DNA from: Verrucomicrobiota bacterium
Lineage (GTDB): Bacteria > Verrucomicrobiota > Verrucomicrobiia > Verrucomicrobiales > Verrucomicrobiaceae
Length of the DNA stretch: 64,000 nt
Reading direction: 5' to 3'
Assembly: GCA_025360015.1 (NCBI GenBank)
Contig: JANYCZ010000068.1
Coordinates: 248,001 to 312,000, forward strand
Every line of letters starts with the position of its first letter. Position 1 is the stretch's first letter. The position numbers were made by a program, and so were the translations under genes. Under the pieces are notes generated by a model. That model saw only the letters and a program-made list of their open reading frames with translations, was not told the DNA's origin and did not search any database. Positions 1-64,000 of this stretch are shown piece by piece.

Positions 1-1722
1 GAAGTCATCGCATCCCCGCAGGGAGCGCTCAATGTGGCTCCTGGCAAGGAGGACACGGTGCGCTTTCGTGTGCGTGTGAAGGACGAGCTTGGCAGCGCGG
101 AGATCACCTTCAAGGCAGAGGCAGCCGGGCAGGTGGTGCTGCGGCGTGTCACTCTCAGCGTGCGGCCCATGACACAGTACCTCACCAATGTGCAGAGCGG
201 CTATTTCCGCGACGGCAGCCATGACGTGAAGGTCACCCGTGAAATGTTCCCGCAGTATCGCAAACTGAACGCCAACGTATCCGCCCTGCCGCTCGGTCTC
301 GCACGTGGTTTGGAGTCCTATCTGCACGAATATCCGCATGGCTGCTCCGAGCAAATCACCAGCCGTGCCGTCTCACGTTTGCTGCTGGCAAAGGAGGTGG
401 ACTTCGGTTTCGATGCCGCCGATTCCGCGCGGCAACTGGATGCAGCATTTGCCCTGCTGCGCAGCCGTCAGCATTCGAATGGCGGTTTCGGCTACTGGGA
501 TTCAGATGCCAATGCAGGCGTGGATTATCTCTCGGTCTATGTGACATGCTTTCTCACGGAAGCGCGGGATGCGGGCAATGCGGTGCCGTCCGCGCTGCTC
601 GAAGGTGCGCGCAATCGCATGCGGCAGATGGCACGCCTGCAGGTGAGCAGCCTTGATGAAGCAGCCATCCAGGCGGCGGCGATTTATCTGCTCACGCGCC
701 AGGGTGAAAACACCTCCACTTATGTGCTCAATTTGCGCGACAACTTGCGGCAGAAATATCAGGAGAAATGGCGCAGCCACCTCACGGCTGCGTATCTGGC
801 GGGCACGTATGCACTGCTGCAGAAGCGCCCAGAAGCGGTGGCGCTGATGCAAGATTATTGGGCAGCAGTGCGCAAAGGCCGTGCGTCGGGGACATCATGG
901 CGGGGCTCGTATTATCTCGATCCGCAGGTGAGCCAGGCCGAGGGCTTCGCAGTGGCGTGCAAGCACTTCCCGGAGCTGGCGGGAAGCTTTGGGTATGATG
1001 ATCTCGCCATCGTCACCGAACCGCTGGCACGCAATCGCTTCAACACCATCAGCGCTGCCACGACGATCCTCGCGCTCAAGGCGTACTCCGATCTCGCGAA
1101 GCAGTCCGGCGTGCGTGTCTCGCTGGCGGAACTGGCGCGCGCAGGAGGAACGCCGAGTGTGCTGGTGCCAGAGACGACTGGATTGATCCAAAGCAACTTC
1201 AGTGCGCAGGCGGGTAGCTTGCGCTTCGGTATCGCGCAAGACGGAGGTCGCGATCTGGGCGCGTTTTACCAGGTGACGGAGGCTGGTTTCGACACCGGTG
1301 TGCCGACCCAGCGTATCGCGGATGGTTTGGAAGTATTCCGTGAAATTCTGGCTGCGGATGGAAAAGCGGTGGCAAAACTCAAGGTCGGTGAAGGTGCGCT
1401 GGTGCGCCTGACCGTGCGCAATGTTTCCCCCGATGCGCTCAGCAACATCGCGTTGCTGGATCTGATGCCCGGCAGTTTTGAGCTGGAGCCCAATGGACTC
1501 AAGCCCGGACGTGGCACCATGCCGGGGGCGGATTATGTGGATGTGCGGGAGGATCGCAATGTGTTCTTCTGCGGCCTGGGCAAAGGAGAAGTGAAGACCT
1601 TCAGCTATCGCATCAAACCCATCGCAGCAGGCAGCTATGTGATTCCACCAGCGTTTGCTGAGAGCATGTATGATCGCGGTATCAAAGGGCGCGATGGCGG
1701 CGGCAAAGTGAACGTGGAGTAA
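1..1722 (+). CDS. Alpha-2-macroglobulin family protein, C-terminal part (5' end outside window)
   Basis: The reading frame is open from the first base, so this is the C-terminal 573 residues of a longer protein. The motif GCSEQ (Cys codon at 343-345) is the CxEQ thioester signature of alpha-2-macroglobulins and complement-like proteins, set in the usual alpha/alpha-barrel thioester domain (about 200-1100); the rest would be the receptor-binding-like C-terminal domain. Bacterial A2Ms are periplasmic protease traps thought to protect the envelope. The stop is 5 bases before pbpC, which matches the known A2M-pbpC pairing (yfhM-pbpC in E. coli): A2M is thought to trap proteases that enter while PBP1C repairs the wall. 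Family assignment is firm; the N-terminal half and any lipobox cannot be seen. Confidence 0.9.
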   Translation, partial: EVIASPQGALNVAPGKEDTVRFRVRVKDELGSAEITFKAEAAGQVVLRRVTLSVRPMTQYLTNVQSGYFRDGSHDVKVTREMFPQYRKLNANVSALPLGLARGLESYLHEYPHGCSEQITSRAVSRLLLAKEVDFGFDAADSARQLDAAFALLRSRQHSNGGFGYWDSDANAGVDYLSVYVTCFLTEARDAGNAVPSALLEGARNRMRQMARLQVSSLDEAAIQAAAIYLLTRQGENTSTYVLNLRDNLRQKYQEKWRSHLTAAYLAGTYALLQKRPEAVALMQDYWAAVRKGRASGTSWRGSYYLDPQVSQAEGFAVACKHFPELAGSFGYDDLAIVTEPLARNRFNTISAATTILALKAYSDLAKQSGVRVSLAELARAGGTPSVLVPETTGLIQSNFSAQAGSLRFGIAQDGGRDLGAFYQVTEAGFDTGVPTQRIADGLEVFREILAADGKAVAKLKVGEGALVRLTVRNVSPDALSNIALLDLMPGSFELEPNGLKPGRGTMPGADYVDVREDRNVFFCGLGKGEVKTFSYRIKPIAAGSYVIPPAFAESMYDRGIKGRDGGGKVNVE

Positions 1723-1727
1723 CGGCC

Positions 1728-4046
1728 ATGCGCACGCTTCACCGTCTGCTGCGAATGCAGTTCCTGCGCTGGTCGGGCGCGGCGCTGCTTTTTGTGGCGG
1801 TGGTGTGGCTGCTGCTGCCGCAGCCGGAGCTGTATCCGCCGGAGCTTCGTTTTTCACGCACGCTGGAGGATCGCAACGGCAGGCTGCTGCATCTCGCGCT
1901 GACGCCGGATGGCAAGTATCGCCGCTTCACGCCGCTGGCGGAGATCAGCCCCGCTTTGATCGAGGCAACACTGACACTGGAAGACCGCAGGTTTTACGAT
2001 CATCCGGGAGTGAATCCGCTCTCGATGCTGCGCGCGGCGTGGGGTGTTGTTTCAGGGGCGGCGCGTGGCGGTGGGTCCACCATTACGATGCAACTGGCGC
2101 GGCTGCGTTACGATCTGCACACACGCACGCCCTGGGGCAAGGCGTGGCAGATGCTGCGCGCGGTGCAGATGGAGAAACATTATTCCAAGGAGGCCATTTT
2201 TGAGGCTTATCTCAATCAGGCACCCTATGGCGGGAATGTGGAAGGTGTGGGCGCGGCCAGCCTGCTGTGGTGCGGCAAGCCAGCGAAGGAGCTGACCCTG
2301 CGCGAAGCGGTGACGCTCTCCGTGCTGCCGCAAAGTCCGACGACACGCAGGCCGCGTGTGACGGGTGACAACGCAAGCCTGGCCGCCGCTCAGCATCGGC
2401 TGTGGGATCGTTTGCGTGAGGAGCGCGGACAGCCTGCGGATCCGCTGGATGGGGCATTCACACTGCGGCAGTTGCAGCCCGTGCCGCGTGAGGCACCGCA
2501 TCTGGCACGCCGATTGTTTGCCGGAAAGCCGGCGGAAGATCGCGCCAGTTCCGGGGTGCCGCAGCGCTGCACACTGGATGCGAGCCGGCAGCAAGGCGTG
2601 GAGCAGGCGGTGAATGATTACGTGGAGCGCAAACGCGAGGTGGGCATCACCAATGCCTGCGCGCTGCTGGTGCATGCGCCTTCGCGCGAAGTGCTGGCCT
2701 ATGTGGGTTCCAGCCGCTTTCTCGACAGCAAGATCCAGGGACAGGTGGACGGTGTGCTGGCGCGGCGCTCACCCGGGTCGGCGCTGAAGCCTTTCATTTA
2801 TGCGCTGGCCATGCAGCAGGGGCTGATTCATCCCCACACGCTGCTGCGCGACGGGCGGATGGCCTTCGGCAGCTACAACCCGGAGAATTTTGACCGCAAC
2901 TTTGCCGGGCCGATTTCAGCCGGAGATGCGCTGTATCACAGCCGTAATATTCCAGCGGTGGCGCTGGCACAGCGGCTCGATGCGCCGGGCCTGTACGGCT
3001 TCCTCAAAGAGGCTGGAGTGGCGCTGCCGCAGCCTGCGGAGTTTTATGGGCTGTCGCTGCCGCTTGGCGGTGGGGAAGTTTCTATGGAAGAACTGGCCGA
3101 GCTCTATGCGCTGCTGTCGAGCGATGGCACCGCGCGACGGTTGAATTATTTCAAAGGAGAACAGACCGTGGAGGCAAAGCCACTGCTCACCGATGAGGCG
3201 TGCTATCTGACGCGGGAGATGCTGCGCACACGTGAAGGCGAGCCGGTGATGGATGATCCGGCAGTGACGTGGAAGACTGGCACCTCACACGGATTTCGCG
3301 ATGCCTGGGCGGCGGGCATGCGCGGCGAGTATGTGCTGGTGGTGTGGATCGGCAATTTCAACGGCAAGGCCAACCCGGCCTTCATCGCTCGCGAGTGTGC
3401 GGCGCCGCTGCTGTTTGAAACGTTCCGGCATCTGCGCCTGCCCATGAAGCGAGAGAAGCCGCCTGCGGGAGTTTCGCAGGTGGAGTTATGCGCGGTATCA
3501 GGCCAGCTTCCCACACCGTACTGCCAGCACCGCGTGCAGGGCGGCTTCATTCCCGGTGTGTCACCCATCACGCCCTGCGACATCCATCGCGAAGTGCTGA
3601 TTGATGCCGCCAGCGGCCTGCGTGTGGCGCGGGATGATGGCAAGCGTGCGCTGAAACATGAGGTGTTCGAATTCTGGCCGCCGGACCTGCTGGAGATGTT
3701 CAAGCTGGCCGGGGTGCCGCGCAAAACACCGCCACCGCTGGAAGCGAATGCTGAATCGCTTGTCAGTGCCGATGCAGGTGCGGTGCCGAAGATTGTGTCG
3801 CCGCGTGCCGCCTTGGTTTACACCCTGCAAGCCTCCGATGCGGCGCGGCAGACGATCCCGCTGCGTGCCGAAACAGCTCCGGGCGTCAACCGCGTCTTCT
3901 GGTTTGCCGGACCCCGCTTTCTCGGTGCCAGCGATCCGGCCACGCCGGTCATGTGGGCCGCCGCCGCTGGCAAGTGGCGCGTGCATGTGCTGGACGATCA
4001 GGGGCGCAGCGCTGCGGTGGAGGTGCGGGTGGAGATGGTGCCGTGA
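1728..4046 (+). CDS. pbpC: Penicillin-binding protein 1C, bifunctional transglycosylase/transpeptidase
   Basis: A 772-residue class A PBP that polymerises and crosslinks peptidoglycan in the periplasm. Residues 13-30 form the N-terminal membrane anchor. The GT51 glycosyltransferase domain has the catalytic LEDRRFYDHPG (about 84-94) and GGSTITMQLAR (115-125). The transpeptidase has a complete active site: SALK (Ser351/Lys354), SRN (405-407) and KTGTS (516-520). A BiPBP_C-type beta domain follows at about 695-770; that tail and the upstream A2M gene identify PBP1C rather than PBP1A or 1B. The ATG lies 5 bases after the A2M stop, so the two are probably cotranscribed. The length is normal for PbpC. 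Its intact motifs contrast with the second class A PBP at 19459. Confidence 0.95.
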   Translation: MRTLHRLLRMQFLRWSGAALLFVAVVWLLLPQPELYPPELRFSRTLEDRNGRLLHLALTPDGKYRRFTPLAEISPALIEATLTLEDRRFYDHPGVNPLSMLRAAWGVVSGAARGGGSTITMQLARLRYDLHTRTPWGKAWQMLRAVQMEKHYSKEAIFEAYLNQAPYGGNVEGVGAASLLWCGKPAKELTLREAVTLSVLPQSPTTRRPRVTGDNASLAAAQHRLWDRLREERGQPADPLDGAFTLRQLQPVPREAPHLARRLFAGKPAEDRASSGVPQRCTLDASRQQGVEQAVNDYVERKREVGITNACALLVHAPSREVLAYVGSSRFLDSKIQGQVDGVLARRSPGSALKPFIYALAMQQGLIHPHTLLRDGRMAFGSYNPENFDRNFAGPISAGDALYHSRNIPAVALAQRLDAPGLYGFLKEAGVALPQPAEFYGLSLPLGGGEVSMEELAELYALLSSDGTARRLNYFKGEQTVEAKPLLTDEACYLTREMLRTREGEPVMDDPAVTWKTGTSHGFRDAWAAGMRGEYVLVVWIGNFNGKANPAFIARECAAPLLFETFRHLRLPMKREKPPAGVSQVELCAVSGQLPTPYCQHRVQGGFIPGVSPITPCDIHREVLIDAASGLRVARDDGKRALKHEVFEFWPPDLLEMFKLAGVPRKTPPPLEANAESLVSADAGAVPKIVSPRAALVYTLQASDAARQTIPLRAETAPGVNRVFWFAGPRFLGASDPATPVMWAAAAGKWRVHVLDDQGRSAAVEVRVEMVP

Positions 4047-4059
4047 GGAGGGGCTGCCT

Positions 4060-4584
4060 TCAATCGATGTGCAGCATGCCGCTGGTGATGATCCTGGCTC
4101 TCAGCCCACCGCGAAACTTGCCTTTGAGAAACTCCTCCCCGCCGGGCGCGATGGCGCGGTCCATCCAGTGGCAAGGCCTGCACTCCTGGCTGCCTTCGAA
4201 TTCCACGCCTTGAAAGAGAAAGCGCTTTCCCATCCATTGCTGCAGGTCGATGCCGCGAACGATCAGGTTGCGGCGAAAGACCGAGGCCGGAAGCCGCGCC
4301 AGTTTGAAGTGATGGCGCACATCCTCGACGATGGCGATGTCGAAGAAGGTGACCTGTCCTTTGAAATCGGGCCGGTGGCCAAAGTAGCGGTCACCACGCA
4401 GCCCCATGCCGGCTACGCACTCGATTTCCTTGACCTCGGTGATGCCGCTTTGAAAACGACCTGCGCCCTGCTTACCCCAGTAATCATGGCCAGGTGAAAT
4501 GTAGATGTGGAGCAGACGAGCATGCCACACCGGCAGCTGGGCGGACGGATTGGCAGCTTCTTCGTTCTCCATTCCGTCATCCAT
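4060..4584 (-). CDS. MOSC domain protein
   Basis: The conserved part starts at ARLLHIYISPGHDYWGK and runs through GLRGDRYFG, FFDIAIVEDV, RRNLIVRGIDL and the cysteine-containing ECRPC. This order is typical of small stand-alone MOSC proteins (molybdenum cofactor sulfurase C-terminal domain, YiiM/YuaD-like), which are thought to handle sulfur or molybdenum-cofactor ligands; the substrate here is unknown. I chose the ATG at 4584 (174 residues). A TTG at 4686 would add 34 residues that do not look like the family, and a GTG at 4530 would start almost at the domain. It converges with pbpC, with only 13 bases between the stops. Confidence 0.75.
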   Translation of the reverse strand: MDDGMENEEAANPSAQLPVWHARLLHIYISPGHDYWGKQGAGRFQSGITEVKEIECVAGMGLRGDRYFGHRPDFKGQVTFFDIAIVEDVRHHFKLARLPASVFRRNLIVRGIDLQQWMGKRFLFQGVEFEGSQECRPCHWMDRAIAPGGEEFLKGKFRGGLRARIITSGMLHID

Positions 4585-4727
4585 AGCGGGTTCCCGGTAT
4601 TCTTCGTCATGGCGGGGTGATCCGGCTGTATCGACCAGCTCCCAAAGTTGATCGTGGGGGATCGCTCGAATCTTCCGCGCATTCAAGCCTCGCAGCGCGA
4701 TTTGAAGAGAATGAGACAGTCCATCGA

Positions 4728-6548
4728 ATGAATCACAACGAACATCTGGCCATCATTGGAAGTGGGGCTTCCTCGATCTACCTGCTCAAACATCTGCTGG
4801 ATCAGGCTCCGCTGCTCGCGCTGCAGGTCTCTAGGATTTCAATCTTTGAAAAGAGCCGCCTCACGGGAATGGGCATGCCTTACAGTCCGAAGACGACGGA
4901 CGTGTATAACATGTCGAACATTTCCTCCGAAGAGCTGCCGGAGCTGCCTGTGACCCTGGGTGACTGGCTGCGCTCGCAGGAGCCCGCTGTCTTAAAAGCG
5001 CTGAATCTCGATGGGGTTAAGATCAGCGACAGCGAGGTGTACAGCCGCCTCGCATTGGGCCGCTACCTGCATGCGCAATACCAGACGCTGATCGCCCGGC
5101 TTGGCGAGTGCGGCATCGAGATCATGGAACACCCGCACTGTGAGATCATTGATGTGCAGGATCAGCCGAACGGGGAGGGTGTGGTGCTGACCACCGTTCA
5201 AGGCGTGATGCATGCTTTTCATCGAGTGATTATTGCCACCGGCCATTACTGGGCTGGCGCGGACAAGCCGCAGTCGGGTTATTATGCCTCGCCCTGGCCG
5301 ATTTCCAAACTGCTGCCGGGGGAAGGGGAGCATCACAATCATGCCATTGGCACGCTGGGAGCATCTCTCAGCGCCTTTGATGTCATCTCATCGCTGTCCC
5401 ACCGGCACGGCGAATTCATTCTGCAGGACAAAGGAAAAATGATCTTCCGGCCACATCCCGGCACGGAGAATTTCAAGATCATCATGCACGCGGGACATGG
5501 TTTGCTTCCACATTTGCAGTTCGACCAAGAGAAGCCCTTTCGGGAGATCTACCGGCATGTGGATCGTGACGGCATGTTAAGCCTGATCGATGGCCAAGGC
5601 TTCCTGCGCATCGGCACATTCTTCGAAAAAGTATGCCGCCCGGCGTTGCGACGTGCCTTTGAGAAAGACGCCATGCCTGAGCTTGTGGTCGCGCTGGATG
5701 ATCCTCAGTTTGGCCTGGTGGAATTCGTCGAAAAAATGACCGACAAGCACGACTACTCCAACGCGTTCGATGGCATGGCTCATGAGATGGTGGAGGCGAG
5801 GAACTCGGTGCTGAATCACCAGCCGGTGCACTGGAAGGAGGTCATCGACGACCTGATGTACACGCTCAATTTTCATGCTGAGCTCATGCCTGCGGAGGAT
5901 CATCTGCTGCTGCACTCCAAGGTGATGCCGTTTCTCATGAACGTCATCGCCGCTATGCCGCTGCCCTCTGGCAATACCCTTCTGGCCCTGTACCATGCCG
6001 GGAAGCTGGACATGGTCGCTGGCAGAGTGCGCATCGCCGATGAGCAGACTGAGCAGGGCATGACCACGATCATGGTGGACGAGGATGGGAGGGAATCGAG
6101 CATGAGCTATCGCATGTTTATTGATTGCAGCGGCCAGAAGCCGCTGGAGCTGGAGGACTACCCCTTTCCCAGCCTTGTCAAAAGCGGCGCGGTGCGAAAA
6201 GCGCGGGCCGCCTTTTGTGGTTCGCAAGCCGTAGCAGATGCGTTGCCGCAGGAAAAGAAAGAGCATCTTTTCAAAGACGGTGACGGTTTGTTTTACCACA
6301 TCGGCGGCATCGATATCGACGGCACCTACCGCGTTATCGGCAGCGACGGCAAACCGAATCCGCGCATTCACGACATCGCCTTTCCTCACACCACCGGCAT
6401 ACGGCCTTACTCGTATGGGCTGCAGGCATGCAGCGACACCAGCGCCATTTTGGTGAGGGCCTGGGTGGAGGAAATCAAGGGAGCTCCGCCGGTGAAAAAT
6501 GACATCGTCGAAATCACGGAGATCTACGAGAAGGTGCAGGCGGCTTAA
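4728..6548 (+). CDS. FAD/NAD(P)-binding oxidoreductase (NAD_binding_9 type)
   Basis: A 606-residue cytoplasmic flavoprotein-like sequence. The N-terminus HLAIIGSGASSIYLL is a Rossmann dinucleotide-binding fold (GxGxxS at 11-16), followed by IFEKSRLTGMGMPYS and a conserved Asn/Ser stretch (VYNMSNISSEELPEL) typical of the NAD_binding_9 family. A later RVIIATGHYWAG resembles the ATG motif of FAD-dependent oxidoreductases, and FIDCSGQKP suggests the second half of the FAD-binding fold. The substrate cannot be told. The start at 4728 is chosen because residues before it are unlike the family and the Rossmann strand begins six residues later. Its stop overlaps the convergent ogt stop by 4 bases (TTAA). 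Confidence 0.75.
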   Translation: MNHNEHLAIIGSGASSIYLLKHLLDQAPLLALQVSRISIFEKSRLTGMGMPYSPKTTDVYNMSNISSEELPELPVTLGDWLRSQEPAVLKALNLDGVKISDSEVYSRLALGRYLHAQYQTLIARLGECGIEIMEHPHCEIIDVQDQPNGEGVVLTTVQGVMHAFHRVIIATGHYWAGADKPQSGYYASPWPISKLLPGEGEHHNHAIGTLGASLSAFDVISSLSHRHGEFILQDKGKMIFRPHPGTENFKIIMHAGHGLLPHLQFDQEKPFREIYRHVDRDGMLSLIDGQGFLRIGTFFEKVCRPALRRAFEKDAMPELVVALDDPQFGLVEFVEKMTDKHDYSNAFDGMAHEMVEARNSVLNHQPVHWKEVIDDLMYTLNFHAELMPAEDHLLLHSKVMPFLMNVIAAMPLPSGNTLLALYHAGKLDMVAGRVRIADEQTEQGMTTIMVDEDGRESSMSYRMFIDCSGQKPLELEDYPFPSLVKSGAVRKARAAFCGSQAVADALPQEKKEHLFKDGDGLFYHIGGIDIDGTYRVIGSDGKPNPRIHDIAFPHTTGIRPYSYGLQACSDTSAILVRAWVEEIKGAPPVKNDIVEITEIYEKVQAA

Positions 6549-7054
6549 CCCAGATTCATCACGGGTTGGTGGGGCTGGTCGGACTCCAGGCGCAGCAGCA
6601 GTTCCTTGGCCGTGAGGCCACCTGCAAAGCCGGTCAATTTTCCGTTGGAACCAATCACGCGATGGCACGGAGCCACGATGGAGATGGGGTTTTTGCCGTT
6701 GGCCGCTCCCACGGCACGCACGGCCTTGGGACTGCCCACCTGCGTGGCGATCTGCGCATAGCTACGTGTTTCTCCGAAGGGGATGGTCAGCAGGGCTTCC
6801 CAGACTTTCTTTTGAAAAGCGGTGCCGGCGAAGTCGAGCTTGAGGGTGAACTTCTTCAGCTTGCCCGCGAAGTAGTCACGCAATTGGTCCTCGGCTTCGA
6901 GCAGCGCGGGATGGGCCAGGTTTTCTTCCAGCGGGCTGAGCCTCACACGCTTCGGGTCGTCGTTCTCCCATAGGACGGCAGCGAGTCCGCGATCATTGGC
7001 CACGAGAGTCAGCATGCCCACCGGCGACGGCATGGTTTTGTAAAAATAAGTCAT
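6545..7054 (-). CDS. ogt: Methylated-DNA--protein-cysteine S-methyltransferase
   Basis: A 169-residue suicide DNA-repair enzyme that takes the methyl group from O6-methylguanine (and O4-methylthymine). The active-site motif is APCHRVIG with acceptor Cys130. The helix-turn-helix region before it (VWEALLTIPFGETRSYAQIA, 84-103) and the Asn hinge region (RAVGAANGKNPI) match Ogt/AGT. There is no fused regulatory domain, so this is the Ogt form. It is transcribed away from the ada-alkA fusion, and the intergenic region holds a perfect inverted repeat, so the two may share alkylation-responsive control (inference). No Shine-Dalgarno is visible before the ATG. Confidence 0.95.
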   Translation of the reverse strand: MTYFYKTMPSPVGMLTLVANDRGLAAVLWENDDPKRVRLSPLEENLAHPALLEAEDQLRDYFAGKLKKFTLKLDFAGTAFQKKVWEALLTIPFGETRSYAQIATQVGSPKAVRAVGAANGKNPISIVAPCHRVIGSNGKLTGFAGGLTAKELLLRLESDQPHQPVMNLG

Positions 7055-7103
7055 GGGGGAAGAGATTGGGATGCGGTGCCACGATGACTGGCTTTAGCGG
7101 AAA

Positions 7104-7162
7104 CGCTGGCCGTTTTCGGACATGGAAACAAAAAAGAGTGTGGTGTCCGAAAACGGCCAGCG
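7104..7162. repeat. Perfect 19-bp inverted repeat with 21-nt spacer between ogt and ada-alkA
   Basis: The arms CGCTGGCCGTTTTCGGACA (7104-7122) and TGTCCGAAAACGGCCAGCG (7144-7162) are exact reverse complements, separated by an A-rich 21-nt spacer. The left arm ends 49 bases upstream of the ogt start and the right arm 32 bases upstream of the proposed ada-alkA start. It could be an operator for a dimeric regulator (the neighbouring Ada-type protein is an obvious candidate), an RNA hairpin in the 5' leaders, or the relic of a small mobile element. No target-site duplication is visible next to the arms. Confidence 0.9.
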
Positions 7163-7194
7163 AGGCCATGCAGAAAGGTTACGGTGCGGCTCTG

Positions 7195-8649
7195 ATGACC
7201 GCCATTGACGACAATGCCGCCTACAACGCGATGACTTCCCGGGACCCTCGTTTCGATGGCGTGTTCTTTGTCGGGGTTACCTCCACGGGCATCTACTGCC
7301 GACCCATCTGTCCCGTCAAAACACCCCGGCGTGAGAACTGCCGTTTTTTTCAATGCGCGGAGGCGGCAGAGAAAGCCACGTTTCGCCCCTGCCTCCGCTG
7401 TCGTCCCGAACTGGCGCCGGGCAGTGCGCCCGTGGACCATGCGCAGCGCATCGCGCATCTGATTGTGCACCGCATCGACGAAGGGCATGTGGATGATGGC
7501 GCGGGCCTGGAGGAAATCGCAGCGGACCTAGGGCTCAGCTCACGGCAGTTGCGCCGCATTGTGCAGAAGGAGCTGGGCGTGTCGCCCATGGAGCTGATCC
7601 AGACACGTCGGCTGCTACTGGCGAAGCAACTGTTGACCGAGACCCAGCTGCCCGTGATCGACATCGCCTTTGCCAGCGGCTTCTCCAGCCTGCGTCGTTT
7701 CAATGCGGCCTTCAGTTCCCACTATCGCATGCCGCCGACCCGGCTGCGGAAAGAGGCGGAGCAGCATGGTGGCAAGATCAATGCCGCCGATACCTCGACG
7801 CTGCAACTCACCTACCGCCCGCCCTACGACTGGGAAGGCCTCCTCAAGTTCCTCAGCGCCCGCGTGATCAAGGACGTGGATTTGGTCAGCGATGGCAGTT
7901 ACGCGCGCACCGTCTTGCTGGGAAAGAGCAAGGGCTGGATTCGTGTGACGCATGCGGCGGAAAAGCGTGCGCTGCTGGTCGAGTTCACCCATTCACTGAC
8001 CTTCGTTTTGCCGGCGCTGCTCGGCAGGCTGCGCAATCTGTTCGACCTCGCTGCACGACCGGACCTGATCGCGGCGCATTTGATGCAGGACCCCTTGCTG
8101 AGAAAGGGAGTCATGAAAAATCCCGGGCTCCGCGTGCCAGGAGCATTCGACGGCTTTGAGCTGGCCCTGCGGGCGACCCTGGGGCAGCAGATCACGGTGA
8201 AGGCGGCCACGACATTGTCCTGTCGGTTTGCCGAGGCGTTCGGAGAAAAGATCGAGACACCCTTTCCCGAACTGACCCGGCTGTCGCCCCTGCCCGAGCG
8301 CGTGGCCAGGGCCAGTGTGGATGACATTGCCAGGCTGGGGATCGTCAGCGCCCGTGCCAAGTGCATTCTCGCCCTGGCCCAGGCGGTACAAGGGGGGACG
8401 CTCTCTTTCGATGTTGGAACGGATCCAGAAGCCGCCATCCAGCGATTGGTGGCCCTTCCAGGCATCGGCCCCTGGACTGCCCACTACATCGCCATGCGCG
8501 CCCTGCGCTGGCCGGATGCCTTTCCCAAAGAAGACATCGTCGTGCGGAACAACCTTGGCGGAGTTACCGCGAAGCGAGCCGAAGAGATGTCCCAAGTCTG
8601 GCGTCCATGGCGAAGCTACGCCGTGATGCATGTGTGGAATGGACCGTAA
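7195..8649 (+). CDS. alkA: Ada-type regulator fused to AlkA DNA-3-methyladenine glycosylase II
   Basis: A 484-residue fusion that senses and repairs alkylated DNA. Residues 20-72 are an Ada zinc domain with all four metal cysteines (Cys35, Cys39, Cys66, Cys69; TGIYCRPICP and FRPCLRCRPE). One of them normally accepts methyl from phosphotriesters and turns the protein into an activator. Residues about 85-185 form an AraC-type helix-turn-helix. Then come an AlkA N-terminal domain and a HhH-GPD glycosylase with LVALPGIGPWTAHYIAMRAL and the catalytic Asp in AFPKEDIVVR. The same layout is known from actinobacterial Ada-AlkA fusions. Start chosen at ATG 7195, just before the zinc domain; ATG 7168 is possible and would lie close to the inverted repeat. 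Its stop abuts the convergent GH26 gene. Confidence 0.9.
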   Translation: MTAIDDNAAYNAMTSRDPRFDGVFFVGVTSTGIYCRPICPVKTPRRENCRFFQCAEAAEKATFRPCLRCRPELAPGSAPVDHAQRIAHLIVHRIDEGHVDDGAGLEEIAADLGLSSRQLRRIVQKELGVSPMELIQTRRLLLAKQLLTETQLPVIDIAFASGFSSLRRFNAAFSSHYRMPPTRLRKEAEQHGGKINAADTSTLQLTYRPPYDWEGLLKFLSARVIKDVDLVSDGSYARTVLLGKSKGWIRVTHAAEKRALLVEFTHSLTFVLPALLGRLRNLFDLAARPDLIAAHLMQDPLLRKGVMKNPGLRVPGAFDGFELALRATLGQQITVKAATTLSCRFAEAFGEKIETPFPELTRLSPLPERVARASVDDIARLGIVSARAKCILALAQAVQGGTLSFDVGTDPEAAIQRLVALPGIGPWTAHYIAMRALRWPDAFPKEDIVVRNNLGGVTAKRAEEMSQVWRPWRSYAVMHVWNGP

Positions 8650-9603
8650 CTATTTCGCTTTTCCAAACGCCGCCTTGAATGCCTGCGTCGTCTTGGGCCA
8701 CTCCTTGTCGCGCTGATTCAGCTCGCCGGGATAATCCCCGTTTGAATTCCAATACGTGTGCGACCGCGCCCCGTTTGTCCTTAGGAAGGCCGCCATCGCT
8801 TCCACGAAGGGAGCTGCGTTCGGGCCCCACACGCCCCATTCATCGATCTGAAAGGGTTTCCCGTGTGTCTTGGCAAAGGCCAGCATGCCAGCCAGGTTCC
8901 ATTCATTGTAGCCATAGAGCCCCACGCGCTTTTCCCAGGCTTCTGTGGGGTCGTTCGTTTCCCAGCCTTCGCCGCCCATCACCTTGGGTTTCCAGTACAC
9001 ATCCTGGCCCACGAGGTCCACATACTCATCGCCGGGCCACATGGGCCGTGGATCGCTGGCACCTTCAGTGGTGGAAAAGCAAAAGCGGAAACGGTCACCA
9101 CCGGGCACGCCGCGAAACACTCCGTGAAAGCGCTGCCAGGACGCGATGAAGTCCGGGATCTGCGCCTGCTTCGCTCCGCCCACTCCCCAGGCAAACCACT
9201 CGCCGTTCATCTCGTGGCTCGGACGCAGCACGATCTCATACGTGCCTGGATTGTTCTCCAGGATTGAGCCCGCCAGGCATTTCCAGTGCTCATCATATGC
9301 TCCGGTCTTCGCCTCCGCATAGCTGGCCCCGTTGATGATGATGGGCACGTCATAGACCAGTCTGCGGTCGCCGCGCTCTCCATACACGGTCTGGCTCAAC
9401 CAGTTCGCATAGCGGTAGTTCTCCCACTTCTGAAAGTCCACCGTGCACAGGATGACATCCACTTTGCGTCCCAGCCAGGTTTCGAAGTCCGTGACTCGCT
9501 GCATGGAGTTCTCCCCGTACACGCCCAGCAGAGGCTCGGCGGCGTGGGTGTAGGCAGGCAGAAGCAGGGCCAGGGTGGCGAGGAGCGTGGTGCGTAGAAG
9601 CAT
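8650..9603 (-). CDS. Secreted glycoside hydrolase family 26-like enzyme
   Basis: A 317-residue protein with a clear signal peptide (MLLRTTLLATLALLLPAYTHA, cut before AEPLLG). The GH26 (beta-mannanase clan GH-A) signature is visible: RPSHEMNGEWFAWG holds the general acid/base Glu131, and PFQIDEWGVWG holds the nucleophile Glu255. Expected location is the periplasm or outside the cell, cutting beta-mannan or a related beta-1,4/1,3 glycan; the exact substrate cannot be read. It stands alone, with no transporter or other carbohydrate gene beside it. The next upstream gene on this strand is tRNA-Ser. Confidence 0.82.
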   Translation of the reverse strand: MLLRTTLLATLALLLPAYTHAAEPLLGVYGENSMQRVTDFETWLGRKVDVILCTVDFQKWENYRYANWLSQTVYGERGDRRLVYDVPIIINGASYAEAKTGAYDEHWKCLAGSILENNPGTYEIVLRPSHEMNGEWFAWGVGGAKQAQIPDFIASWQRFHGVFRGVPGGDRFRFCFSTTEGASDPRPMWPGDEYVDLVGQDVYWKPKVMGGEGWETNDPTEAWEKRVGLYGYNEWNLAGMLAFAKTHGKPFQIDEWGVWGPNAAPFVEAMAAFLRTNGARSHTYWNSNGDYPGELNQRDKEWPKTTQAFKAAFGKAK

Positions 9604-9749
9604 GAAGGTTTTGTTTTCGGCTGAAGATCAGCGTGGATAGGAGGCTAACTGCAAGGAAGAATGCGATGAAGTATGGTTCTTAGCTGAGGCCCAGTCCTTC
9701 GCTCTTCGAGCTACGGAGAGCATTTTTGCCTCCTTGGGGAGACAAAAAA

Positions 9750-9839
<90 letters not shown>

Positions 9840-9862
9840 AGGTGCTGCGTTGCGGAGCGAAG

Positions 9863-9891
9863 ATAGTAGGCACCGTGTTGCAGCCTGCCAA
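9863..9891 (-). promoter_or_regulatory. Sigma-70-type promoter for tRNA-Ser
   Basis: Reading the minus strand, TTGGCA (9886-9891), a 17-nt spacer and TACTAT (9863-9868) fit the housekeeping consensus closely. The predicted start is about 15 bases before the tRNA 5' end, a normal leader length. Confidence 0.6.
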
Positions 9892-9958
9892 GAGGAAGTT
9901 TGCACGAGCTGCAAGTCAGGATTGATCCCCGGCGGGGCGGCATCCATGGTCATCGCGC

Positions 9959-10750
9959 ATGATCCACACGACCGCCCTGATTGATCCGAGCGCCCAAATC
10001 GACCCGACTGCCGAGATCGGCCCCTATGTGGTGATTGACGGGCCTTGTGAGGTGGGGGCTGGCTGCAAGATCGAAGCGCACGCCCAGCTGGTGGGGCACG
10101 TGGTGGTGGGGGAGGGGACGAAGGTCGGGCGTGGGTCCGTGATTGGCGGGGAGCCACAGGACCTGGGATTTGATCCCGCGACGAAGAGCAGTGTGATTTT
10201 GGGCAAAAAAAACGTGATTCACGAGCATGTGACCATTCATCGTGGCAGCAAAGCGGGGGGCATCACACGCATCGGGGATGGCAATTTCCTCATGGTGGGC
10301 TGCCATCTGGCGCATGATGTGGTCTTGGGGGACAAAAACATCCTGGCGAACGCGGTCCTGCTGGGCGGGCATATACACATCGGCAGCAACACGTTCATCG
10401 GCGGCGGAGCGGTGTTTCACCAGTTCCTGCGGATCGGAGATTTTTGCGTGATCCAGGGAAACGGCAGTTTCAGCAAGGACATTCCGCACTACTGCGCCGC
10501 ACAGCGCATCAATCGCGTGACGGGACTGAACGTGATCGGCCTGCGGCGGCAGGGGTTCACCACGGAGGATCGGGGGGCGATCAAGGAGCTGTTTCAACTG
10601 CTATTTTGCGAAGGGATGAACCTGACGCAGGCGCTGCAGCAGGCGGCGGCCAAAGAATGGCCGGACAAGGCGAGACGCTTGCTGGAATTTGTGCAGGCAC
10701 CGAGCAAAAAAGGGGTCTGCCCCGTGCGTCCAGGACGCGAGGACGACTGA
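9959..10750 (+). CDS. lpxA: Acyl-ACP--UDP-N-acetylglucosamine O-acyltransferase
   Basis: A 263-residue enzyme for the first step of lipid A synthesis: moving a 3-hydroxyacyl chain from ACP to UDP-GlcNAc in the cytoplasm. The hexapeptide repeats of the left-handed beta-helix run from residue 3 (TTALIDPSAQIDPTAEIGPY). The catalytic His lies in GCHLAHDVVLG, matching HIAHDC in E. coli LpxA, and the C-terminal helical domain starts at INRVTGLNVIGLRRQGF. The ATG at 9959 starts directly at the first repeat. lpxA usually sits with lpxD and fabZ; here it is followed only by lptD. The last dozen residues are polar and may be disordered. Confidence 0.96.
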   Translation: MIHTTALIDPSAQIDPTAEIGPYVVIDGPCEVGAGCKIEAHAQLVGHVVVGEGTKVGRGSVIGGEPQDLGFDPATKSSVILGKKNVIHEHVTIHRGSKAGGITRIGDGNFLMVGCHLAHDVVLGDKNILANAVLLGGHIHIGSNTFIGGGAVFHQFLRIGDFCVIQGNGSFSKDIPHYCAAQRINRVTGLNVIGLRRQGFTTEDRGAIKELFQLLFCEGMNLTQALQQAAAKEWPDKARRLLEFVQAPSKKGVCPVRPGREDD

Positions 10751-10773
10751 GGCGAAAAAAGTCCGGCTTTTTC

Positions 10774-10802
10774 TTGTCACCGCGACCCCGGTAGCCTATT
10801 TA
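10774..10802 (+). promoter_or_regulatory. Putative sigma-70 promoter upstream of lptD
   Basis: TTGTCA (10774-10779), a 17-nt spacer and TATTTA (10797-10802) lie between lpxA and lptD. The predicted start is about 25 bases upstream of the lptD ATG. This suggests lptD can be transcribed separately from lpxA. Confidence 0.5.
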
Positions 10803-10833
10803 GAATGCTCTCATCGCCTGCCTGTGTAGGGCG

Positions 10834-13365
10834 ATGTCCTCTCGTGTTATGATTTTTTCAAAATTTTGCCTGACGGTTCTCGTTTGCGCCTTGGCTATGG
10901 CCGGGGCGGCGAGCGGGCAATCCCTCCTCGACAGCCTCACGAGCGATTTGAACATTCGTGGCCTCACCACTACGATGGATCCTGAAACGGGCGTAGCGAC
11001 GGTGACGGGTGATGTTCATATTCAGTATGGCAATATTGAAATGCGCTGTGGCAGTGCGCAGTACAACCAAGCCACCGGTGAGGTCATCGCCAAGGATGGG
11101 GTGACCATCTGGCGTGACGGAACGCTCTACCATGGAGATTCGATCACTTACAACTCCATCACAGGTGAGATGTCAGGGAAGAATGTGATTACGGGCATCG
11201 GCGCAGGAGCCCCAGGCATCCCTGGAACGGGTCTGACCGGCAGCGGCGGCCCCAGCGGTGGCGGGTTCAGAAGAACGGCGGGCATGTTTTTCTTCAGAGC
11301 GGAAGATTTCCACTCAGGCAGCAAGCTTGAAAACCGGATCGATGCCAAGGGGGTTTCTTTCACATCCCACGATTTGCAGGTCCCGAATTACCGACTTAGT
11401 GTCAAAGAGTTGACGGTTTATCCAGAGGACAAGGCCATCCTGAAGGATGTGAAAATGTACGCTGGGAAGACGCCCATTTTGTATCTGCCCAAGCTCACCA
11501 AATCGCTGGATGAAGATAGCAACATCCGTCTTGGTCCGGGTTATCAAAGCCGCTGGGGCGCGTTCTTGCTGACACAGATGGCCGTGGTGCATGGCGACCA
11601 TACCTACGCGAAATACAAATTTGATCTGCGCAGCAAGCGTGGTGTCGGCGCCGGGGTGGATCTCATTTCACTGCGGTACAGTGCCAACCGGCAGAACTTC
11701 GGCACACTGAAGCTTTACGGCGTCAATGACACCGCCCCCAATACGAACGCCACCAGCGCCACACGTTATCCAGTGCCCAAGGACAGGTATCGGGTGAATT
11801 TCCAGCACCGCATCTACCTTCCGGGTCCGGATGTGAGCACCTGGTATCTTGATTTCGACATCAACAAGATCAGCGATATTCACTTCTATGAAGATTTCTT
11901 CTTCAATGATTTCCGCACCAATCGCGAACCCGACAATCTGATTTCGCTCATTCACACGAATGACGCCTACGTCGCCACCCTGATGGCGAAGTTTAAGCTG
12001 AACAACTTCTACCGGACGACGACACGTCTGCCTGAGCTTTCCATCGATTTCACCCGCAGGCCTCTCTGGAATTCAGGCATTTATCACCAGGGCACCATCA
12101 CCGCTGGCATCATTGGCGAACTGGTCGGGCAGCAGGAAAAGGCGGAGTTGCTCCGTCTCCAGGCACTGGGTGCAGGGGGCCTGGCTGGCGTGCTTGGCGA
12201 TCCACTCGGAACAGCCGGTGCCTCTTTCCTCAGCCTCGCGGGGGCTCCACGAACAGCCGCGCTGACCCCGGTCGATGTCACTCAAGGGCTAGGGGCTATT
12301 TCCAGCCGACTGGCGCAGCCGGGCTATGCCCGTTTTCACACCTACCATGAGTTTCTTTATCCCAAGACTTACATGGGCTGGCTGAATGTGACGCCCAGGC
12401 TGGGAATTGGCATGACGAGCTACAATGGCATCGTTGGCAGTGTCACCGGGCTGCGGAATTTCACCCGCGGTATTTACAGCGCTGGACTGGACGTCTCCTT
12501 TAAAGTTTCCAAGAGCTGGAGTGATGTGCAAATTCCATCTCTGGGTCTCAATGGCATCCGGCATGTGTTCCAGCCTTATCTGAACTATTCCTATCTGGAT
12601 GCCGCTCAAAATGCCGGGCTGCCAGCCATCGACCGGCTTTCCGCCACCACCCGGCCGCGCTCCATTGATGTTCCCCTGTTTACCGCGGTGGACAGCCTGC
12701 GCTCATGGAATGTGGCACGTGTCGGTTTCCGCAATCTCCTGCAAACGAAACGGGACTACATGGGAAGCAATGGCTACGGCAGTTTCTGGGAGACACCCGA
12801 AGGCGGAGATGACCAGACCTACACCTGGGCTGGCATGAACACCTATGTGAACGTGTTTGGCAAAGACCCGGAATACGGCAAGAGCCTCTCGAATGTTTAC
12901 AATGAGCTTTTCTGGGTTCCGGTGCCTTGGGCCAGCCTGAAGTCAGATCTGCAGCTGCCTCTCGGCACGGGCACAGGCAGCTTTACTGAAGCCAACAACA
13001 GCATCACGTGGCTGATCAACAAAAGCACCTCGTTCGAAATGGGGCATCAATACCTGTATGATCATCCTTTTTTCCGCAACAGCAGCCTGATTTACACACG
13101 TTTTTACGCCCGTCTGAATGAGGATTTCGGCTTCAACACCTACCATATTTACGAGGCGACTGGCGGCGTTCTGCAATTCCAAAGCTACAGCTTTTCAAAA
13201 GATCTCAGCAGTTGGATCGCTTCCTTTGGTGTGATGTCACGTAATAACGGCGCTGGCGTTTCTGATTTTGGTCTTCTGCTCTCCTTCACGCTCAAGGATT
13301 TCCCCAAATTCAACTTCGACTTGGACATGGATCCCAATCCTGGCGGTCGCGGGAGCAAGCAGTAG
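10834..13365 (+). CDS. lptD: LPS-assembly protein LptD-like outer-membrane protein
   Basis: An 843-residue protein with an N-terminal signal peptide (residues 6-28, ending ASG). It is followed by an OstA/LptA-like beta-jellyroll (VATVTGDVHIQYGNIEMRCG, VIAKDGVTIWRDG, SITYNSITGEMSGKNV), which takes LPS from the periplasmic bridge. After a Gly-rich linker (about 125-150) comes a long aromatic-rich region with alternating strands (IRLGPGYQSRWGAFL, YAKYKFDLRSKRGVGAGVDL, YLPGPDVSTWYLDFDI), as expected for the LptD beta-barrel that inserts LPS in the outer leaflet. The fold and the neighbouring lpxA support the role. Overall similarity to proteobacterial LptD looks low, so the name rests on architecture. 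An internal ATG at 10849 is an alternative start. Confidence 0.8.
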   Translation: MSSRVMIFSKFCLTVLVCALAMAGAASGQSLLDSLTSDLNIRGLTTTMDPETGVATVTGDVHIQYGNIEMRCGSAQYNQATGEVIAKDGVTIWRDGTLYHGDSITYNSITGEMSGKNVITGIGAGAPGIPGTGLTGSGGPSGGGFRRTAGMFFFRAEDFHSGSKLENRIDAKGVSFTSHDLQVPNYRLSVKELTVYPEDKAILKDVKMYAGKTPILYLPKLTKSLDEDSNIRLGPGYQSRWGAFLLTQMAVVHGDHTYAKYKFDLRSKRGVGAGVDLISLRYSANRQNFGTLKLYGVNDTAPNTNATSATRYPVPKDRYRVNFQHRIYLPGPDVSTWYLDFDINKISDIHFYEDFFFNDFRTNREPDNLISLIHTNDAYVATLMAKFKLNNFYRTTTRLPELSIDFTRRPLWNSGIYHQGTITAGIIGELVGQQEKAELLRLQALGAGGLAGVLGDPLGTAGASFLSLAGAPRTAALTPVDVTQGLGAISSRLAQPGYARFHTYHEFLYPKTYMGWLNVTPRLGIGMTSYNGIVGSVTGLRNFTRGIYSAGLDVSFKVSKSWSDVQIPSLGLNGIRHVFQPYLNYSYLDAAQNAGLPAIDRLSATTRPRSIDVPLFTAVDSLRSWNVARVGFRNLLQTKRDYMGSNGYGSFWETPEGGDDQTYTWAGMNTYVNVFGKDPEYGKSLSNVYNELFWVPVPWASLKSDLQLPLGTGTGSFTEANNSITWLINKSTSFEMGHQYLYDHPFFRNSSLIYTRFYARLNEDFGFNTYHIYEATGGVLQFQSYSFSKDLSSWIASFGVMSRNNGAGVSDFGLLLSFTLKDFPKFNFDLDMDPNPGGRGSKQ

Positions 13366-13720
13366 GCGCTCGGGGCGGCTGGCTGGTCGAATCAGCGCCA
13401 GTATAGAGTTCTGTCACGAACGGCGTTTAGTTAAACAGCTGTTCAGTCGTTTTTCCCTCGGGCATAAGGTGCTTCCAATCACTTTGCTGGGGTGAGCCAA
13501 AGGAACAAGATGGCCATGCGCGATCATGCAACCTGATGCCACGCGGATCAGCGTTAACTAAAGTGTCACCTGACCAAGGTCAGAGCCACATCCCAATCAC
13601 ATGCCCCCGCCGCTTCTGGCGAGGAAGTTGAGGGCCAAGGTGGCAACGGCGAGAAGGAAAACTAACCAGGCGAGAGGCATGAGATAAGAAGAAGTGGAAG
13701 TGAGCGAATGGTCGATGGCT
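13366..13720. other. Intergenic region between lptD and the Pro-rich membrane protein
   Basis: A 355-base convergent region. Apart from one possible 27-residue hydrophobic frame on the minus strand (13597-13680), I see no gene. A short inverted repeat CTGACC-AA-GGTCAG lies at about 13570-13583. No strong terminator hairpin with a T-run is visible, although two genes end here. Confidence 0.5.
13597..13680 (-). CDS. Possible small membrane peptide (27 residues)
   Basis: ATG at 13680 to TGA at 13597 encodes MPLAWLVFLLAVATLALNFL followed by ARSGGGM: one hydrophobic helix with a short Gly-rich tail. It starts 40 bases after the stop of the Pro-rich membrane protein on the same strand, so cotranscription is possible. 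No ribosome-binding site is seen, and a longer frame covering it (to 13866) overlaps the Pro-rich gene and is rejected. Hydrophobic composition alone can arise by chance, hence the low score. Confidence 0.25.
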   Translation of the reverse strand: MPLAWLVFLLAVATLALNFLARSGGGM

Positions 13721-14746
13721 TCAAGGAATCTTCTGCAAGGAATTTGCAAATCTTTCGTTGCTCCAGACACCCGTAGTAGAAACGGTTTCCCAGTCCTTCT
13801 TGCCTTTTTCCGGCACCATAATCGGTGATTCACCAGTGGGATCAGATTTAACAGCATCTGCTCCAAACATCTGCACTGCCATCAAAACGGCCGAAAGCAC
13901 AAAGCAGATCACCGACAGCGGCACCAAGCCTGCTTCTGGGTCCTTCTCTTCATAGAACTGTTCCGCATCAGCCGCTGCACTGCGTTTCACAGGTGCGCTG
14001 GGAGGGGCGGAGATGGACGGGCGCTGCATGGCCTGCGTGGGCTGCAGCTTGACGGTTGCTTTCGGGAGCGGAGCCGCCGGACCGGTGCCACCACCGACCA
14101 TCGGGCCGGTGCCAGCGCCAGGTGCCGAAGGAGGACGCGGACCTGTTGGCTTCTGAAGCGGAACGGTAGGAGCGCCGGTTTCGATGCGCGGAGGAGGGGC
14201 GGCGGCGGGATTTTGGCCAAGCGGACGGGTTGCCGCAGGCAGGCCTGCCATGGGGGCAGAAGGACGAGGTGCCATCGGTGCCATGGGCGCTCCTGGGGGC
14301 CTTGGCGCTGTGGGCGGAGCCATCGGACGAGCCATCGGCGGGGGCATGGCGCCCGAAGGGGCCGGTGCAGCCGGTGGCGGTGAGGACGACACGGGAACAG
14401 CAGCGGTGGTCTTCCGGGACGGAGGCGACATCGGCGGCGCTGGCAGCTTCACCGGCGCAGTGCTAGACTTGGGCGCAGGAGGGGGCAGCGGGGCTGAGGG
14501 CAGCTGAATCGGAGCCGTGGACTTCTTCGACATCATGGGAACCACGGAAGTCGTGTTGAACGAGGCTGGAATGCCCCCTGTAGCCGGAGAAACGGGGGCA
14601 GTGGACTCCCGTGGCTGGGTGACCCCGGCATTTGGACGCCCACGCAGCGTAATGCGCACCGTTTCTTTCTTGAGCGGGACGGCGGCAGTCTTCGGCGAAG
14701 AGCCTGAAGGGGGTGGGGGCGGTAACGTGTTTTCGGGTTCGCTCAT
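13721..14746 (-). CDS. Proline-rich single-pass membrane protein, unknown function
   Basis: A 341-residue protein I cannot assign. The N-terminus has the motif PLKKETVRITLRGRP (about 25-39), which I associate with Verrucomicrobia-type proteins. Residues 45-255 are low-complexity Pro/Ala/Ser/Thr/Met with recurring S/T-x-APV/I segments, probably disordered. One transmembrane helix follows (about 273-293, LSVICFVLSAVLMAVQMFG), then a 42-residue polar tail with KKDWETVSTTGVWSNERF. No signal peptide precedes the disordered part, so the N-terminus may be cytoplasmic with the short tail outside. The start at 14746 is supported by a promoter about 40 bases upstream. Pro-rich segments suggest a scaffold or wall-spanning role (inference). 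Confidence 0.75.
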   Translation of the reverse strand: MSEPENTLPPPPPSGSSPKTAAVPLKKETVRITLRGRPNAGVTQPRESTAPVSPATGGIPASFNTTSVVPMMSKKSTAPIQLPSAPLPPPAPKSSTAPVKLPAPPMSPPSRKTTAAVPVSSSPPPAAPAPSGAMPPPMARPMAPPTAPRPPGAPMAPMAPRPSAPMAGLPAATRPLGQNPAAAPPPRIETGAPTVPLQKPTGPRPPSAPGAGTGPMVGGGTGPAAPLPKATVKLQPTQAMQRPSISAPPSAPVKRSAAADAEQFYEEKDPEAGLVPLSVICFVLSAVLMAVQMFGADAVKSDPTGESPIMVPEKGKKDWETVSTTGVWSNERFANSLQKIP

Positions 14747-14788
14747 GGGTCAGGGACGGAAAAAGGAATGATTCAGAGAATTCCCTCA

Positions 14789-14818
14789 TATTTAGCGAAT
14801 TTTGCCCCCTGGCGTCAA
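14789..14818 (-). promoter_or_regulatory. Putative sigma-70 promoter for the Pro-rich membrane protein gene
   Basis: On the minus strand, TTGACG (14813-14818), an 18-nt spacer and TAAATA (14789-14794) lie 43 bases upstream of the ATG at 14746. It is one of the few AT-rich patches in this area. Confidence 0.45.
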
Positions 14819-14911
14819 TCCCTTTCTCCTGATGTCTTGCAATTGTCCGGCCAGTGCTCGTTAGTTGGTGATCTGGTGGTCGGCAACCATGACTCCCAGG
14901 CCTTTTCTAGC

Positions 14912-15883
14912 ATGAAAATTCTTGTCACAGGCGGAGCTGGTTTTATCGGCTCCCACACCGTTGAGCGCCTTGTTCGTGAGGATGCAGGGCAGATCACAAT
15001 CATTGACAGCTTCAACGACTACTACAATCCAACGATCAAGCGTGAGAACCTGCGGGCACTCGGTCCGAAGGTGATTGTGTGTGAGGGGGACATCTCCGAT
15101 CCGAAGTTTGTCGCCAAGACCTTTGATGTGGGCCGTTTTGACGCAGTCATCCACCTGGCCGCGCGTGCCGGGGTGCGTCCCTCCATTGAACAGCCTGAGC
15201 TGTATATCGACACCAACATCAAGGGGACCTTCCACCTCCTTGAAGCCGCCCGTCGCACTGGAGTGAAGCACTTTGTCTTCGCCAGCAGTTCCTCGGTCTA
15301 TGGTGTGAACAAAAAAGTGCCGTTTGCGGAGGCCGACCCGATTCTACAAACCATCAGCCCTTACGCCATGACCAAGATGGCGGGCGAGCAGATGTGCTCC
15401 AATTACAGCCACCTTTACGGCATGAAGACGGTCGCCCTGCGCTTTTTCACCGTCTATGGCCCGCGCCAGCGCCCTGACCTCGCCATTTCCAAATTCACCC
15501 GCCTCATCGGGGACGGCAAGCCGATCGACAAATACGGGGATGGCAGCACCGCCCGGGACTACACCTTCGTTCACGACATCGTCGATGGCATCGTTGGCGC
15601 GCTCAATTACCGTAGCGGTCCCATCTGCGACATTTTCAATCTCGGCGGCTCCCAGACCGTCACGCTGAATGACCTGATCTCCACCATCGAGCAGGCGGTG
15701 GGCAAAAAGGCCGTGATCAATCAACTGCCGGAGCAGCCGGGCGATGTGCCGCTGACTTCTGCGGATGTGAGCAAGGCGAAGGCGCTCCTCGGCTTCAAGC
15801 CGGGCACCACGATTGCGCAGGGGGTGCCTGCCTATGTGGAATGGTTCCGTGACATGCGGGCGCGGGGCATCGCCGTATGCTAA
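14912..15883 (+). CDS. NAD-dependent UDP-sugar epimerase (UDP-glucuronate 4-epimerase type)
   Basis: A 323-residue extended short-chain dehydrogenase. The N-terminus MKILVTGGAGFIGSH carries the GxxGxxG NAD site. The catalytic SSSSVYG and YAMTK (Tyr-x-x-x-Lys) are present, followed by RFFTVYGPRQRPDLAI and DYTFVHDIV, which are typical of UDP-glucuronate/UDP-glucose 4-epimerases feeding capsule or LPS sugars. I chose the ATG at 14912 because the Rossmann strand starts there; the frame is open further upstream to 14768 but without family-like sequence. The exact substrate is not certain. The stop overlaps that of the convergent HAD gene by 4 bases. Confidence 0.88.
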   Translation: MKILVTGGAGFIGSHTVERLVREDAGQITIIDSFNDYYNPTIKRENLRALGPKVIVCEGDISDPKFVAKTFDVGRFDAVIHLAARAGVRPSIEQPELYIDTNIKGTFHLLEAARRTGVKHFVFASSSSVYGVNKKVPFAEADPILQTISPYAMTKMAGEQMCSNYSHLYGMKTVALRFFTVYGPRQRPDLAISKFTRLIGDGKPIDKYGDGSTARDYTFVHDIVDGIVGALNYRSGPICDIFNLGGSQTVTLNDLISTIEQAVGKKAVINQLPEQPGDVPLTSADVSKAKALLGFKPGTTIAQGVPAYVEWFRDMRARGIAVC

Positions 15884-16758
15884 AAATGCGGTGCTGACAC
15901 CGTGCCCTCTTCGATCTCCTGGCGCTTTTTGCGCACGATGCCGTCGGCGATGTCCGTGACCATTTCCTCCAGCAGCAGCCGCAGATGGCTGCCTGGGCGG
16001 TAGTCGGCCGGCGCGATGTGCTTCACGCGGTCCGCCAGTCCGGTGAGCTGGTAACACTTGCGGAAGCTGCTGCGGCCTACTTCATCCGGATTGTAAACCG
16101 CCACGGCATGCCCGCCGTAGCGTTTCATCAGCGTGAAGCAGGGCACGTCCGTTGGGCCGTCGCCTACATAGATCATGTGCTGGAAGGGGATGGGGCGCAG
16201 CTCATGCGCCATGTGGTCGTTCACGTCTTCATGTGGCTCCAGCATGCCCTTGTTGATGCGGAAAATATACTGCGTCTTGGTGGTGTGGCTGATGACGCGC
16301 TTGGGGAAGGTGATGCGGCCGTTTTTGTCCTCGCCGAACTCGCAGCCGAAGATCCGCTTCACAAACGGTGCCAGTGCCGAGCCGTCCAATAGCGCCTTCA
16401 GGCCGCTGGAGATGATGTAATGCTCGACCTTCACCCCCAGCAGTCGGTGCTGTTCATTCAGCACTTTGTTCAGCTCGTCGAACAACTCCGGCACACCTTT
16501 GAAAAAGTTCAACTTCGCGCCCAATTTTCTTAAATCGTCGTTCGTCGGCCGGTCCATGTCCAGGTAGTCCAGCATGCACTTCAAGTAGGCAAGCTCGCCA
16601 TCGTAGCCTTCCTGATTGACCAGTTCACGGCTGCGTTTCCAGAACTGCTCCGGGTTGATCCCGAAGTGAGGGAAAAGGGTCTCATCCTGCATGTACGTCG
16701 GACTGAGCGTCTGATCGTAATCGTAAATGATGCCGATGGTGGTCTGTTGGGATGCCAT
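15880..16758 (-). CDS. HAD-superfamily phosphatase
   Basis: A 292-residue cytoplasmic hydrolase-like protein. Motif I is IYDYDQTLSP with nucleophile Asp13 and acid/base Asp15. Motif II is the Ser in HYIISSGLKALL, and motif IV is YVGDGPTDVP. A helical cap lies between motifs I and II (about 25-110). The substrate is unknown; the IISSG and GDGPTD motifs resemble phosphoserine-phosphatase-like HADs. It lies 97 bases after the TIGR01777 gene on the same strand and may close that operon. Confidence 0.85.
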   Translation of the reverse strand: MASQQTTIGIIYDYDQTLSPTYMQDETLFPHFGINPEQFWKRSRELVNQEGYDGELAYLKCMLDYLDMDRPTNDDLRKLGAKLNFFKGVPELFDELNKVLNEQHRLLGVKVEHYIISSGLKALLDGSALAPFVKRIFGCEFGEDKNGRITFPKRVISHTTKTQYIFRINKGMLEPHEDVNDHMAHELRPIPFQHMIYVGDGPTDVPCFTLMKRYGGHAVAVYNPDEVGRSSFRKCYQLTGLADRVKHIAPADYRPGSHLRLLLEEMVTDIADGIVRKKRQEIEEGTVSAPHF

Positions 16759-16855
16759 GCTGTGGGGAGGAGAAGTTGACGGTTGTTTACGGCTGGTGAC
16801 AGTCGTTGAGGATTGTTTTCCAAACCACGGTCATCAGCTACCGTAATCTTCCCTC

Positions 16856-17734
16856 TCAGACCAGCGCTTTGAGTGCGCTGGAGATGTCTGGGTAGGCAAA
16901 AGTGCAGCCCATTTCCGTCGCGACGCGAGGAATCGCTCGTTGGCCGCCCAGCAGCATTTCGTCCGCCATTCCCCGCAGCAGCAGCCTGAGTGCGAAGGCC
17001 GGCGCGTGAAAGAAGGCTGGGCGGTGCAGGGCTGAGGCAAGTTTTTGGGTGAATTCTGCATTCGTCACCGCTCCCGGCGCACAAAGATTCACCGGGCCGC
17101 TCACGGTTTCAGTGGTGATCGCCTTCAGAAGAATCTGCGCCGCGTCGTTCACGTGAATCCAGGACATCCATTGCTTCCCTGATGCCAATCTGCCGCCGAG
17201 ACCGCAGCTAAAGACCCGCCGCAGCAGTGGAAAGGCTCCGCCATCGCGACCCAGCACCATTCCTGTGCGCGAGGTGACGACGCGCATGCCGAGTGCCTCG
17301 GCCCGGCGCGCTGCTTTCTCCCAGCCGGCGCACACATCCGCCAGAAAGCCGTCGCCGCGCGGCGAACTTTCATCCACGGCATCAGGGCCGCTGTTGCCAT
17401 AGAATCCGGCTCCGGAGGCGCACACCAGGACCTTGGGCCGGTTTTCTTCCTGCCATGTCCCCAGATGCGCTACCAGCGCCTGGGTGAAATCCACGCGGCT
17501 TTGCCAGATGCGGTTTCGCTTTTCCTGCGTCCAAAGGCCCATGAGGGATTCACCTGACAGGTGCACCAGCGCATCCAGTTTCGTCTCAGGCAGCTCATAT
17601 GGCGCCTGTTTAGGCTGCTGCAGACCCGATCCCGGCCTGCGCGAATACCCGATGACCTCATGACCCCGACCCGAGGCATATGCCGCAAGATGTCTGCCAA
17701 TGAAGCCAGTCGCGCCTGTAATGCCGATGCGCAT
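16856..17734 (-). CDS. TIGR01777-family NAD-dependent epimerase
   Basis: A 292-residue protein of the YfcH/SDR39U1 group. It starts with the Rossmann motif MRIGITGATGFIGRHLA. The characteristic core LVHLSGESLMGLWTQEKRN, VCASGAGFYGNSG and WIHVNDAAQILLKA follows, then GPVNLCAPGAVTN and the C-terminal family domain (FALRLLLRGMADEMLLGGQR). The cellular reaction of this family is not established. Only 5 bases separate it from the SOUL lipoprotein gene upstream, so cotranscription is very likely. Confidence 0.9.
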   Translation of the reverse strand: MRIGITGATGFIGRHLAAYASGRGHEVIGYSRRPGSGLQQPKQAPYELPETKLDALVHLSGESLMGLWTQEKRNRIWQSRVDFTQALVAHLGTWQEENRPKVLVCASGAGFYGNSGPDAVDESSPRGDGFLADVCAGWEKAARRAEALGMRVVTSRTGMVLGRDGGAFPLLRRVFSCGLGGRLASGKQWMSWIHVNDAAQILLKAITTETVSGPVNLCAPGAVTNAEFTQKLASALHRPAFFHAPAFALRLLLRGMADEMLLGGQRAIPRVATEMGCTFAYPDISSALKALV

Positions 17735-17739
17735 AAAAA

Positions 17740-18300
17740 TTAAAGAGTAGAGACGGGAACCAGCACTTCATTGCGGCGCAGAAAACCCGGGGTCCACGGA
17801 GGATCGTAGTAGGCACTGAAGGGCGCGCCAGTCTCCTGAAGCTGTTTATGTTGAATCCAAGCTTTCAGCTTTGCCAAGGCCTGCAGTTCCAGTTCCCTCG
17901 TTTGTGAACCGCTGAAGCGATACACGGCCACTGTTCGCGCTTTCATGGTGTCCACGTGTACCTGGGAAGACGCAGGGGCGGGCGTATCGTTCTTATGCTT
18001 CTCCGGTACCACAAAGGCCATTTTCCCACCCACCATGAAGACCGGTGTCGTCATGGATATTTTCTCTTTTGTTGCATTTCCGCCGTCGATGTAGCGGAAC
18101 AACCGCATGAAGCTGGAATTGTCAGCATCACGAGAAGTTGTGGCGATTTTGAGCTCGGGATACTCACGAATCTCAAAGGCACCGTCCGTGCTGATGACTT
18201 TGCACGGAGCGGTTTCATAACCCGCACGTGACGTGGCGCAGGCTGCAATGCCGATGGCGCTGACAACCAGACCGCCGACGATAGTGAGCACCTTTTTCAT
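17740..18300 (-). CDS. SOUL-family heme-binding-like lipoprotein
   Basis: A 186-residue protein whose start MKKVLTIVGGLVVSAIGIAAC looks like a lipoprotein signal with a lipobox (IAAC). It is followed by the SOUL core: YETAPCKVISTDGAFEIREY, FMRLFRYIDGGNATKEKISM, TTPVFM and the late FSAYYDPPWTPGFLRRNEV. SOUL/HEBP proteins bind tetrapyrroles or hydrophobic ligands; the role in bacteria is unclear. A longer start at 18354 is rejected because it would precede the signal peptide. It lies between midA and the TIGR01777 gene. Confidence 0.85.
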   Translation of the reverse strand: MKKVLTIVGGLVVSAIGIAACATSRAGYETAPCKVISTDGAFEIREYPELKIATTSRDADNSSFMRLFRYIDGGNATKEKISMTTPVFMVGGKMAFVVPEKHKNDTPAPASSQVHVDTMKARTVAVYRFSGSQTRELELQALAKLKAWIQHKQLQETGAPFSAYYDPPWTPGFLRRNEVLVPVSTL

Positions 18301-18323
18301 GGCCGAAATACGCGTGCCATGGA

Positions 18324-19385
18324 TCAACGGGCTGACTTTTCCAAGATGAGGCACCGAAACGAGCGCCCCATCAAGGCTGGGTGCGTGAGGGAATTGAACT
18401 GGCGCATCGTGGCGGCATCCGGTGGACTGCCTTCAAGGCTTTGAATCCAGCTCATCGCCATGCGGCCCAGCAGGCGGCCTTGCAGGTCATATTCCCGCTG
18501 GGCGAGGCCATGGCGCACGGCTTCATCAATGAGCCGCGTGAAATTAATGTGCGTGGTCAGATCGCATTCGCCGAGGTCTGTCAGCACCTTGCCGTCCATC
18601 TGGTGTCGATGGTAGCGGCGGATCGTGCCATCGGCGCGTGAGTCGGCGAAAAACTCCTCCGCATCCAGGCCGTAGTCGGCGATGAAAATGGCTCCGCGAA
18701 ACGCAGCCTGCGCCAGGGCGCGAATCCAAGTGAGCATGGCAAGGTTGATTTCAAGGGTGTGGCCTGTTTCGAGATCCCACGGCAGGTGTTTCATTTCGTC
18801 GCTGAGTTCAGTGCAGGAGCATTCGCCTGGAATGAAGCGCAAGGCCTCGGTGCCGTCGGTCTCGACGAACAATTCCTCCCAGCGCTCGCCGTTCCACCGC
18901 ACGAGATGGATGGGAAAGGCGTCCGGCAGCTCATTGCAGAGGAAAAAGCCGTGCTTGGGCCCGTTTTCCAATGCCGCGAGGCTTTCCACCCACTGGACCT
19001 GGTCGCCGAGCCGGGTGGCCTGAACCGCACGGTATTTGGGATTCGGTTCCACGATGAGGTAGCGGATAGGGTGGCCGCCAAGTGCGCTTAAAACATCCTC
19101 CGCGAGCTGCCCGTCGTGCGCGCCTTGTTCGATGATGGTGAAATCTGCGGGTTCGCCGAGCGCCTGCCATTCCTGCAAGGCGCGCATGGCCAGAAGTTTG
19201 CCGAACAGCGGCCCGATGCTCACACTGGTGAAAAAATCGCCCTTGCGGCCGATTTTGCGCGGGCCTGCACCATAATAACCATGCTCAGGATGATAGAGCG
19301 CCAGATCCATGACCTGCGCAAAGGGCAGACGCCCGGACGGCGTGGCGGCGAGTGTTTCACGAAGAAGCTGGGGCAGGGAAGACAT
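18324..19385 (-). CDS. MidA-family class I SAM-dependent methyltransferase
   Basis: A 353-residue protein of the DUF185/Methyltransf_28 group (COG1565), whose mitochondrial member NDUFAF7 methylates an arginine of complex I. Visible features: the conserved LPFAQVMDLALYHPEHGYYG, then KIGRKGDFFTSVSIGPLFG, the SAM site TIIEQGAHDGQLAEDVL, YLIVEPN and FFLCNELPDAFP. The target here is not known. I chose ATG 19385; a GTG at 19439 has a better ribosome-binding site (GAAGG 6 bases upstream) and would add 18 residues, so the start is open. It faces away from the PBP1A-like gene. Confidence 0.85.
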   Translation of the reverse strand: MSSLPQLLRETLAATPSGRLPFAQVMDLALYHPEHGYYGAGPRKIGRKGDFFTSVSIGPLFGKLLAMRALQEWQALGEPADFTIIEQGAHDGQLAEDVLSALGGHPIRYLIVEPNPKYRAVQATRLGDQVQWVESLAALENGPKHGFFLCNELPDAFPIHLVRWNGERWEELFVETDGTEALRFIPGECSCTELSDEMKHLPWDLETGHTLEINLAMLTWIRALAQAAFRGAIFIADYGLDAEEFFADSRADGTIRRYHRHQMDGKVLTDLGECDLTTHINFTRLIDEAVRHGLAQREYDLQGRLLGRMAMSWIQSLEGSPPDAATMRQFNSLTHPALMGRSFRCLILEKSAR

Positions 19386-19458
19386 GCGATGCACGGGAAA
19401 GAACTGGCGCGGATTGTGAAGGGCGGGTAGTTTCACCACCCTTCTTTCTTACCAAGCC

Positions 19459-21975
19459 ATGTTCCGTGATGATCCCGATCCCCAGCCTGTGCGCAACTGG
19501 CGTGGCGAAGCCGGCCTGAAACTGCCGTTCTACCGCCGTGGCTGGTTCAGTGCGCTGATGGCCTTTGCACTGCTCTGTGTGGTGTCAGCATTTGGCATTT
19601 ACAGTGTCATTGTGGCGCCGCTGCGGCGGGATGCGGAGAAGTTTGATCTGGAGGAACTCAAGAAGCTGGAGTCCGCGAGCATTATCTTTGACCGCGATGG
19701 TGATGAAATGGCCCGCCTCTACGTGCTGAACCGCACCCCGGTGCCTATCACGGATGTGCCGCAGCATTTGATTGACGCCCTGGTGGCGCAGGAAGATTCG
19801 CGGTTTTTCAAGCATGACGGGGTCGATTACATCGGCCTGCTCCGCGCGGTGAAGGAAAACATTGTGGCCCGGGACATCACGCAGGGGGCGAGCACGGTCA
19901 CGCAGCAGCTCGCCCGGCAAACGTTCAAGCTTCTTGAGCGCAGCTACAAGCGCAAGATTTTGGAGGCCTTCATCGCCCAGCGGATCGAGAAGCATTTCTC
20001 GAAGTCAGAGATTCTCGAACTCTACCTGAACCGCATCTTCTTCGGGATCAATTTTTATGGCGTGCAGGCGGCGGCGCGCGGTTACTTTGGCAAGGATGTC
20101 AAAGAACTGACCATTGAGGAGTCGGCGACGATCGTCGGACTGATCAAAAGTCCGAACAACATCCAGCCCATCAAGCACCCGCAGCGTGCCATGAAGGAGC
20201 GCAATTATGTGCTCGAACGCATGTCAATCGAAGGCACGCTGACGAAGGACGAAGCGGCAAAGCTCAAGAGAAAGCCGCTGGTGACCGCGCCGCAGAGCAC
20301 TGACCCGCGCCTGAGCTATGTTTTTGATGCCGTGCGGCGTGAAGTCGTGGATCTGGTGGGCGAGGAGCGGGCTTCCATCGGTGGCTTCCGCATTTACACC
20401 AGCATTGACCAGGACCTGCAAAAGGCCACCGAGGAGGCCGTTAGCAAGCGCATGGCCGAGGTGGAAAAACGCCAGGGCTACGAGCACCAGACCTTCGCGC
20501 AGTTTCGCGCGATTTTGACCGACTACCGTGCACGCATGAAGCGGGGTGAGATTGATCCTGCCACACCCAAGCCGCTGCCCGAGTACTTGCAGGCCGCCGC
20601 CTTGATGATCGACAACAAGGACGGCAGCATTTTGGCGATGGTGGGTGGACGTGATTTTGGCGACAGCCAGTTCAACCGCGCCACGGACGGTGTGCGCCCG
20701 GTGGGCACGGCCTTCACGCCGCTGGTGTATGCCGCCGCATTCAGCAGCCCGGGACTTTACCCTGGCACCAAGGTGGATGACGCCCCGCTGGACAACCGCC
20801 GCGTGATGATCGGGGGGCTGACCGGCATTCTGGGCGAATGGGGAGCGGAAGTGGACAATCCGAAATGGACGCAGGCACCGATGAGCGCGCGTGAGGCACT
20901 TGTTCAGGGCCGCAACTCAGCCACCGTGCGCCTCGGCGAACGGGTTGGCGTGCCCATGGTCAAACAGGTGGCGCAGAAGGCAGGTGTCACCTCCGAAATG
21001 CGCGACTACCCCTCCACCTTCCTCGGTGCCAGCGAGGCGCGACTGAGTGAGATGTGCCTGGCCTATTCCAATTTCCCAACTCTTGGCAGCCGCCCGCAAA
21101 AGCTGAACCTCATCCAGCGCATCACGGACAACAACGACAAAGCGGTGTTTCAAATCTCCGAGGCTGCGCTGCGCAGTGTGCAGAGCATGGACCCCATCGC
21201 TGCGTATCAGACGCACACTTGCCTGGTGGACGCGCTGCATCGCGGCACGGGCAGCCCCGCTGTGAGTGATTACAAGCTCGGCGAGTTCGTGGCGGGTGGC
21301 AAAACCGGCACGCACTACGAATTTAAGGATCTCTGGTTTCTGGGCTACACCTCCGGCGTCACCTGCGGTGTGTGGGCGGGTTTTGACAAGCAGAAGACCA
21401 TCTATCCCGGGGCTTTCTCCAACCGCATCGTGCTTCCGGTGTGGGTGGACATGATCAATGCCAGCGCCACGCGGTATGTACCGCAGGAAGTGGAGCCGCC
21501 GCAGACAGCGGAGCGGGTGGAAATGTGCCAGCGCAGCGGCATGCGCGCCACGGACTACTGCTACGAGAAGATCAAGGGGCCCGATGGCCGTGAAAAATCG
21601 GTGCGCTCCACCTACTTTGAATACCTGCGTCCCGGCACGCCGCTGGAGGGCTTCTGCAACCTGCACACGGGCGAAGGCCTGCCGGTGGAAATCAAGCAGT
21701 TCGGCTATCAAACTCCCGCCAGTGGCTTCGACTCCGGCCCGCTCATCGCCGCGGCCAGCCGCTGGGTCCACATCGACCCCGTGCGCATGAAGGCGCTCAC
21801 GGTCATTGGCGAAGATCCCTACAATTCCGAACAGGCCGTCCCCCGCGCCAGCCCCGTGAATGACGATGGCACGCCGATCCGCAAAGCCATTCCCGTTGAT
21901 GCGGTGGGACCCTCCGAAGAAGACGGCCCCAAGCTCAAGCTGGCTCCGCCGCCGCCGATGAAGATCGAGCTGTGA
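19459..21975 (+). CDS. PBP1A-like class A PBP with degenerate transpeptidase site
   Basis: An 838-residue protein with an N-terminal membrane anchor (about 31-54). The GT51 glycosyltransferase domain is intact (QEDSRFFKHDG at 111-121, GASTVTQQLARQ at 143-154, and YLNRIFFGINFYG). The transpeptidase-like domain keeps KTGT (615-618) but lacks the other key residues. The SxxK nucleophile box reads TAFT (Thr417 for Ser, Thr420 for Lys; codons 20707-20718), and the SxN box reads GRN (484-486). Surrounding sequence (FNRATDGVRPVG, PLVYAAAF) aligns without gaps, so this is substitution, not deletion. It probably polymerises glycan strands but cannot form the penicillin-sensitive acyl-enzyme. A Pro-rich tail closes the protein. 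Confidence 0.9.
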   Translation: MFRDDPDPQPVRNWRGEAGLKLPFYRRGWFSALMAFALLCVVSAFGIYSVIVAPLRRDAEKFDLEELKKLESASIIFDRDGDEMARLYVLNRTPVPITDVPQHLIDALVAQEDSRFFKHDGVDYIGLLRAVKENIVARDITQGASTVTQQLARQTFKLLERSYKRKILEAFIAQRIEKHFSKSEILELYLNRIFFGINFYGVQAAARGYFGKDVKELTIEESATIVGLIKSPNNIQPIKHPQRAMKERNYVLERMSIEGTLTKDEAAKLKRKPLVTAPQSTDPRLSYVFDAVRREVVDLVGEERASIGGFRIYTSIDQDLQKATEEAVSKRMAEVEKRQGYEHQTFAQFRAILTDYRARMKRGEIDPATPKPLPEYLQAAALMIDNKDGSILAMVGGRDFGDSQFNRATDGVRPVGTAFTPLVYAAAFSSPGLYPGTKVDDAPLDNRRVMIGGLTGILGEWGAEVDNPKWTQAPMSAREALVQGRNSATVRLGERVGVPMVKQVAQKAGVTSEMRDYPSTFLGASEARLSEMCLAYSNFPTLGSRPQKLNLIQRITDNNDKAVFQISEAALRSVQSMDPIAAYQTHTCLVDALHRGTGSPAVSDYKLGEFVAGGKTGTHYEFKDLWFLGYTSGVTCGVWAGFDKQKTIYPGAFSNRIVLPVWVDMINASATRYVPQEVEPPQTAERVEMCQRSGMRATDYCYEKIKGPDGREKSVRSTYFEYLRPGTPLEGFCNLHTGEGLPVEIKQFGYQTPASGFDSGPLIAAASRWVHIDPVRMKALTVIGEDPYNSEQAVPRASPVNDDGTPIRKAIPVDAVGPSEEDGPKLKLAPPPPMKIEL

Positions 21976-21995
21976 GATAACGCATGCTTTGGCGA

Positions 21996-23273
21996 TTACC
22001 GCAGCAGCATCTTCCCCTTTTCTGCATCGAACTCGTTCTCCCACTTGGCCACGACGAGGGTGGCAAGCGTGTTGCCGATGAGGTTGGTGATGGCGCGGGC
22101 TTCGGACATGAAGCGGTCGATGCCGATGAGCACAGCGAGACCTGAGACGGGAATGCCGGTGTCGATGGTCGAGAGCGTGGCGACCAGGGTGATGAATCCC
22201 GCGCCGGTGACTCCTGCGGCCCCTTTTGAGGTCAGCAGCAGCACTCCCAGCAGGACGATCTCATGCCAGAGTGTCAGGGGGGTGTTGGTGGCCTGGGCGA
22301 CGAACAGGGCTGCGAGCGTGAGGTAGATGCAGGTGCCGTCGAGATTGAAGGAGTAGCCAGAGGGGATGACCACGCCGACCACGGACTTGTCGCAGCCCGC
22401 TTTTTCGAGCTTCAGCATGAGCTGGGGCAGTGCGGTCTCCGAGGAGGAGGTGCTGAGCACCAGCAGCAGTTCATCTTTGATGAAAATCAGGAGCTTCCAG
22501 AGGCTGAAACCATTCCATCGCGCGATGCTGCCCAGCACGACGAACACAAACAGTCCGCACGTGAGATAAACACAGCCCAGCACCTTGGCCAGCTTGATGA
22601 GAATGTCCGGACCTTCCGAGCCCACGGTGAAGGCCATTGCTGCGCAGGCTGCGACAGGGGCCACGCGCGTGATGATGGAGACCAGCTTGAAAAACACCTC
22701 CGAGACACTGTGCAGCAGATCGAGCACTGGTTTGCCCTTCTCGCCCATCTGGCACAGCGCCACAGCAACCAGTATCGCGAGAAACAAGGCTGGCAGCACT
22801 GATTCGTCCGTAAATGCCCCAACGAAGGTCTTCGGCACGATGTTCATCAAAAAAGTCTTGGTGCTCGTGTCGTGCGCCTTGTCCTGATATTTGGCCAGTT
22901 CAGCCACGTCCTTCGCCGAGGCATGGTGATCCACCCCGGAACCGGGCTCGATCACATTCGCCACCACGAGGCCGATGATCAGTGCCACCGTCGTGACTAG
23001 TTCAAAGTACAGCAGAGCTTTCAATCCCACCCGCCCCACCCGCTTTAAATCCCCCATGCTGGCGATTCCGCAGACTACGGTGCAGAAGATGATCGGAGAG
23101 ATGAGCATCTTCACCGCCTTGATGAAAATCTCCGCCAGTGGCTGCAGCGCGGTCGCATCGTACGAATGACCGAAGATGACGATCGAATTCTCCGGTGGCC
23201 ACAGCCAGCCGAGCAGGACGCCAAGTACGATGCCGATAATCACCTGCACGTAGAGAATTTTAAGCCATTTCAT
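21996..23273 (-). CDS. dctA: Dicarboxylate/amino acid:cation symporter (DAACS family)
   Basis: A 425-residue inner-membrane transporter of the glutamate/C4-dicarboxylate family. It has multiple hydrophobic helices from residue 5 on and the family hallmarks: a serine-rich turn LSTSSSETALPQLM (HP1), VIPSGYSFNLDGTCIYL (TM7), SKGAAGVTGAGFITL (HP2) and IDRFMSEARAITNLIGN (TM8). The motif set matches DctA (C4-dicarboxylate uptake) more than GltP, but substrate is not certain. Start at ATG 23273; the open frame to 23504 overlaps the VapC-like gene and is not family-like. There is no two-component regulator beside it. Confidence 0.88.
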   Translation of the reverse strand: MKWLKILYVQVIIGIVLGVLLGWLWPPENSIVIFGHSYDATALQPLAEIFIKAVKMLISPIIFCTVVCGIASMGDLKRVGRVGLKALLYFELVTTVALIIGLVVANVIEPGSGVDHHASAKDVAELAKYQDKAHDTSTKTFLMNIVPKTFVGAFTDESVLPALFLAILVAVALCQMGEKGKPVLDLLHSVSEVFFKLVSIITRVAPVAACAAMAFTVGSEGPDILIKLAKVLGCVYLTCGLFVFVVLGSIARWNGFSLWKLLIFIKDELLLVLSTSSSETALPQLMLKLEKAGCDKSVVGVVIPSGYSFNLDGTCIYLTLAALFVAQATNTPLTLWHEIVLLGVLLLTSKGAAGVTGAGFITLVATLSTIDTGIPVSGLAVLIGIDRFMSEARAITNLIGNTLATLVVAKWENEFDAEKGKMLLR

Positions 23274-23344
23274 GAGGGCCGATGCTGGCAGGTCTGGCGG
23301 CAAAAGCCAAGAGGCATTCTTGCGCCCTCTCTGAGGCGGCGTTG

Positions 23345-23710
23345 TCAGCGTCTGTAGGGAACTCGAATGCCTGGCGTGTCGGCTGCGAAATCCTTGGTAT
23401 TGCGCGTCACGAGTTCGCTTCCATAAGCGCGGGCACAGGCCCAGATCAGAGCGTGGGGCAGCTTGATGTGGTGCTTTTGCCGCAGTTGGATAGCCTCCCT
23501 GCATACATCCTCGTCGAGTTCGACAATCTCAAACTGCATCAGGAACGACTCCCAAACGGCTTGCGTTGCCGTGTCAGGCGCGCCCACGAGCACCTCCATC
23601 CAGGTAATGCGTGAAATTGCTGCCTCACCATGCATCGCGGCTTCCGCCAACGCAGGTGGATGACCTGCGAGCATGTCGATGACAATATTGGAGTCGAAAA
23701 AGGCGCTCAC
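23345..23710 (-). CDS. vapC: PIN-domain VapC-like toxin with Asp-to-His substitution
   Basis: A 121-residue PIN protein. VapC toxins are Mg-dependent RNases held inactive by the upstream antitoxin. The first acidic residue (Asp6, FFDSNIVIDML) and the second (Glu39, ITWMEVLVG) are present. The third, expected in KLPDALI, is His86 (KLPHALIWACA; codon 23453-23455, CAC for GAC). The C-terminal TRNTKDF is normal. This may reduce or abolish catalysis. The GTG start at 23710 lies 7 bases after the antitoxin stop; an ATG at 23764 would overlap the antitoxin by 47 bases. Confidence 0.8.
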   Translation of the reverse strand: MSAFFDSNIVIDMLAGHPPALAEAAMHGEAAISRITWMEVLVGAPDTATQAVWESFLMQFEIVELDEDVCREAIQLRQKHHIKLPHALIWACARAYGSELVTRNTKDFAADTPGIRVPYRR

Positions 23711-23717
23711 AGTCGTT

Positions 23718-23951
23718 TCAGCGGCTCCATTCGTCCCGGACTTGGGCAAGGTGCTTGTCCGCATCCAATTCTACGGGCCAGGTGCCGATCGCCGGATGGC
23801 GGGCGATACGTTCGGCAAACGGTTGCGTTTTGCGGACCTGTCCGGCCTTTACCAGCCGCATCATGGCAAGCACCGCACTCTTGAACTGTGTCGCAGTCGA
23901 TTGGTCAAGCGTGGCCAGTTCACGGTCGAGGTCGAGCGAGATGGATTTCAT
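23718..23951 (-). CDS. Putative VapB-like antitoxin
   Basis: A 77-residue protein directly upstream of the PIN-domain gene. The N-terminus MKSISLDLDRELATLDQ could supply a ribbon or helix DNA-binding start, and the C-terminal half (about 40-77, PFAERIARHPAIGTWPVELD ...) is the kind of extended tail that wraps a PIN toxin. I do not recognise a named antitoxin family, so the call rests on size, order and spacing. An upstream extension to 24035 is possible but lacks similar composition. Confidence 0.6.
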   Translation of the reverse strand: MKSISLDLDRELATLDQSTATQFKSAVLAMMRLVKAGQVRKTQPFAERIARHPAIGTWPVELDADKHLAQVRDEWSR

Positions 23952-24029
23952 GCGCTGAAATATGCTCCTCGCCGCGCAGGATCGCAAGGTGACACTTGCA
24001 GGATCATTGCCCCTGTTATTCGGGTCTCC

Positions 24030-24057
24030 TTGCACCCGCCGCCGGGCGTGCTACGCT
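24030..24057 (+). promoter_or_regulatory. Possible promoter of leuC
   Basis: TTGCAC (24030-24035), a 16-nt spacer and TACGCT (24052-24057) lie 33 bases upstream of the leuC ATG. The -10 box is imperfect and the area is GC-rich, so this is tentative. Confidence 0.35.
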
Positions 24058-24090
24058 GTGACCCCTCCAAACCACCAATCAGCACGCATC

Positions 24091-25506
24091 ATGGGCAAAA
24101 CACTCTTCGAAAAAGTCTGGGACTCGCACGTCGTCGGCACCCTCGACAATGGCCAGACACAGCTCCTCATTGACACGCATCTCGTGCATGAGGTCACCAG
24201 CCCGCAGGCCTTTGGCATGCTGCGTGATTTGAATCTGAAAGTGGCCTACCCGCACCGCACCTTCGCCACCGTGGATCACATCGTGCCGACAGACAGCCAG
24301 GTCTCGCCGTTTTCCGATCCTCTCGCCGAGGCGATGATCCAGGAACTCAACAAGAACGTCAATGACTTCGGCATCACCTACTTCAGCCTTTCCAGCGGCA
24401 AGCAGGGCATCGTGCACGTTGTGGGTCCTGAGCAGGGCATCACCCAGCCCGGCACCACGATTGCCTGCGGCGACAGCCATACCGCCACGCATGGAGCCTT
24501 CGGCGCGATCGCCTTCGGCATCGGCACCACGCAGGTGCGCGACATTCTCGCCACGCAGACCATGGCTCTCGGCAAGATGAAGGTCCGCCGTATCAATGTG
24601 GATGGCCAGCTGCGCCCCGGCGTTTATTCCAAGGACGTGATCCTACACATCATCCGCCTACTGGGTGCGAATGGCGGCATCGGCTACGCCTACGAGTACG
24701 GTGGCAGCCTGTTTGACGCGATGTCGATGGAAGAGCGTATGACTGTCTGCAACATGAGCATCGAAGGCGGTGCGCGCTGTGGCTACGTCAATCCTGACGA
24801 AAAGACTTTTGAATATCTCAATGGCCGGCCCTACTCGCCGAAGGGTGATGCCTGGGAGACCACCGTCGCTCAATGGCGCGCGGTCGCGTCGGATGTGGAC
24901 TGCGTTTATGATGATGTCATCAACATCAAGGCTGAAGACATCCCGCCCACAGTCACCTGGGGCACCAGCCCGGACCAGGCCATCGCCGTCACTGAAAACG
25001 TGCCGACCGCCGAGAGCGCCACCACCGAGCCCGGCCGCATTTCCATCCAGGACGCGCTTGATTACATGAAGCTGCCTGCTGGCCAGCCGATCAAAGGCAC
25101 GAAGATCGACGTCGCCTTCATTGGTTCCTGCACCAATGGCCGTCTCAGCGACTTTCGCGAGGTGGCTAAGTTCATCAAGGGCCGCAAAGTTGCCGCAGGT
25201 GTCAAAGCCATCGCGGTTCCTGGTTCACAGATCGTGGACACGCTCGCCCGGCAGGAAGGTCTGCACGAAGTCTTCAGTGAAGCAGGCTTCGAATGGCGCG
25301 GCGCAGGCTGCTCCATGTGCCTGGCGATGAATCCCGACAAGCTCGTCGGCGATCAGCTCTGCGCGTCCTCTTCGAACCGCAACTTCAAAGGCCGTCAGGG
25401 TAGCACCACCGGCCGCACTGTCCTCATGAGTCCCGTCATGGTCGCCGCCGCCGCCCTCACCGGCAGCATCGCGGACGCCCGCGAGGTGTTCTCGATTGCC
25501 GGCTGA
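24091..25506 (+). CDS. leuC: 3-isopropylmalate dehydratase large subunit
   Basis: A 471-residue aconitase-family enzyme that, with LeuD, isomerises 2-isopropylmalate to 3-isopropylmalate in leucine synthesis. Visible: KVWDSHVV near the start, the substrate/cluster motif [14 protein letters not shown], and the three 4Fe-4S cysteines in FIGSCTNGR and [23 protein letters not shown] completes the signature. The length matches bacterial LeuC of the 470-residue class. Start ATG 24091 ([10 protein letters not shown]) agrees with the family; the open frame upstream to 23962 is ignored. leuD is not adjacent: a terminator follows and then an unrelated esterase. So the small subunit must be encoded elsewhere. 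Confidence 0.97.
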
Positions 25507-25525
25507 TCTCGGTTCAGTGACTTCC

Positions 25526-25559
25526 AAAAGGCGCGGATCGTGAGATCCGCGCCTTTTTG
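25526..25559 (+). terminator. Strong Rho-independent terminator after leuC
   Basis: A perfect 14-bp stem (25526-25539 with 25544-25557) with a 4-nt loop GTGA and a T-run (TTTTT, 25554-25558). The matching A-run on the left arm lets it work in both directions. It separates leuC from the esterase gene at 25600. Confidence 0.9.
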
Positions 25560-25599
25560 TTAAATTCGTGAATCCATCCTCATTCACAAGACGGATAGC

Positions 25600-26703
25600 A
25601 TGCGACTTGTGAAATCCGTAGTTCTCATTCTGGCACTCCTCCTTCTCGCTTTTCTGGCGGTGAACGCCTGGATCATGTCGCCGACAAAGTTGCAATGGAT
25701 GCTTCAACTGGTCACCACGGAGTTTGGGCACTGGCTCGCGCTTCTGGCGCTGGTTTTGATTTATCCTGCCATGCATTCATCGCGCTGGCTGGGGCTGGTC
25801 TGCCTGCTGCTCGCCCTCGTCTTTCTTGTTCCTGCCATAGAGGCTTCGCGCATCGCCAGCGCTCAGGGACTCAGCTTTTCCTGGCAGCGACTATGGCTGC
25901 CGCTGCACACTGGTAAATTCAAAGTGAAGCACGAACGCCGCATTTTCTGGCGGGAGGGGGATGAATCGCTCGACATGGTGATTTATCGGCCTCTTGGTAC
26001 TGACAAGCCTTTGCCCTGCCTGCTCATCGCTCACGGCGGGGGCTGGGACAGCGGGGATCCCGGGGAGTTTGAATCTGCGAACACGGAACTCGCTTCGCAT
26101 GGCTACGTGCTGTGCTCCTACGGCTACCGTCTTGCTCCGAAACATCCGTGGCCGGCTCAGGCGGAGGATACAAGGCGTGCCTGCACCTGGCTGCGCGATC
26201 ACGCCGGCGAACTCGGTATTGATGTGAATCAAATCGTCTTCATGGGGCGCTCCGCCGGTGCGCAGATCGCCTGCGCCTGTGCCTACGGCATCTCGGAACT
26301 TGGGGCCCGTGCCTGCATCGACGTGTATGGCACTCCCAACATGTTTCTCGCGAATGAATGGTCGCTACCGGACGATCTTTTAAAGTCTCTCGTTCTGGTC
26401 CACCAATACATGGGGGGCGATCCGCAAAAAGTTCCGGAGGCTTACCATACCGCGTCAGCGACGGAGTTTCTTGAACATCGCCATCTTCCCACGCTGATCC
26501 TCCACGGCACACAGGATTCTCTCGTTGGCATCGGACACAGTCGCCGCTTCAACGACCGCCTCACTCAGCGGGAGGACTGCTTCTTTCTCGAACTGCCCTG
26601 GGGCACGCATGGCATGGACTACTTTCCTTCCACGCCCGGCGGCCAGCTTTCCATGGCTGCCATTGTGCGCTTCATGGAACGATTTGCCTATGGCGCTCCG
26701 TAG
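25600..26703 (+). CDS. Membrane-anchored alpha/beta hydrolase (HSL/BD-FAE esterase type)
   Basis: A 367-residue protein with three hydrophobic helices at the N-terminus (about 5-25, 43-60, 64-82), then an alpha/beta-hydrolase domain. The oxyanion motif is HGGGWDSG, the nucleophile Ser is in FMGRSAGAQIA, and the catalytic Asp and His are likely in LHGTQDSLVG and WGTHGMDYF. This resembles hormone-sensitive-lipase and feruloyl/acetyl-esterase-like enzymes; the catalytic part is expected outside the inner membrane. The RBS GGAG of the next gene follows its stop, so the three genes 25600-29465 probably form an operon of ester-cleaving enzymes. Confidence 0.82.
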   Translation: MRLVKSVVLILALLLLAFLAVNAWIMSPTKLQWMLQLVTTEFGHWLALLALVLIYPAMHSSRWLGLVCLLLALVFLVPAIEASRIASAQGLSFSWQRLWLPLHTGKFKVKHERRIFWREGDESLDMVIYRPLGTDKPLPCLLIAHGGGWDSGDPGEFESANTELASHGYVLCSYGYRLAPKHPWPAQAEDTRRACTWLRDHAGELGIDVNQIVFMGRSAGAQIACACAYGISELGARACIDVYGTPNMFLANEWSLPDDLLKSLVLVHQYMGGDPQKVPEAYHTASATEFLEHRHLPTLILHGTQDSLVGIGHSRRFNDRLTQREDCFFLELPWGTHGMDYFPSTPGGQLSMAAIVRFMERFAYGAP

Positions 26704-26711
26704 TGGAGGTC

Positions 26712-27809
26712 ATGCACCGGATTCTCAGTCTTTTCTGCGCGCTCACCATCTCCGCCTTCGCCGGAGATCTCCAGCTCACTCTCCCACCCGCCGTTTACGC
26801 CACGCCGGACGTACCGATGAGCATCTATCACGACAACATCGTGCTTACGGAGACTCCTGAGAGCTACCGCTTCGAGTTCACCTGCAAGCTGGGTAAAAGC
26901 GAAGCGCGCCGCTGGACGCTCACACCGACTGACAGCGATGTCGGCGATCATCCGCTCGCCGTCACCGTCAAAGACGCTGCCGGCAAAGTGCTGGAGCAGG
27001 GCCGCACCATGCTGCACATCTCCCCGCGCAAATCGGCTTCCGCAAAGCCGCTGCGCCTGCTCATCGTTGGGGACAGCCTCACGCATGCGAGTGTTTACCC
27101 GAATGAGATAGCCCGCCTGCTTGCTCTGCCCGGCAACCCTAAGTTCATCTTGCTCGGCACCCATAAACCGTCGGGCGCTCAGCCGGGCGTCGTGCATGAA
27201 GGCTACGGCGGCTGGAAATGGTCCGACTTCCTTACTAAATTCGCGCCTGAGACTCCCGGAGTGGCTGCGGGTCCGCTCGCCCGCAAAGCCACGAGCCCCT
27301 TCATCTTTCCTGCCGCCGATGGCAAAACCGGCGTCTTCAATTTGCCGCGCTACTTCAAGGAGTATTGCGATGTCCAGCCGCCCGATGTCGTCACCTTCCT
27401 GCTCGGCATCAACGACTGCTTCGGCGCTGATCCCAACAACCCGGATGCCAAAATCAACGAGGTGCTCGACAACGCCGACAAACTCCTCGCTGCATTCCAC
27501 AAGGCTGCGCTCAATGCCAAGCTCGCCGTCGGCCTCACCACGCCGCCCAACGCGCGCCAGGAAGGCTTCACCGCCAACTACCAGGACAAGTACCCGCGCT
27601 GGGGCTGGAAGCGCATCCAGCACCGCATCGTGCAGCTCATGCTCAAGCGTCTCAGCAATCGTGAAAAGGATGGCATCTTCATCGTGCCCACGGAGCTCAA
27701 CCTTGATCCGGTCGATGGCTATCCCAACAACAATGGGGTGCATCCCAATCCCATCGGCTACGCACAGATCGGCGCGAGTTTTTATTCGTGGATGAAGTCG
27801 AAGCCTTGA
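26712..27809 (+). CDS. Secreted SGNH/GDSL hydrolase
   Basis: A 365-residue protein with a short signal peptide (MHRILSLFCALTISAFA). An N-terminal beta-rich module (about 20-105) precedes the SGNH domain, whose blocks are visible: LLIVGDSLTHAS (block I Ser), EGYGGWKW (block II Gly), LGINDCFG (block III Asn) and NNGVHPNPIGYAQIG (block V His). Enzymes of this type remove acetyl or other acyl groups from glycans or lipids outside the cytoplasm. I chose ATG 26712, preceded by GGAGG at 26706-26710; an in-frame GTG at 26703 overlaps the upstream stop. Confidence 0.85.
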   Translation: MHRILSLFCALTISAFAGDLQLTLPPAVYATPDVPMSIYHDNIVLTETPESYRFEFTCKLGKSEARRWTLTPTDSDVGDHPLAVTVKDAAGKVLEQGRTMLHISPRKSASAKPLRLLIVGDSLTHASVYPNEIARLLALPGNPKFILLGTHKPSGAQPGVVHEGYGGWKWSDFLTKFAPETPGVAAGPLARKATSPFIFPAADGKTGVFNLPRYFKEYCDVQPPDVVTFLLGINDCFGADPNNPDAKINEVLDNADKLLAAFHKAALNAKLAVGLTTPPNARQEGFTANYQDKYPRWGWKRIQHRIVQLMLKRLSNREKDGIFIVPTELNLDPVDGYPNNNGVHPNPIGYAQIGASFYSWMKSKP

Positions 27810-27845
27810 ATGAACGATCCACGCTCGTGAGGACGTAATCTGCGC

Positions 27846-29465
27846 ATGCCGCTCCGTTTTCTTTCTCCCGCCCTGCTGCTGACGCTCATTGTTTCCGCTG
27901 CTGCGGTCGAAGCACCGATCCCACTCACCCTGCAATCGCGCGCTCCTGCTGGCAAGACGACCCTGGTGAAAGAGCCGTGGCTGCCCTCCCGCACCGCCAT
28001 CATCGTCTGTGACATGTGGGACCTGCATCACTGCAAAAACGCGGTGACGCGTGAGGTGGAGATGGCTCCGCGCATGAATGAGGTGCTCGAAAAGGCCCGC
28101 AAGGATGGGGTGCTCATCATCCATGCGCCGAGCAGTTGCATGAAGCCCTACGAAGGCACGCCCGCCCGCGAGCGCGCCAAATCCGCGCCCACTGCGGCGC
28201 GGCTGCCCGACAAAATCGCCGAGTGGTGCAAACAAATCCCGGCGGAAGAACAGGCCATCTATCCCCTGGATCAAACGGACAGCGAAGATGACGACCTTGT
28301 CGAGCATGCGGCTTGGGCGCAGGAACTCACTGCGAAAGGGCTCAACCCCAGAGCGCCGTGGACCAAGCAGATCGACGTGCTGCGTATTGATCAGGACAAA
28401 GACGCCATCAGCGACAGCGGTGTCGAGATCTGGAATCTCCTCGAAGCGCGGAACATCGACAATGTCATTCTCATGGGGGTGCATCTTAACATGTGCGTCT
28501 CCGGCCGTCCCTTCGGTCTGCGCCAGCTGGCAAAGAACGGCAGGCACGTCGTCCTCATGCGCGACCTGACGGACACGATGTACAATCCCGCACGCTGGCC
28601 CTTCGTCAGCCACAGGCGTGGCACCGAGTTGTTCGTTGCGCATGTAGAGAAACGTATTTGTCCCACGATCACGTCGGACCAGTTCATCGGCGGCAAGCCC
28701 TTTGCATTTACTGATGCCACTGCGGGCATGAAGCGTCTGCAGATCATCCTGCTCGGGGACAGCACCACCGAGGCCAGAATTCCGAAGATGCTTGCGCCGG
28801 ATGAGCCGCAGATTGAGGACACGCTGCGCATCAAACTCGCCGCCGAGACCGATCTGCCGCCCTGCGATGTCTATAACGAAGGCGTCAGCGGCGAAACCAT
28901 CCGCCGTCTGCTGGACACACGCTACGACAAGGCGGTGAAAACCAAGCCGCAGGCCGACTACATCTTCATCCGCTATGGCATCAACGACATCGCCAAGCGC
29001 GAGGATTTTAAAACGAATTTCCCCAAGGACTTTCGTGAACTGCTCGGCCGCCTGCGCGTGGATCATCCGCAGGCCATGCTCATTCCCATGACCGTCATTC
29101 CTTACACGATCGAGAGTCCACATGCGGACATCAATGAAGTCGTCATCCAGTTTGCTGCGGAGGAGAAGCTCACGCTTTTTGACATCGTGCCACGGTACAT
29201 TGCCGAGCTGAAGAAAGGCCCGGACATGCTGAACTACCGCCGCTACCCGGTGGCGAAGATCCCGGAGAAGCTGCGCGCCTATGCCACGCCGTACATTCAG
29301 CCCGGCACCGACCCCGCCGTGGTCGTGCTCGACAACCACCTTGATGGCATTTTTGGCCACCTGCCGGGATGGGCAGGGGACCGCCATCCGAACCTGGCGG
29401 GTTACAACGTCATTGCGGATGAAACGGCCAAATGGCTTGCACCGGTGATTCGCGCCAGGAAGTGA
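27846..29465 (+). CDS. Secreted isochorismatase-like hydrolase fused to SGNH hydrolase
   Basis: A 539-residue two-domain protein with a signal peptide (residues 1-20). Residues about 48-275 form a cysteine hydrolase of the isochorismatase/nicotinamidase fold: catalytic Asp56 in AIIVCDMWD, and nucleophile Cys217 in MGVHLNMCVSGRPFG. Residues about 298-535 form an SGNH hydrolase: LLGDSTTEA (Ser306), EGVSGETI (Gly), RYGINDIAK (Asn) and GDRHPNLAGY (His). Both active sites look intact. The pairing suggests one polymer or conjugate with both an amide-like and an ester bond (inference). The upstream gene encodes a separate SGNH enzyme. Confidence 0.88.
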   Translation: MPLRFLSPALLLTLIVSAAAVEAPIPLTLQSRAPAGKTTLVKEPWLPSRTAIIVCDMWDLHHCKNAVTREVEMAPRMNEVLEKARKDGVLIIHAPSSCMKPYEGTPARERAKSAPTAARLPDKIAEWCKQIPAEEQAIYPLDQTDSEDDDLVEHAAWAQELTAKGLNPRAPWTKQIDVLRIDQDKDAISDSGVEIWNLLEARNIDNVILMGVHLNMCVSGRPFGLRQLAKNGRHVVLMRDLTDTMYNPARWPFVSHRRGTELFVAHVEKRICPTITSDQFIGGKPFAFTDATAGMKRLQIILLGDSTTEARIPKMLAPDEPQIEDTLRIKLAAETDLPPCDVYNEGVSGETIRRLLDTRYDKAVKTKPQADYIFIRYGINDIAKREDFKTNFPKDFRELLGRLRVDHPQAMLIPMTVIPYTIESPHADINEVVIQFAAEEKLTLFDIVPRYIAELKKGPDMLNYRRYPVAKIPEKLRAYATPYIQPGTDPAVVVLDNHLDGIFGHLPGWAGDRHPNLAGYNVIADETAKWLAPVIRARK

Positions 29466-29471
29466 TGTGGT

Positions 29472-30521
29472 TTACCTTGGGCGCGTTTGGAAAGTGCGGC
29501 TGTGCTTCTGGGAGGGCACTTCGATGGTGTAGCTTTTCGCGTCGGCGCTGACGGCGCAGTGGATGTGCTCGGCAGCGCAGCCTTCAGCCAGATCACCGTG
29601 GTTGGCGATCATCGTCTTGTCTGCTGTGTTTTCATGGTCGTCGCGGACGTTTTCATGGATCTGATACATCGCCTGGATCGTCGGGGTCGATTTGAGCGCG
29701 TCCATCGCGGACTTGCTGGTGCCCTTGCGCGGGCCGTTGTTCATGACTGAAACCGTGGGCTGGAGGCTGTGGATGAGCATGGGATTATTGCTCACATCGA
29801 GGCCGTGGTGATCCACCTGATACAGATCCACAGTGCCGACGACATTGAAGGGGGAGACGAGTTTTTCCTCCACATTCCATGACAGATCGCCGCCGTCGAA
29901 GAAGCGGAAGTCGCCGAATTGCAGCAGCATCACCACGCTGTTCGCATTGTCTGTCGGATCGGCTGCTTGGGGTGGCACGGAACCTTTGAGCGGGTTCTCG
30001 GGCTGGTCGGGGTAAGGCGGGATGAACTGCTGATTCGCGCCCAGGCAGCGCAGCGTCAGCTTCGGGCTGCCCTCAGCCTGCTTGAGTGGAACGGCGGCAC
30101 CTGCGGCCAGTGTGACGCGCTTTTCCACCTTTGCATCGCGGTAGGGGCGGCTGGTCAGCGTCCAGCGCATGTCCTGGGCTTTGCCATCCGGACTGCCGTC
30201 GGGTATGCCTTTGTCGTAGAGCGTGCCAATCGGCATCAGCTCCGCCAGTTCAGCCAAGCCGCCGAAGTGATCGGAATGGAAGTGGGTGATGATGACGTGG
30301 TCGATGCGGGTCAGCTTTGCCTGTTCCATCGCGACTTTCTGGATGCGCTGAGGATCGCGCCCGCCGGGATTGCCGGTATCAATGAGCACCGATTCCCCCG
30401 CCGGTGTTACGATCAGGGTGGAGCCGCCGCCTTCGGAGTCAATCCAGTAGATGTCGAGCGTCTGGTCACGCGCGGAGAGTGTGAGGGTGCAGGCAAACAG
30501 GGCGGCAAGGATGAATTTCAT
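29472..30521 (-). CDS. Secreted metallo-beta-lactamase-fold hydrolase (ComEC-type)
   Basis: A 349-residue protein with a signal peptide ([17 protein letters not shown]). The metal site HFHSDH (residues 80-85) follows [17 protein letters not shown] and [11 protein letters not shown], which is the opening of ComEC/Rec2-like MBL domains. Later ligands are FFDGGDLSW and YQVDHHGLD. Lone ComEC-type MBL proteins may be nucleases or phosphodiesterases; the substrate is not known. It is not a recognisable beta-lactamase of the B1-B3 classes. It follows the giant gene on the same strand after a hairpin, and converges with the isochorismatase-SGNH gene. Confidence 0.82.
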
Positions 30522-30532
30522 GGTGGGTGAAG

Positions 30533-30558
30533 CGCCTTCTTCACGCTTGAAGAAGGCG
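30533..30558 (-). other. Perfect 11-bp hairpin between the giant gene and the MBL gene
   Basis: The arms 30533-30543 and 30548-30558 pair perfectly around a 4-nt loop (CGCT on the plus strand). It sits in the 59-base gap between two same-strand genes. No T-run follows on either strand, so it is a weak terminator at best. It could instead be an attenuation or mRNA-processing element that reduces expression of the MBL gene. Confidence 0.6.
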
Positions 30559-30580
30559 TGTTCTCTCATCGCAGATCAAT

Positions 30581-33500
30581 CTAGCGTCCTGGAGGGTTCA
30601 CTTCCTTCACCGTCGCGCCGTGCGTTTCGCTGAGAATGAGGAGGGCGAGTTTTTCGACGTTGTGCAGTTCGGCGGGCTTGAGCATCTGGTAGTCGAGGCC
30701 GTTGGCGGGAGCGGCTTCGTAGGGGGTGGGTTGCGGCATTCCATTTTCAGGGCCGTTGAGACTGGCGTAGTCAAAGCGGCCACGCAGGTCGGTGTAGCCA
30801 TCCTTGAAGAAGCGTACGGTGCCGTTGTTGAGGCGTGCGTACACTTTAATGTAGGCCTTCGGCAGCGGCTTGTCGGTGGTGGCGTCGCGGGTTTCGAGGC
30901 GGCCGTAGTTTTCCGCCACCGTCAGCTTCAAGGTGTTGGCATGATAGGCCTGGGTCTTGCGCTGTCCGGCACCGAGCACTTCCACAAGTACGTTGGCCTT
31001 CGTGAATTCCGCAGGCAGCGCGAGGTCGAGTGTGGTCTGATTTTTCGGCAGTGCCTGCGTGGCCGTTTTGTTCGGCTTGATGATGCTGAAGCGTCCGGCA
31101 TCTTGGCTCACGAAAGGATTGCTGCTGAAGCTGAACTCGGGGTCCATGAGGTAGTAGTTCAGCGTGACTTCGCCCAGGTTTTTCCAAGTGAGGGCGATGG
31201 TCTTGTTTTCGACTTTGAACTCAAAGCCCGGCTCGCTTGCTGCGAGTTCAGCCTGCTGCTTCTCGCGGTCGGGCTTGTCGCCTTTTTCTGTCTTCGCAGC
31301 CGTGCCTTCGATTTCCTCAAGCTGGGTGGCCACCCCGGCAAAGAGGAGCTTCCAGCGTGGCACCGGATGATCTGCATACTTGGCTGCCAGACCGCGTGCG
31401 GCGGCGAGATCGCCTTCATAAAAGGCGGCGTAGCACTGGAAGTAGTCGTGTTGGATCTTCGTGGGCAGCTTGGTGGCGTCGATGGACTTGAAGCGGGCCA
31501 GCGCCTCCTCCACCCGGTCCTGCAGGAAGAGGAAGGAAGCTACGCTCAGGTTGTCGATGGCGTCGAGCTGCGGCTTGTGAGCGAGGATGCTTAGCAGGTG
31601 AGTGTACTGCTCCAGCACCGCCGGATTGGCGATGCGCCACTCGCTGCCGACGCGGTGCGCACGTTGATTGACGAGGGGGAAGTATTCGAGATGCTCGTAG
31701 CTGCGGCGTTCGATGGGATCGAGCGTGAGGAGTTTGCTGGCGGAATACGGGCCGCATTCATTGTCGAATTTTTCTTTCAACCACTCACGCAGCGTGGCGG
31801 CATCATTGTGCAGCAGCGCGTAGGTGGCGATGGCTTCATCATTAAGGTGATGCGTGTGCATGAAGGCGATGAGCTTCCGGTAGAAGTCCACGCTCTGACG
31901 ACAGCGCCAGGCGACGCGATCCAGATTGACAGTTTGGAGATTGGTTTGCTCCAGGAAGGTGAAGACCTCCGCATCGCTGCCGTATTGCGACACATAATCC
32001 CATGAGGCCTTGTCCACCTCGGTGAGTTTCGGCACGACGTTGAATCCAAACGGTTTGGCGCCTGCCGCGCTGGTGCTGGTGGCGACGTTGACGGGGAAGT
32101 GGGCAAACTTGAGGCCGGGCTTGGCTGGAACGAGCGGGAAGTAGAAGTGATACTCGAAGGTCTGCGTGGTGTAGGGTTCCAGGCGGATCTGGCGTGAGTT
32201 GGTGGCCTTGCTGCCAAGCACGGGCAGTGCGCCTTGCGGAATTTGCAGCAGCACCACGGCCTTCACCGGGCTGCTGGTGGGATTGGTGACGACGATGTTT
32301 GCGCCATAGGTCGCGCCGGTGAGGAACTCGCTGGTCACATACTTCTCGAATTTCTCGTTTCCTTCCATGCGGTAGCGGTCGCTTTGACGGAAGAAGCTTT
32401 GTGAGACGAGGAGCTGACCCTGCGTGTTGTTTTCAACGGCGGCAGGTTTGATCTCTTTGTGATATAGGATGCAGGGGCCGCCTGCAGTGAAGGTGAAACG
32501 GCCGTTGTCGGCCTTGGTGCCGTGCTTTGGAGCGTCAAAGGGAAGATCCAGCACGGCGAGCGCAAGCATCATCTCGGTGAAGTTGCTGCTGGCCTCGGCG
32601 ACGTTGCTGGAAACAAAGCCACCCTTTGAACCTGAGGCGATCCAGGCGGCATAGTCACGCCAGAAAGCGTTCACGGTAACGAGATCGGCACTCTGTTCAG
32701 TGATGCGCAGTTTGTAGTAGTTGTTCTCCGCCCATTCTTTTGTGGGGCCGAGGGCGCGGAAGAAGACGCGGACTTCTTTGCGGGCGTCTGTGGCATCTCC
32801 TGTGCCGAAATAGAGGTAGCCGCCACTGACGGTCATCGCCCCGGCAGAGGTATTGGCACCGCTGAACGCCCAGCGATCCGTGCCCGATTTTTGAAAGGCG
32901 TCCTGGCGCTGAAGGCCGAGCGCCGTCATCTCCTGGGGCTTCGCATCTTTCTGACCTGGGAGCTGTTGCAACTCAGCGGCGGTCATGGAGCGACGTAGGG
33001 TGCTTGCTGGGGAGTTGTTTTCCCCTCCCGCCATGCCCATCCCTTTGGAAAATCCTCCCCTGGGATCAGGCGCATCTGCATAGGCTGCAGGGGCGGGAGA
33101 CATCGGCGATGGTGGCGGCGCGGCGGCAGCTTGATTTTTTGCTGCTTCCAAGACTCCACCAGCCGTTCTGTCTCCAGATTCCATCGTCCGCCCACGGAGA
33201 GCCGTTTCAAAGAGGTGGTCGGCTTCTTCAGGATTCGGAGGGATCATTTCAAACAGTTCGCGGACATGGCGAGCGGTATTTGGCGCTTCGTTTTTGATGC
33301 GCTGCGCGAGCAGGATGCGCTCGACGATGTTGAGACGAGCATAGGCCCAGGGTTCGAGGTGTGGGGTGAGATCGAGGCCGAGGAGATACTCGTCCATGAA
33401 GGTCTTGTCCTTCTTGTTGGCGAGGTAGGGTTTCACCACGGCATCGAAGAACGCCTTGTCTTTGCGGGAGAGGAAGAAGTTCAGTTCGTGACAGGCGAAC

Positions 33501-36500
33501 TCGCCGTATTTGGCGTGCTTCTCGTCGTCTTTGAGCTTGGGCCAGTGCAACAACCACGCGAATTCTGTGAGGTGGCCATCGCTGCTGAGCGTGGTGAACA
33601 GGGAGTGGATGCCGCCGAGGGTGTCGTAGGTTTCGAGTTCGCTGGTGAGGATGTCGGCGAGGGTTAGGGCCTTGCCGGTTTCGAGGACGGTGATTTCTTT
33701 TTTCTGTGTGAAGGGCGTCGCGGGATCAAGATTCCGCGCGAGGCGCTGATCGGCGAATTTGGTGGGGGCTTCCGGCAGCGTGAGCGTGCGCCAAGAGGCG
33801 TTTTGCAGGTCTTCGGCGTAAATTTGCACATGTTGGCGGTCGCCGAGGGCTTTGCGTTCGATGCGGACGACCCCGTCTTTGTCGGGCACGAGGTTGTAGA
33901 TGACGGGGGCGGATGCAGCGAGGAAGTCGAGATTGGTGCCGCCTTGCGGACCGGCTTGGGCTTTCATCTTCTTTGCGGGCATCATGCCGGCAGTGTTCGA
34001 AGTGCCGGTGGCCCCACCGCGTGTCATGGTCGCATTTTGACCGCCAGCTTGAGCGAGTTCGTCGAGATCGGTGCTGCTAATCTCCCATGGATTCAGCAGC
34101 AGGCCGGGACGGGTGAGCATGTTGCCGGGGAAGAGTTTGGCGTAGCGGCGTTCGAGGATGTAGCGGTACTCATCTCCGATTTCACGGCCAGCGGAGTAGA
34201 GGTTCGGGTTTCTCGCTGGCGCGCCGGACGCTGCGCCGAAGCGAGTGAAGCCGCCGAGCCCACCGAAGATGCCGTTGCCGGGATCGAAACGCGAGGCGGC
34301 GAAGTGGACGCGGGCGAAGGGACTGCTGTTGGCGAGTTTGACGGTGATGAAGTCCTTGTCGTTCTCGATGCTTGTGATGTGGAGCGGTGAATTGCCTTTG
34401 AGTTCGAGCTGGCGGTGCTTGCCCAGCACCCAGCCACCGAAGGTTTCGCCTTGCGTCACTTTGAGAGTGATGAGCGGCTGGCCGGGGATTTGCAGTGAGT
34501 AGTCGCCGGGTGTGAGACCGCTGATGGTGAGAAAGCCGTTTTCAGTTTTGAGGAGGGCCGCAAGGTCTGCGGTGAAGGTGCCGGAGGTTTGCGCTAGGAG
34601 TGATGCAGGCAGGCTGACGGCGGGATGAGCGGGAATCCGAATCGTCTCGCCCTCCTTGGCGTGGATGGTGGTGGAGAGCGTGTTGTCAGCATCCTCCAGC
34701 GGCCAGAGTGTTTGCCGGCCATTGGGGATTTTGGCGGCGACGGATTCGATGCTGGCGAGGTTGCCGAGATTCACGCGGCCTTGGGCGTCGGTGCGCAGCG
34801 GGACGATCTGGGAGCGATTGAACTCGCGATGCTTAAAGGTGAACAGTACTTGCTGGTCGGCGATGGGTTCGCCATTTTTTCCGAGGAGTTCGAAAACGCG
34901 CTGGCCGTCAAAAGTACTGAGGTGCCCGTCGTTCACGGCTTCGGTCTTGTCGATGCCGTTGATCGTCCAGGTGTGGCTGGCCGTGAGATCTTTTTTGGTC
35001 CCACCGGTGCTGAGAGCTTCCACTTTGGCACTGAAGGTCACGGTGAGCGAGGCGAGGCGCTCGGGGACGGTGAGCGTCTGTGTGAGGTCGCTGCCGGCTC
35101 TGAGTTTGAGGTCTTGGATTTCGCGAGTGGTGGAGATGCCGTCAAGCGTGGTGCTGGTGATGGTGAGCTTCGGTTCACTGAGGAGTTCGGGGGCGAGGTG
35201 CGCCTCACCCATCATCAAGGCGGTGCGCACGGCGAGGGTTGCCTCGCGGCGGGAGAGAAGCTGCTCACGTTCGATGTGGAACTGCGCGTCCAGTCGGTAG
35301 TCCTCGGCATGGTGGGCTATGGAGGTGAGCGTGGCAAAGGTGCCTGCAGCATCCCCGATGATGAGGTTCTTGGTGCCTGGCTGACTCGTGAACGGTACGA
35401 CGATGCGTCCGAGCTTTTCGTTGCGCAGCAGCTTGCGGCCTTCAAACCATGCCACAGCATCATTCACCGGCTGGTTCTTTTCGTCGAGGACGAGGATCAG
35501 ATCTCCGCTGGGACCCGTCTGCTGAAGCACATGCAACTGGCCGGTGCGGATGAGGGCGCGGCTGCTGCGGCCACCGCCGATGAACTCGATGATCCAAGCG
35601 CCGCGTTTGCCTTTGAGTTCGGGGAACTTGAAGGTCTGCCGCTTGCGTGTGAAGGGGCCGCCCTCAAAGGCGTGGGTCTGCTCGCTGTTGGCCACGAGGC
35701 CATCGAGGTTGAGATCGGTGTTGAGCTGGCGCTGCTGGGTCTGGAAAAAATTGAGCGTGTTCAGCTCGAAGATCTTCACGATGAGCTTCGGCGTGTTTTT
35801 GACGGTGACGTCGAACTGGATGTCGTCACGGGGCGTGAACTGCGGAGCATTCGTGGCGGGGAATTCAATATCGACGCGCTCTTTGAGCTTTTGAAATGCG
35901 GCGGGTGTGAGCAGCGAGGCCCAGTGTTCGGGACTGCCGATGCCGTTCGTTATCAGCGCCTCCGCCAGGACGGGCGTGAGCCATTCTTCGGCAATGTAGC
36001 TGGTCCACTGTGAGAGCACGTCGTTGGGATCAGCATCGGGCTTTACCTCGGAGGCCAAGAGATGCAGGAAATACTCGCGGACGAGCGGCTCGTCGGTGCT
36101 GATGGGCGGGGAAAGCAGCAGGGCCTCGCTGAGGTCGGCGCTGAGATCGGAGATGTCGCCCGGCCTGACGTCCTTGATATAGCTATAGTTGATGTAGCCC
36201 TGCTGGCGGGGGAGCTTGATGTATTCCATGAAACGGCTGCGGTCATACATGCCCTGCTTGCGATCGTGGTCGAGACGCAGGTAAAGGATGCGGGCCTTGA
36301 GCGTGTTTTGGGAGGACGGCAATTTTTTGGCGAAGGCCCACACGCGATCCAGCCAGGCCGCGCGCTCGGCGTCATCGTATTCCAGATTCACATCCGCGTT
36401 AGGGGCGAGCTTGCGGAGGCGGGTGTTCACGAAGGCCTGCTGGCCGAGCCATTGGGGGTAGGTTTGCAGCAGGGCATCCAGTTGCTCCGGCAGCAGGGCG

Positions 36501-37132
36501 CGATGGATAGGCAGGGAGCCGAAGGTGCGGGATTTGTCGGCCTGAAGGTCGGCGAGGATGGCCTGGACGAGATTTGGCACGTCGGGGCGCTGGAGTTTGC
36601 TGAGCACGCTGCGGCGCTGATCGGGTGAAAGCGGCACCTGGTCACGAATCAGGGAGGAGAGAGCCTCCTGGGAGAGGGATTCAAGGCCGCGGTCTTTGTT
36701 CAGCGCATCATGGAGAAAAACCTCGCGGCTGATTTTGGCGGGATCGAGCTGCGTGGGGAGGTCGGGCTTTTGGTCACGCACCTCCCGCTGGTGGTCGTGA
36801 CGAATGCCGAGACGCTCAATGAGGTACTTCAGCGTGGCCTGGGGATCACGCTCGTAGTCCAGAAGGGCCTCACGATTGAGAATGATGCGCCGGGCTTCGT
36901 TTTCGTTGGGGACACGTTCACGCCACTGATTGAGTATTTGATCAAGCTTCGCGTTGTCGCGGACGTTTTGATAGTGGAGGGAGTGGAAGAAATAGTACTC
37001 CTCCGAGCCAGGAACGAGCTCGCCGAGGGCCTTTTCACGGTCTGCGGCGAGGGCAAAGCGCTCGATGAAGCCGATTTCATTGTCGGCATGAGCCGCGAGA
37101 GGGAGAAGGAGGGCAAGGACGAGCGATTTCAT
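30581..37132 (-). CDS. Giant exported protein of unknown function (2183 residues)
   Basis: I do not recognise this as a named family. The signal peptide is clear (MKSLVLALLLPLAAHA). Residues about 17-450 are helical and TPR-like, with many Leu/Arg repeats. About 460-1050 alternates beta-sandwich-like segments (FTPRDDIQFDVTVKNTPKLI, LILVLDEKNQPVNDAVAWFE, TLTVPERLASLTVTFSAKVE), recalling MG/MG2 domains of alpha-2-macroglobulins, but I find no CxEQ thioester. A Gly-rich and then a Pro/Ala-rich linker (near 1030 and 1390) separate a helical part. Near the C-terminus LETRDATTDKPLPKAYIKV looks like a carboxypeptidase-regulatory-like Ig module. A periplasmic or surface A2M-like scaffold is my best guess. 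It probably heads an operon with the MBL gene. Confidence 0.85.
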   Translation of the reverse strand: MKSLVLALLLPLAAHADNEIGFIERFALAADREKALGELVPGSEEYYFFHSLHYQNVRDNAKLDQILNQWRERVPNENEARRIILNREALLDYERDPQATLKYLIERLGIRHDHQREVRDQKPDLPTQLDPAKISREVFLHDALNKDRGLESLSQEALSSLIRDQVPLSPDQRRSVLSKLQRPDVPNLVQAILADLQADKSRTFGSLPIHRALLPEQLDALLQTYPQWLGQQAFVNTRLRKLAPNADVNLEYDDAERAAWLDRVWAFAKKLPSSQNTLKARILYLRLDHDRKQGMYDRSRFMEYIKLPRQQGYINYSYIKDVRPGDISDLSADLSEALLLSPPISTDEPLVREYFLHLLASEVKPDADPNDVLSQWTSYIAEEWLTPVLAEALITNGIGSPEHWASLLTPAAFQKLKERVDIEFPATNAPQFTPRDDIQFDVTVKNTPKLIVKIFELNTLNFFQTQQRQLNTDLNLDGLVANSEQTHAFEGGPFTRKRQTFKFPELKGKRGAWIIEFIGGGRSSRALIRTGQLHVLQQTGPSGDLILVLDEKNQPVNDAVAWFEGRKLLRNEKLGRIVVPFTSQPGTKNLIIGDAAGTFATLTSIAHHAEDYRLDAQFHIEREQLLSRREATLAVRTALMMGEAHLAPELLSEPKLTITSTTLDGISTTREIQDLKLRAGSDLTQTLTVPERLASLTVTFSAKVEALSTGGTKKDLTASHTWTINGIDKTEAVNDGHLSTFDGQRVFELLGKNGEPIADQQVLFTFKHREFNRSQIVPLRTDAQGRVNLGNLASIESVAAKIPNGRQTLWPLEDADNTLSTTIHAKEGETIRIPAHPAVSLPASLLAQTSGTFTADLAALLKTENGFLTISGLTPGDYSLQIPGQPLITLKVTQGETFGGWVLGKHRQLELKGNSPLHITSIENDKDFITVKLANSSPFARVHFAASRFDPGNGIFGGLGGFTRFGAASGAPARNPNLYSAGREIGDEYRYILERRYAKLFPGNMLTRPGLLLNPWEISSTDLDELAQAGGQNATMTRGGATGTSNTAGMMPAKKMKAQAGPQGGTNLDFLAASAPVIYNLVPDKDGVVRIERKALGDRQHVQIYAEDLQNASWRTLTLPEAPTKFADQRLARNLDPATPFTQKKEITVLETGKALTLADILTSELETYDTLGGIHSLFTTLSSDGHLTEFAWLLHWPKLKDDEKHAKYGEFACHELNFFLSRKDKAFFDAVVKPYLANKKDKTFMDEYLLGLDLTPHLEPWAYARLNIVERILLAQRIKNEAPNTARHVRELFEMIPPNPEEADHLFETALRGRTMESGDRTAGGVLEAAKNQAAAAPPPSPMSPAPAAYADAPDPRGGFSKGMGMAGGENNSPASTLRRSMTAAELQQLPGQKDAKPQEMTALGLQRQDAFQKSGTDRWAFSGANTSAGAMTVSGGYLYFGTGDATDARKEVRVFFRALGPTKEWAENNYYKLRITEQSADLVTVNAFWRDYAAWIASGSKGGFVSSNVAEASSNFTEMMLALAVLDLPFDAPKHGTKADNGRFTFTAGGPCILYHKEIKPAAVENNTQGQLLVSQSFFRQSDRYRMEGNEKFEKYVTSEFLTGATYGANIVVTNPTSSPVKAVVLLQIPQGALPVLGSKATNSRQIRLEPYTTQTFEYHFYFPLVPAKPGLKFAHFPVNVATSTSAAGAKPFGFNVVPKLTEVDKASWDYVSQYGSDAEVFTFLEQTNLQTVNLDRVAWRCRQSVDFYRKLIAFMHTHHLNDEAIATYALLHNDAATLREWLKEKFDNECGPYSASKLLTLDPIERRSYEHLEYFPLVNQRAHRVGSEWRIANPAVLEQYTHLLSILAHKPQLDAIDNLSVASFLFLQDRVEEALARFKSIDATKLPTKIQHDYFQCYAAFYEGDLAAARGLAAKYADHPVPRWKLLFAGVATQLEEIEGTAAKTEKGDKPDREKQQAELAASEPGFEFKVENKTIALTWKNLGEVTLNYYLMDPEFSFSSNPFVSQDAGRFSIIKPNKTATQALPKNQTTLDLALPAEFTKANVLVEVLGAGQRKTQAYHANTLKLTVAENYGRLETRDATTDKPLPKAYIKVYARLNNGTVRFFKDGYTDLRGRFDYASLNGPENGMPQPTPYEAAPANGLDYQMLKPAELHNVEKLALLILSETHGATVKEVNPPGR

Positions 37133-37303
37133 GGCCGGAGGCGGGGTTGGAGTGGATGATGCGGCGAGCATCACGGCTGAGGCGAGCTTTTATTGTAAAG
37201 ACTCTGTCAATCAGCTGGCAGGGGAGGGGAGACCGGCCAAAAAACCGTTTGAAACCCAGGGGGGGGGGACTACTATCTCCGCCCTTTACTTTCCCAGATC
37301 CCC

Positions 37304-37537
37304 ATGGCCGACGCTGCAAACAAATACGCCCAAAACGCTTCCGGAGCTTACTATGTCGATGACCAGTGCATTGACTGCGACCTCTGCCGCGAGACGGCTC
37401 CTGCAAACTTCAAGCGTGACGACGATGGCGGTCATTCTTTCCTCTACAAGCAGCCTGAAACGGATGAGGAGCGTGCACTCTGCGAAGAAGCGCTGACCGG
37501 CTGCCCAGTGGAAGCGATCGGTCGCGACGGCGAGTAA
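37304..37537 (+). CDS. Small single-cluster ferredoxin
   Basis: A 77-residue electron carrier. The motif CIDCDLC (Cys22, Cys25, Cys28) plus Cys67 in GCPVEAIG gives the four ligands of one 4Fe-4S cluster. A fifth cysteine (Cys60) could form a disulfide or support a different cluster. The C-terminal ALTGCPVEAIG is typical of Fer4_13/15-type ferredoxins. There is no redox partner gene next to it. It diverges from the giant exported protein across a 171-base gap in which I see no clear promoter. Confidence 0.9.
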   Translation: MADAANKYAQNASGAYYVDDQCIDCDLCRETAPANFKRDDDGGHSFLYKQPETDEERALCEEALTGCPVEAIGRDGE

Positions 37538-37578
37538 GGCTGTCAGCCTCTGGCTTCGAACCGTCCGCCGGGTGCCTT

Positions 37579-38607
37579 TTAGGGCACCTGAAGCCAGCGT
37601 TGGGCCACCACCTTGTCCAGGTTGACGCACTGGTTTGACTGTGCGTTTGGCGGAAAGGATAGCAGCATGGTGTAGCCCTTGAAACCCGAAGGCCCGGTGG
37701 AGGCGAGATCCGTCTCAATCCAGCGGGCCAGTTTGGTGCCACGTTCACAGTAGGCATAGACGGAGCTTTCACCGCTCTCGGACATCAACTTGACGCAGAG
37801 GTGCTTTTTAGCGTCGGAGAACTCAAAATTGTAGTACTCAAACAAACGCACGTAGGCCCGCATGAGCACCGGTTTGGTGGGACGCTTGGTGCGGAACTCC
37901 TGAAAAGACATCTCGCCATACCCGGTCAGACTTTCCCAGTCGATCAGGAATTTGCCCTGAGGGCCGCGCAGCATGGCGATTTCCAGCGAGCCAGTGGGCC
38001 GGCTGCTTTTGTAGCTGAAATAAAGAATTTCAGTGCCGTCGATCTGATAACGCGCCTTGCTGGCCAAACCACCAGGCACAGGGTCTGAGGCACCCTGCGT
38101 CTCATAGTAATCCTTCATCAGAGGGGCGACACGCTCAGAATGGGCCACTAGCGGCACACGTTCCTGCCATGCTGCAGTTTTCCAGTATTGATCCAGCAGT
38201 TCGATGGCCTGAACGACTTCATCACTGGAATCCAGCATCGGCAGTTCCTTGATGCTGGATTCCGCAGGGTAGAGGGAAGCCTGCGAACTGGAGGGGGGGA
38301 GCGCGGACGGCGGGGCGGCGGCAGTGGACGGGGAGGTTTTGAGAATGTCCTCACCACCGGCAAGGATCTTGGGCAGCACCGACGGGGCGGTGGCTTCGGC
38401 CTGCGCCGCATCGAAAGAAATCCCCAGCTTTTCCAGATCTTGAACCTTTTTTTCGGCAGTTTGAGCCTGCTCAATCAGGCTGTTGCGGTTGGTGGTGCGG
38501 AAGAAATAAAACTTCCATCCCACATAAAGGGTCAAAGACAGGACGACGCACAGCGTAATGGACACACCCATGAAGGCGCGGTGAGAACCGATGGAGCCAG
38601 AAGTCAT
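37579..38607 (-). CDS. Single-pass membrane protein of unknown function
   Basis: A 342-residue protein I cannot assign. A transmembrane helix at about 11-31 (AFMGVSITLCVVLSLTLYVGW) is followed by a short coiled-coil-like stretch (NSLIEQAQTAEKKVQDLEKL), a Pro/Ser/Ala linker (about 75-115), and a folded domain (about 125-342) with several aromatic strands (LIDWESLTGYG, FEYYNFEF, GYTMLLSFPP). The layout suggests a short cytoplasmic start and an exported domain. It converges with the ferredoxin, with 41 bases between. Confidence 0.7.
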   Translation of the reverse strand: MTSGSIGSHRAFMGVSITLCVVLSLTLYVGWKFYFFRTTNRNSLIEQAQTAEKKVQDLEKLGISFDAAQAEATAPSVLPKILAGGEDILKTSPSTAAAPPSALPPSSSQASLYPAESSIKELPMLDSSDEVVQAIELLDQYWKTAAWQERVPLVAHSERVAPLMKDYYETQGASDPVPGGLASKARYQIDGTEILYFSYKSSRPTGSLEIAMLRGPQGKFLIDWESLTGYGEMSFQEFRTKRPTKPVLMRAYVRLFEYYNFEFSDAKKHLCVKLMSESGESSVYAYCERGTKLARWIETDLASTGPSGFKGYTMLLSFPPNAQSNQCVNLDKVVAQRWLQVP

Positions 38608-38714
38608 TGATTGAAGAACAATTCAGATGGAGCAGCGTCTATCATGGCGGGGAAATCTCTCATGCTCAAGCACTTGGTTGCTGCATCTCAGTCCCCGCCT
38701 AACAGTTTCAGCCC

Positions 38715-39686
38715 ATGAATTACCCCGAAAAAGCCCGCCGCGTCATCCAGCTCGAAATCGACGAGCTGCAGCGGTTGCATGCGCGCATCAACGAATCTTT
38801 CGCCCGGGCCATTGAACTGCTGCTCAAGGGAGTTCGCCAGCGGGGCAAGCTGATTGTCTGTGGTGTGGGTAAAAGCGGCAACATCGGCCGCAAGCTCGCC
38901 GCCACGCTCAACAGCACCGGGGCCACCACCGTCCTACTCAATGTCGGAGATGCCCTGCATGGCGACCTTGGCGTCATCGATCCGGGCGATCTGGCGATCA
39001 TGCTCAGCTACAGCGGTGAAACGTCCGAACTGCTGGACCTGCTGCCGCATTTAAAGCGTTTTGACATTCCGGTCATCGCCATCACCGGCGGCATGCAGTC
39101 CACGCTGGCAAAGAATGCGGATGTGGTGCTCGACGTCCACGTCACGCAGGAGGCCTGCCCGCTGAACCTGGCCCCCACCTCCAGCACGACGACGATGCTG
39201 GTCCTGTGTGACGCGCTGGCCATGGTTTTGCTTGAGGCCCGTGGTTTTCAGTCCGAAGACTTTGCCAGGCTGCACCCTGGCGGCTCGCTTGGCCGCGCCC
39301 TTCTCACGCGTGTGAGCGATGTCATGCGCAGCGGGGAGCAGCTCGCGGTCATCCAGCCGGACACCCCCGTGCGCGAAGCGCTCCAGGCCATGACACGCGC
39401 ACGCAGTGGTGCCGCCATTGTGGCACAAACGGATGGCACGCTTGCTGGTGTTTTCACGCATGGCGACTTCGTCCGCGCTTTCCAGAAGAACAATGCCATC
39501 GCCGAAAAGCCCGTGTGTGATTTCATGACACCGCGTCCGGTAAGCATCCAGGCCAGCAAACTCGCCGCCGAAGTCCTCGCCACGCTCGAGAAAAACCGCG
39601 TGGATGACATCGTCGTGGTCGATGATTCGGGCAAACCCGTGGGCATGGTGGATACGCAGGACCTCACCCGGCTGCGGATCGTGTGA
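38715..39686 (+). CDS. kdsD: Arabinose-5-phosphate isomerase
   Basis: A 323-residue KpsF/GutQ-family enzyme that converts ribulose-5-P to arabinose-5-P, the first step toward KDO for LPS. The SIS domain covers about 40-175 (VCGVGKSGNIGRKLAATLNS, GDLGVIDPGD, LSYSGETSELLDLLPHLK, and the LAPTSSTTTML active-site stretch). RLHPGGSLGR links to two CBS domains (about 205-320). Full length and intact motifs. Together with lpxA, lptD and the LptF/G permease in this window it supports an LPS-bearing outer membrane. Confidence 0.95.
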   Translation: MNYPEKARRVIQLEIDELQRLHARINESFARAIELLLKGVRQRGKLIVCGVGKSGNIGRKLAATLNSTGATTVLLNVGDALHGDLGVIDPGDLAIMLSYSGETSELLDLLPHLKRFDIPVIAITGGMQSTLAKNADVVLDVHVTQEACPLNLAPTSSTTTMLVLCDALAMVLLEARGFQSEDFARLHPGGSLGRALLTRVSDVMRSGEQLAVIQPDTPVREALQAMTRARSGAAIVAQTDGTLAGVFTHGDFVRAFQKNNAIAEKPVCDFMTPRPVSIQASKLAAEVLATLEKNRVDDIVVVDDSGKPVGMVDTQDLTRLRIV

Positions 39687-39693
39687 GGCAAGC

Positions 39694-40638
39694 TCAGAAG
39701 TCAGTCACTTCACGGTAATGCCGCACGCGGTGGCCGCGCTTGCGCATCAGCTCGATCAGGCCGGTGTCCGAGGTGAGATGCCCGGTGCCCACCAGCACCA
39801 TCACCTTTTCGCCGCGGTTGAGCATCTGCTCCAGCCGGTCGATCCAGGCCAGATTGCGGCTGGTGAGAAAAAGATTCATCAGGTCGGGATATTTTTCCGC
39901 CTCGCGAAACAGCATCTCCTTCAAATCATCCAGCTGGCCGTATTTCCAGGCCTTGATCATCTTTTCGAACTCCAGTTCTACTGTGCTGATTTCTGCCAAT
40001 GTCTGCTCCAGCAGCTCATTCTGCTGCTTCTCACTTAGAGAGGCAAACAGCTGGATTTGGAACTCTACCGTCTCCAGCCCTTCGGCGGGCTTGCTATCCT
40101 TCTTTGCCCGCTCCTCAAAGTAAGAGTCCACGCCCTGGTCGGATTTTGCCCCGAGGGCCGCATATTCGGTCGAGGTGATCATGAGCGCCAGGAACCACGG
40201 ACGCAGGCGGCTCAATGGAGCGGGATTGAGGCGGTGTTTCGCCGCCCATTTTTTCACCGCCTCCCAGGTTTCCTTGCTCACATTCGCTTCCAGCGACGCA
40301 CCTGCCGGATACAGACCCAGTTGCGACATCCGGCTCGTCAGTTCCGAGCTTGTGGCCGCTCCCGGCGGCAGTTCCAGCACCAGCTTGTTTGAGTACATGT
40401 ACGCCGCCTCATAAGCCGGGGCCAGCGGGTAGTCCTTCTCACGCAGAATATGGATCGTTCCGCACAGGAACAGGCGGCCGCCGTTTGGCCCGTCCACCAC
40501 CCACACGCTGCCATCACCGCCCCCATCCGCGACAAACGCCGCCGCATCCGGCTTCGTGGCCGCCTTCACCGCTTCGCGCTTGCACGCCACCACGCAGACG
40601 CACAGCGCGAGGGCAAGGAGGAAGCGGGGGATCGGCAT
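39694..40638 (-). CDS. TraB/GumN-family lipoprotein
   Basis: A 314-residue protein with a lipoprotein signal (MPIPRFLLALALCVCVVAC, lipidated Cys19). The family blocks are present: FLCGTIHILREKDYPL (GTxH), a central PAEGLETVEFQ (GxET), and the C-terminal VLVGTGHLTSDTGLIELMRKRGHRV (GxxH). TraB/GumN proteins are proposed metal-dependent proteases (Tiki-like); the bacterial substrates are not known. Expected location is the periplasmic face of a membrane. It converges with kdsD (7 bases between stops). Confidence 0.88.
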   Translation of the reverse strand: MPIPRFLLALALCVCVVACKREAVKAATKPDAAAFVADGGGDGSVWVVDGPNGGRLFLCGTIHILREKDYPLAPAYEAAYMYSNKLVLELPPGAATSSELTSRMSQLGLYPAGASLEANVSKETWEAVKKWAAKHRLNPAPLSRLRPWFLALMITSTEYAALGAKSDQGVDSYFEERAKKDSKPAEGLETVEFQIQLFASLSEKQQNELLEQTLAEISTVELEFEKMIKAWKYGQLDDLKEMLFREAEKYPDLMNLFLTSRNLAWIDRLEQMLNRGEKVMVLVGTGHLTSDTGLIELMRKRGHRVRHYREVTDF

Positions 40639-40728
40639 CGGAACGATTCAAACACGCGGCAGGAGCGGGATGCAACCGGGATGTGCGACCATCGCGCCTG
40701 CCATCTCGCATCGTTCAAATTTCCCACC

Positions 40729-42189
40729 TCAACCCACCACCGCCTTCACCACACTCCCATGCACATCCGTCAGGCGAAACTGGCGGCCCTGGAAACGGAA
40801 GGTGAAACGCTCATGGTCGATGCCCATCAGGTGCATCAGCGTGGCCTGGAAGTCGTGCACATGTACGCCGTCTTTAGCGACGCTGAAGCCAAACTCATCG
40901 CTCTCGCCGTAGGTCATGCCGGGCTTTATGCCGCCCCCGGCCATCCAGACCGTGAAGACATAGGGGTGATGGTCGCGGCCCCACTGCTTGGTATCCTCGA
41001 TCTTGCCTTGCAGGAACGGCGTGCGGCCAAACTCCCCGCCCCAGATGACGAGGGTGTCCTCCAGCAGGCCGCGCTGCTTGAGGTCCTTCACCAGTGCGGC
41101 GCTGGGCGCGTCGGTGTCGGTGCATTGAATCTTGAGCTGCGTGTTCAGATTGCGGTGCTGGTCCCAGCCGGCGTGCATGAGCTGCACAAAGCGCACGCCG
41201 CGTTCGGCGAGGCGTCGCGCCATGAGGCAGTTGTAGGCATAGCTGCCCTGCCGCATCACGTCCGGGCCGTACATGTCGAGGATGTGCTGCGGCTCGTCGG
41301 AGAAGTCCGTCAGCTCTGGCACGCTCGTCTGCATCTTGTAGGCCATTTCGTATTGGGCGATGCGCGTCGCGATCTCGGGATCGCCGAAATCCTTCAGCTT
41401 CATCTCGTTGAAGCCTGCGATGCCATCGAGAATCGTGCGCTTCACCTCACGGCTCATGCCGTCGGCGTTGCTCAGGTACAAAACGGGATCGCCGCTGCCG
41501 CGAAATTTCACGCCCTGGTACTTCGACGGCAGGAAGCCGCTGCCCCAGTAGAAATCATAGAAAATCTGGCCGCAGCTTGCCTCCTTGTCGCGCGAGGTCA
41601 TCACCACAAAGGCCGGCATGTCCTCCGCATCGCTGCCGAGGCCGTAGCTCAGCCACGAGCCAATCGCCGGTCTTCCTGCCTGCTCGCTGCCGGTCATGAA
41701 AAACGTGACCGCAGGCGCATGATTCACCTGCGTCGTATGCAGAGACTTGATGAAGCACAGCTCGTCTGCCATCGCTGCCGTGTGTGGCAGGAAGTCGCTC
41801 ACCGTCGCGCCGCTGTGGCCGTGGCGCGAAAAATTTGAGATCTCACCCAGAACCGGACGCGCCGTCTGGCCGCCTGTCATTGTGCTGAAGCGCTTGCCGG
41901 CCACGATGCTGTCCGGGATCTGCGTGCCGTGCATCTTCTTGAGCATCGGCTTGTGATCGTACAGGTCCACATGCGAGGGCGCGCCGTTTTGCAGCAGGTA
42001 GATGACCCGCTTCGCCTTCGGCGCAAAATGCGGCAGCGCCGGGGCCGTGGCATCCGGCTGCTGCATGGCAAATCCTTCCCGTGTCAGCAGCCCGCCCAGC
42101 GCCGCACCACCGATCCCCAGCGCCGATTTCCCAAGCAGGGAGCGACGGGTCAGGTGGAGGCGGTTGGCATCGAGGGGATTCATGAACAC
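40729..42189 (-). CDS. DUF1501 protein with Tat-type signal
   Basis: A 486-residue secreted protein of the DUF1501 group, an alkaline-phosphatase/sulfatase-fold family very abundant in Planctomycetes and Verrucomicrobia. The start TRRSLLGKSALGIGGAALGG is a twin-arginine signal. Conserved stretches include VIYLLQNGAPSHVDLYDHKP, SRHGHSGATVSDFLPH, MHAGWDQHRNL, VIWGGEFGRTPF and GRDHHPYVFTVWMAGGG, which hold the presumed metal ligands (Asp/His). DUF1501 genes usually follow a PSD1/DUF1553 cytochrome-like gene; none is next to this one. The biochemical role is unknown. ATG 42183 is an alternative start. Confidence 0.9.
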   Translation of the reverse strand: MFMNPLDANRLHLTRRSLLGKSALGIGGAALGGLLTREGFAMQQPDATAPALPHFAPKAKRVIYLLQNGAPSHVDLYDHKPMLKKMHGTQIPDSIVAGKRFSTMTGGQTARPVLGEISNFSRHGHSGATVSDFLPHTAAMADELCFIKSLHTTQVNHAPAVTFFMTGSEQAGRPAIGSWLSYGLGSDAEDMPAFVVMTSRDKEASCGQIFYDFYWGSGFLPSKYQGVKFRGSGDPVLYLSNADGMSREVKRTILDGIAGFNEMKLKDFGDPEIATRIAQYEMAYKMQTSVPELTDFSDEPQHILDMYGPDVMRQGSYAYNCLMARRLAERGVRFVQLMHAGWDQHRNLNTQLKIQCTDTDAPSAALVKDLKQRGLLEDTLVIWGGEFGRTPFLQGKIEDTKQWGRDHHPYVFTVWMAGGGIKPGMTYGESDEFGFSVAKDGVHVHDFQATLMHLMGIDHERFTFRFQGRQFRLTDVHGSVVKAVVG

Positions 42190-42242
42190 TTATCTCTACG
42201 AGTGACAAAGCCGCGCCTTTCCTTCATCATGCATGCACAACC

Positions 42243-43082
42243 ATGAAAGCTCTGCTTGCTCTTCTCCTCTGCACCCTGCCGCTCGGTGCCGCTGATCCCA
42301 TCGAGATCAAACTCTGGCCGGACGGTGCTCCCGGCCAAATGCTGCCGCACTCCAAGGGCACCGAGGACTTCATCCGCACCAAGTCGGGCAAAAGCACCGT
42401 CACCGACATCCACGATCCGACGATCACCGTGTATCGTCCGGAAAGACCGAACGGCACCAGCGTCATCGTCGCCCCTGGTGGCGGCTACGTCTTCCTCTCC
42501 GCCGTTCACGAAGGCACGGAGGTGTGCGAATGGCTCAACACCCTCGGCGTCACTGGTATCCTGCTCAAATATCGTACCCCGACTCGTGATGAAGCCGCAC
42601 CGCATGAAAAGCCGGTGGCTGATGCGGCCCGGGCCATCGCGCTCGTGCGGGAGCAGGCCAAAGAATGGAGCCTGGACCCGAACCGCATCGGCCTGCTCGG
42701 TTTCAGCGCGGGTGGGAACCTGCTGGCCCACATCGCCTGTGATCGCGCCACCAAGACCGCCCTGCCGAACTTTGGCATCATGACCTACGGCGGCGGTTTC
42801 GTGGACTCTAAAGACCCTGCGAAGCTCAAGGAGGGTTTCACCGTACCGAAGGACGCGCCGCCAATGTTTCTCGCCTGTGCCCACGACGACGGCCAGAACC
42901 CGCTTGCCGCTGCAGTGCTCTATCTGGAGTACAGGAAGCACAAAATCCCCTGTGAGATTCACCTCTTCACGAAAGGCGGCCATGGCTTCGGCATGCGCGA
43001 CAACAAGCAGCCCATCAACGCCTGGCCACAGCGCTGTGCGGAGTGGATGGGGGCCATGGGATGGCTGCTCAAATCACCTTGA
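42243..43082 (+). CDS. Secreted alpha/beta hydrolase (acetyl xylan esterase-like)
   Basis: A 279-residue protein with a signal peptide (MKALLALLLCTLPLGA). The oxyanion region is VIVAPGGGYVFLSAVHEG, the nucleophile Ser lies in LLGFSAGGNLLAH, and the catalytic His is in TKGGHGFGMRD. The opening IEIKLWPDGAPG is typical of secreted BD-FAE/acetyl-xylan-esterase-like proteins of Bacteroidetes and Verrucomicrobia that strip acyl groups from plant or algal polysaccharides. The M20 amidohydrolase starts 39 bases downstream on the same strand. Confidence 0.85.
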   Translation: MKALLALLLCTLPLGAADPIEIKLWPDGAPGQMLPHSKGTEDFIRTKSGKSTVTDIHDPTITVYRPERPNGTSVIVAPGGGYVFLSAVHEGTEVCEWLNTLGVTGILLKYRTPTRDEAAPHEKPVADAARAIALVREQAKEWSLDPNRIGLLGFSAGGNLLAHIACDRATKTALPNFGIMTYGGGFVDSKDPAKLKEGFTVPKDAPPMFLACAHDDGQNPLAAAVLYLEYRKHKIPCEIHLFTKGGHGFGMRDNKQPINAWPQRCAEWMGAMGWLLKSP

Positions 43083-43121
43083 GTCTTGCAAGACGGCGGG
43101 ATTGTCGGCTTAGTGGATGGC

Positions 43122-44420
43122 ATGAAACCGTTTTTGCTCTCTTTGCTGGTCGGGTCATCTCTTGCTGCCGCCGATGTCGCTTCGGTGGTGAAACAGGAAC
43201 TACCGTCTCTCGTCACGCTTTATAAAGAGCTGCATGCGAATCCGGAGCTGTCCTTGCATGAGGTCGAAACGGCGGCACGCATTGCCAAAGAGCTGCGTGA
43301 GGCGGGGCTGGAGGTCACGGAAAATGTCGGCGGTCATGGTGTCGTTGGAACCTTGAAAAATGGCGAGGGGCCAGTGATTCTGGTGCGGACGGATCTCGAT
43401 GCGCTGCCGGTGAAGGAGCAGACGGGATTGCCTTATGCGAGCACCAAGGTGGTGAAGGACGACGCGGGCCGCGAGCTGAACGTGATGCATGCTTGTGGCC
43501 ACGACATGCACATGGCCAGCTTTATCGGCACGGCGCGGGCTTTGGTGAAACTGCGCGATCAGTGGCAGGGCACCGTGGTGATGATCGGGCAGCCAGCGGA
43601 GGAGCGGGTGCTGGGGGCGCGGTTCATGCTGCGCGCTGGACTGTTCTCGAAATTCCCCAAACCGGACAAGGCCGTGGCACTGCATTGCTCGTCCGACATG
43701 GCGCATGGCCAGGTGGGCATCGTCGAAGGGTTTGCGCTGGCGAATGTGGACTCCATGGAGATCGTGGTGAAGGGCGTGGGCGGTCATGGCTCCATGCCGC
43801 ACCTGTGCAAAGACCCTATTGTGCTTTCTTCGCAAATCGTGCTGGCCTTGCAGACCATCGTCAGCCGCGAAATCAGGGCGGGTGATCCAGCGGTCATCAC
43901 CGTGGGCAGCATCCATGGCGGTACGAAGAGCAACATTATCTCTGAGGAAGTGCGCCTACAGCTCACGCTGCGCAGCTACAAGAAGGAAACGCGGCAGCAC
44001 CTCATCGAATCCATCAAACGCATCGTCAAAGCCCAGGCGGAGTCCGCAGGCATGCCTGCGGACAAGATGCCTGAGGTGCTCGTGTCAGATGACAGCGCCA
44101 CGGCGCTCTACAACCAGCCCGAGCTTTGCCAGGAGGTGCGCAAGTTCATCGGGGCCGCGATTGGCGCAGACAACGTCCTTACCCGTGAGCCCGTCATGGG
44201 AGCGGAGGATTTCTCCGAATACGGCATGACGAAGGACAAGGTGCCGCTGTGCATGTTCTGGCTCGGCACGCAGTCTCCCGCAGTCGTGGCTGCTGCCAAA
44301 GCGAAGGGCACCACGCTACCGTCTTTGCATTCGCCTTATTTCAAACCTGTTCCAGAACCCACCATCGAGACGGGAGTGACGGCGATGACTTCAGTAGTCA
44401 TGGGCCTGCTCAAAAAGTGA
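43122..44420 (+). CDS. Exported M20D-type amidohydrolase
   Basis: A 432-residue metallo-amidohydrolase with a signal peptide (MKPFLLSLLVGSSLAAA). M20D metal ligands are visible: HACGHDMH (Cys and His), QPAEERVLGA (Glu pair), VALHCSSDM (His) and LPSLHSPYF (last His). Dimerisation-domain sequence VGGHGSMPHLCKDPI is also present. Relatives hydrolyse N-acyl amino acids (hippurate, IAA-amino acids). The signal peptide implies action in the periplasm or outside. Start ATG 43122 coincides with the signal peptide; the frame is open upstream to 43086. It may be cotranscribed with the esterase upstream. Confidence 0.9.
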   Translation: MKPFLLSLLVGSSLAAADVASVVKQELPSLVTLYKELHANPELSLHEVETAARIAKELREAGLEVTENVGGHGVVGTLKNGEGPVILVRTDLDALPVKEQTGLPYASTKVVKDDAGRELNVMHACGHDMHMASFIGTARALVKLRDQWQGTVVMIGQPAEERVLGARFMLRAGLFSKFPKPDKAVALHCSSDMAHGQVGIVEGFALANVDSMEIVVKGVGGHGSMPHLCKDPIVLSSQIVLALQTIVSREIRAGDPAVITVGSIHGGTKSNIISEEVRLQLTLRSYKKETRQHLIESIKRIVKAQAESAGMPADKMPEVLVSDDSATALYNQPELCQEVRKFIGAAIGADNVLTREPVMGAEDFSEYGMTKDKVPLCMFWLGTQSPAVVAAAKAKGTTLPSLHSPYFKPVPEPTIETGVTAMTSVVMGLLKK

Positions 44421-44430
44421 GGCGGGCCGC

Positions 44431-45552
44431 TTACTTCCGGCTGAGCTTGTAGAACAGCCAGCCGCCCATGCCGAGGAAGATCACATTGGGCAGCCACATG
44501 ATGAGATGGGGCATCGCCGCCGGTTTGTCATTGAGCGTGTCCGCCAGAATGATGAAGACGATGTAAACTGTCGCGGTGATCAGGCTCAGCGCGAAGCCCG
44601 AAGAGGTCTCGCGTCGTTGCGCTGTCACTCCCAGCGGAATACCCACCAAGGCGAAGGTGAAACAGGCCATCGAAAAGCTGTAGCGCTTGCTCAGTTCGGT
44701 GAGTGAGAGGGAGCGCGTCACGGGTGTCAGTGCCTCGCCGGTGACGGTGTCTTTCCAGGTGCGTACTTCCTCGGCCAGCGCGCTGGTGGTCTTCATGCTC
44801 GCGTTCACACGCACGGCATCTTTCTGCATCTCTGAGAGCGGTAGTTTCAGCCACTGCTCCTTCATGGCCAGTCCGCCGAGCTGGCCCTGACCCTGCACTG
44901 GCACGGTTTCCTCCGTCATGCCCTCCAGCTCCATCTTCAGATCAATCGAGCCCGGGGTGGTGTGAAGGGTGGCTTTTTTGGCGTGGATGTAGGTGCTGGC
45001 CTGGGTTTCCTTCAGCATGATGATGTGCATGTCCGTGAGCGTCTTGTCATCACGCTTGCTGGTGTAAATGCGGTAGCCCGGCACACGCTCCAGCACCTGA
45101 CCTTCTTGGAACAGGGTTTCGGGATTCTTCACCGCCACCTGGTAAAACAGGCGCTTCATGCGGTCCTTCGCCGCCGGTGCCAGGCTCACATTTACCCAGA
45201 GGCAGATGCCGCTCAGCGCGATCGCCAGGACAAAGACCGGGGCGCAGATGCGTGGCATCGACATGCCGGTCATGCGCAGGGACACGAGTTCATTGTCGGC
45301 AGAGAGCCGGCCAAATACGAGCAGAATCCCCGTCAGAAAGGCCCAGGGAATGGTGAAGATGAGCGAGAAGGGGATGACCAGCAGCACGAACTCCGCGATC
45401 ACCGAGATGGGCAGTTCCGTGTTGCCCAGCAACTGGTCCAGCTTCTTGTACACGTTGCCCAGCACCATCACGCCACTGAGCAGCGCCACGCCGATCAGCG
45501 TGGCTGATGCGACCTGGCGGCCGAGGTAGCGGTCAAAGATGCGCGGGAACAT
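44431..45552 (-). CDS. LptF/LptG-family LPS export permease
   Basis: A 373-residue YjgP/YjgQ protein. It has three N-terminal helices (about 15-35, 50-75, 100-122), a periplasmic beta-jellyroll (about 125-260) and three C-terminal helices (about 290-370). Start FDRYLGRQVASATLIGV and LSADNELVSLRMTGMS (the coupling helix for LptB) are family signatures. It extracts LPS from the inner membrane as a heterodimer with a paralogue plus LptB; neither lies in this window. LptF and LptG cannot be told apart here. It follows murI after 64 bases on the same strand and may be a late gene of the arg operon. Confidence 0.9.
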   Translation of the reverse strand: MFPRIFDRYLGRQVASATLIGVALLSGVMVLGNVYKKLDQLLGNTELPISVIAEFVLLVIPFSLIFTIPWAFLTGILLVFGRLSADNELVSLRMTGMSMPRICAPVFVLAIALSGICLWVNVSLAPAAKDRMKRLFYQVAVKNPETLFQEGQVLERVPGYRIYTSKRDDKTLTDMHIIMLKETQASTYIHAKKATLHTTPGSIDLKMELEGMTEETVPVQGQGQLGGLAMKEQWLKLPLSEMQKDAVRVNASMKTTSALAEEVRTWKDTVTGEALTPVTRSLSLTELSKRYSFSMACFTFALVGIPLGVTAQRRETSSGFALSLITATVYIVFIILADTLNDKPAAMPHLIMWLPNVIFLGMGGWLFYKLSRK

Positions 45553-45616
45553 GGATGGAAAGAGAGGCTAGCGAGTCTTCACCGCCGGGCAATTTGAGAT
45601 TGCCATAGACTGCGCT

Positions 45617-46429
45617 TCAAACGACCGCCTTCTTCACCTTGCCAAAATCCGTGCCCAGGAAGCGCTTCGCGAGGTTCTCCGCCTGCTCGGAGTGGTCCGT
45701 GAGGTAGATGTCGAGGGTGGGCTTGGTTTTCGTCGTGCGCAGCAGCCCGCCTTGTTCGAGGCTGGCTTTCACATGCGCCGCGCAGGTGCTGGCAGAATCC
45801 ACGAGGCGCACCTTTTGCCCCAGCATGCGCTTCAGCACTGGAATCAGCAGCGGATAATGGGTGCAGCCCAGCACCAAGGTGTCGATGCCCTTGTCGAGCA
45901 TCGGCTTCAAATACTCACGCAGCACGGACTTGAGCGCTGGATGATCCGTCCAGCCTTCCTCCACAAACGGCACGAGCAGCGGTGTCGCCTTCGCTTCGAT
46001 CATGATGTCCGGCCGTCGCATGGCGATCTCATGCTGATAGGCATGACTGCGGATCGTGCCCGCAGTGCCAATGATGCCCACGCGTTCGCAGGTGGCATCA
46101 GCGAGCGTCGCTTCTACTCCGGGACCGAGCACGCCGATGACGGGAACGCGAAATGTGGCCTGGAGCAGAGGTAGAGCATGGGCTGTGGCGGTGTTGCATG
46201 CCACTACCACGGCCTTCACGCCATGCGAGACGAGGAACTGGGTGTCCTCCATCGAGAAACGGCGGATTGTGTCCGGGGATTTGGAGCCATACGGCACGCG
46301 CGCCGTGTCGCCGAGGTAGATGATCGATTCGTTGGGCAGGAGATCACGCAGTGCCCGAACCACAGTCAGGCCGCCAACGCCGGAGTCGAAGACGCCGAGA
46401 GGGCTGCTGGCAGTGACGGGGGTGCTCAT
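45617..46429 (-). CDS. murI: Glutamate racemase
   Basis: A 270-residue cofactor-independent racemase that makes D-glutamate for peptidoglycan. The opening GVFDSGVGGLTVVRALRDLL, the first catalytic cysteine in VVACNTATA and the second in VLGCTHYPLLIP are all present. The start at ATG 46429 is 8 bases after the argF stop, so it is translated from the arg operon message. Linking a wall-precursor gene to arginine genes is unusual; both pathways use glutamate. Confidence 0.96.
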   Translation of the reverse strand: MSTPVTASSPLGVFDSGVGGLTVVRALRDLLPNESIIYLGDTARVPYGSKSPDTIRRFSMEDTQFLVSHGVKAVVVACNTATAHALPLLQATFRVPVIGVLGPGVEATLADATCERVGIIGTAGTIRSHAYQHEIAMRRPDIMIEAKATPLLVPFVEEGWTDHPALKSVLREYLKPMLDKGIDTLVLGCTHYPLLIPVLKRMLGQKVRLVDSASTCAAHVKASLEQGGLLRTTKTKPTLDIYLTDHSEQAENLAKRFLGTDFGKVKKAVV

Positions 46430-46437
46430 GGTTTGAA

Positions 46438-47340
46438 TTAACTTTTCCGCGTGATCTCCACGATGATCGCCTTCTGTGCATGCAGGCGGTTCTCGGCCTG
46501 ATCGAAAATCAAATCGGCGTGGGCTTCCATGACTTCCTCGGTGATTTCTTTGCCACGGTAAGCGGGCAGGCAGTGCATGACGAGAGCGCCAGGGTTGGCG
46601 TGCTTCATGAGGGCGCTGTTGATCTGCCAGGGCTTGAGGGTCTCGATGCGGTCGGCGCTTTCGGCTTCCTTGCCCATGCTGACCCACACGTCTGTGTAAA
46701 CAACATCGCAGGCTCCCACGGCCTCGGCGGGATCATCGACGATGCTCACCGTGTTTCCGGGCACACGATGCATGAAGCTTTCCTGCGGCTGAAAGGCCTT
46801 AGGGGCACCAATAACGAGGTCAAAACCGAGATGCACCGAGGCCCAGATCCAGGAGCGGGCCATGTTGCAGTCGCCGTCTCCCAGGAAGCAGATGCGTTTG
46901 CCCTTCCAGCCGCCGAGGTGTTCCTGGATGGTCTGCAAATCCGCCAATACCTGGCAGGGGTGCTCGTCATCGGTCAATGCATTGATGGTGGGGATGCCGC
47001 TGTACTTGGCGAAATCCACCACGTCTTGCTGCGCGAAGGTGCGGATGACCGCGCCATGAATCATGCGGCCCATCACGCGTGCGGTGTCCTTGATCGGCTC
47101 GCCACGGCCAAGCTGGATGTCGGCGCTGGAGAGGAACATCACCGAGCCGCCCAGTTCGCGAATGCCCACTTCAAAACTCACGCGTGTGCGTGTCGAAGAC
47201 TTGCTGAAAATCAGCGCCCATTGCTGGCCGGTGAGCACCTGCGGCGAGGCGGTGCGGTCTTTTTTCAGCACACAGGCCAGATCGACGATTTTCTCGATTT
47301 GTTCCTTGGTCAGTTCTTCGATGGACAGAAGGTGGTTCAT
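46438..47340 (-). CDS. argF: Ornithine carbamoyltransferase
   Basis: A 300-residue enzyme that makes citrulline from ornithine and carbamoyl phosphate. The carbamoyl-phosphate loop KSSTRTRVSFE, DDEHPCQVLADL (HPxQ), VVYTDVWVSMGKE (DxWxSMG) and VMHCLPAYRG (HCLP) are present and correct for OTC rather than aspartate or acetylornithine transcarbamylase. It lies 12 bases after argD and before murI in the arg operon. Confidence 0.97.
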   Translation of the reverse strand: MNHLLSIEELTKEQIEKIVDLACVLKKDRTASPQVLTGQQWALIFSKSSTRTRVSFEVGIRELGGSVMFLSSADIQLGRGEPIKDTARVMGRMIHGAVIRTFAQQDVVDFAKYSGIPTINALTDDEHPCQVLADLQTIQEHLGGWKGKRICFLGDGDCNMARSWIWASVHLGFDLVIGAPKAFQPQESFMHRVPGNTVSIVDDPAEAVGACDVVYTDVWVSMGKEAESADRIETLKPWQINSALMKHANPGALVMHCLPAYRGKEITEEVMEAHADLIFDQAENRLHAQKAIIVEITRKS

Positions 47341-47352
47341 ATCGTGGCGGGT

Positions 47353-48585
47353 TTACGCGAGCTGATCGAGCACGCTCTTGAAAAGGGTGAGCCCTTCGTC
47401 GGCATGGGCTGCGGTAATGTTCAGCGGCGAGAGCCAGCGCACCACATTGGGGCCGGCGGGCGTGACCATCATGCCGGCATCGAGCAGTTGCTGCGCGAGG
47501 AAGATGGAAGGCAGTTTGCCACCGGATTTAGCGGCGATGGCTTCTGCATTGAGTTCAAAGCCGATGAACAGGCCGAGCTGTCGCACCTCTTTGATCAGAA
47601 CGTGGTTCCACTCACGGGCCGTCGCAGCGATGGCTGCGCCGCGAACTTTGGCATTGTCGCAAAGGTGCTCGTCCAGAATGGTGCGCAGGGTGGCGATGCC
47701 GACGGCGCAGGCGAGGGGCGAGCCGCCGTAGGTGGTGCCATGCGTGCCGGGGCCCAGTGTCTTGCTCAAATCGCGGCGATCATTGACCCAGAACGAGCCG
47801 AGCGGGAAGCCGCTGCCAATGGCCTTGGCCCAGCTAATTCCATCCGGCTGTATCTCGTCCCCCGGAATGATGCTGCGCCAGCCCGCCATCTCGCCCGCCC
47901 GACCAAAGCCGCACTGCACTTCATCCAGCAGCAGCAGCAGATCCTTCTCGCGGCAAAGCCGTTGCGCGGCGCGCAGAAACTCGGGGGTGACGGCGTGCAC
48001 ACCGCTTTCTCCCTGAATCGGCTCCATGAAAATGGCGACCGTCTTGTCGGTGATCGCAGCTTCGAGTGCCGCAATGTCGTTGAACGGGGCATAGACGAAT
48101 CCCGGTGGTAGAGGACCAAAGCCGCCGTGGATCTTCTCCTGCGCCGTGGCGGTCATGGCACCAAAGGTGCGACCATGAAAGGAGCCGGTGAACGTGATGA
48201 TCTCGTAGCGTCCGCCTGTCTGCTGGCCGTATTTCCGCGCCAACTTGAGCAGGCCTTCATTCGCCTCCGCTCCGCTGTTGCAGAAGAAACACTTCCCTGC
48301 AATGCCGACACATTCCTCCACAAGAATGCGCGCCAGTTCGGCCTGCTTGTCGATGCAGTACCAGTTCGAGACATGGATTAGCGTGTTAGCCTGCTCCGTG
48401 AGTGCTTTCACCACCGTGGGGGGGCAATGACCGAGCGGGCACACGGCTACGCCGCCGGCGAAGTCGAGATACTTCTTCCCATCACGATCCCACACATACG
48501 GGCCTTCGCCACGCACCGGCCACACATTGTAACGACCGTAGTTCGGCAGGACGAACTCCTGCATCAGTTGATCACTCGTGCTCAT
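47353..48585 (-). CDS. argD: Acetylornithine aminotransferase
   Basis: A 410-residue PLP enzyme of class III aminotransferases. The PLP-phosphate site FFCNSGAEANEGLLKLAR, the substrate loop FTGSFHGRTFGAM, the cofactor Asp in LLLLDEVQCGFGRAG, and the Schiff-base Lys in SWAKAIGSGFPLG are all visible. It converts N-acetylglutamate semialdehyde to N-acetylornithine. Start ATG 48585 lies 7 bases after the argB stop; an upstream open frame to 48693 is inside argB and ignored. Confidence 0.96.
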   Translation of the reverse strand: MSTSDQLMQEFVLPNYGRYNVWPVRGEGPYVWDRDGKKYLDFAGGVAVCPLGHCPPTVVKALTEQANTLIHVSNWYCIDKQAELARILVEECVGIAGKCFFCNSGAEANEGLLKLARKYGQQTGGRYEIITFTGSFHGRTFGAMTATAQEKIHGGFGPLPPGFVYAPFNDIAALEAAITDKTVAIFMEPIQGESGVHAVTPEFLRAAQRLCREKDLLLLLDEVQCGFGRAGEMAGWRSIIPGDEIQPDGISWAKAIGSGFPLGSFWVNDRRDLSKTLGPGTHGTTYGGSPLACAVGIATLRTILDEHLCDNAKVRGAAIAATAREWNHVLIKEVRQLGLFIGFELNAEAIAAKSGGKLPSIFLAQQLLDAGMMVTPAGPNVVRWLSPLNITAAHADEGLTLFKSVLDQLA

Positions 48586-48592
48586 CTTGGGA

Positions 48593-49450
48593 TTACAAAT
48601 GGATTTCAGTGCCGATCCCGCCATCGGTGAAGATTTCGAGAATGAGCGCATGCGGCAGCCGGCCGTCGATGAGATGCACCTTGCCGACGCCACCGCGCAG
48701 TGAATCGAGCGATGAGTCCACTTTTGGAATCATGCCGCCGCTGATGATGCCGTCTGCTTTTAGCTTGGCGATGGAGGCTTCATCAAGACTGGGAATCAGC
48801 GTGGTTTCATCCTTCGGATCACGCATCACGCCGCGCACGTCGCTGAGGAAAATGAGCTTCGTGGCCTTCAGCCGTTTCGCCAGACCGCAGGCTGCGAGGT
48901 CGGCGTTCACGTTGAGTGTTTTGCCAGAGTCGAGCTCGCGTGCGACAGGCGAAACCACAGGAACGAATTCGCCAGCCACAGCAGCCTGGATCAGGCCGAG
49001 CTTGCAGTCGCTGACTTCACCGACCCAGCCGAGATCGCCCTTCATCTTTTCTCCCAGAAAAACCTCGGTGCCGGGAATGCCGACCGCTTTGCCACCAAAG
49101 GCGTTGATCTTCGTTACGATCTCCGGGTTGATCACGCGGGCGAGCGTTTCCTCGACAATCTTGATCGTCTCGTCGTCAGTCACGCGCATGCCATTGATGA
49201 ACTTGGCCTGAAGGCCAGACTCCGTCATGGCCTTGGAGATCGCCTTGCCGCCGCCATGCACGATGACGGGATTGATGCCCACGGCTTCCAGGAACACCAC
49301 GTCACGCAGAAACGAGTCCACCTGCACCGGGTCTTCCATCGCACTGCCACCGACCTTGATCAAAAACGTGCAGCCACGAAAGCTCTGCATGTAGGGCAGG
49401 GCTTCAAGCAGTACGTCGGATTTGGTGATTTGGGCGTCGAGGGGATTCAT
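48593..49450 (-). CDS. argB: Acetylglutamate kinase
   Basis: A 285-residue amino-acid kinase. The phosphate loop TFLIKVGGSAMED, the substrate site IVHGGGKAI, and NVNADLAACGLAKRLKATKL near the ATP site identify NAGK. It phosphorylates N-acetylglutamate, usually the arginine-feedback step in organisms that use ArgJ. An N-terminal helix before the first strand (about 1-22, including DVLLEALPYMQSF) resembles the one found in arginine-sensitive NAGKs, so feedback control is plausible. Confidence 0.96.
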   Translation of the reverse strand: MNPLDAQITKSDVLLEALPYMQSFRGCTFLIKVGGSAMEDPVQVDSFLRDVVFLEAVGINPVIVHGGGKAISKAMTESGLQAKFINGMRVTDDETIKIVEETLARVINPEIVTKINAFGGKAVGIPGTEVFLGEKMKGDLGWVGEVSDCKLGLIQAAVAGEFVPVVSPVARELDSGKTLNVNADLAACGLAKRLKATKLIFLSDVRGVMRDPKDETTLIPSLDEASIAKLKADGIISGGMIPKVDSSLDSLRGGVGKVHLIDGRLPHALILEIFTDGGIGTEIHL

Positions 49451-49477
49451 CGCGATGAATGTGAAAGCGTGATCCGC

Positions 49478-50764
49478 TCAAGCGAAGCCTTTTTGGCGTT
49501 TCGCATGAATGGCGGCGGAGTATTCCGAGCTGTTGAAATCAACGTATTCTTTGGACAGGTCGCTGGTGTAAACGGTGTATCCGCTGGTGCCGAGATTGAG
49601 ATCAATGGTGACGGTGAACTTCGGCTCTTTAACGACCTTCTCCATCTCCCCGACGGGCGTCTTTGTGGCCAGCCCGCCTTTGCAGGCCTGCAGACCGCCG
49701 AAATAGATGTCGATGAGCTCTTCACGAATGCGCGCGCCGGAATAGCCGACCGCGTGGATGATGCGGCCCCAGTTCGGGTCGCAGCCATGGAAGGAGCATT
49801 TGACCAGCAGGGATTTGGCCACGGTCTCGGCCACCTTGCGGGCGTCGGCCAGGGTGCGGGCATTGCGGACGCGGATTTCGACGAACTTGGTCACGCGCTC
49901 GCCGTCGCAGACGATCATCTTGGCGAGCTCCAGCATCACCTTGTGCAGCGCGCAGCGGAAGAGCTCCGCCTCGGGCGAGCCCTTCTTGATCGTGGGCACA
50001 TCCGACTGGCCGTTGCTCATCACGATGACGGTGTCGTTCGTGCTGGTGTCGCCGTCGATGGTGATGCAGTTGAAGCTCTTCTCCACGGCGTAGCGCATGG
50101 AGCGGTGGAGCTCATCCCTGCCGATCCTTGCGTCGGTGGTGATGAAGCAGAGCATGGTGGCCATGTTTGGACAGATCATACCCGCGCCTTTGGCAATGCC
50201 GCCAATGCGGAAGCTGCCTTTGCCGCAGGGCACATCGACCGCGAAGGTCTTGGGCCGTGTGTCACTCGTCATGATCGCGGTCATGGCGTCATCGGAACCG
50301 TCAGCCTTCAGCTTGGCCACGGCATCTGGCACTTTGACAATGACACGCTCGATGGGCATCGGCATGCCGATGATGCCGGTGGAGCAGACGAGCACTTGGC
50401 GCATTTTCACGCCGAGCTGTTCAGCCACGGCCTTGGTCATGGCCTTGGCATCATGAATGCCCTGGACGCCGGTGCAGGCGTTGGCGTTGCCGCTGTTGGC
50501 AATGATGGCGCGGGTGTCGCTTTCCTTGATGTGCTGCTGGCACACCCGTACGCAGGCGGCGCGGACTTTGTTGGTCGTGAAGACCGCATCCGTCACGGTC
50601 GGGCCGTCGGAAACGATGAGCGCCAGATCCAGGCGGGTGGCATCGGGATTTTTGATGCCGCAGGTCACGGCACTGGCACGGAAGCCTTTCGCTGCGGTCA
50701 CGCCGCCGTCGATGACTTTGAATGGAACGCGGCATTCGCGTTCTGCAGTGGCTTTAGCAGGCAT
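49478..50764 (-). CDS. argJ: Bifunctional ornithine acetyltransferase/N-acetylglutamate synthase
   Basis: A 428-residue Ntn-type enzyme that transfers acetyl from N-acetylornithine to glutamate, keeping the acetyl cycle running. The self-cleavage site AKGAGMICPNMATML places the nucleophile at Thr203. Other family segments are VVTDA-like TVTDAVFTTNKVRAA, IIANSGNANACTG, VCSTGIIG and CITIDGDTSTNDTV. It starts one base after the argC stop, so translation is coupled. Whether it is mono- or bifunctional cannot be told from sequence. Confidence 0.96.
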   Translation of the reverse strand: MPAKATAERECRVPFKVIDGGVTAAKGFRASAVTCGIKNPDATRLDLALIVSDGPTVTDAVFTTNKVRAACVRVCQQHIKESDTRAIIANSGNANACTGVQGIHDAKAMTKAVAEQLGVKMRQVLVCSTGIIGMPMPIERVIVKVPDAVAKLKADGSDDAMTAIMTSDTRPKTFAVDVPCGKGSFRIGGIAKGAGMICPNMATMLCFITTDARIGRDELHRSMRYAVEKSFNCITIDGDTSTNDTVIVMSNGQSDVPTIKKGSPEAELFRCALHKVMLELAKMIVCDGERVTKFVEIRVRNARTLADARKVAETVAKSLLVKCSFHGCDPNWGRIIHAVGYSGARIREELIDIYFGGLQACKGGLATKTPVGEMEKVVKEPKFTVTIDLNLGTSGYTVYTSDLSKEYVDFNSSEYSAAIHAKRQKGFA

Positions 50765-50765
50765 A

Positions 50766-51815
50766 TCAGATGTTCAGCAGGCCTGCGGTGGCCTCAAAGC
50801 CGCAGATGAGGTTCATGTTTTGCACCGCCTGGCCAGAGGCGCCTTTGCCGATGTTGTCCTCAGTGCTCATCAGGATGAGCTGTCCCGCGCGGGCGTCATA
50901 GGACCAGCCGATGTCCACGAAGTTGGTGCCGGTGACATGTTTGGTATCGGGTGACTGGTTCACCCCGAGCAAACGCACGAACGGGGCGGAATCGTAGGCT
51001 GAATGCAAGGCGGCGCTGATTTGTTCAATCGTCACGCCTGGCTGCAACTGCGCGAAAGTCGTCGTGCAGATGCCCGAATGCGTCGGCATGAGGTGCGGCA
51101 CAAACGAAAGCTTCACCTCCCGACCGGCGGCGAGCGCGAGTTCCTGACCGATTTCGCTCAGGTGCCGGTGCAGCGGCACGCTGTAGCTGCGCACGCTGTT
51201 TTGCACCTCGCAGAAGAGCAGGGAGATGCTTTCTTTGCGGCCCGCACCGCTGGCACCGCTCATGCTGGCCACGGCGAGAGGCGACTCCGCCAGCAGGCCC
51301 GCTTTCAGCAGCGGAATGAGCGGCAGCAGAATGCTGGTGGGGTAGCAGCCCGGGCAGGCGATGAGCCGTGCGGTCTTGATCTGCTCCTCACGCAATTCCG
51401 GCAGCGCATAGACAGCTTCATCCAGCAGTTCAGGCGCAGGGTGCGCGTGGCCGTAGAATTCTTCGTACAGCGCCGGACTCCGCAGGCGGAAATCGGCGCT
51501 GAGGTCGATCACCTTGAGGCCAAGCTCCAGCAGCGGCTTCGCATATTCGGCGGAAACCCCGTGTGGCAGCGCCAGAAAGGCGATCTCTGCACCAGCGGCT
51601 TTCAAGGCGGCGGCGTCAGGCGCGGTGAAGGTCAGCGAATCGGCCACGCCGACGCTGCGGAAGCGTGGGAACTCCTTGGAGAGCGCTTTTCCCGCCAGTG
51701 ACCGCGAAGTCACCGCCACCAGTTCCACGTTCGGGTGCCGTAGCAGCAGGCGCAGCAATTCGGCTCCAGAGTAACCACTGGCTCCAACGACGGCGACTTT
51801 GACGGGTGCGGACAT
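50766..51815 (-). CDS. argC: N-acetyl-gamma-glutamyl-phosphate reductase
   Basis: A 349-residue NADPH-dependent reductase, first gene of the operon. The Rossmann start KVAVVGASGYSGAELLRLL (GxSGxxG), VIDLSADFRL, and the catalytic cysteine in LIACPGCYPTS (Cys157) define ArgC. FVPHLMPTHSGI closes the active site. Start ATG 51815 is chosen at the Rossmann fold; upstream frame to 51857 would run through the promoter. The divergent neighbour is the ClpX-like gene. Confidence 0.97.
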   Translation of the reverse strand: MSAPVKVAVVGASGYSGAELLRLLLRHPNVELVAVTSRSLAGKALSKEFPRFRSVGVADSLTFTAPDAAALKAAGAEIAFLALPHGVSAEYAKPLLELGLKVIDLSADFRLRSPALYEEFYGHAHPAPELLDEAVYALPELREEQIKTARLIACPGCYPTSILLPLIPLLKAGLLAESPLAVASMSGASGAGRKESISLLFCEVQNSVRSYSVPLHRHLSEIGQELALAAGREVKLSFVPHLMPTHSGICTTTFAQLQPGVTIEQISAALHSAYDSAPFVRLLGVNQSPDTKHVTGTNFVDIGWSYDARAGQLILMSTEDNIGKGASGQAVQNMNLICGFEATAGLLNI

Positions 51816-51829
51816 AATGCGGGGGGCGG

Positions 51830-51857
51830 AGTATGGGATGTCATGGGGGCCGTGCAA
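51830..51857 (-). promoter_or_regulatory. Putative promoter of the arg operon
   Basis: On the minus strand TTGCAC (51852-51857), a 16-nt spacer and CATACT (51830-51835) lie 14 bases upstream of the argC ATG, giving a very short leader. No ARG-box palindrome is obvious in the 132-base divergent region. Confidence 0.4.
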
Positions 51858-51905
51858 CCCTGAAAAAGAGCATTTCTTGCCGGATCACAGCACGCATCGT
51901 GCCGC

Positions 51906-51934
51906 TTGTCAGCGGGCCTCGCCTCGCACACTAT
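51906..51934 (+). promoter_or_regulatory. Putative promoter of the ClpX-like gene
   Basis: TTGTCA (51906-51911), a 17-nt spacer and CACTAT (51929-51934) fit sigma-70 spacing. The ATG at 51948 is only 13 bases after the -10 box, so the message would be nearly leaderless. Confidence 0.5.
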
Positions 51935-51947
51935 TCCCGCCCCCCTC

Positions 51948-53630
51948 ATGAGCGATCCCACGCCAGAACTCCCAGAGCCAGAAAAACCCAAAGCGCCCGG
52001 AAGCCCGGAAGAGATCACACGCAAACTGGAGGACTTCATCAAAAACACGCTGGGTGGCCAGGTGCTGTTCACCCGCGTCGAGGGGCCTGGGGGGCGTCGC
52101 CTGCCTGACGGAGAGGAAAGACCCGTCGAAGATGCCAAACCCGACAATGGCAGAGTTTTCGAATTCAACTACCGCCCGGCTGACATCAAAGCACATCTAG
52201 ACCGGTTTGTGATCCGGCAGGACGAGGCCAAAAAAGTGCTTGCCACTGCGGTGTGTGATCATTACCACCACGCCCAGATGCTGCGCGATGACCGTGAGTC
52301 GGACTCCGGCGGGCCGAAGCTCGAATTCTCGAAACAGAATGTCATCATCATCGGCCCCACGGGAGTCGGGAAGACCTATCTCGTCAAACACATCGCCGAT
52401 CTTATAGGTGTGCCGTTTGTGAAGGCGGATGCGACAAAATTCAGCGAAACCGGCTACGTCGGCGCGGACGTTGATGATCTGGTCCGCGACCTCGTGGCAA
52501 AGGCCAATGGCGACATCGAACTGGCCGAGCATGGCATCATCTATCTGGATGAAATCGACAAGCTCAGCAGCGGCCCCGAACGACTGGGGCGGGACGTGAG
52601 CGGGCGCGGCGTGCAGACCACCCTGCTGAAATTGATGGAGGAAACCGAAGTGGCACTCTACGCACCGAACGACATCCGCAGCCAGATGCAGATGATGTTC
52701 GACACCCGCAAAGGCCGCACCGGCCGCGAGGTGGTGAACACGCGCAACATTCTCTTCATTGTCAGCGGCGCCTTCGGCGGGCTGGAAAAGATCATCGAAA
52801 AGCGCACGAACCGGAAATCCATCGGCTTCGTTTCGTCGGACACGAAAACGACCGCCGCCGAGTATCTGTTCCGTGAAGCACGCACGAAGGATTTCATCGA
52901 CTACGGTTTCGAGGCCGAATTCATCGGCCGCCTGCCTGTGCGTGTCGTCTGTGATCCGCTGAGTGCGGACGACATGTTCCAGATCATGAAAAATTCCGAA
53001 GGCAGCCTCATCCGCCAGTATGAGCGTGAGTTCGCCGCCTATGGGGTCAAAGCCACCTTCAAGGATGACGCCTTGCGTGAGATCGCGACCCGTGCTGAGG
53101 AAGAAAAGACCGGTGCGCGCGGTCTCGTCACCGCCTGGGAGCGGGTGCTGCGTGATTTTAAATTCGAAATGCCCAGCCTCGGTCTGCCCGAACTGCTGAT
53201 CGACGGCGCGCTCGTCAAAGAGCCGGAGCAGGCGCTCACCCAGTGTCGCGCCGAAGCCGTCAGCCAGTTTAGGGAGCTCGGTGCCGCGCATGCCGGTGAG
53301 GTCAGGGCCTTTGCGGAGCGTTTCCAGCGCGAGCATGGTTTCCTGCTCGACTTTGACAGCGAAGCCATCGCCGCCGTGGCTGCACGGGCTCAGCGCGAAG
53401 GGCTGCATGTGGAGGCCATGTGCACGAAACTCTTCAAAGATTATTCCTTTGGCCTCAAGCTCGTGACACGCAGCACTGGAGCGACGAGATTTGTCATTAC
53501 CACCGACGCGGTTGCCAATCCCGACAAGTACGTCAGTGAACTCGTCGTGAACGCCTGTCGTGGCCAGCCCGAGCCGCCGGTTTCCAACATCATCGATCTC
53601 ACCCCTGACACTCCCGCCCATGAATCGTAA
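51948..53630 (+). CDS. ClpX-like AAA+ unfoldase lacking the zinc-binding domain
   Basis: A 560-residue ATPase. The AAA+ core matches ClpX: Walker A GPTGVGKT (136-143), pore loop GYVG (169-172), Walker B IIYLDEIDK (197-205), RDVSGRGVQTTLLKLMEET (215-233), and sensor 2 GARGL (389-393). The ClpP-docking IGF tripeptide is kept (292-294, RKSIGFVSS). The C4 zinc finger of true ClpX is absent; residues 1-70 are instead acidic, Pro-rich and probably flexible. The RKH pore loop is altered (RKGRTG, 254-259). A C-terminal extension of about 130 residues (430-560) has no ClpX counterpart. A dedicated ClpP partner with different adaptors is plausible. The next gene overlaps its end by 11 bases. Confidence 0.85.
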   Translation: MSDPTPELPEPEKPKAPGSPEEITRKLEDFIKNTLGGQVLFTRVEGPGGRRLPDGEERPVEDAKPDNGRVFEFNYRPADIKAHLDRFVIRQDEAKKVLATAVCDHYHHAQMLRDDRESDSGGPKLEFSKQNVIIIGPTGVGKTYLVKHIADLIGVPFVKADATKFSETGYVGADVDDLVRDLVAKANGDIELAEHGIIYLDEIDKLSSGPERLGRDVSGRGVQTTLLKLMEETEVALYAPNDIRSQMQMMFDTRKGRTGREVVNTRNILFIVSGAFGGLEKIIEKRTNRKSIGFVSSDTKTTAAEYLFREARTKDFIDYGFEAEFIGRLPVRVVCDPLSADDMFQIMKNSEGSLIRQYEREFAAYGVKATFKDDALREIATRAEEEKTGARGLVTAWERVLRDFKFEMPSLGLPELLIDGALVKEPEQALTQCRAEAVSQFRELGAAHAGEVRAFAERFQREHGFLLDFDSEAIAAVAARAQREGLHVEAMCTKLFKDYSFGLKLVTRSTGATRFVITTDAVANPDKYVSELVVNACRGQPEPPVSNIIDLTPDTPAHES

Positions 53631-54906
53631 TCATGCCGCCGCCATGTTCATTGGCGTGCTCGTCTGCATCCCACTGCTGGCCTTGTACCATTTTGGCTAT
53701 TTCAAAGGCACCGCTGAATGGTTTGCCGTGCTGTTTGCGCGCGGGTTCATTTTGCCGGCCGGTGGGTTGAAGCAGGTCGTTTTGCTGCAATACGGCTACT
53801 ACACTGTCATGGCGTTTATGAGCGCCTGGGTGTGCATTGAGATGCCCTCGCAGTGGCGGCGTCTTGCATTTCTGCTGGGCGGCACTTTTCTCACCATCAC
53901 CTTTGCCTGCATCATGGCCATGAGCGGCGTTTTGTTTGAGCCCATCTCCGGCTCACTGGCGTTGTGGTTCGCGGGCATCGCCGGCATTGCTGTCGGTGGC
54001 TCGGTGAATGGGTATCGCTGCCATGTCATGCGTGATTACTTTGTGGGCCGGCTTTCCACGCGCCTGTTTGAAGAACTCGCAGATCAAAACAATCCCGCAA
54101 AAATGACGGAGCGCCGGGAGATCACCGTGCTGACCTGCCGCCTGCTGAATCATGGCGAGCTTTCCACGGGCATCGAGGCACCGCAGTTCGAGGAACTGGC
54201 CACTCACTTCCAGCGCAGCATTTCAGAATTTCTCATCGCCCGCGGTGCTTATCTGGATGACTGCACCGCTCGGCAGGTGCGCGTCTTCTTTGGTTTCCCG
54301 CTGTCAGACGAGCACCACGCTCTGCATGCCGTGCAGGTGGCTGCGGTGCTGCGCACGCATGTTGCCACGCTGGCCCGTGAGATCGAGCAGCGCTTCGGCA
54401 AGAAGGCGCAGATCGGCGTGGCATTCAGCACCGGCCCGGCGGTCTGCGGGCTGTTTGGGGTCAGTCACTTTGAAAGCTTCAGCGCGGTCGGGGACGTGAT
54501 CGATTTTGCTGCGCAGCTTTGTGTCTTGAACGCCGAGTATGGCAGCAAGGTGCTCCTCAGCGCGAGAACCTATGCGCTGGTGAAGGACACTGCCGAGGTC
54601 AGGCCGATGGAGATGGTCAGCACCGCCGGCTCCAGTCAGATGAGCGAGGTGTATGAACTTCTCGGTGAGAAAGGTGCGCTGCCAGAGGCGGACATCCGCG
54701 CGCGTGACGCCTTCTGGCAGGGAGTGGTGCAGTATCGCAAAGGCGATCTGAAGCAGGCGCTGGAAAGCTTCAGCAATGCCGCCACTGAAAGCCGTGAGGA
54801 TGCGCCGCTGAAATACTTCATGGAGCGCGTCGAACTGGGTCTCAAAGAGAAATCATCGCCTGCCAAGGAGACACCCAAACATTCCCGCAAACTCGCCGCG
54901 ACCTGA
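53620..54906 (+). CDS. Membrane protein with degenerate class III adenylate cyclase domain
   Basis: A 428-residue protein. Four hydrophobic helices (about 8-28, 51-74, 82-102, 111-129) precede a class III nucleotide cyclase-like domain (about 163-325) and a short TPR-like tail (about 355-415). The domain follows the family pattern but lacks key residues. The first metal Asp of the usual FxDI strand is Arg174 (EITVLTCRLL). The second, in the usual GD-A turn, is Arg218 (LDDCTARQVRVFFGFP). The NxxxR near GDVID is altered (GDVIDFAAQL, 291-300). It should not make cAMP and may be a receptor or dimer partner. Its start codon lies inside the end of the ClpX-like gene, indicating translational coupling. 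Confidence 0.8.
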   Translation: MNRNHAAAMFIGVLVCIPLLALYHFGYFKGTAEWFAVLFARGFILPAGGLKQVVLLQYGYYTVMAFMSAWVCIEMPSQWRRLAFLLGGTFLTITFACIMAMSGVLFEPISGSLALWFAGIAGIAVGGSVNGYRCHVMRDYFVGRLSTRLFEELADQNNPAKMTERREITVLTCRLLNHGELSTGIEAPQFEELATHFQRSISEFLIARGAYLDDCTARQVRVFFGFPLSDEHHALHAVQVAAVLRTHVATLAREIEQRFGKKAQIGVAFSTGPAVCGLFGVSHFESFSAVGDVIDFAAQLCVLNAEYGSKVLLSARTYALVKDTAEVRPMEMVSTAGSSQMSEVYELLGEKGALPEADIRARDAFWQGVVQYRKGDLKQALESFSNAATESREDAPLKYFMERVELGLKEKSSPAKETPKHSRKLAAT

Positions 54907-54917
54907 GTTTTTCTGCC

Positions 54918-55526
54918 GTGCGCATTGACTATCCACCTGCGATCCAGCGTCTCGTCGCCCAGCTCAAATCGCTGCCCGGTCTAGGACCACGCAGCGCGGA
55001 GCGCCTCATGATCTGGCTGCTGCAGCGGAGTGATGAGCGCCTCACCACGCTTTCCAACGCGCTGCTGGAGGCCAGGGAACGCATCGTCTCCTGCGGCGAC
55101 TGCGGATTTTTCATTGAAAGCGACAGCAACTGCCTGCTCTGCCATGACCCGCGCCGCCAGCAGCAGCAACTCTGCGTTGTCGAGCAGGCTGCGGACGTGC
55201 TGCGCATGGAGCGCTCAGGAGCGTTTCAAGGATTGTATCATGTGCTGGGCGGTCGGCTCTCGCCGCTCGACAACGTGACACCCGAAGACCTGCGCATGGA
55301 GTCATTGGTCACTCGTGTGCGTGATCTGCATACGGAAGAGGTCATCATTGCCCTCGGGTCCGATGTCGAAGGCGAAGCGACCGCCAGCTACATCGCCGAT
55401 CTGCTGCGCCCGGCGGGCATTGCTGTCACCCGGCTGGCCCAGGGCATGCCTGCGGGCGGGGGACTGGATCACGTGGACGAACTCACCCTGTACCAGGCGC
55501 TGCACGGGCGGCGGAAGATGGGATAG
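54918..55526 (+). CDS. recR: Recombination protein RecR
   Basis: A 202-residue DNA-gap repair protein that works with RecF and RecO to load RecA. The HhH region LKSLPGLGPRSAERL, the zinc finger CGDCGFFIESDSNCLLC, and the Toprim domain (LCVVEQAADVLRMERS ... IIALGSDVEGEATASYI) are complete. The start is a GTG at 54918, 11 bases after the stop of the pseudo-cyclase gene, so it may share that transcript. Commonly recR sits with dnaX and ybaB; neither is here. Confidence 0.97.
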   Translation: MRIDYPPAIQRLVAQLKSLPGLGPRSAERLMIWLLQRSDERLTTLSNALLEARERIVSCGDCGFFIESDSNCLLCHDPRRQQQQLCVVEQAADVLRMERSGAFQGLYHVLGGRLSPLDNVTPEDLRMESLVTRVRDLHTEEVIIALGSDVEGEATASYIADLLRPAGIAVTRLAQGMPAGGGLDHVDELTLYQALHGRRKMG

Positions 55527-55570
55527 TTTTTCCTCGACAGCAGGTGCTGTTTCACCCAAAGGGAGCCTCC

Positions 55571-56296
55571 ATGGACTACCACATCGCCCGTAATGGACAG
55601 CAGCTTGGCGTTTTTTCCGAAGCGGAAATGCAGCCGGGGATCTCAACAGGGCGTTTTTTGCCCGACGATCTATTTTGGGCGGAAGGCATGCCGGATTGGC
55701 AGCCTTTGAATTCCCGCTTCGCTGTTGCGGTGGCGCCGCCGGTTTTTTCATCTGCCGCTGCGGCCGCTGGATCATTTAATCCCTATGCCGCGCCGCTGAC
55801 CAATGTTGTGTCTTCTGCCATGCTGCCACAGCTCAATCTCGCATCGCGTGGAGTGCGCCTGGGGGCGAGATTGCTGGACGGGTTCATCGTGCTGGCGGTG
55901 ATGGCTTTGCCGACGATTCCGGGTTTCGTTGCGATCGCACAGGCGGATAGTGCGGGGAAACTGGAAAATGACTTCCCGGTTTATGCGATGTATTGGTTTG
56001 GTGCGGCGTTCCTGGCTTCTTGTGGACTGCTGGTGTGGAATGCCATGTGGCTGGCACAGCATGGCCAGACGATTGGCAAGCGCATGCTCGGCATCCGTGT
56101 CGTGCGCTTCCCCAGCGGGCTGCCTGCCGGCGCTGCCAAGGCTTTCTGGCTGCGCGCCGTGGTGAACTTCGTTATCAGCAATATTGTCCCGCTGTATGGC
56201 ATCGTTGACGCCTGTTTCATTTTCAGTGAGAACAAGCGATGTGTTCATGACTTGATCGCGGAGACCACGGTCGTCGTGGCTGATGACGTCAAGTGA
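55571..56296 (+). CDS. GYF_2-RDD family membrane protein
   Basis: A 241-residue protein. The N-terminal GYF_2 module (about 2-47) reads YHIARNGQQLGVFSEAEM ... DLFWAEGMPDWQPL. An Ala-rich linker follows. The RDD domain (about 92-235) starts with the Arg in LASRGVRLGARLLDGFIV, has three helices (about 104-125, 138-160, 195-215), and the HGQTIGKRMLGIRVVR motif. RDD proteins are small integral membrane proteins, some proposed as Na+/H+ transporters; the GYF_2 fusion is common in Planctomycetes/Verrucomicrobia. Start ATG 55571 is preceded by GGGAG at 55560-55564. Confidence 0.85.
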   Translation: MDYHIARNGQQLGVFSEAEMQPGISTGRFLPDDLFWAEGMPDWQPLNSRFAVAVAPPVFSSAAAAAGSFNPYAAPLTNVVSSAMLPQLNLASRGVRLGARLLDGFIVLAVMALPTIPGFVAIAQADSAGKLENDFPVYAMYWFGAAFLASCGLLVWNAMWLAQHGQTIGKRMLGIRVVRFPSGLPAGAAKAFWLRAVVNFVISNIVPLYGIVDACFIFSENKRCVHDLIAETTVVVADDVK

Positions 56297-56297
56297 G

Positions 56298-56669
56298 TTA
56301 CTCCAGCCCCAGCGCCGCCACCTCGTCTTCATCCAGCCCGAGGTAATGCCCCAGCTCGTGCAGAAACGTGATCCGCACTTCGTGGCGGTAGGTGGCGAGA
56401 TCACCAGCGCATTCGTCCCAGAGGTTGTCCAGGAAAAGGCGGATCCGCGGCATTTCATCGGGGGACTCCGGCAGGGGATCGCAGCGGGCGTTGCCTTCAA
56501 ACAGGCCGAGCAGATCGGGGTCAAGATCCTCATCAATATCGACCAAGGCATCCATCTCGGTTAACTCAATGCGGCAGTCTCCTGCCTCACTGCGAATTTC
56601 GGTTGGCAATGAAAGCAGCGTGTCTTTGACGACACGGGTGGCGATGGTGAGAAGGCGTGGAAAGCGCAT
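56298..56669 (-). CDS. Zincin-like metallopeptidase family protein
   Basis: A 123-residue protein of the short Zincin_1 (DUF1025) group. The metal motif HELGHYLGLDEDE (HExxHxxGxxE) is complete near the C-terminus, preceded by IRLFLDNLWDECAG and EVRITFLHELGH. No signal peptide. The function of this family is not established. It lies directly downstream of the M1 aminopeptidase (6 bases), so both are probably on one transcript. Confidence 0.9.
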   Translation of the reverse strand: MRFPRLLTIATRVVKDTLLSLPTEIRSEAGDCRIELTEMDALVDIDEDLDPDLLGLFEGNARCDPLPESPDEMPRIRLFLDNLWDECAGDLATYRHEVRITFLHELGHYLGLDEDEVAALGLE

Positions 56670-56675
56670 GTTCGG

Positions 56676-59291
56676 TTACTTGCCTGCCTTTTTTTCGGCG
56701 GTGGCTGGCTGTGATTTTTTCTTCAGGGTTTCGAGCTCCTTCTGCTGCTCTTCAGCCTGCTTTTGCAGCTGCTGCACACGGTCCCAGAGTTTCTTTAAGT
56801 CGGCCGGGCTCTCAAGGCCGGCGCGGATGTCCTGCACGGATTTTGCCGCTGCTTCGCGCATGGGATCAATGCGGTCATTGCTGCCGGCGAGAAGCGGCTC
56901 CAGCACGGCGAGCGCCTTGGGATCTCGCAGTGTACCAAGGGCCTTGGCGCTGGCGAAACGCCAGTCGTTGCGCGGATCGGTGAGCTTAGATGCTAAGAAT
57001 TCTCGCACAGCATCGCGCTGTGCATTTGTGGGCCGCCGCGCGAGGAAGGCGAGAGCGTCGAAGGCGGTGCCTGCGTCGCGACCACGAAGATCGTTGAGGG
57101 CTTGCACCCGGGTCAAAACATCTGGCACGGCGGATTCATCGTCCTGAGCACGCAGCGCTTTGATGGCGGCAAGCTGGATTGAGCTGTTGAAGCTCGTGCC
57201 GCTCAGGTGTTTGCGAAGTTCAGTGGCAACCGTGGCGTCTCCAGGGCGGGCTCCCCAGCTTTCAATGATGCTGGCGAGAATGTCGGGATTCTTTTCGCTC
57301 TGGGCCATTCTCCACAGGGTGTCCTGTGATTCCGCCGTGTTCAGCGCGGCGAGAGACTGCACGATGGTCCGGCGCACGCGTGCATCGGGCTGGTTGCTGC
57401 TGCCTGCGATGAGTGCAGCGCGTGCTTCGGGCTCGGCGATTTTCGCGAGTGCTTTTGCGGCCTCGGCACGGACGGCGTAGAAGGCGTCTTCACGCAAGGC
57501 TTTGCCAAGTTTGTCGATGTGCTTTTCGTCGAGCGTGCTGATGGCGAGCAGGCGACCAATGACATCGGATTGCAGCTGCTTGTCGAGCATAGGGCCCGAA
57601 GGTGTGAAAGCGATCTTGGCCAGCACGGTGTAGTCGGGATCCATGCGAACCAGTTCTGGCTGAGCAGGCAGATGAAAGTAAAAGTCTTCGACCTCCTTGC
57701 TGACGTCTGCTTTGACGCGCAGCAGCTCTTTTTGTCCAGCGATGGCAAAACCCACAGGCAGCGGCACGCGGAAGAGACGCACCTGATCGCTGAGCTTCTG
57801 CGTCTGCCGCACGGTGATCTTGGCCTGCTTTGAAGCGGCGTCCCACGCATAGTCGATCTTCAATTCAGGCACGCCGCCATGGAAGAGCCATTGATCGAAA
57901 AACTGATCAAACGAAAATCCGCTGACTTCTTCGATGACATCCTGCAGATCTTCAGTGCGGACGATGCTGTTGCGATGCCGCTCAAGATACGCCTTGATGC
58001 ACTTGCGGTACAAATCCGCACCAAGCTGGCTGCGCAGCATGTGCAGCACCCATGCGCCTTTAGGATAGGCACGCGAGTCGAACTGCTGCATTGGATCGCC
58101 ATAGTCAGGCCAGACGATGGGGCGGGTGTCGTTTGCCTGGAGGACCTGCTGGGCTTCCTTCCAGAGCGAATACTTCATCGCATCATTCCCGAATTTCTGC
58201 TCTTCATAGAGAACGGTGTAGTAACTGGCAAAGCCTTCATTCAGCCACAGGTGTGACCAGTCACGGCAGGTGACGAGATCGCCGAACCACTGATGAGCGG
58301 TCTCATGCGCATCGAGACTGTGCAGGGAGCGGAGTTGCTCGGTGTCGGAGTTGAACAGCATGTCGGCGGCTTCAAAGGTGCAGCTCGTGTTTTCCATGCC
58401 GCCGGCGATGAAATCGAGGCAGTAGATCTGGTAATATTTGTCCCATGCAAAGGGTACGCCGATTTCCTTTTGGTAGAACTCGATGATCTTGCGGGTGTCG
58501 GCAAAAGCGTTTGCTGCCTGTGCGGTATGCGAGGGAGGAACCAACATTGCCAGGGGCAGATCTCCCGCCTTGTCTTCCAGCTTGTGGAAATAGCCTGCCA
58601 CCATCGCGATGAGGTAGTTCACATGCGGTTTGTCCTGGAGCCAGTGAAAGGTCACGAGGCCATCGGCACCGGGCTTTTCGCTTTGCAGTGTGCCATTGGA
58701 GATGACCTGCATGCCCTTGGGCACATGGCAGATGACTTCGCTGGTGAAGCGCTCATTGGGATAATCGTAGCTGGGGAACCAGAAGCGATGCTCCTCCGCC
58801 TCGCCCTGACTCCACACCTGCGTGTCGCCGGCTTTGTAACCCATTTCTGGCGTGCGAAAATACAGGCCGTGTTCAGGTTGTGCGGAATAGGTGATCGTCA
58901 CCGTCGCTTCCGCATCAGGTGCAATCGCTTTGGCAAACGTGATGATGAGTTTGTCATTCGTGACCTGCTGCTCCGCCACCTGAGCACCCGCAGCCGTGAT
59001 GGAGGTGATTTTCAAGTCCACCGCGTCCAGTTGCAGTTTCTCCAATGGCAGGGCGATCGGCTTGAAGCGCAGCGTTGCCGTGCCTGAGACAGTGCGTTTG
59101 GCAAAATCCGGCGTCACATTGAGCCTCACATGCAGAATGTCCGCCCGCCGGTCACGCGCATATTTTCTGCCTGGGATGAGCTTCAGCGGCTGCGGCAGGA
59201 AATGCTTGTCACAATGCAGGCATTCAGTGGAATCGGCAGCGGCATCGAGGGTCAGCAGTGCGGCGGCAAGAATGAAGTGATGGATGCGCAT
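56676..59291 (-). CDS. Secreted M1-family aminopeptidase with HEAT-like C-terminus
   Basis: An 871-residue zinc peptidase with a signal peptide (MRIHHFILAAALLTLDAAA). The N-terminal beta domain (about 45-240) is followed by the exopeptidase motif GGMEN (297-301) and HETAH-18-E (His329, His333, Glu352; WLNEGFASYY). A Tyr likely needed for catalysis lies later in FDSRAYPKGAW. Residues about 590-830 are HEAT-like repeats (KALREDAFYAVRAEAAKALA, DPRNDWRFASAKALGTL). A charged coiled coil ends the protein (LQKQAEEQQKELETLKKK). It trims N-terminal residues from peptides in the periplasm or outside. Start ATG 59291 matches the signal peptide. Confidence 0.92.
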   Translation of the reverse strand: MRIHHFILAAALLTLDAAADSTECLHCDKHFLPQPLKLIPGRKYARDRRADILHVRLNVTPDFAKRTVSGTATLRFKPIALPLEKLQLDAVDLKITSITAAGAQVAEQQVTNDKLIITFAKAIAPDAEATVTITYSAQPEHGLYFRTPEMGYKAGDTQVWSQGEAEEHRFWFPSYDYPNERFTSEVICHVPKGMQVISNGTLQSEKPGADGLVTFHWLQDKPHVNYLIAMVAGYFHKLEDKAGDLPLAMLVPPSHTAQAANAFADTRKIIEFYQKEIGVPFAWDKYYQIYCLDFIAGGMENTSCTFEAADMLFNSDTEQLRSLHSLDAHETAHQWFGDLVTCRDWSHLWLNEGFASYYTVLYEEQKFGNDAMKYSLWKEAQQVLQANDTRPIVWPDYGDPMQQFDSRAYPKGAWVLHMLRSQLGADLYRKCIKAYLERHRNSIVRTEDLQDVIEEVSGFSFDQFFDQWLFHGGVPELKIDYAWDAASKQAKITVRQTQKLSDQVRLFRVPLPVGFAIAGQKELLRVKADVSKEVEDFYFHLPAQPELVRMDPDYTVLAKIAFTPSGPMLDKQLQSDVIGRLLAISTLDEKHIDKLGKALREDAFYAVRAEAAKALAKIAEPEARAALIAGSSNQPDARVRRTIVQSLAALNTAESQDTLWRMAQSEKNPDILASIIESWGARPGDATVATELRKHLSGTSFNSSIQLAAIKALRAQDDESAVPDVLTRVQALNDLRGRDAGTAFDALAFLARRPTNAQRDAVREFLASKLTDPRNDWRFASAKALGTLRDPKALAVLEPLLAGSNDRIDPMREAAAKSVQDIRAGLESPADLKKLWDRVQQLQKQAEEQQKELETLKKKSQPATAEKKAGK

Positions 59292-59447
59292 GATGGCGGG
59301 AGCATCCCGAACCCAATGCCGGGTGGCAAGCACAATCAGGAAGGAGAGTGGCTCCCATGGCTGCTAAACCGATGGTCTGCCACCGAGTCTGCTCAATGTG
59401 CTGACCCCGGCGCGAGCCGATCAGCGGATTGCTTTAGCAAACACGGC

Positions 59448-60722
59448 TCATTCGTCGTCTTTCTCAAGACGATACAATGCCCCATCTTGGGAGAGGAGAA
59501 CCGGCTCGCCATCGACATCCGCCGTGACAAGTGAGGGGTTGAACTTGTGCTCCGGATCCTTGCGGTGCAGCACGCTGCGACGGGAAGCCTTGCCAGTGGA
59601 GGGATCGATGCCCAGCGCCCAGACGGTTCCATAGCCCCAGTCGGCGAAGACAAACGCGCCATCAAGCTGTGGCAGTTTTTGGCCGCGATAGAGCAGGCCG
59701 CCGACGATGCAGAGGCCTTCGCCACGCATACGGGTGTAGGCATGCACGGGCTCGGTGGTGACCGTGTTTGGCAGATAGCTGTGCGCATGAGCGAAACTCT
59801 TCGCGGGGCCTTCGCGATCACTCCAGCCGTAGTTGGCACCGCTTTCCACGCGGTTGATCTCCTCCCACAGATCTTGCCCGACATCCGCGCACCAGAGCTG
59901 GCCGGAGCGCGCGTCAAAGGAGAGTCCCCAAGGATTGCGAAAACCGAGGGCGAAAATTTCAGGGCGGACGGTTTGCGCTTTGGTGAAGGGATTGTCTTCA
60001 GGAATCGCATACGGCAGCGTGCCAGTGCGACCGTTCACGTCGATGCGCAGGATTTTGCCATGCAGGACCCAGGGGTTCTGGGCCAGACGGTACGGATCAT
60101 CACGCAGGCCGCCATCACCGAGCGCGATATACAGGCAGCCATCCGGCCCGAAGGTGATGTGGCCGCCCCAGTGGTCAGCCAGCGGCTGGGGGATCTCCAG
60201 AAGCACGCGCTCCGTCTCCGGCAGGGCATCGGGGGTAGAATCCTCGGAGGCGCGCATCTCGCTGATCACCGTGCGCCGGGGTTCGTTTTGGGTGTAGCTG
60301 AGGTAAAACAGCCGGTTTTCGGCGAAGCGGGGGTGAAAGGCGATGCCATGCACACCCTCTTCGAAAAGCACGATGCCCTTCATTTTCGCACGGAAATCGA
60401 GAAAGGGCCGCCACTGGCCGCTGCCATCCAGGCGCACGGCGCAGAATTCACCCCGCTGCATGGCGATCACCTGCTCCCCGCTGGCATCCGGCAGGGAGGC
60501 CAGCGTGACGGGAGAATCGAACTCGCGATCAAAGGCGAGTCTGCGCAGCGCGATGCCTGGCATCTGCTCCTCAGGGATCTCCAGCGCTGGGATTTCGGGT
60601 AATGCAGGGACGGGCAGGGAGGTCGCCGCATCTGGGATAGCGGAATAACCAGGACTGCCCGTCAAAAAGGCGGCCAACGTCACAGCGGGCAGCCAGAAGC
60701 GTGGAAATAGGAAAATTTTCAT
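59448..60722 (-). CDS. PQQ-type soluble aldose sugar dehydrogenase
   Basis: A 424-residue secreted six-bladed beta-propeller of the GSDH/Yli family. The signal peptide is at 1-27 (ending PGYSA). Family segments: VHGIAFHPRFAENRLFYLSY, GGHITFGPDGCLYIALGDGG, HGKILRIDVNG, PEIFALGFRNPWGLSFD and DVGQDLWEEINRVESGANYG. Relatives oxidise aldoses with PQQ and calcium; PQQ synthesis genes are not in the window, and some members of this family do not bind PQQ. Start ATG 60722 (MKIFLFPRFW) is chosen as the signal-peptide start. Confidence 0.85.
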   Translation of the reverse strand: MKIFLFPRFWLPAVTLAAFLTGSPGYSAIPDAATSLPVPALPEIPALEIPEEQMPGIALRRLAFDREFDSPVTLASLPDASGEQVIAMQRGEFCAVRLDGSGQWRPFLDFRAKMKGIVLFEEGVHGIAFHPRFAENRLFYLSYTQNEPRRTVISEMRASEDSTPDALPETERVLLEIPQPLADHWGGHITFGPDGCLYIALGDGGLRDDPYRLAQNPWVLHGKILRIDVNGRTGTLPYAIPEDNPFTKAQTVRPEIFALGFRNPWGLSFDARSGQLWCADVGQDLWEEINRVESGANYGWSDREGPAKSFAHAHSYLPNTVTTEPVHAYTRMRGEGLCIVGGLLYRGQKLPQLDGAFVFADWGYGTVWALGIDPSTGKASRRSVLHRKDPEHKFNPSLVTADVDGEPVLLSQDGALYRLEKDDE

Positions 60723-61035
60723 CGGGGGATGGGTTTCTGACTGCATGGACCATGCCATCCGGACAGCAAGGGATCTTGTTTTGCTCGAAACATATTTGTT
60801 GAATAAAGGAGACATAAACTCTGCTGGGCAGAGCAGCATCCGCACTGCCTTTATATTCGTGGGCTGACATTCGTCCGGACGTGCTGGCTGCCGGCGGCGG
60901 GGGATCGTTCCATCGGCTGTTTTTGAAGGATGGAGAGGAGCTTACGCCCGACGAGCGGCGGAGGACGCCGATGAGAAACTTTTTCCACGTCTTGCACTCC
61001 TCACTCCGCATGCCAAAGATGGGTGCTCCTTTACG
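60723..61035. other. Intergenic region between the sugar dehydrogenase and purF-like genes
   Basis: A 313-base divergent region. It contains an AT-rich patch (about 60770-60815) with promoter-like hexamers but no pair I can place with confidence. AAGGAG occurs at about 60806-60812 without a start codon at a suitable distance. I see no purine-riboswitch fold and no supported small gene. Confidence 0.4.
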
Positions 61036-63009
61036 ATGAGCGACCCAATCAGTCACGAGTGCGGAATAGCAGTGGTGCGGCTGAAAAAGCCGCTGGGATA
61101 CTTCTATCAAAAATACGGCAACGCCCTCTACGGCTTTGACGCCTTGCAGGCCATCATGACCAAGCAGCGCAACCGCGGCCAGGACGGCATGGGCATCGGC
61201 TGCAGCAAGCTCGGCATGCCCCCCGGTCTGCCCTACATGTTCCGCATGCGCAGTACTGAAAGCGTGGAGCGCATCGGCCAGGTCTTTGAGGATGAGCGCA
61301 AGGAGTTTAAGCGCATCGCCCGCCGCATCGACAAGCAGCGCAAGGACGAGCGTGACCAGGAGGGCAAAGAATTCGTGTCCTTTGAAGACGATCCGGACGC
61401 CATCAAGCGCGAGTTCGAGATGGCCGGAGAAATTTACATCGGCCACCTGCGCTACGGCACCAGCGGTGACTTCGGCAAAGGAGCGCTGCATCCCTACATG
61501 CGCCGCACCACCTGGCCCACGCGCACCCTGATGGTGATGGGGAACTTCAACCTCACCAACACCCGTGAACTCAACGAGGTCATGATGAAGCGCGGGCAGC
61601 ACCCCGTCTTCGGCACGGATACGCAGAGCGTGCTCGAAGAAATCGGCTTTCAGCTCGATGAGGCGCACACCAAGCTCTACCACGTCCTGCGTGACTCCGG
61701 CATGCCCGGAGAAGACATCCCGCAGCACATCAGTGAGAAACTGGATGTGACCGCCGTGATCAAAGAGTCTGCCAAGCGCTGGGATGGCGGTTACAGCATC
61801 GTCGGTGTCATTGGTAATGGCGATCTCTTCGCCATGCGTGACCCCAGCGGCATCCGCCCCTGCCACTACTACGAAAACGACGAGATCTTCACCATCGCCT
61901 CCGAGCGCGTCGCGCTGATGTCTGTCTTCGGTGTCAATGAAGAGGACATTCACGAGATCCCCCCGGCGCATGTGGCCGTGATCAAAGCGGATGGCGGCAT
62001 GACCATCAAGCCGTTTAACGAACCGCGCGAATTCAAGCCCTGCTCGTTTGAGCGTATCTATTTCTCGCGCGGCAACGACTCCTCCATCTACCACCAGCGC
62101 AAGGCGCTGGGTGAACAGCTGGTGCCGCAGGTCGTCAAGGCCATCGACAACGACTTCGAGCACACCGTGCTCAGCTTCATCCCGAACACGGCTGAGACGG
62201 CCTACTTTGGCTTCCTCGACGGGCTCCGCAAAAGCCGCCGTGTCGTCGTCAAAGAGGCGCTGATGGACATGTTCAAGCGTGGTGAACTTGATGAGGCCAA
62301 GCTTGATGACCTCGTGCTGCGCAACTGGCCGCGTGGAGAGAAGATCGCTCTCAAGGACATCAAGATGCGCACCTTCATCGCCCAGGAAACCGGGCGTGAT
62401 GCGCTGGTGTCCGGCAGCTATGACATCACTTACGGTGTCGTGACCTCCAAGGACAACCTGGTGGTCATCGACGACTCCATCGTCCGCGGCACTACGCTGA
62501 AGAAAAGCCTGCTGCGCATCCTGGCCCGCACCAATCCGAAGCGCATCATCGTCTGTTCCACCGCCCCGCAGATTCGTTACCCCGACTGCTACGGCATCGA
62601 CATGGCTGAACTCGGCAAATTCATCGCCTTCCAAGCCGCCATTTCACTCCTGCGCACGCGCGGCATGTCGCACATTGTGGATGAAACCTATCTCGCCTGC
62701 AAAGCCGAGCTGAAAAAGCCGAAGGAAGAAATGCGCAATGCCGTGAAGGCCATCTATTCGCCATTCACCAACGAGGAGATCTCCGCGCGCGTCGCCCAGA
62801 TGATCAGTCCTGAGGACACGCCATGGCATGGCAGTGTCGAAGTCATCTACCAGACCATCCCCGACCTCCACACCGCTCTCGGTGCCGAGTATGGCGACTG
62901 GTACTTCAGTGGTGACTATCCGACCCCCGGCGGCTATTCGGTCGTGAACCAGTCCTTCATTCTTTACTGCGAGGCCAAGGATGGCCGCGCGCATGAGGCA
63001 CTGCTGTAG
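61036..63009 (+). CDS. purF: Long-form amidophosphoribosyltransferase-like protein
   Basis: A 657-residue protein for the first step of purine synthesis: PRPP plus glutamine to phosphoribosylamine. The class II glutaminase starts at Cys9 after an 8-residue propeptide (SHECGIAV, the ECG context seen in B. subtilis PurF, where the propeptide is removed). RNRGQDGMG (45-53) and HLRYGTSG (137-144) complete the glutaminase site. The PRTase PRPP loop is VVIDDSIVRGTT (476-487). The protein is about 150 residues longer than usual: a charged insertion lies at about 75-130, and a C-terminal tail follows about 575. Similar long forms occur in Bacteroidetes. It may be PurF or a paralogue. Confidence 0.88.
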   Translation: MSDPISHECGIAVVRLKKPLGYFYQKYGNALYGFDALQAIMTKQRNRGQDGMGIGCSKLGMPPGLPYMFRMRSTESVERIGQVFEDERKEFKRIARRIDKQRKDERDQEGKEFVSFEDDPDAIKREFEMAGEIYIGHLRYGTSGDFGKGALHPYMRRTTWPTRTLMVMGNFNLTNTRELNEVMMKRGQHPVFGTDTQSVLEEIGFQLDEAHTKLYHVLRDSGMPGEDIPQHISEKLDVTAVIKESAKRWDGGYSIVGVIGNGDLFAMRDPSGIRPCHYYENDEIFTIASERVALMSVFGVNEEDIHEIPPAHVAVIKADGGMTIKPFNEPREFKPCSFERIYFSRGNDSSIYHQRKALGEQLVPQVVKAIDNDFEHTVLSFIPNTAETAYFGFLDGLRKSRRVVVKEALMDMFKRGELDEAKLDDLVLRNWPRGEKIALKDIKMRTFIAQETGRDALVSGSYDITYGVVTSKDNLVVIDDSIVRGTTLKKSLLRILARTNPKRIIVCSTAPQIRYPDCYGIDMAELGKFIAFQAAISLLRTRGMSHIVDETYLACKAELKKPKEEMRNAVKAIYSPFTNEEISARVAQMISPEDTPWHGSVEVIYQTIPDLHTALGAEYGDWYFSGDYPTPGGYSVVNQSFILYCEAKDGRAHEALL

Positions 63010-63033
63010 GTGTATAGACAGGCTTGCTGTGGA

Positions 63034-64000
63034 TCAAACCACCCCAAACGCGCACACCTCGTTCTTGTTCGCGCAGAGCCGCGTGAGGCGAAAGTCGGCG
63101 CATAGAAGCGGAGCTTCGCGTTTGAGGATTTCGAGCAGCGGATACTCGTCTTGGCCTTTGAATTTGATCGTCACGATGAACTGTCGCATGCGTTTCTCGC
63201 GCAGCCATTCGAGCAGCAGATCGATGCTGCGCTGGGGGGCGGCGATGACGTCGCACACGAGCCAGTCCACGGTCTGAAGAGGCTTGTATTTGAAGGCATC
63301 GGCAACTTCAAAATGCAGGCGTGGATTGCGCATTAAATCCTCGCGTAATTCCGAGCGGTCGATGGCAATGACATGGGCGCCGCGCTGGATGCCCACGTAG
63401 CTCCAGCTTCCGGGTGAAGCGCCGAGATCTACACAGGTCTGACCACGTCCGATCTGACGTCCCAGGCGCTGCTCGGACTCCACCAGCTTAGTGAAGGCCC
63501 GGGAGGGGGCGCTTTTGTCATCGGCCAGCGGGACCTCGCCGCGTGGGAAGCTGGAAATCAAACGGCGCAGGGCATGGGACTGCGGGGCGAGGGTGGTGGA
63601 AAGCCAGCCGGTTTCGGTGGACGTGAGAATGCACTGCACCAGGGATGTTTGCGCATCAAACACGGCATCAGAATCGACCAAGGAGCGCAGCAGGCGCCGA
63701 CGCCGTTTTTTCATACGCTCCAGCAGGCTGGCCTGAATCAGTTCACAGCGATGCTGCCCGGCTTTGCCTTCTCCATACTGCGGCCAGAGATGCAGACGCC
63801 AGGGCTGGTCGTCAGGAAATACGCCGGTAGTGGCGTCAATGATACGATCCGCCCACGCATTGATGGAGGCGGCGTTGACTTCGGTAACGTCGGGCAGGGT
63901 TTGTCTCGCAAATGCGAGCAGCAGTCCTTCCAGCGGTACATCGGACGTTATGCCGACGCCTTCGATCTCGCGTTGTTCGGCGTCTGGCGCAGCACGGCGC
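63034..64000 (-). CDS. RlmM-like 23S rRNA 2'-O-ribose methyltransferase (5' end outside window)
   Basis: The frame is open from the right edge, so at least 322 C-terminal residues are present and the start lies beyond 64000. RLHLWPQYGEGKAGQHRCEL and then SRAFTKLVESEQRL precede an FtsJ-like SAM domain: CVDLGASPGSWSYVGIQRGA (SAM loop), VIAIDRSEL, and VDWLVCDVIAAPQ. This order matches COG2933 (RlmM, Cm2498 of 23S rRNA in E. coli). The first Met in the window (63714) is inside the protein and not the start. Exact target is inferred. Confidence 0.8.
   Translation of the reverse strand, partial: RRAAPDAEQREIEGVGITSDVPLEGLLLAFARQTLPDVTEVNAASINAWADRIIDATTGVFPDDQPWRLHLWPQYGEGKAGQHRCELIQASLLERMKKRRRRLLRSLVDSDAVFDAQTSLVQCILTSTETGWLSTTLAPQSHALRRLISSFPRGEVPLADDKSAPSRAFTKLVESEQRLGRQIGRGQTCVDLGASPGSWSYVGIQRGAHVIAIDRSELREDLMRNPRLHFEVADAFKYKPLQTVDWLVCDVIAAPQRSIDLLLEWLREKRMRQFIVTIKFKGQDEYPLLEILKREAPLLCADFRLTRLCANKNEVCAFGVV

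Follow-up and report, generated by a model that had tools for sequence, protein, structure and literature searches.

The window analysed here (the whole stretch of 64,000 nucleotides) carries on its + strand a gene for a ClpX-derived AAA+ unfoldase, which we call ClpX2 (gene A), followed by a gene for a membrane pseudo-cyclase (gene B) and by recR, with the features given below. Motif counts are based on an alignment of 166 ClpX2 loci, comprising 156 distinct sequences.

51948-53630, + strand: ClpX2 (gene A), ClpX-derived AAA+ unfoldase of 560 aa without a zinc-binding domain (reading frame and family searches)
52353-52376, + strand: Walker A motif, GPTGVGKT, identical in 164/166 ClpX2 loci
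52452-52463, + strand: pore-1 loop, GYVG in 163/166 loci and GY[IM]G in the other three
52545-52553, + strand: Walker B motif, hydrophobic-Asp-Glu, [ILVM]DE in 166/166 loci
52659-52733, + strand: loop in place of the ClpX RKH substrate loop (28 ClpX2 loci aligned with the genome's own canonical ClpX)
52821-52829, + strand: IGF motif of a putative ClpP-docking loop, [ILVM]GF in 166/166 loci and 156/156 distinct sequences, and in 0/8 of the short paralogue
52953-53237, + strand: first small AAA+ domain with sensor-2 GAR (PF10431 match at 338-403; model)
53238-53567, + strand: second, duplicated small AAA+ domain (hhalign against the first copy; model)
53620-53630, + strand: overlap of ClpX2 and gene B, 11 bases
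53620-54906, + strand: gene B, membrane pseudo-cyclase of 428 aa (reading frame, profiles and model)
53620-54042, + strand: four-helix membrane domain of B, part retained in short B (model)
54106-54672, + strand: class III cyclase-fold domain of B without the catalytic residues, whose positions hold R174, R218, D295 and Q299 (residue comparison and Foldseek)
54682-54855, + strand: helical tail of B, resembling that of a CHASE2-type cyclase (hhalign with L203; model)
54918-55526, + strand: recR, probably the operon's third gene (TIGR00615 match in its own genome)

The 11-base overlap of the first two genes, from the ATG of B at 53620 to the end of the ClpX2 stop codon at 53630, had been recognized in a first-pass annotation and is confirmed. 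Of the 20 ClpX2 loci in the genus, 16 have an ATG at exactly this overlap, the remaining four being L012 (+73), L016 (+5), L019 (+4) and L014, to which no value could be assigned. This recurrence, together with 4-base ClpX2/B overlaps in other genera and families (L062, L067 and L068), indicates that the arrangement is not due to chance. The annotation had also given the two genes their own promoter, for which we found no counterpart: a sigma-70 consensus scan of positions 51500-56300 returned two sites against 1.1 expected, none of them upstream of 51948, and the + strand site (53605-53634) spans the ClpX2/B junction. Transcription would nevertheless start upstream of 51948, given that the gene 5' of ClpX2 (argC by inspection) is divergent. 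Since recR starts just 11 bases 3' of B and no terminator-like site was found at either the ClpX2/B or the B/recR junction, the three genes probably share one message. Thus, the adjacency of the two genes claimed earlier holds but the extent of the unit probably does not, a probable third gene having been omitted. Elsewhere in the window, an unassigned reading frame of 2197 aa lies on the - strand (30581-37174).

ClpX2 and its short paralogue

Profile matches and fold bear out the earlier assignment of the first gene to the AAA+ unfoldases, the fold of ClpX2 being that of ClpX. With ClpX (TIGR00382 and NF003745) it has in common the AAA+ core, Walker motifs, GYVG, arginine finger, sensor-2 and IGF loop, so that the motor set (Walker A, Walker B, pore-1, arginine finger GR and sensor-2 GAR) is retained. 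Unlike ClpX, it has no zinc-binding domain and no RKH loop, bears a duplicated small domain and misses both curated cut-offs (335.1 bits for a cut-off of 359, and 313.4 for one of 370.75); it also falls below that of the HslU model (186.4 bits; cut-off 362.45). A canonical ClpX with a zinc finger, 40% identical to ClpX2, is encoded elsewhere in the genome and provides its sole zf-C4_ClpX match, with none in ClpX2. A scan of 167 proteins for a Cys4 pattern before Walker A found none, and alignment with the genome's own canonical ClpX showed the RKH loop to be replaced in all 28 ClpX2 loci so compared. In a tree of 63 rows, built with every third distinct ClpX2, the three canonical ClpX rows stand apart from ClpX2 (100/100). 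ClpX2 is under purifying selection, with a median dN/dS of 0.072 (36 pairs, nine genomes).

Residues 431-540 of ClpX2 duplicate the small AAA+ domain: compared with the first copy, they gave an hhalign probability of 98.6% (E 1e-15), with seven control segments at 0.3% or less, and helices and strands follow one another in the same sequence in both domains of the model (mean pLDDT 79.6). The possibility that this C-terminal part is an unrelated new domain is ruled out by the same match.

Within the putative docking loop, the G and F of [ILVM]GF have zero entropy and most neighbouring positions vary at about 2-3.8 bits (PMC9035409 describes what the IGF and RKH loops do). ClpP is matched over its full length once in the genome (264 bits), and a second match, of 29.9 bits, is above cut-off and covers 57 of 182 positions. 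Most likely, ClpX2 would dock on this one clear ClpP via the conserved [I/V/L/M]GF loop, and it would feed ClpP with substrates that ordinary ClpX does not choose; we propose different substrates because ClpX2 has lost the zinc domain and RKH loop and gained a further small domain.

A shorter paralogue forms a single group inside ClpX2 in the tree (100/100; L213 on a long branch) and has neither the IGF motif nor a second small domain in any of the eight loci examined (L117, L118, L211, L212, L213, L214, L216 and L217), whose frames are of 378-446 aa except for L118, longer via an upstream start. It sometimes shares a genome with full ClpX2 (G068, G216, G228 and G089), and from its motifs it is likely to be a ClpP-independent unfoldase.

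Several ClpX copies in one bacterium are already known, as PMC11423568 reports for Myxococcus xanthus, where ClpX3 is a divergent copy located away from the clpP1-clpX1 operon, beside an ordinary ClpX, and its deletion weakens growth at high temperature. There, ClpX3 is described as being without the N-terminal domain and RKH motif, as is ClpX2, a likeness drawn by description only (PMC11423568).

Gene B, a membrane pseudo-cyclase

The product of gene B matched no Pfam family at its cut-off, with PF00211 unmatched at E up to 1. Its AlphaFold model (mean pLDDT 86.1) places membrane helices at residues 3-24, 54-74, 78-101 and 108-126, in agreement with the four-helix membrane protein of the first-pass annotation, and Foldseek related the domain that follows to class III cyclases (6fht, 3r5g and 2w01; E 2e-13 to solved cyclases). 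In that domain R174 and R218 replace the two metal Asp, and D295 and Q299 replace the Asn/Arg pair. Comparison of 36 B rows (34 distinct, with two duplicates) revealed the first metal Asp in nine and the second in six, and both together in none; of the VNxAxR motif, Asn is present in 0 of the 34 rows that have a residue at its position, and Arg in 25. The catalytic set is lost and, judged by these residues, the cyclase domain of B is dead, as the earlier description of a dead nucleotide-sensor domain had it. That B might still be catalytically active as a nucleotide cyclase, using unusual residues, for which the class III fold and the purifying selection on B (see below) could be adduced, is therefore scarcely credible, and we reject it because the catalytic set is incomplete in every row compared.

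As to its origin, we compared the B profile with L203, a CHASE2-type cyclase of the same genome. The two aligned at 99.2% probability in hhalign (B columns 82-409 with 374-716 of L203) and colinearly over 328 columns that include the last two membrane helices, the cyclase domain and the tail, the first two helices being uncovered. B thus resembles CHASE2-type adenylate/guanylate cyclases in having these last two helices, cyclase fold and helical tail in the same order, but differs from them in that the CHASE2 sensor (PF05226), present in L203, is unmatched in B, the catalytic set is incomplete and some forms have no cyclase fold. From this colinear alignment, B is most likely descended from a CHASE2-type cyclase, with both sensor and catalysis lost.

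Within the genus, median dN/dS (36 pairs, nine genomes) is 0.074 for B and 0.059 for the pseudo-cyclase domain, which is hence not decaying there. The domain is nonetheless absent from B in eight of 26 loci of the order, all in relatives of the genus; short B is 133-189 aa in seven of these, the eighth being L014, whose start could not be placed, and it is the membrane domain that the eight loci keep. Short four-helix proteins also occupy the position of B in L060 (E 3e-10 to the B profile) and in L151, itself a row of that profile. The dead cyclase, which strong purifying selection maintains in one group and which another group within the genus has lost, clearly exemplifies the conversion of a signalling enzyme into a membrane protein with a different use.

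Distribution, linkage and interpretation

In the order, ClpX2 is present in 28 of 37 relatives, where it was separated from canonical ClpX by score (at least 489 against at most 232.5 bits), and B lies directly downstream in 26 of the 28 loci (two of the 26, in G028 and G030, being weak profile matches with E 1e-13 and 7e-12). The two without an adjoining B are G025, where B is elsewhere beside recR, and G034, where the contig ends. Across the class, the ClpX2 profile matched in 107 of 236 genomes (E <= 1e-105, at most six candidates scored per genome), extending beyond the AAA+ part in 95; the 95 count G184, which is split over two contigs, and the partial G168, but not the 12 genomes with the AAA+ part only. 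In the phylum it matched in 76 of 288 genomes, and among the best 80 of at least 448 relatives, named genomes with a ClpX2 locus extend to Poribacteria and Omnitrophota. The other loci fetched (from other Verrucomicrobiota, Poribacteria and Omnitrophota) have different neighbours, and B was not found next to ClpX2 in them. B-linked ClpX2 falls in one group of the tree (97/89), along with rows that have no adjoining B, such as L088, L126, L127 and L135. Adjacency in this genome only, which the first-pass annotation had named as refuting its idea, can be discarded in view of these loci of the order and of adjacency in several families of the class.

To assess linkage in the class, 41 genomes with long B were picked by hand among the matches listed, as those reaching the membrane domain in a frame of no more than 501 aa; outside the 41 are a 508-aa frame in G102, short-frame matches from about position 107 on, CHASE2-sized frames and short B. 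Full-length ClpX2 is present in 23 of them and is adjacent to B on the same strand in 21, the two exceptions being G127 (near, inverted) and G092 (on another contig). In 72 of the 95 ClpX2 genomes of the class, there is no long B among the matches listed. recR follows B on the same strand in at least 26 of the 41, and in 11 of these no full-length ClpX2 was found at E <= 1e-105 with at most six candidates per genome. Nor did tblastn around B reveal a ClpX2 remnant in four genomes without full-length ClpX2 (G151, G160, G188 and G264), of which G188 has a short ClpX2 paralogue. B and recR also adjoin in G014, G025, G026 and G033 of the order, with a 4-base overlap in G026 and G033 and one in G025 that hinges on the recR start codon. 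By locus, B lies directly upstream of recR in L206, L207, L208 and L119, with ClpX2 absent or elsewhere, and the two genes overlap by 4 bases in L206 and L207 and, depending on the recR start codon, in L208. In G068, G236 and G254, ClpX2 and B are together with recR on another contig. Five long-B genomes have no recR near B but have it placed elsewhere, and for seven of the 41 recR has no placement; among these seven, G178 has no recR match among the matches listed, and G104 and G221 have recR beside B in the neighbourhood view. Unlike B, recR is nearly universal (at least 220 of 236 class genomes). These counts indicate that the ClpX2-B and B-recR links are both real and both breakable. ClpX2 and B each occur without the other, so the pair is not obligate.

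We consider it somewhat better than an even chance that ClpX2 is an alternative ClpP-docking unfoldase with its own substrates, and B a membrane pseudo-cyclase that is loosely coupled to it and probably co-expressed with recR too. In one Verrucomicrobiia clade, the ClpX2 gene would have come to precede B and recR, making the three probably co-expressed neighbours, with a functional link and contacts between their products possible, and ClpX2 and B would be separately dispensable rather than an obligate two-protein machine. Against such loose coupling counts the ClpX2-B linkage, which at 21 of 23 genomes is stronger than expected of unrelated neighbours. Membrane-tethered proteolysis, the idea of the first-pass annotation, in which B would serve as receptor or adaptor in recruiting ClpX2 and ClpP to the membrane, with the dead cyclase as a ligand-sensing or dimerising module, is possible but unlikely, though by no means negligible. 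The overlapping genes, the order conserved in several families and the membrane domain being what remains in the eight short-B loci all fit tethering; against it count the 72 of 95 ClpX2 genomes of the class without long B and the 11 genomes that have B-recR with no full-length ClpX2 found. Moreover, an N-terminal helix stretch in the consensus of the 47-row ClpX2 alignment is held although most rows have no adjoining B, which argues against its being a B-specific docking site. The cyclase-like adaptor PopA has a degenerate GGDEF domain, not a class III one, and is not a four-helix membrane protein, and we know of no instance in which PopA, RcdA or CpdR shares an operon with ClpX. It offers a precedent all the same, in that PopA of Caulobacter, according to PMC7526171, must bind c-di-GMP to deliver CtrA to ClpXP, and among the ClpXP adaptors PopA, RcdA and CpdR a cyclic-nucleotide-binding adaptor thus aids substrate delivery.

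If B instead works with RecR, anchoring recombination repair at the membrane or regulating it, and ClpX2 is separable or incidental in the operon, then the B-recR adjacency in at least 26 of 41 genomes, including the 11 in which full-length ClpX2 was not found, and the adjacencies and 4-base overlaps in the order would be accounted for; B staying by ClpX2 in three genomes with recR on another contig, and the near universality of recR, make this quite improbable. We give still less credence to ClpX2 as a ClpP-independent remodeller that has merely inherited its IGF motif: the eight motif-less paralogues show that ClpP-free work is possible in the clade, but the motif is kept by every distinct ClpX2 within an otherwise variable loop. 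On a par with it, and similarly doubtful, is a bolder proposal, of a second ClpXP machine in Verrucomicrobiota and relatives, built on a two-small-domain ClpX, held at the membrane in one class by a sensor-less pseudo-cyclase and acting on co-encoded recombination or repair proteins (RecR). On this view ClpX2 would require its extra small domain solely for work with ClpP, as the nested paralogue lacks both that domain and the docking motif. As for the obligate membrane-tethered, nucleotide-controlled protease suggested in the first-pass annotation, the distribution does not show one, given that recR is a probable third gene, ClpX2 is more widespread than the pair, 11 of the 41 long-B genomes have B-recR with no full-length ClpX2 found and the cyclase is missing in eight of 26 loci of the order.

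Its further statement that no system with this pair had been described agrees with our search of the open-access literature, in whose listings we saw no description of the duplicated small domain, of a second Verrucomicrobia ClpX clade, of a ClpX2-B-recR operon or of a comparable pseudo-cyclase. Many Verrucomicrobia carry this second, unusual ClpX. So widespread a paralogue, its small domain duplicated and its putative ClpP-docking loop conserved throughout, implies that in many Verrucomicrobiota one ClpP may serve two ClpXP machines, of which one would have no zinc domain of the usual kind. With neither docking motif nor extra domain, the nested paralogue provides a natural test of the role of that domain.

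Some loci depart from these patterns. A good B match is accompanied by neither a full-length ClpX2 found nor an adjoining recR in G156, G174, G226, G250 and G178, and recR directly follows ClpX2, with B missing, in L088 and L126, from a 0.9 Mb genome (G052) and a Verrucomicrobiales MAG. ClpX2 also occurs in assemblies labelled Bacteroidetes, Myxococcota and Acidobacteria (L166, L177 and L183), through transfer or mis-binning, and G017 (77% complete) has two ClpX2-B copies, on C6 and C425, possibly an effect of assembly or strain mixture.
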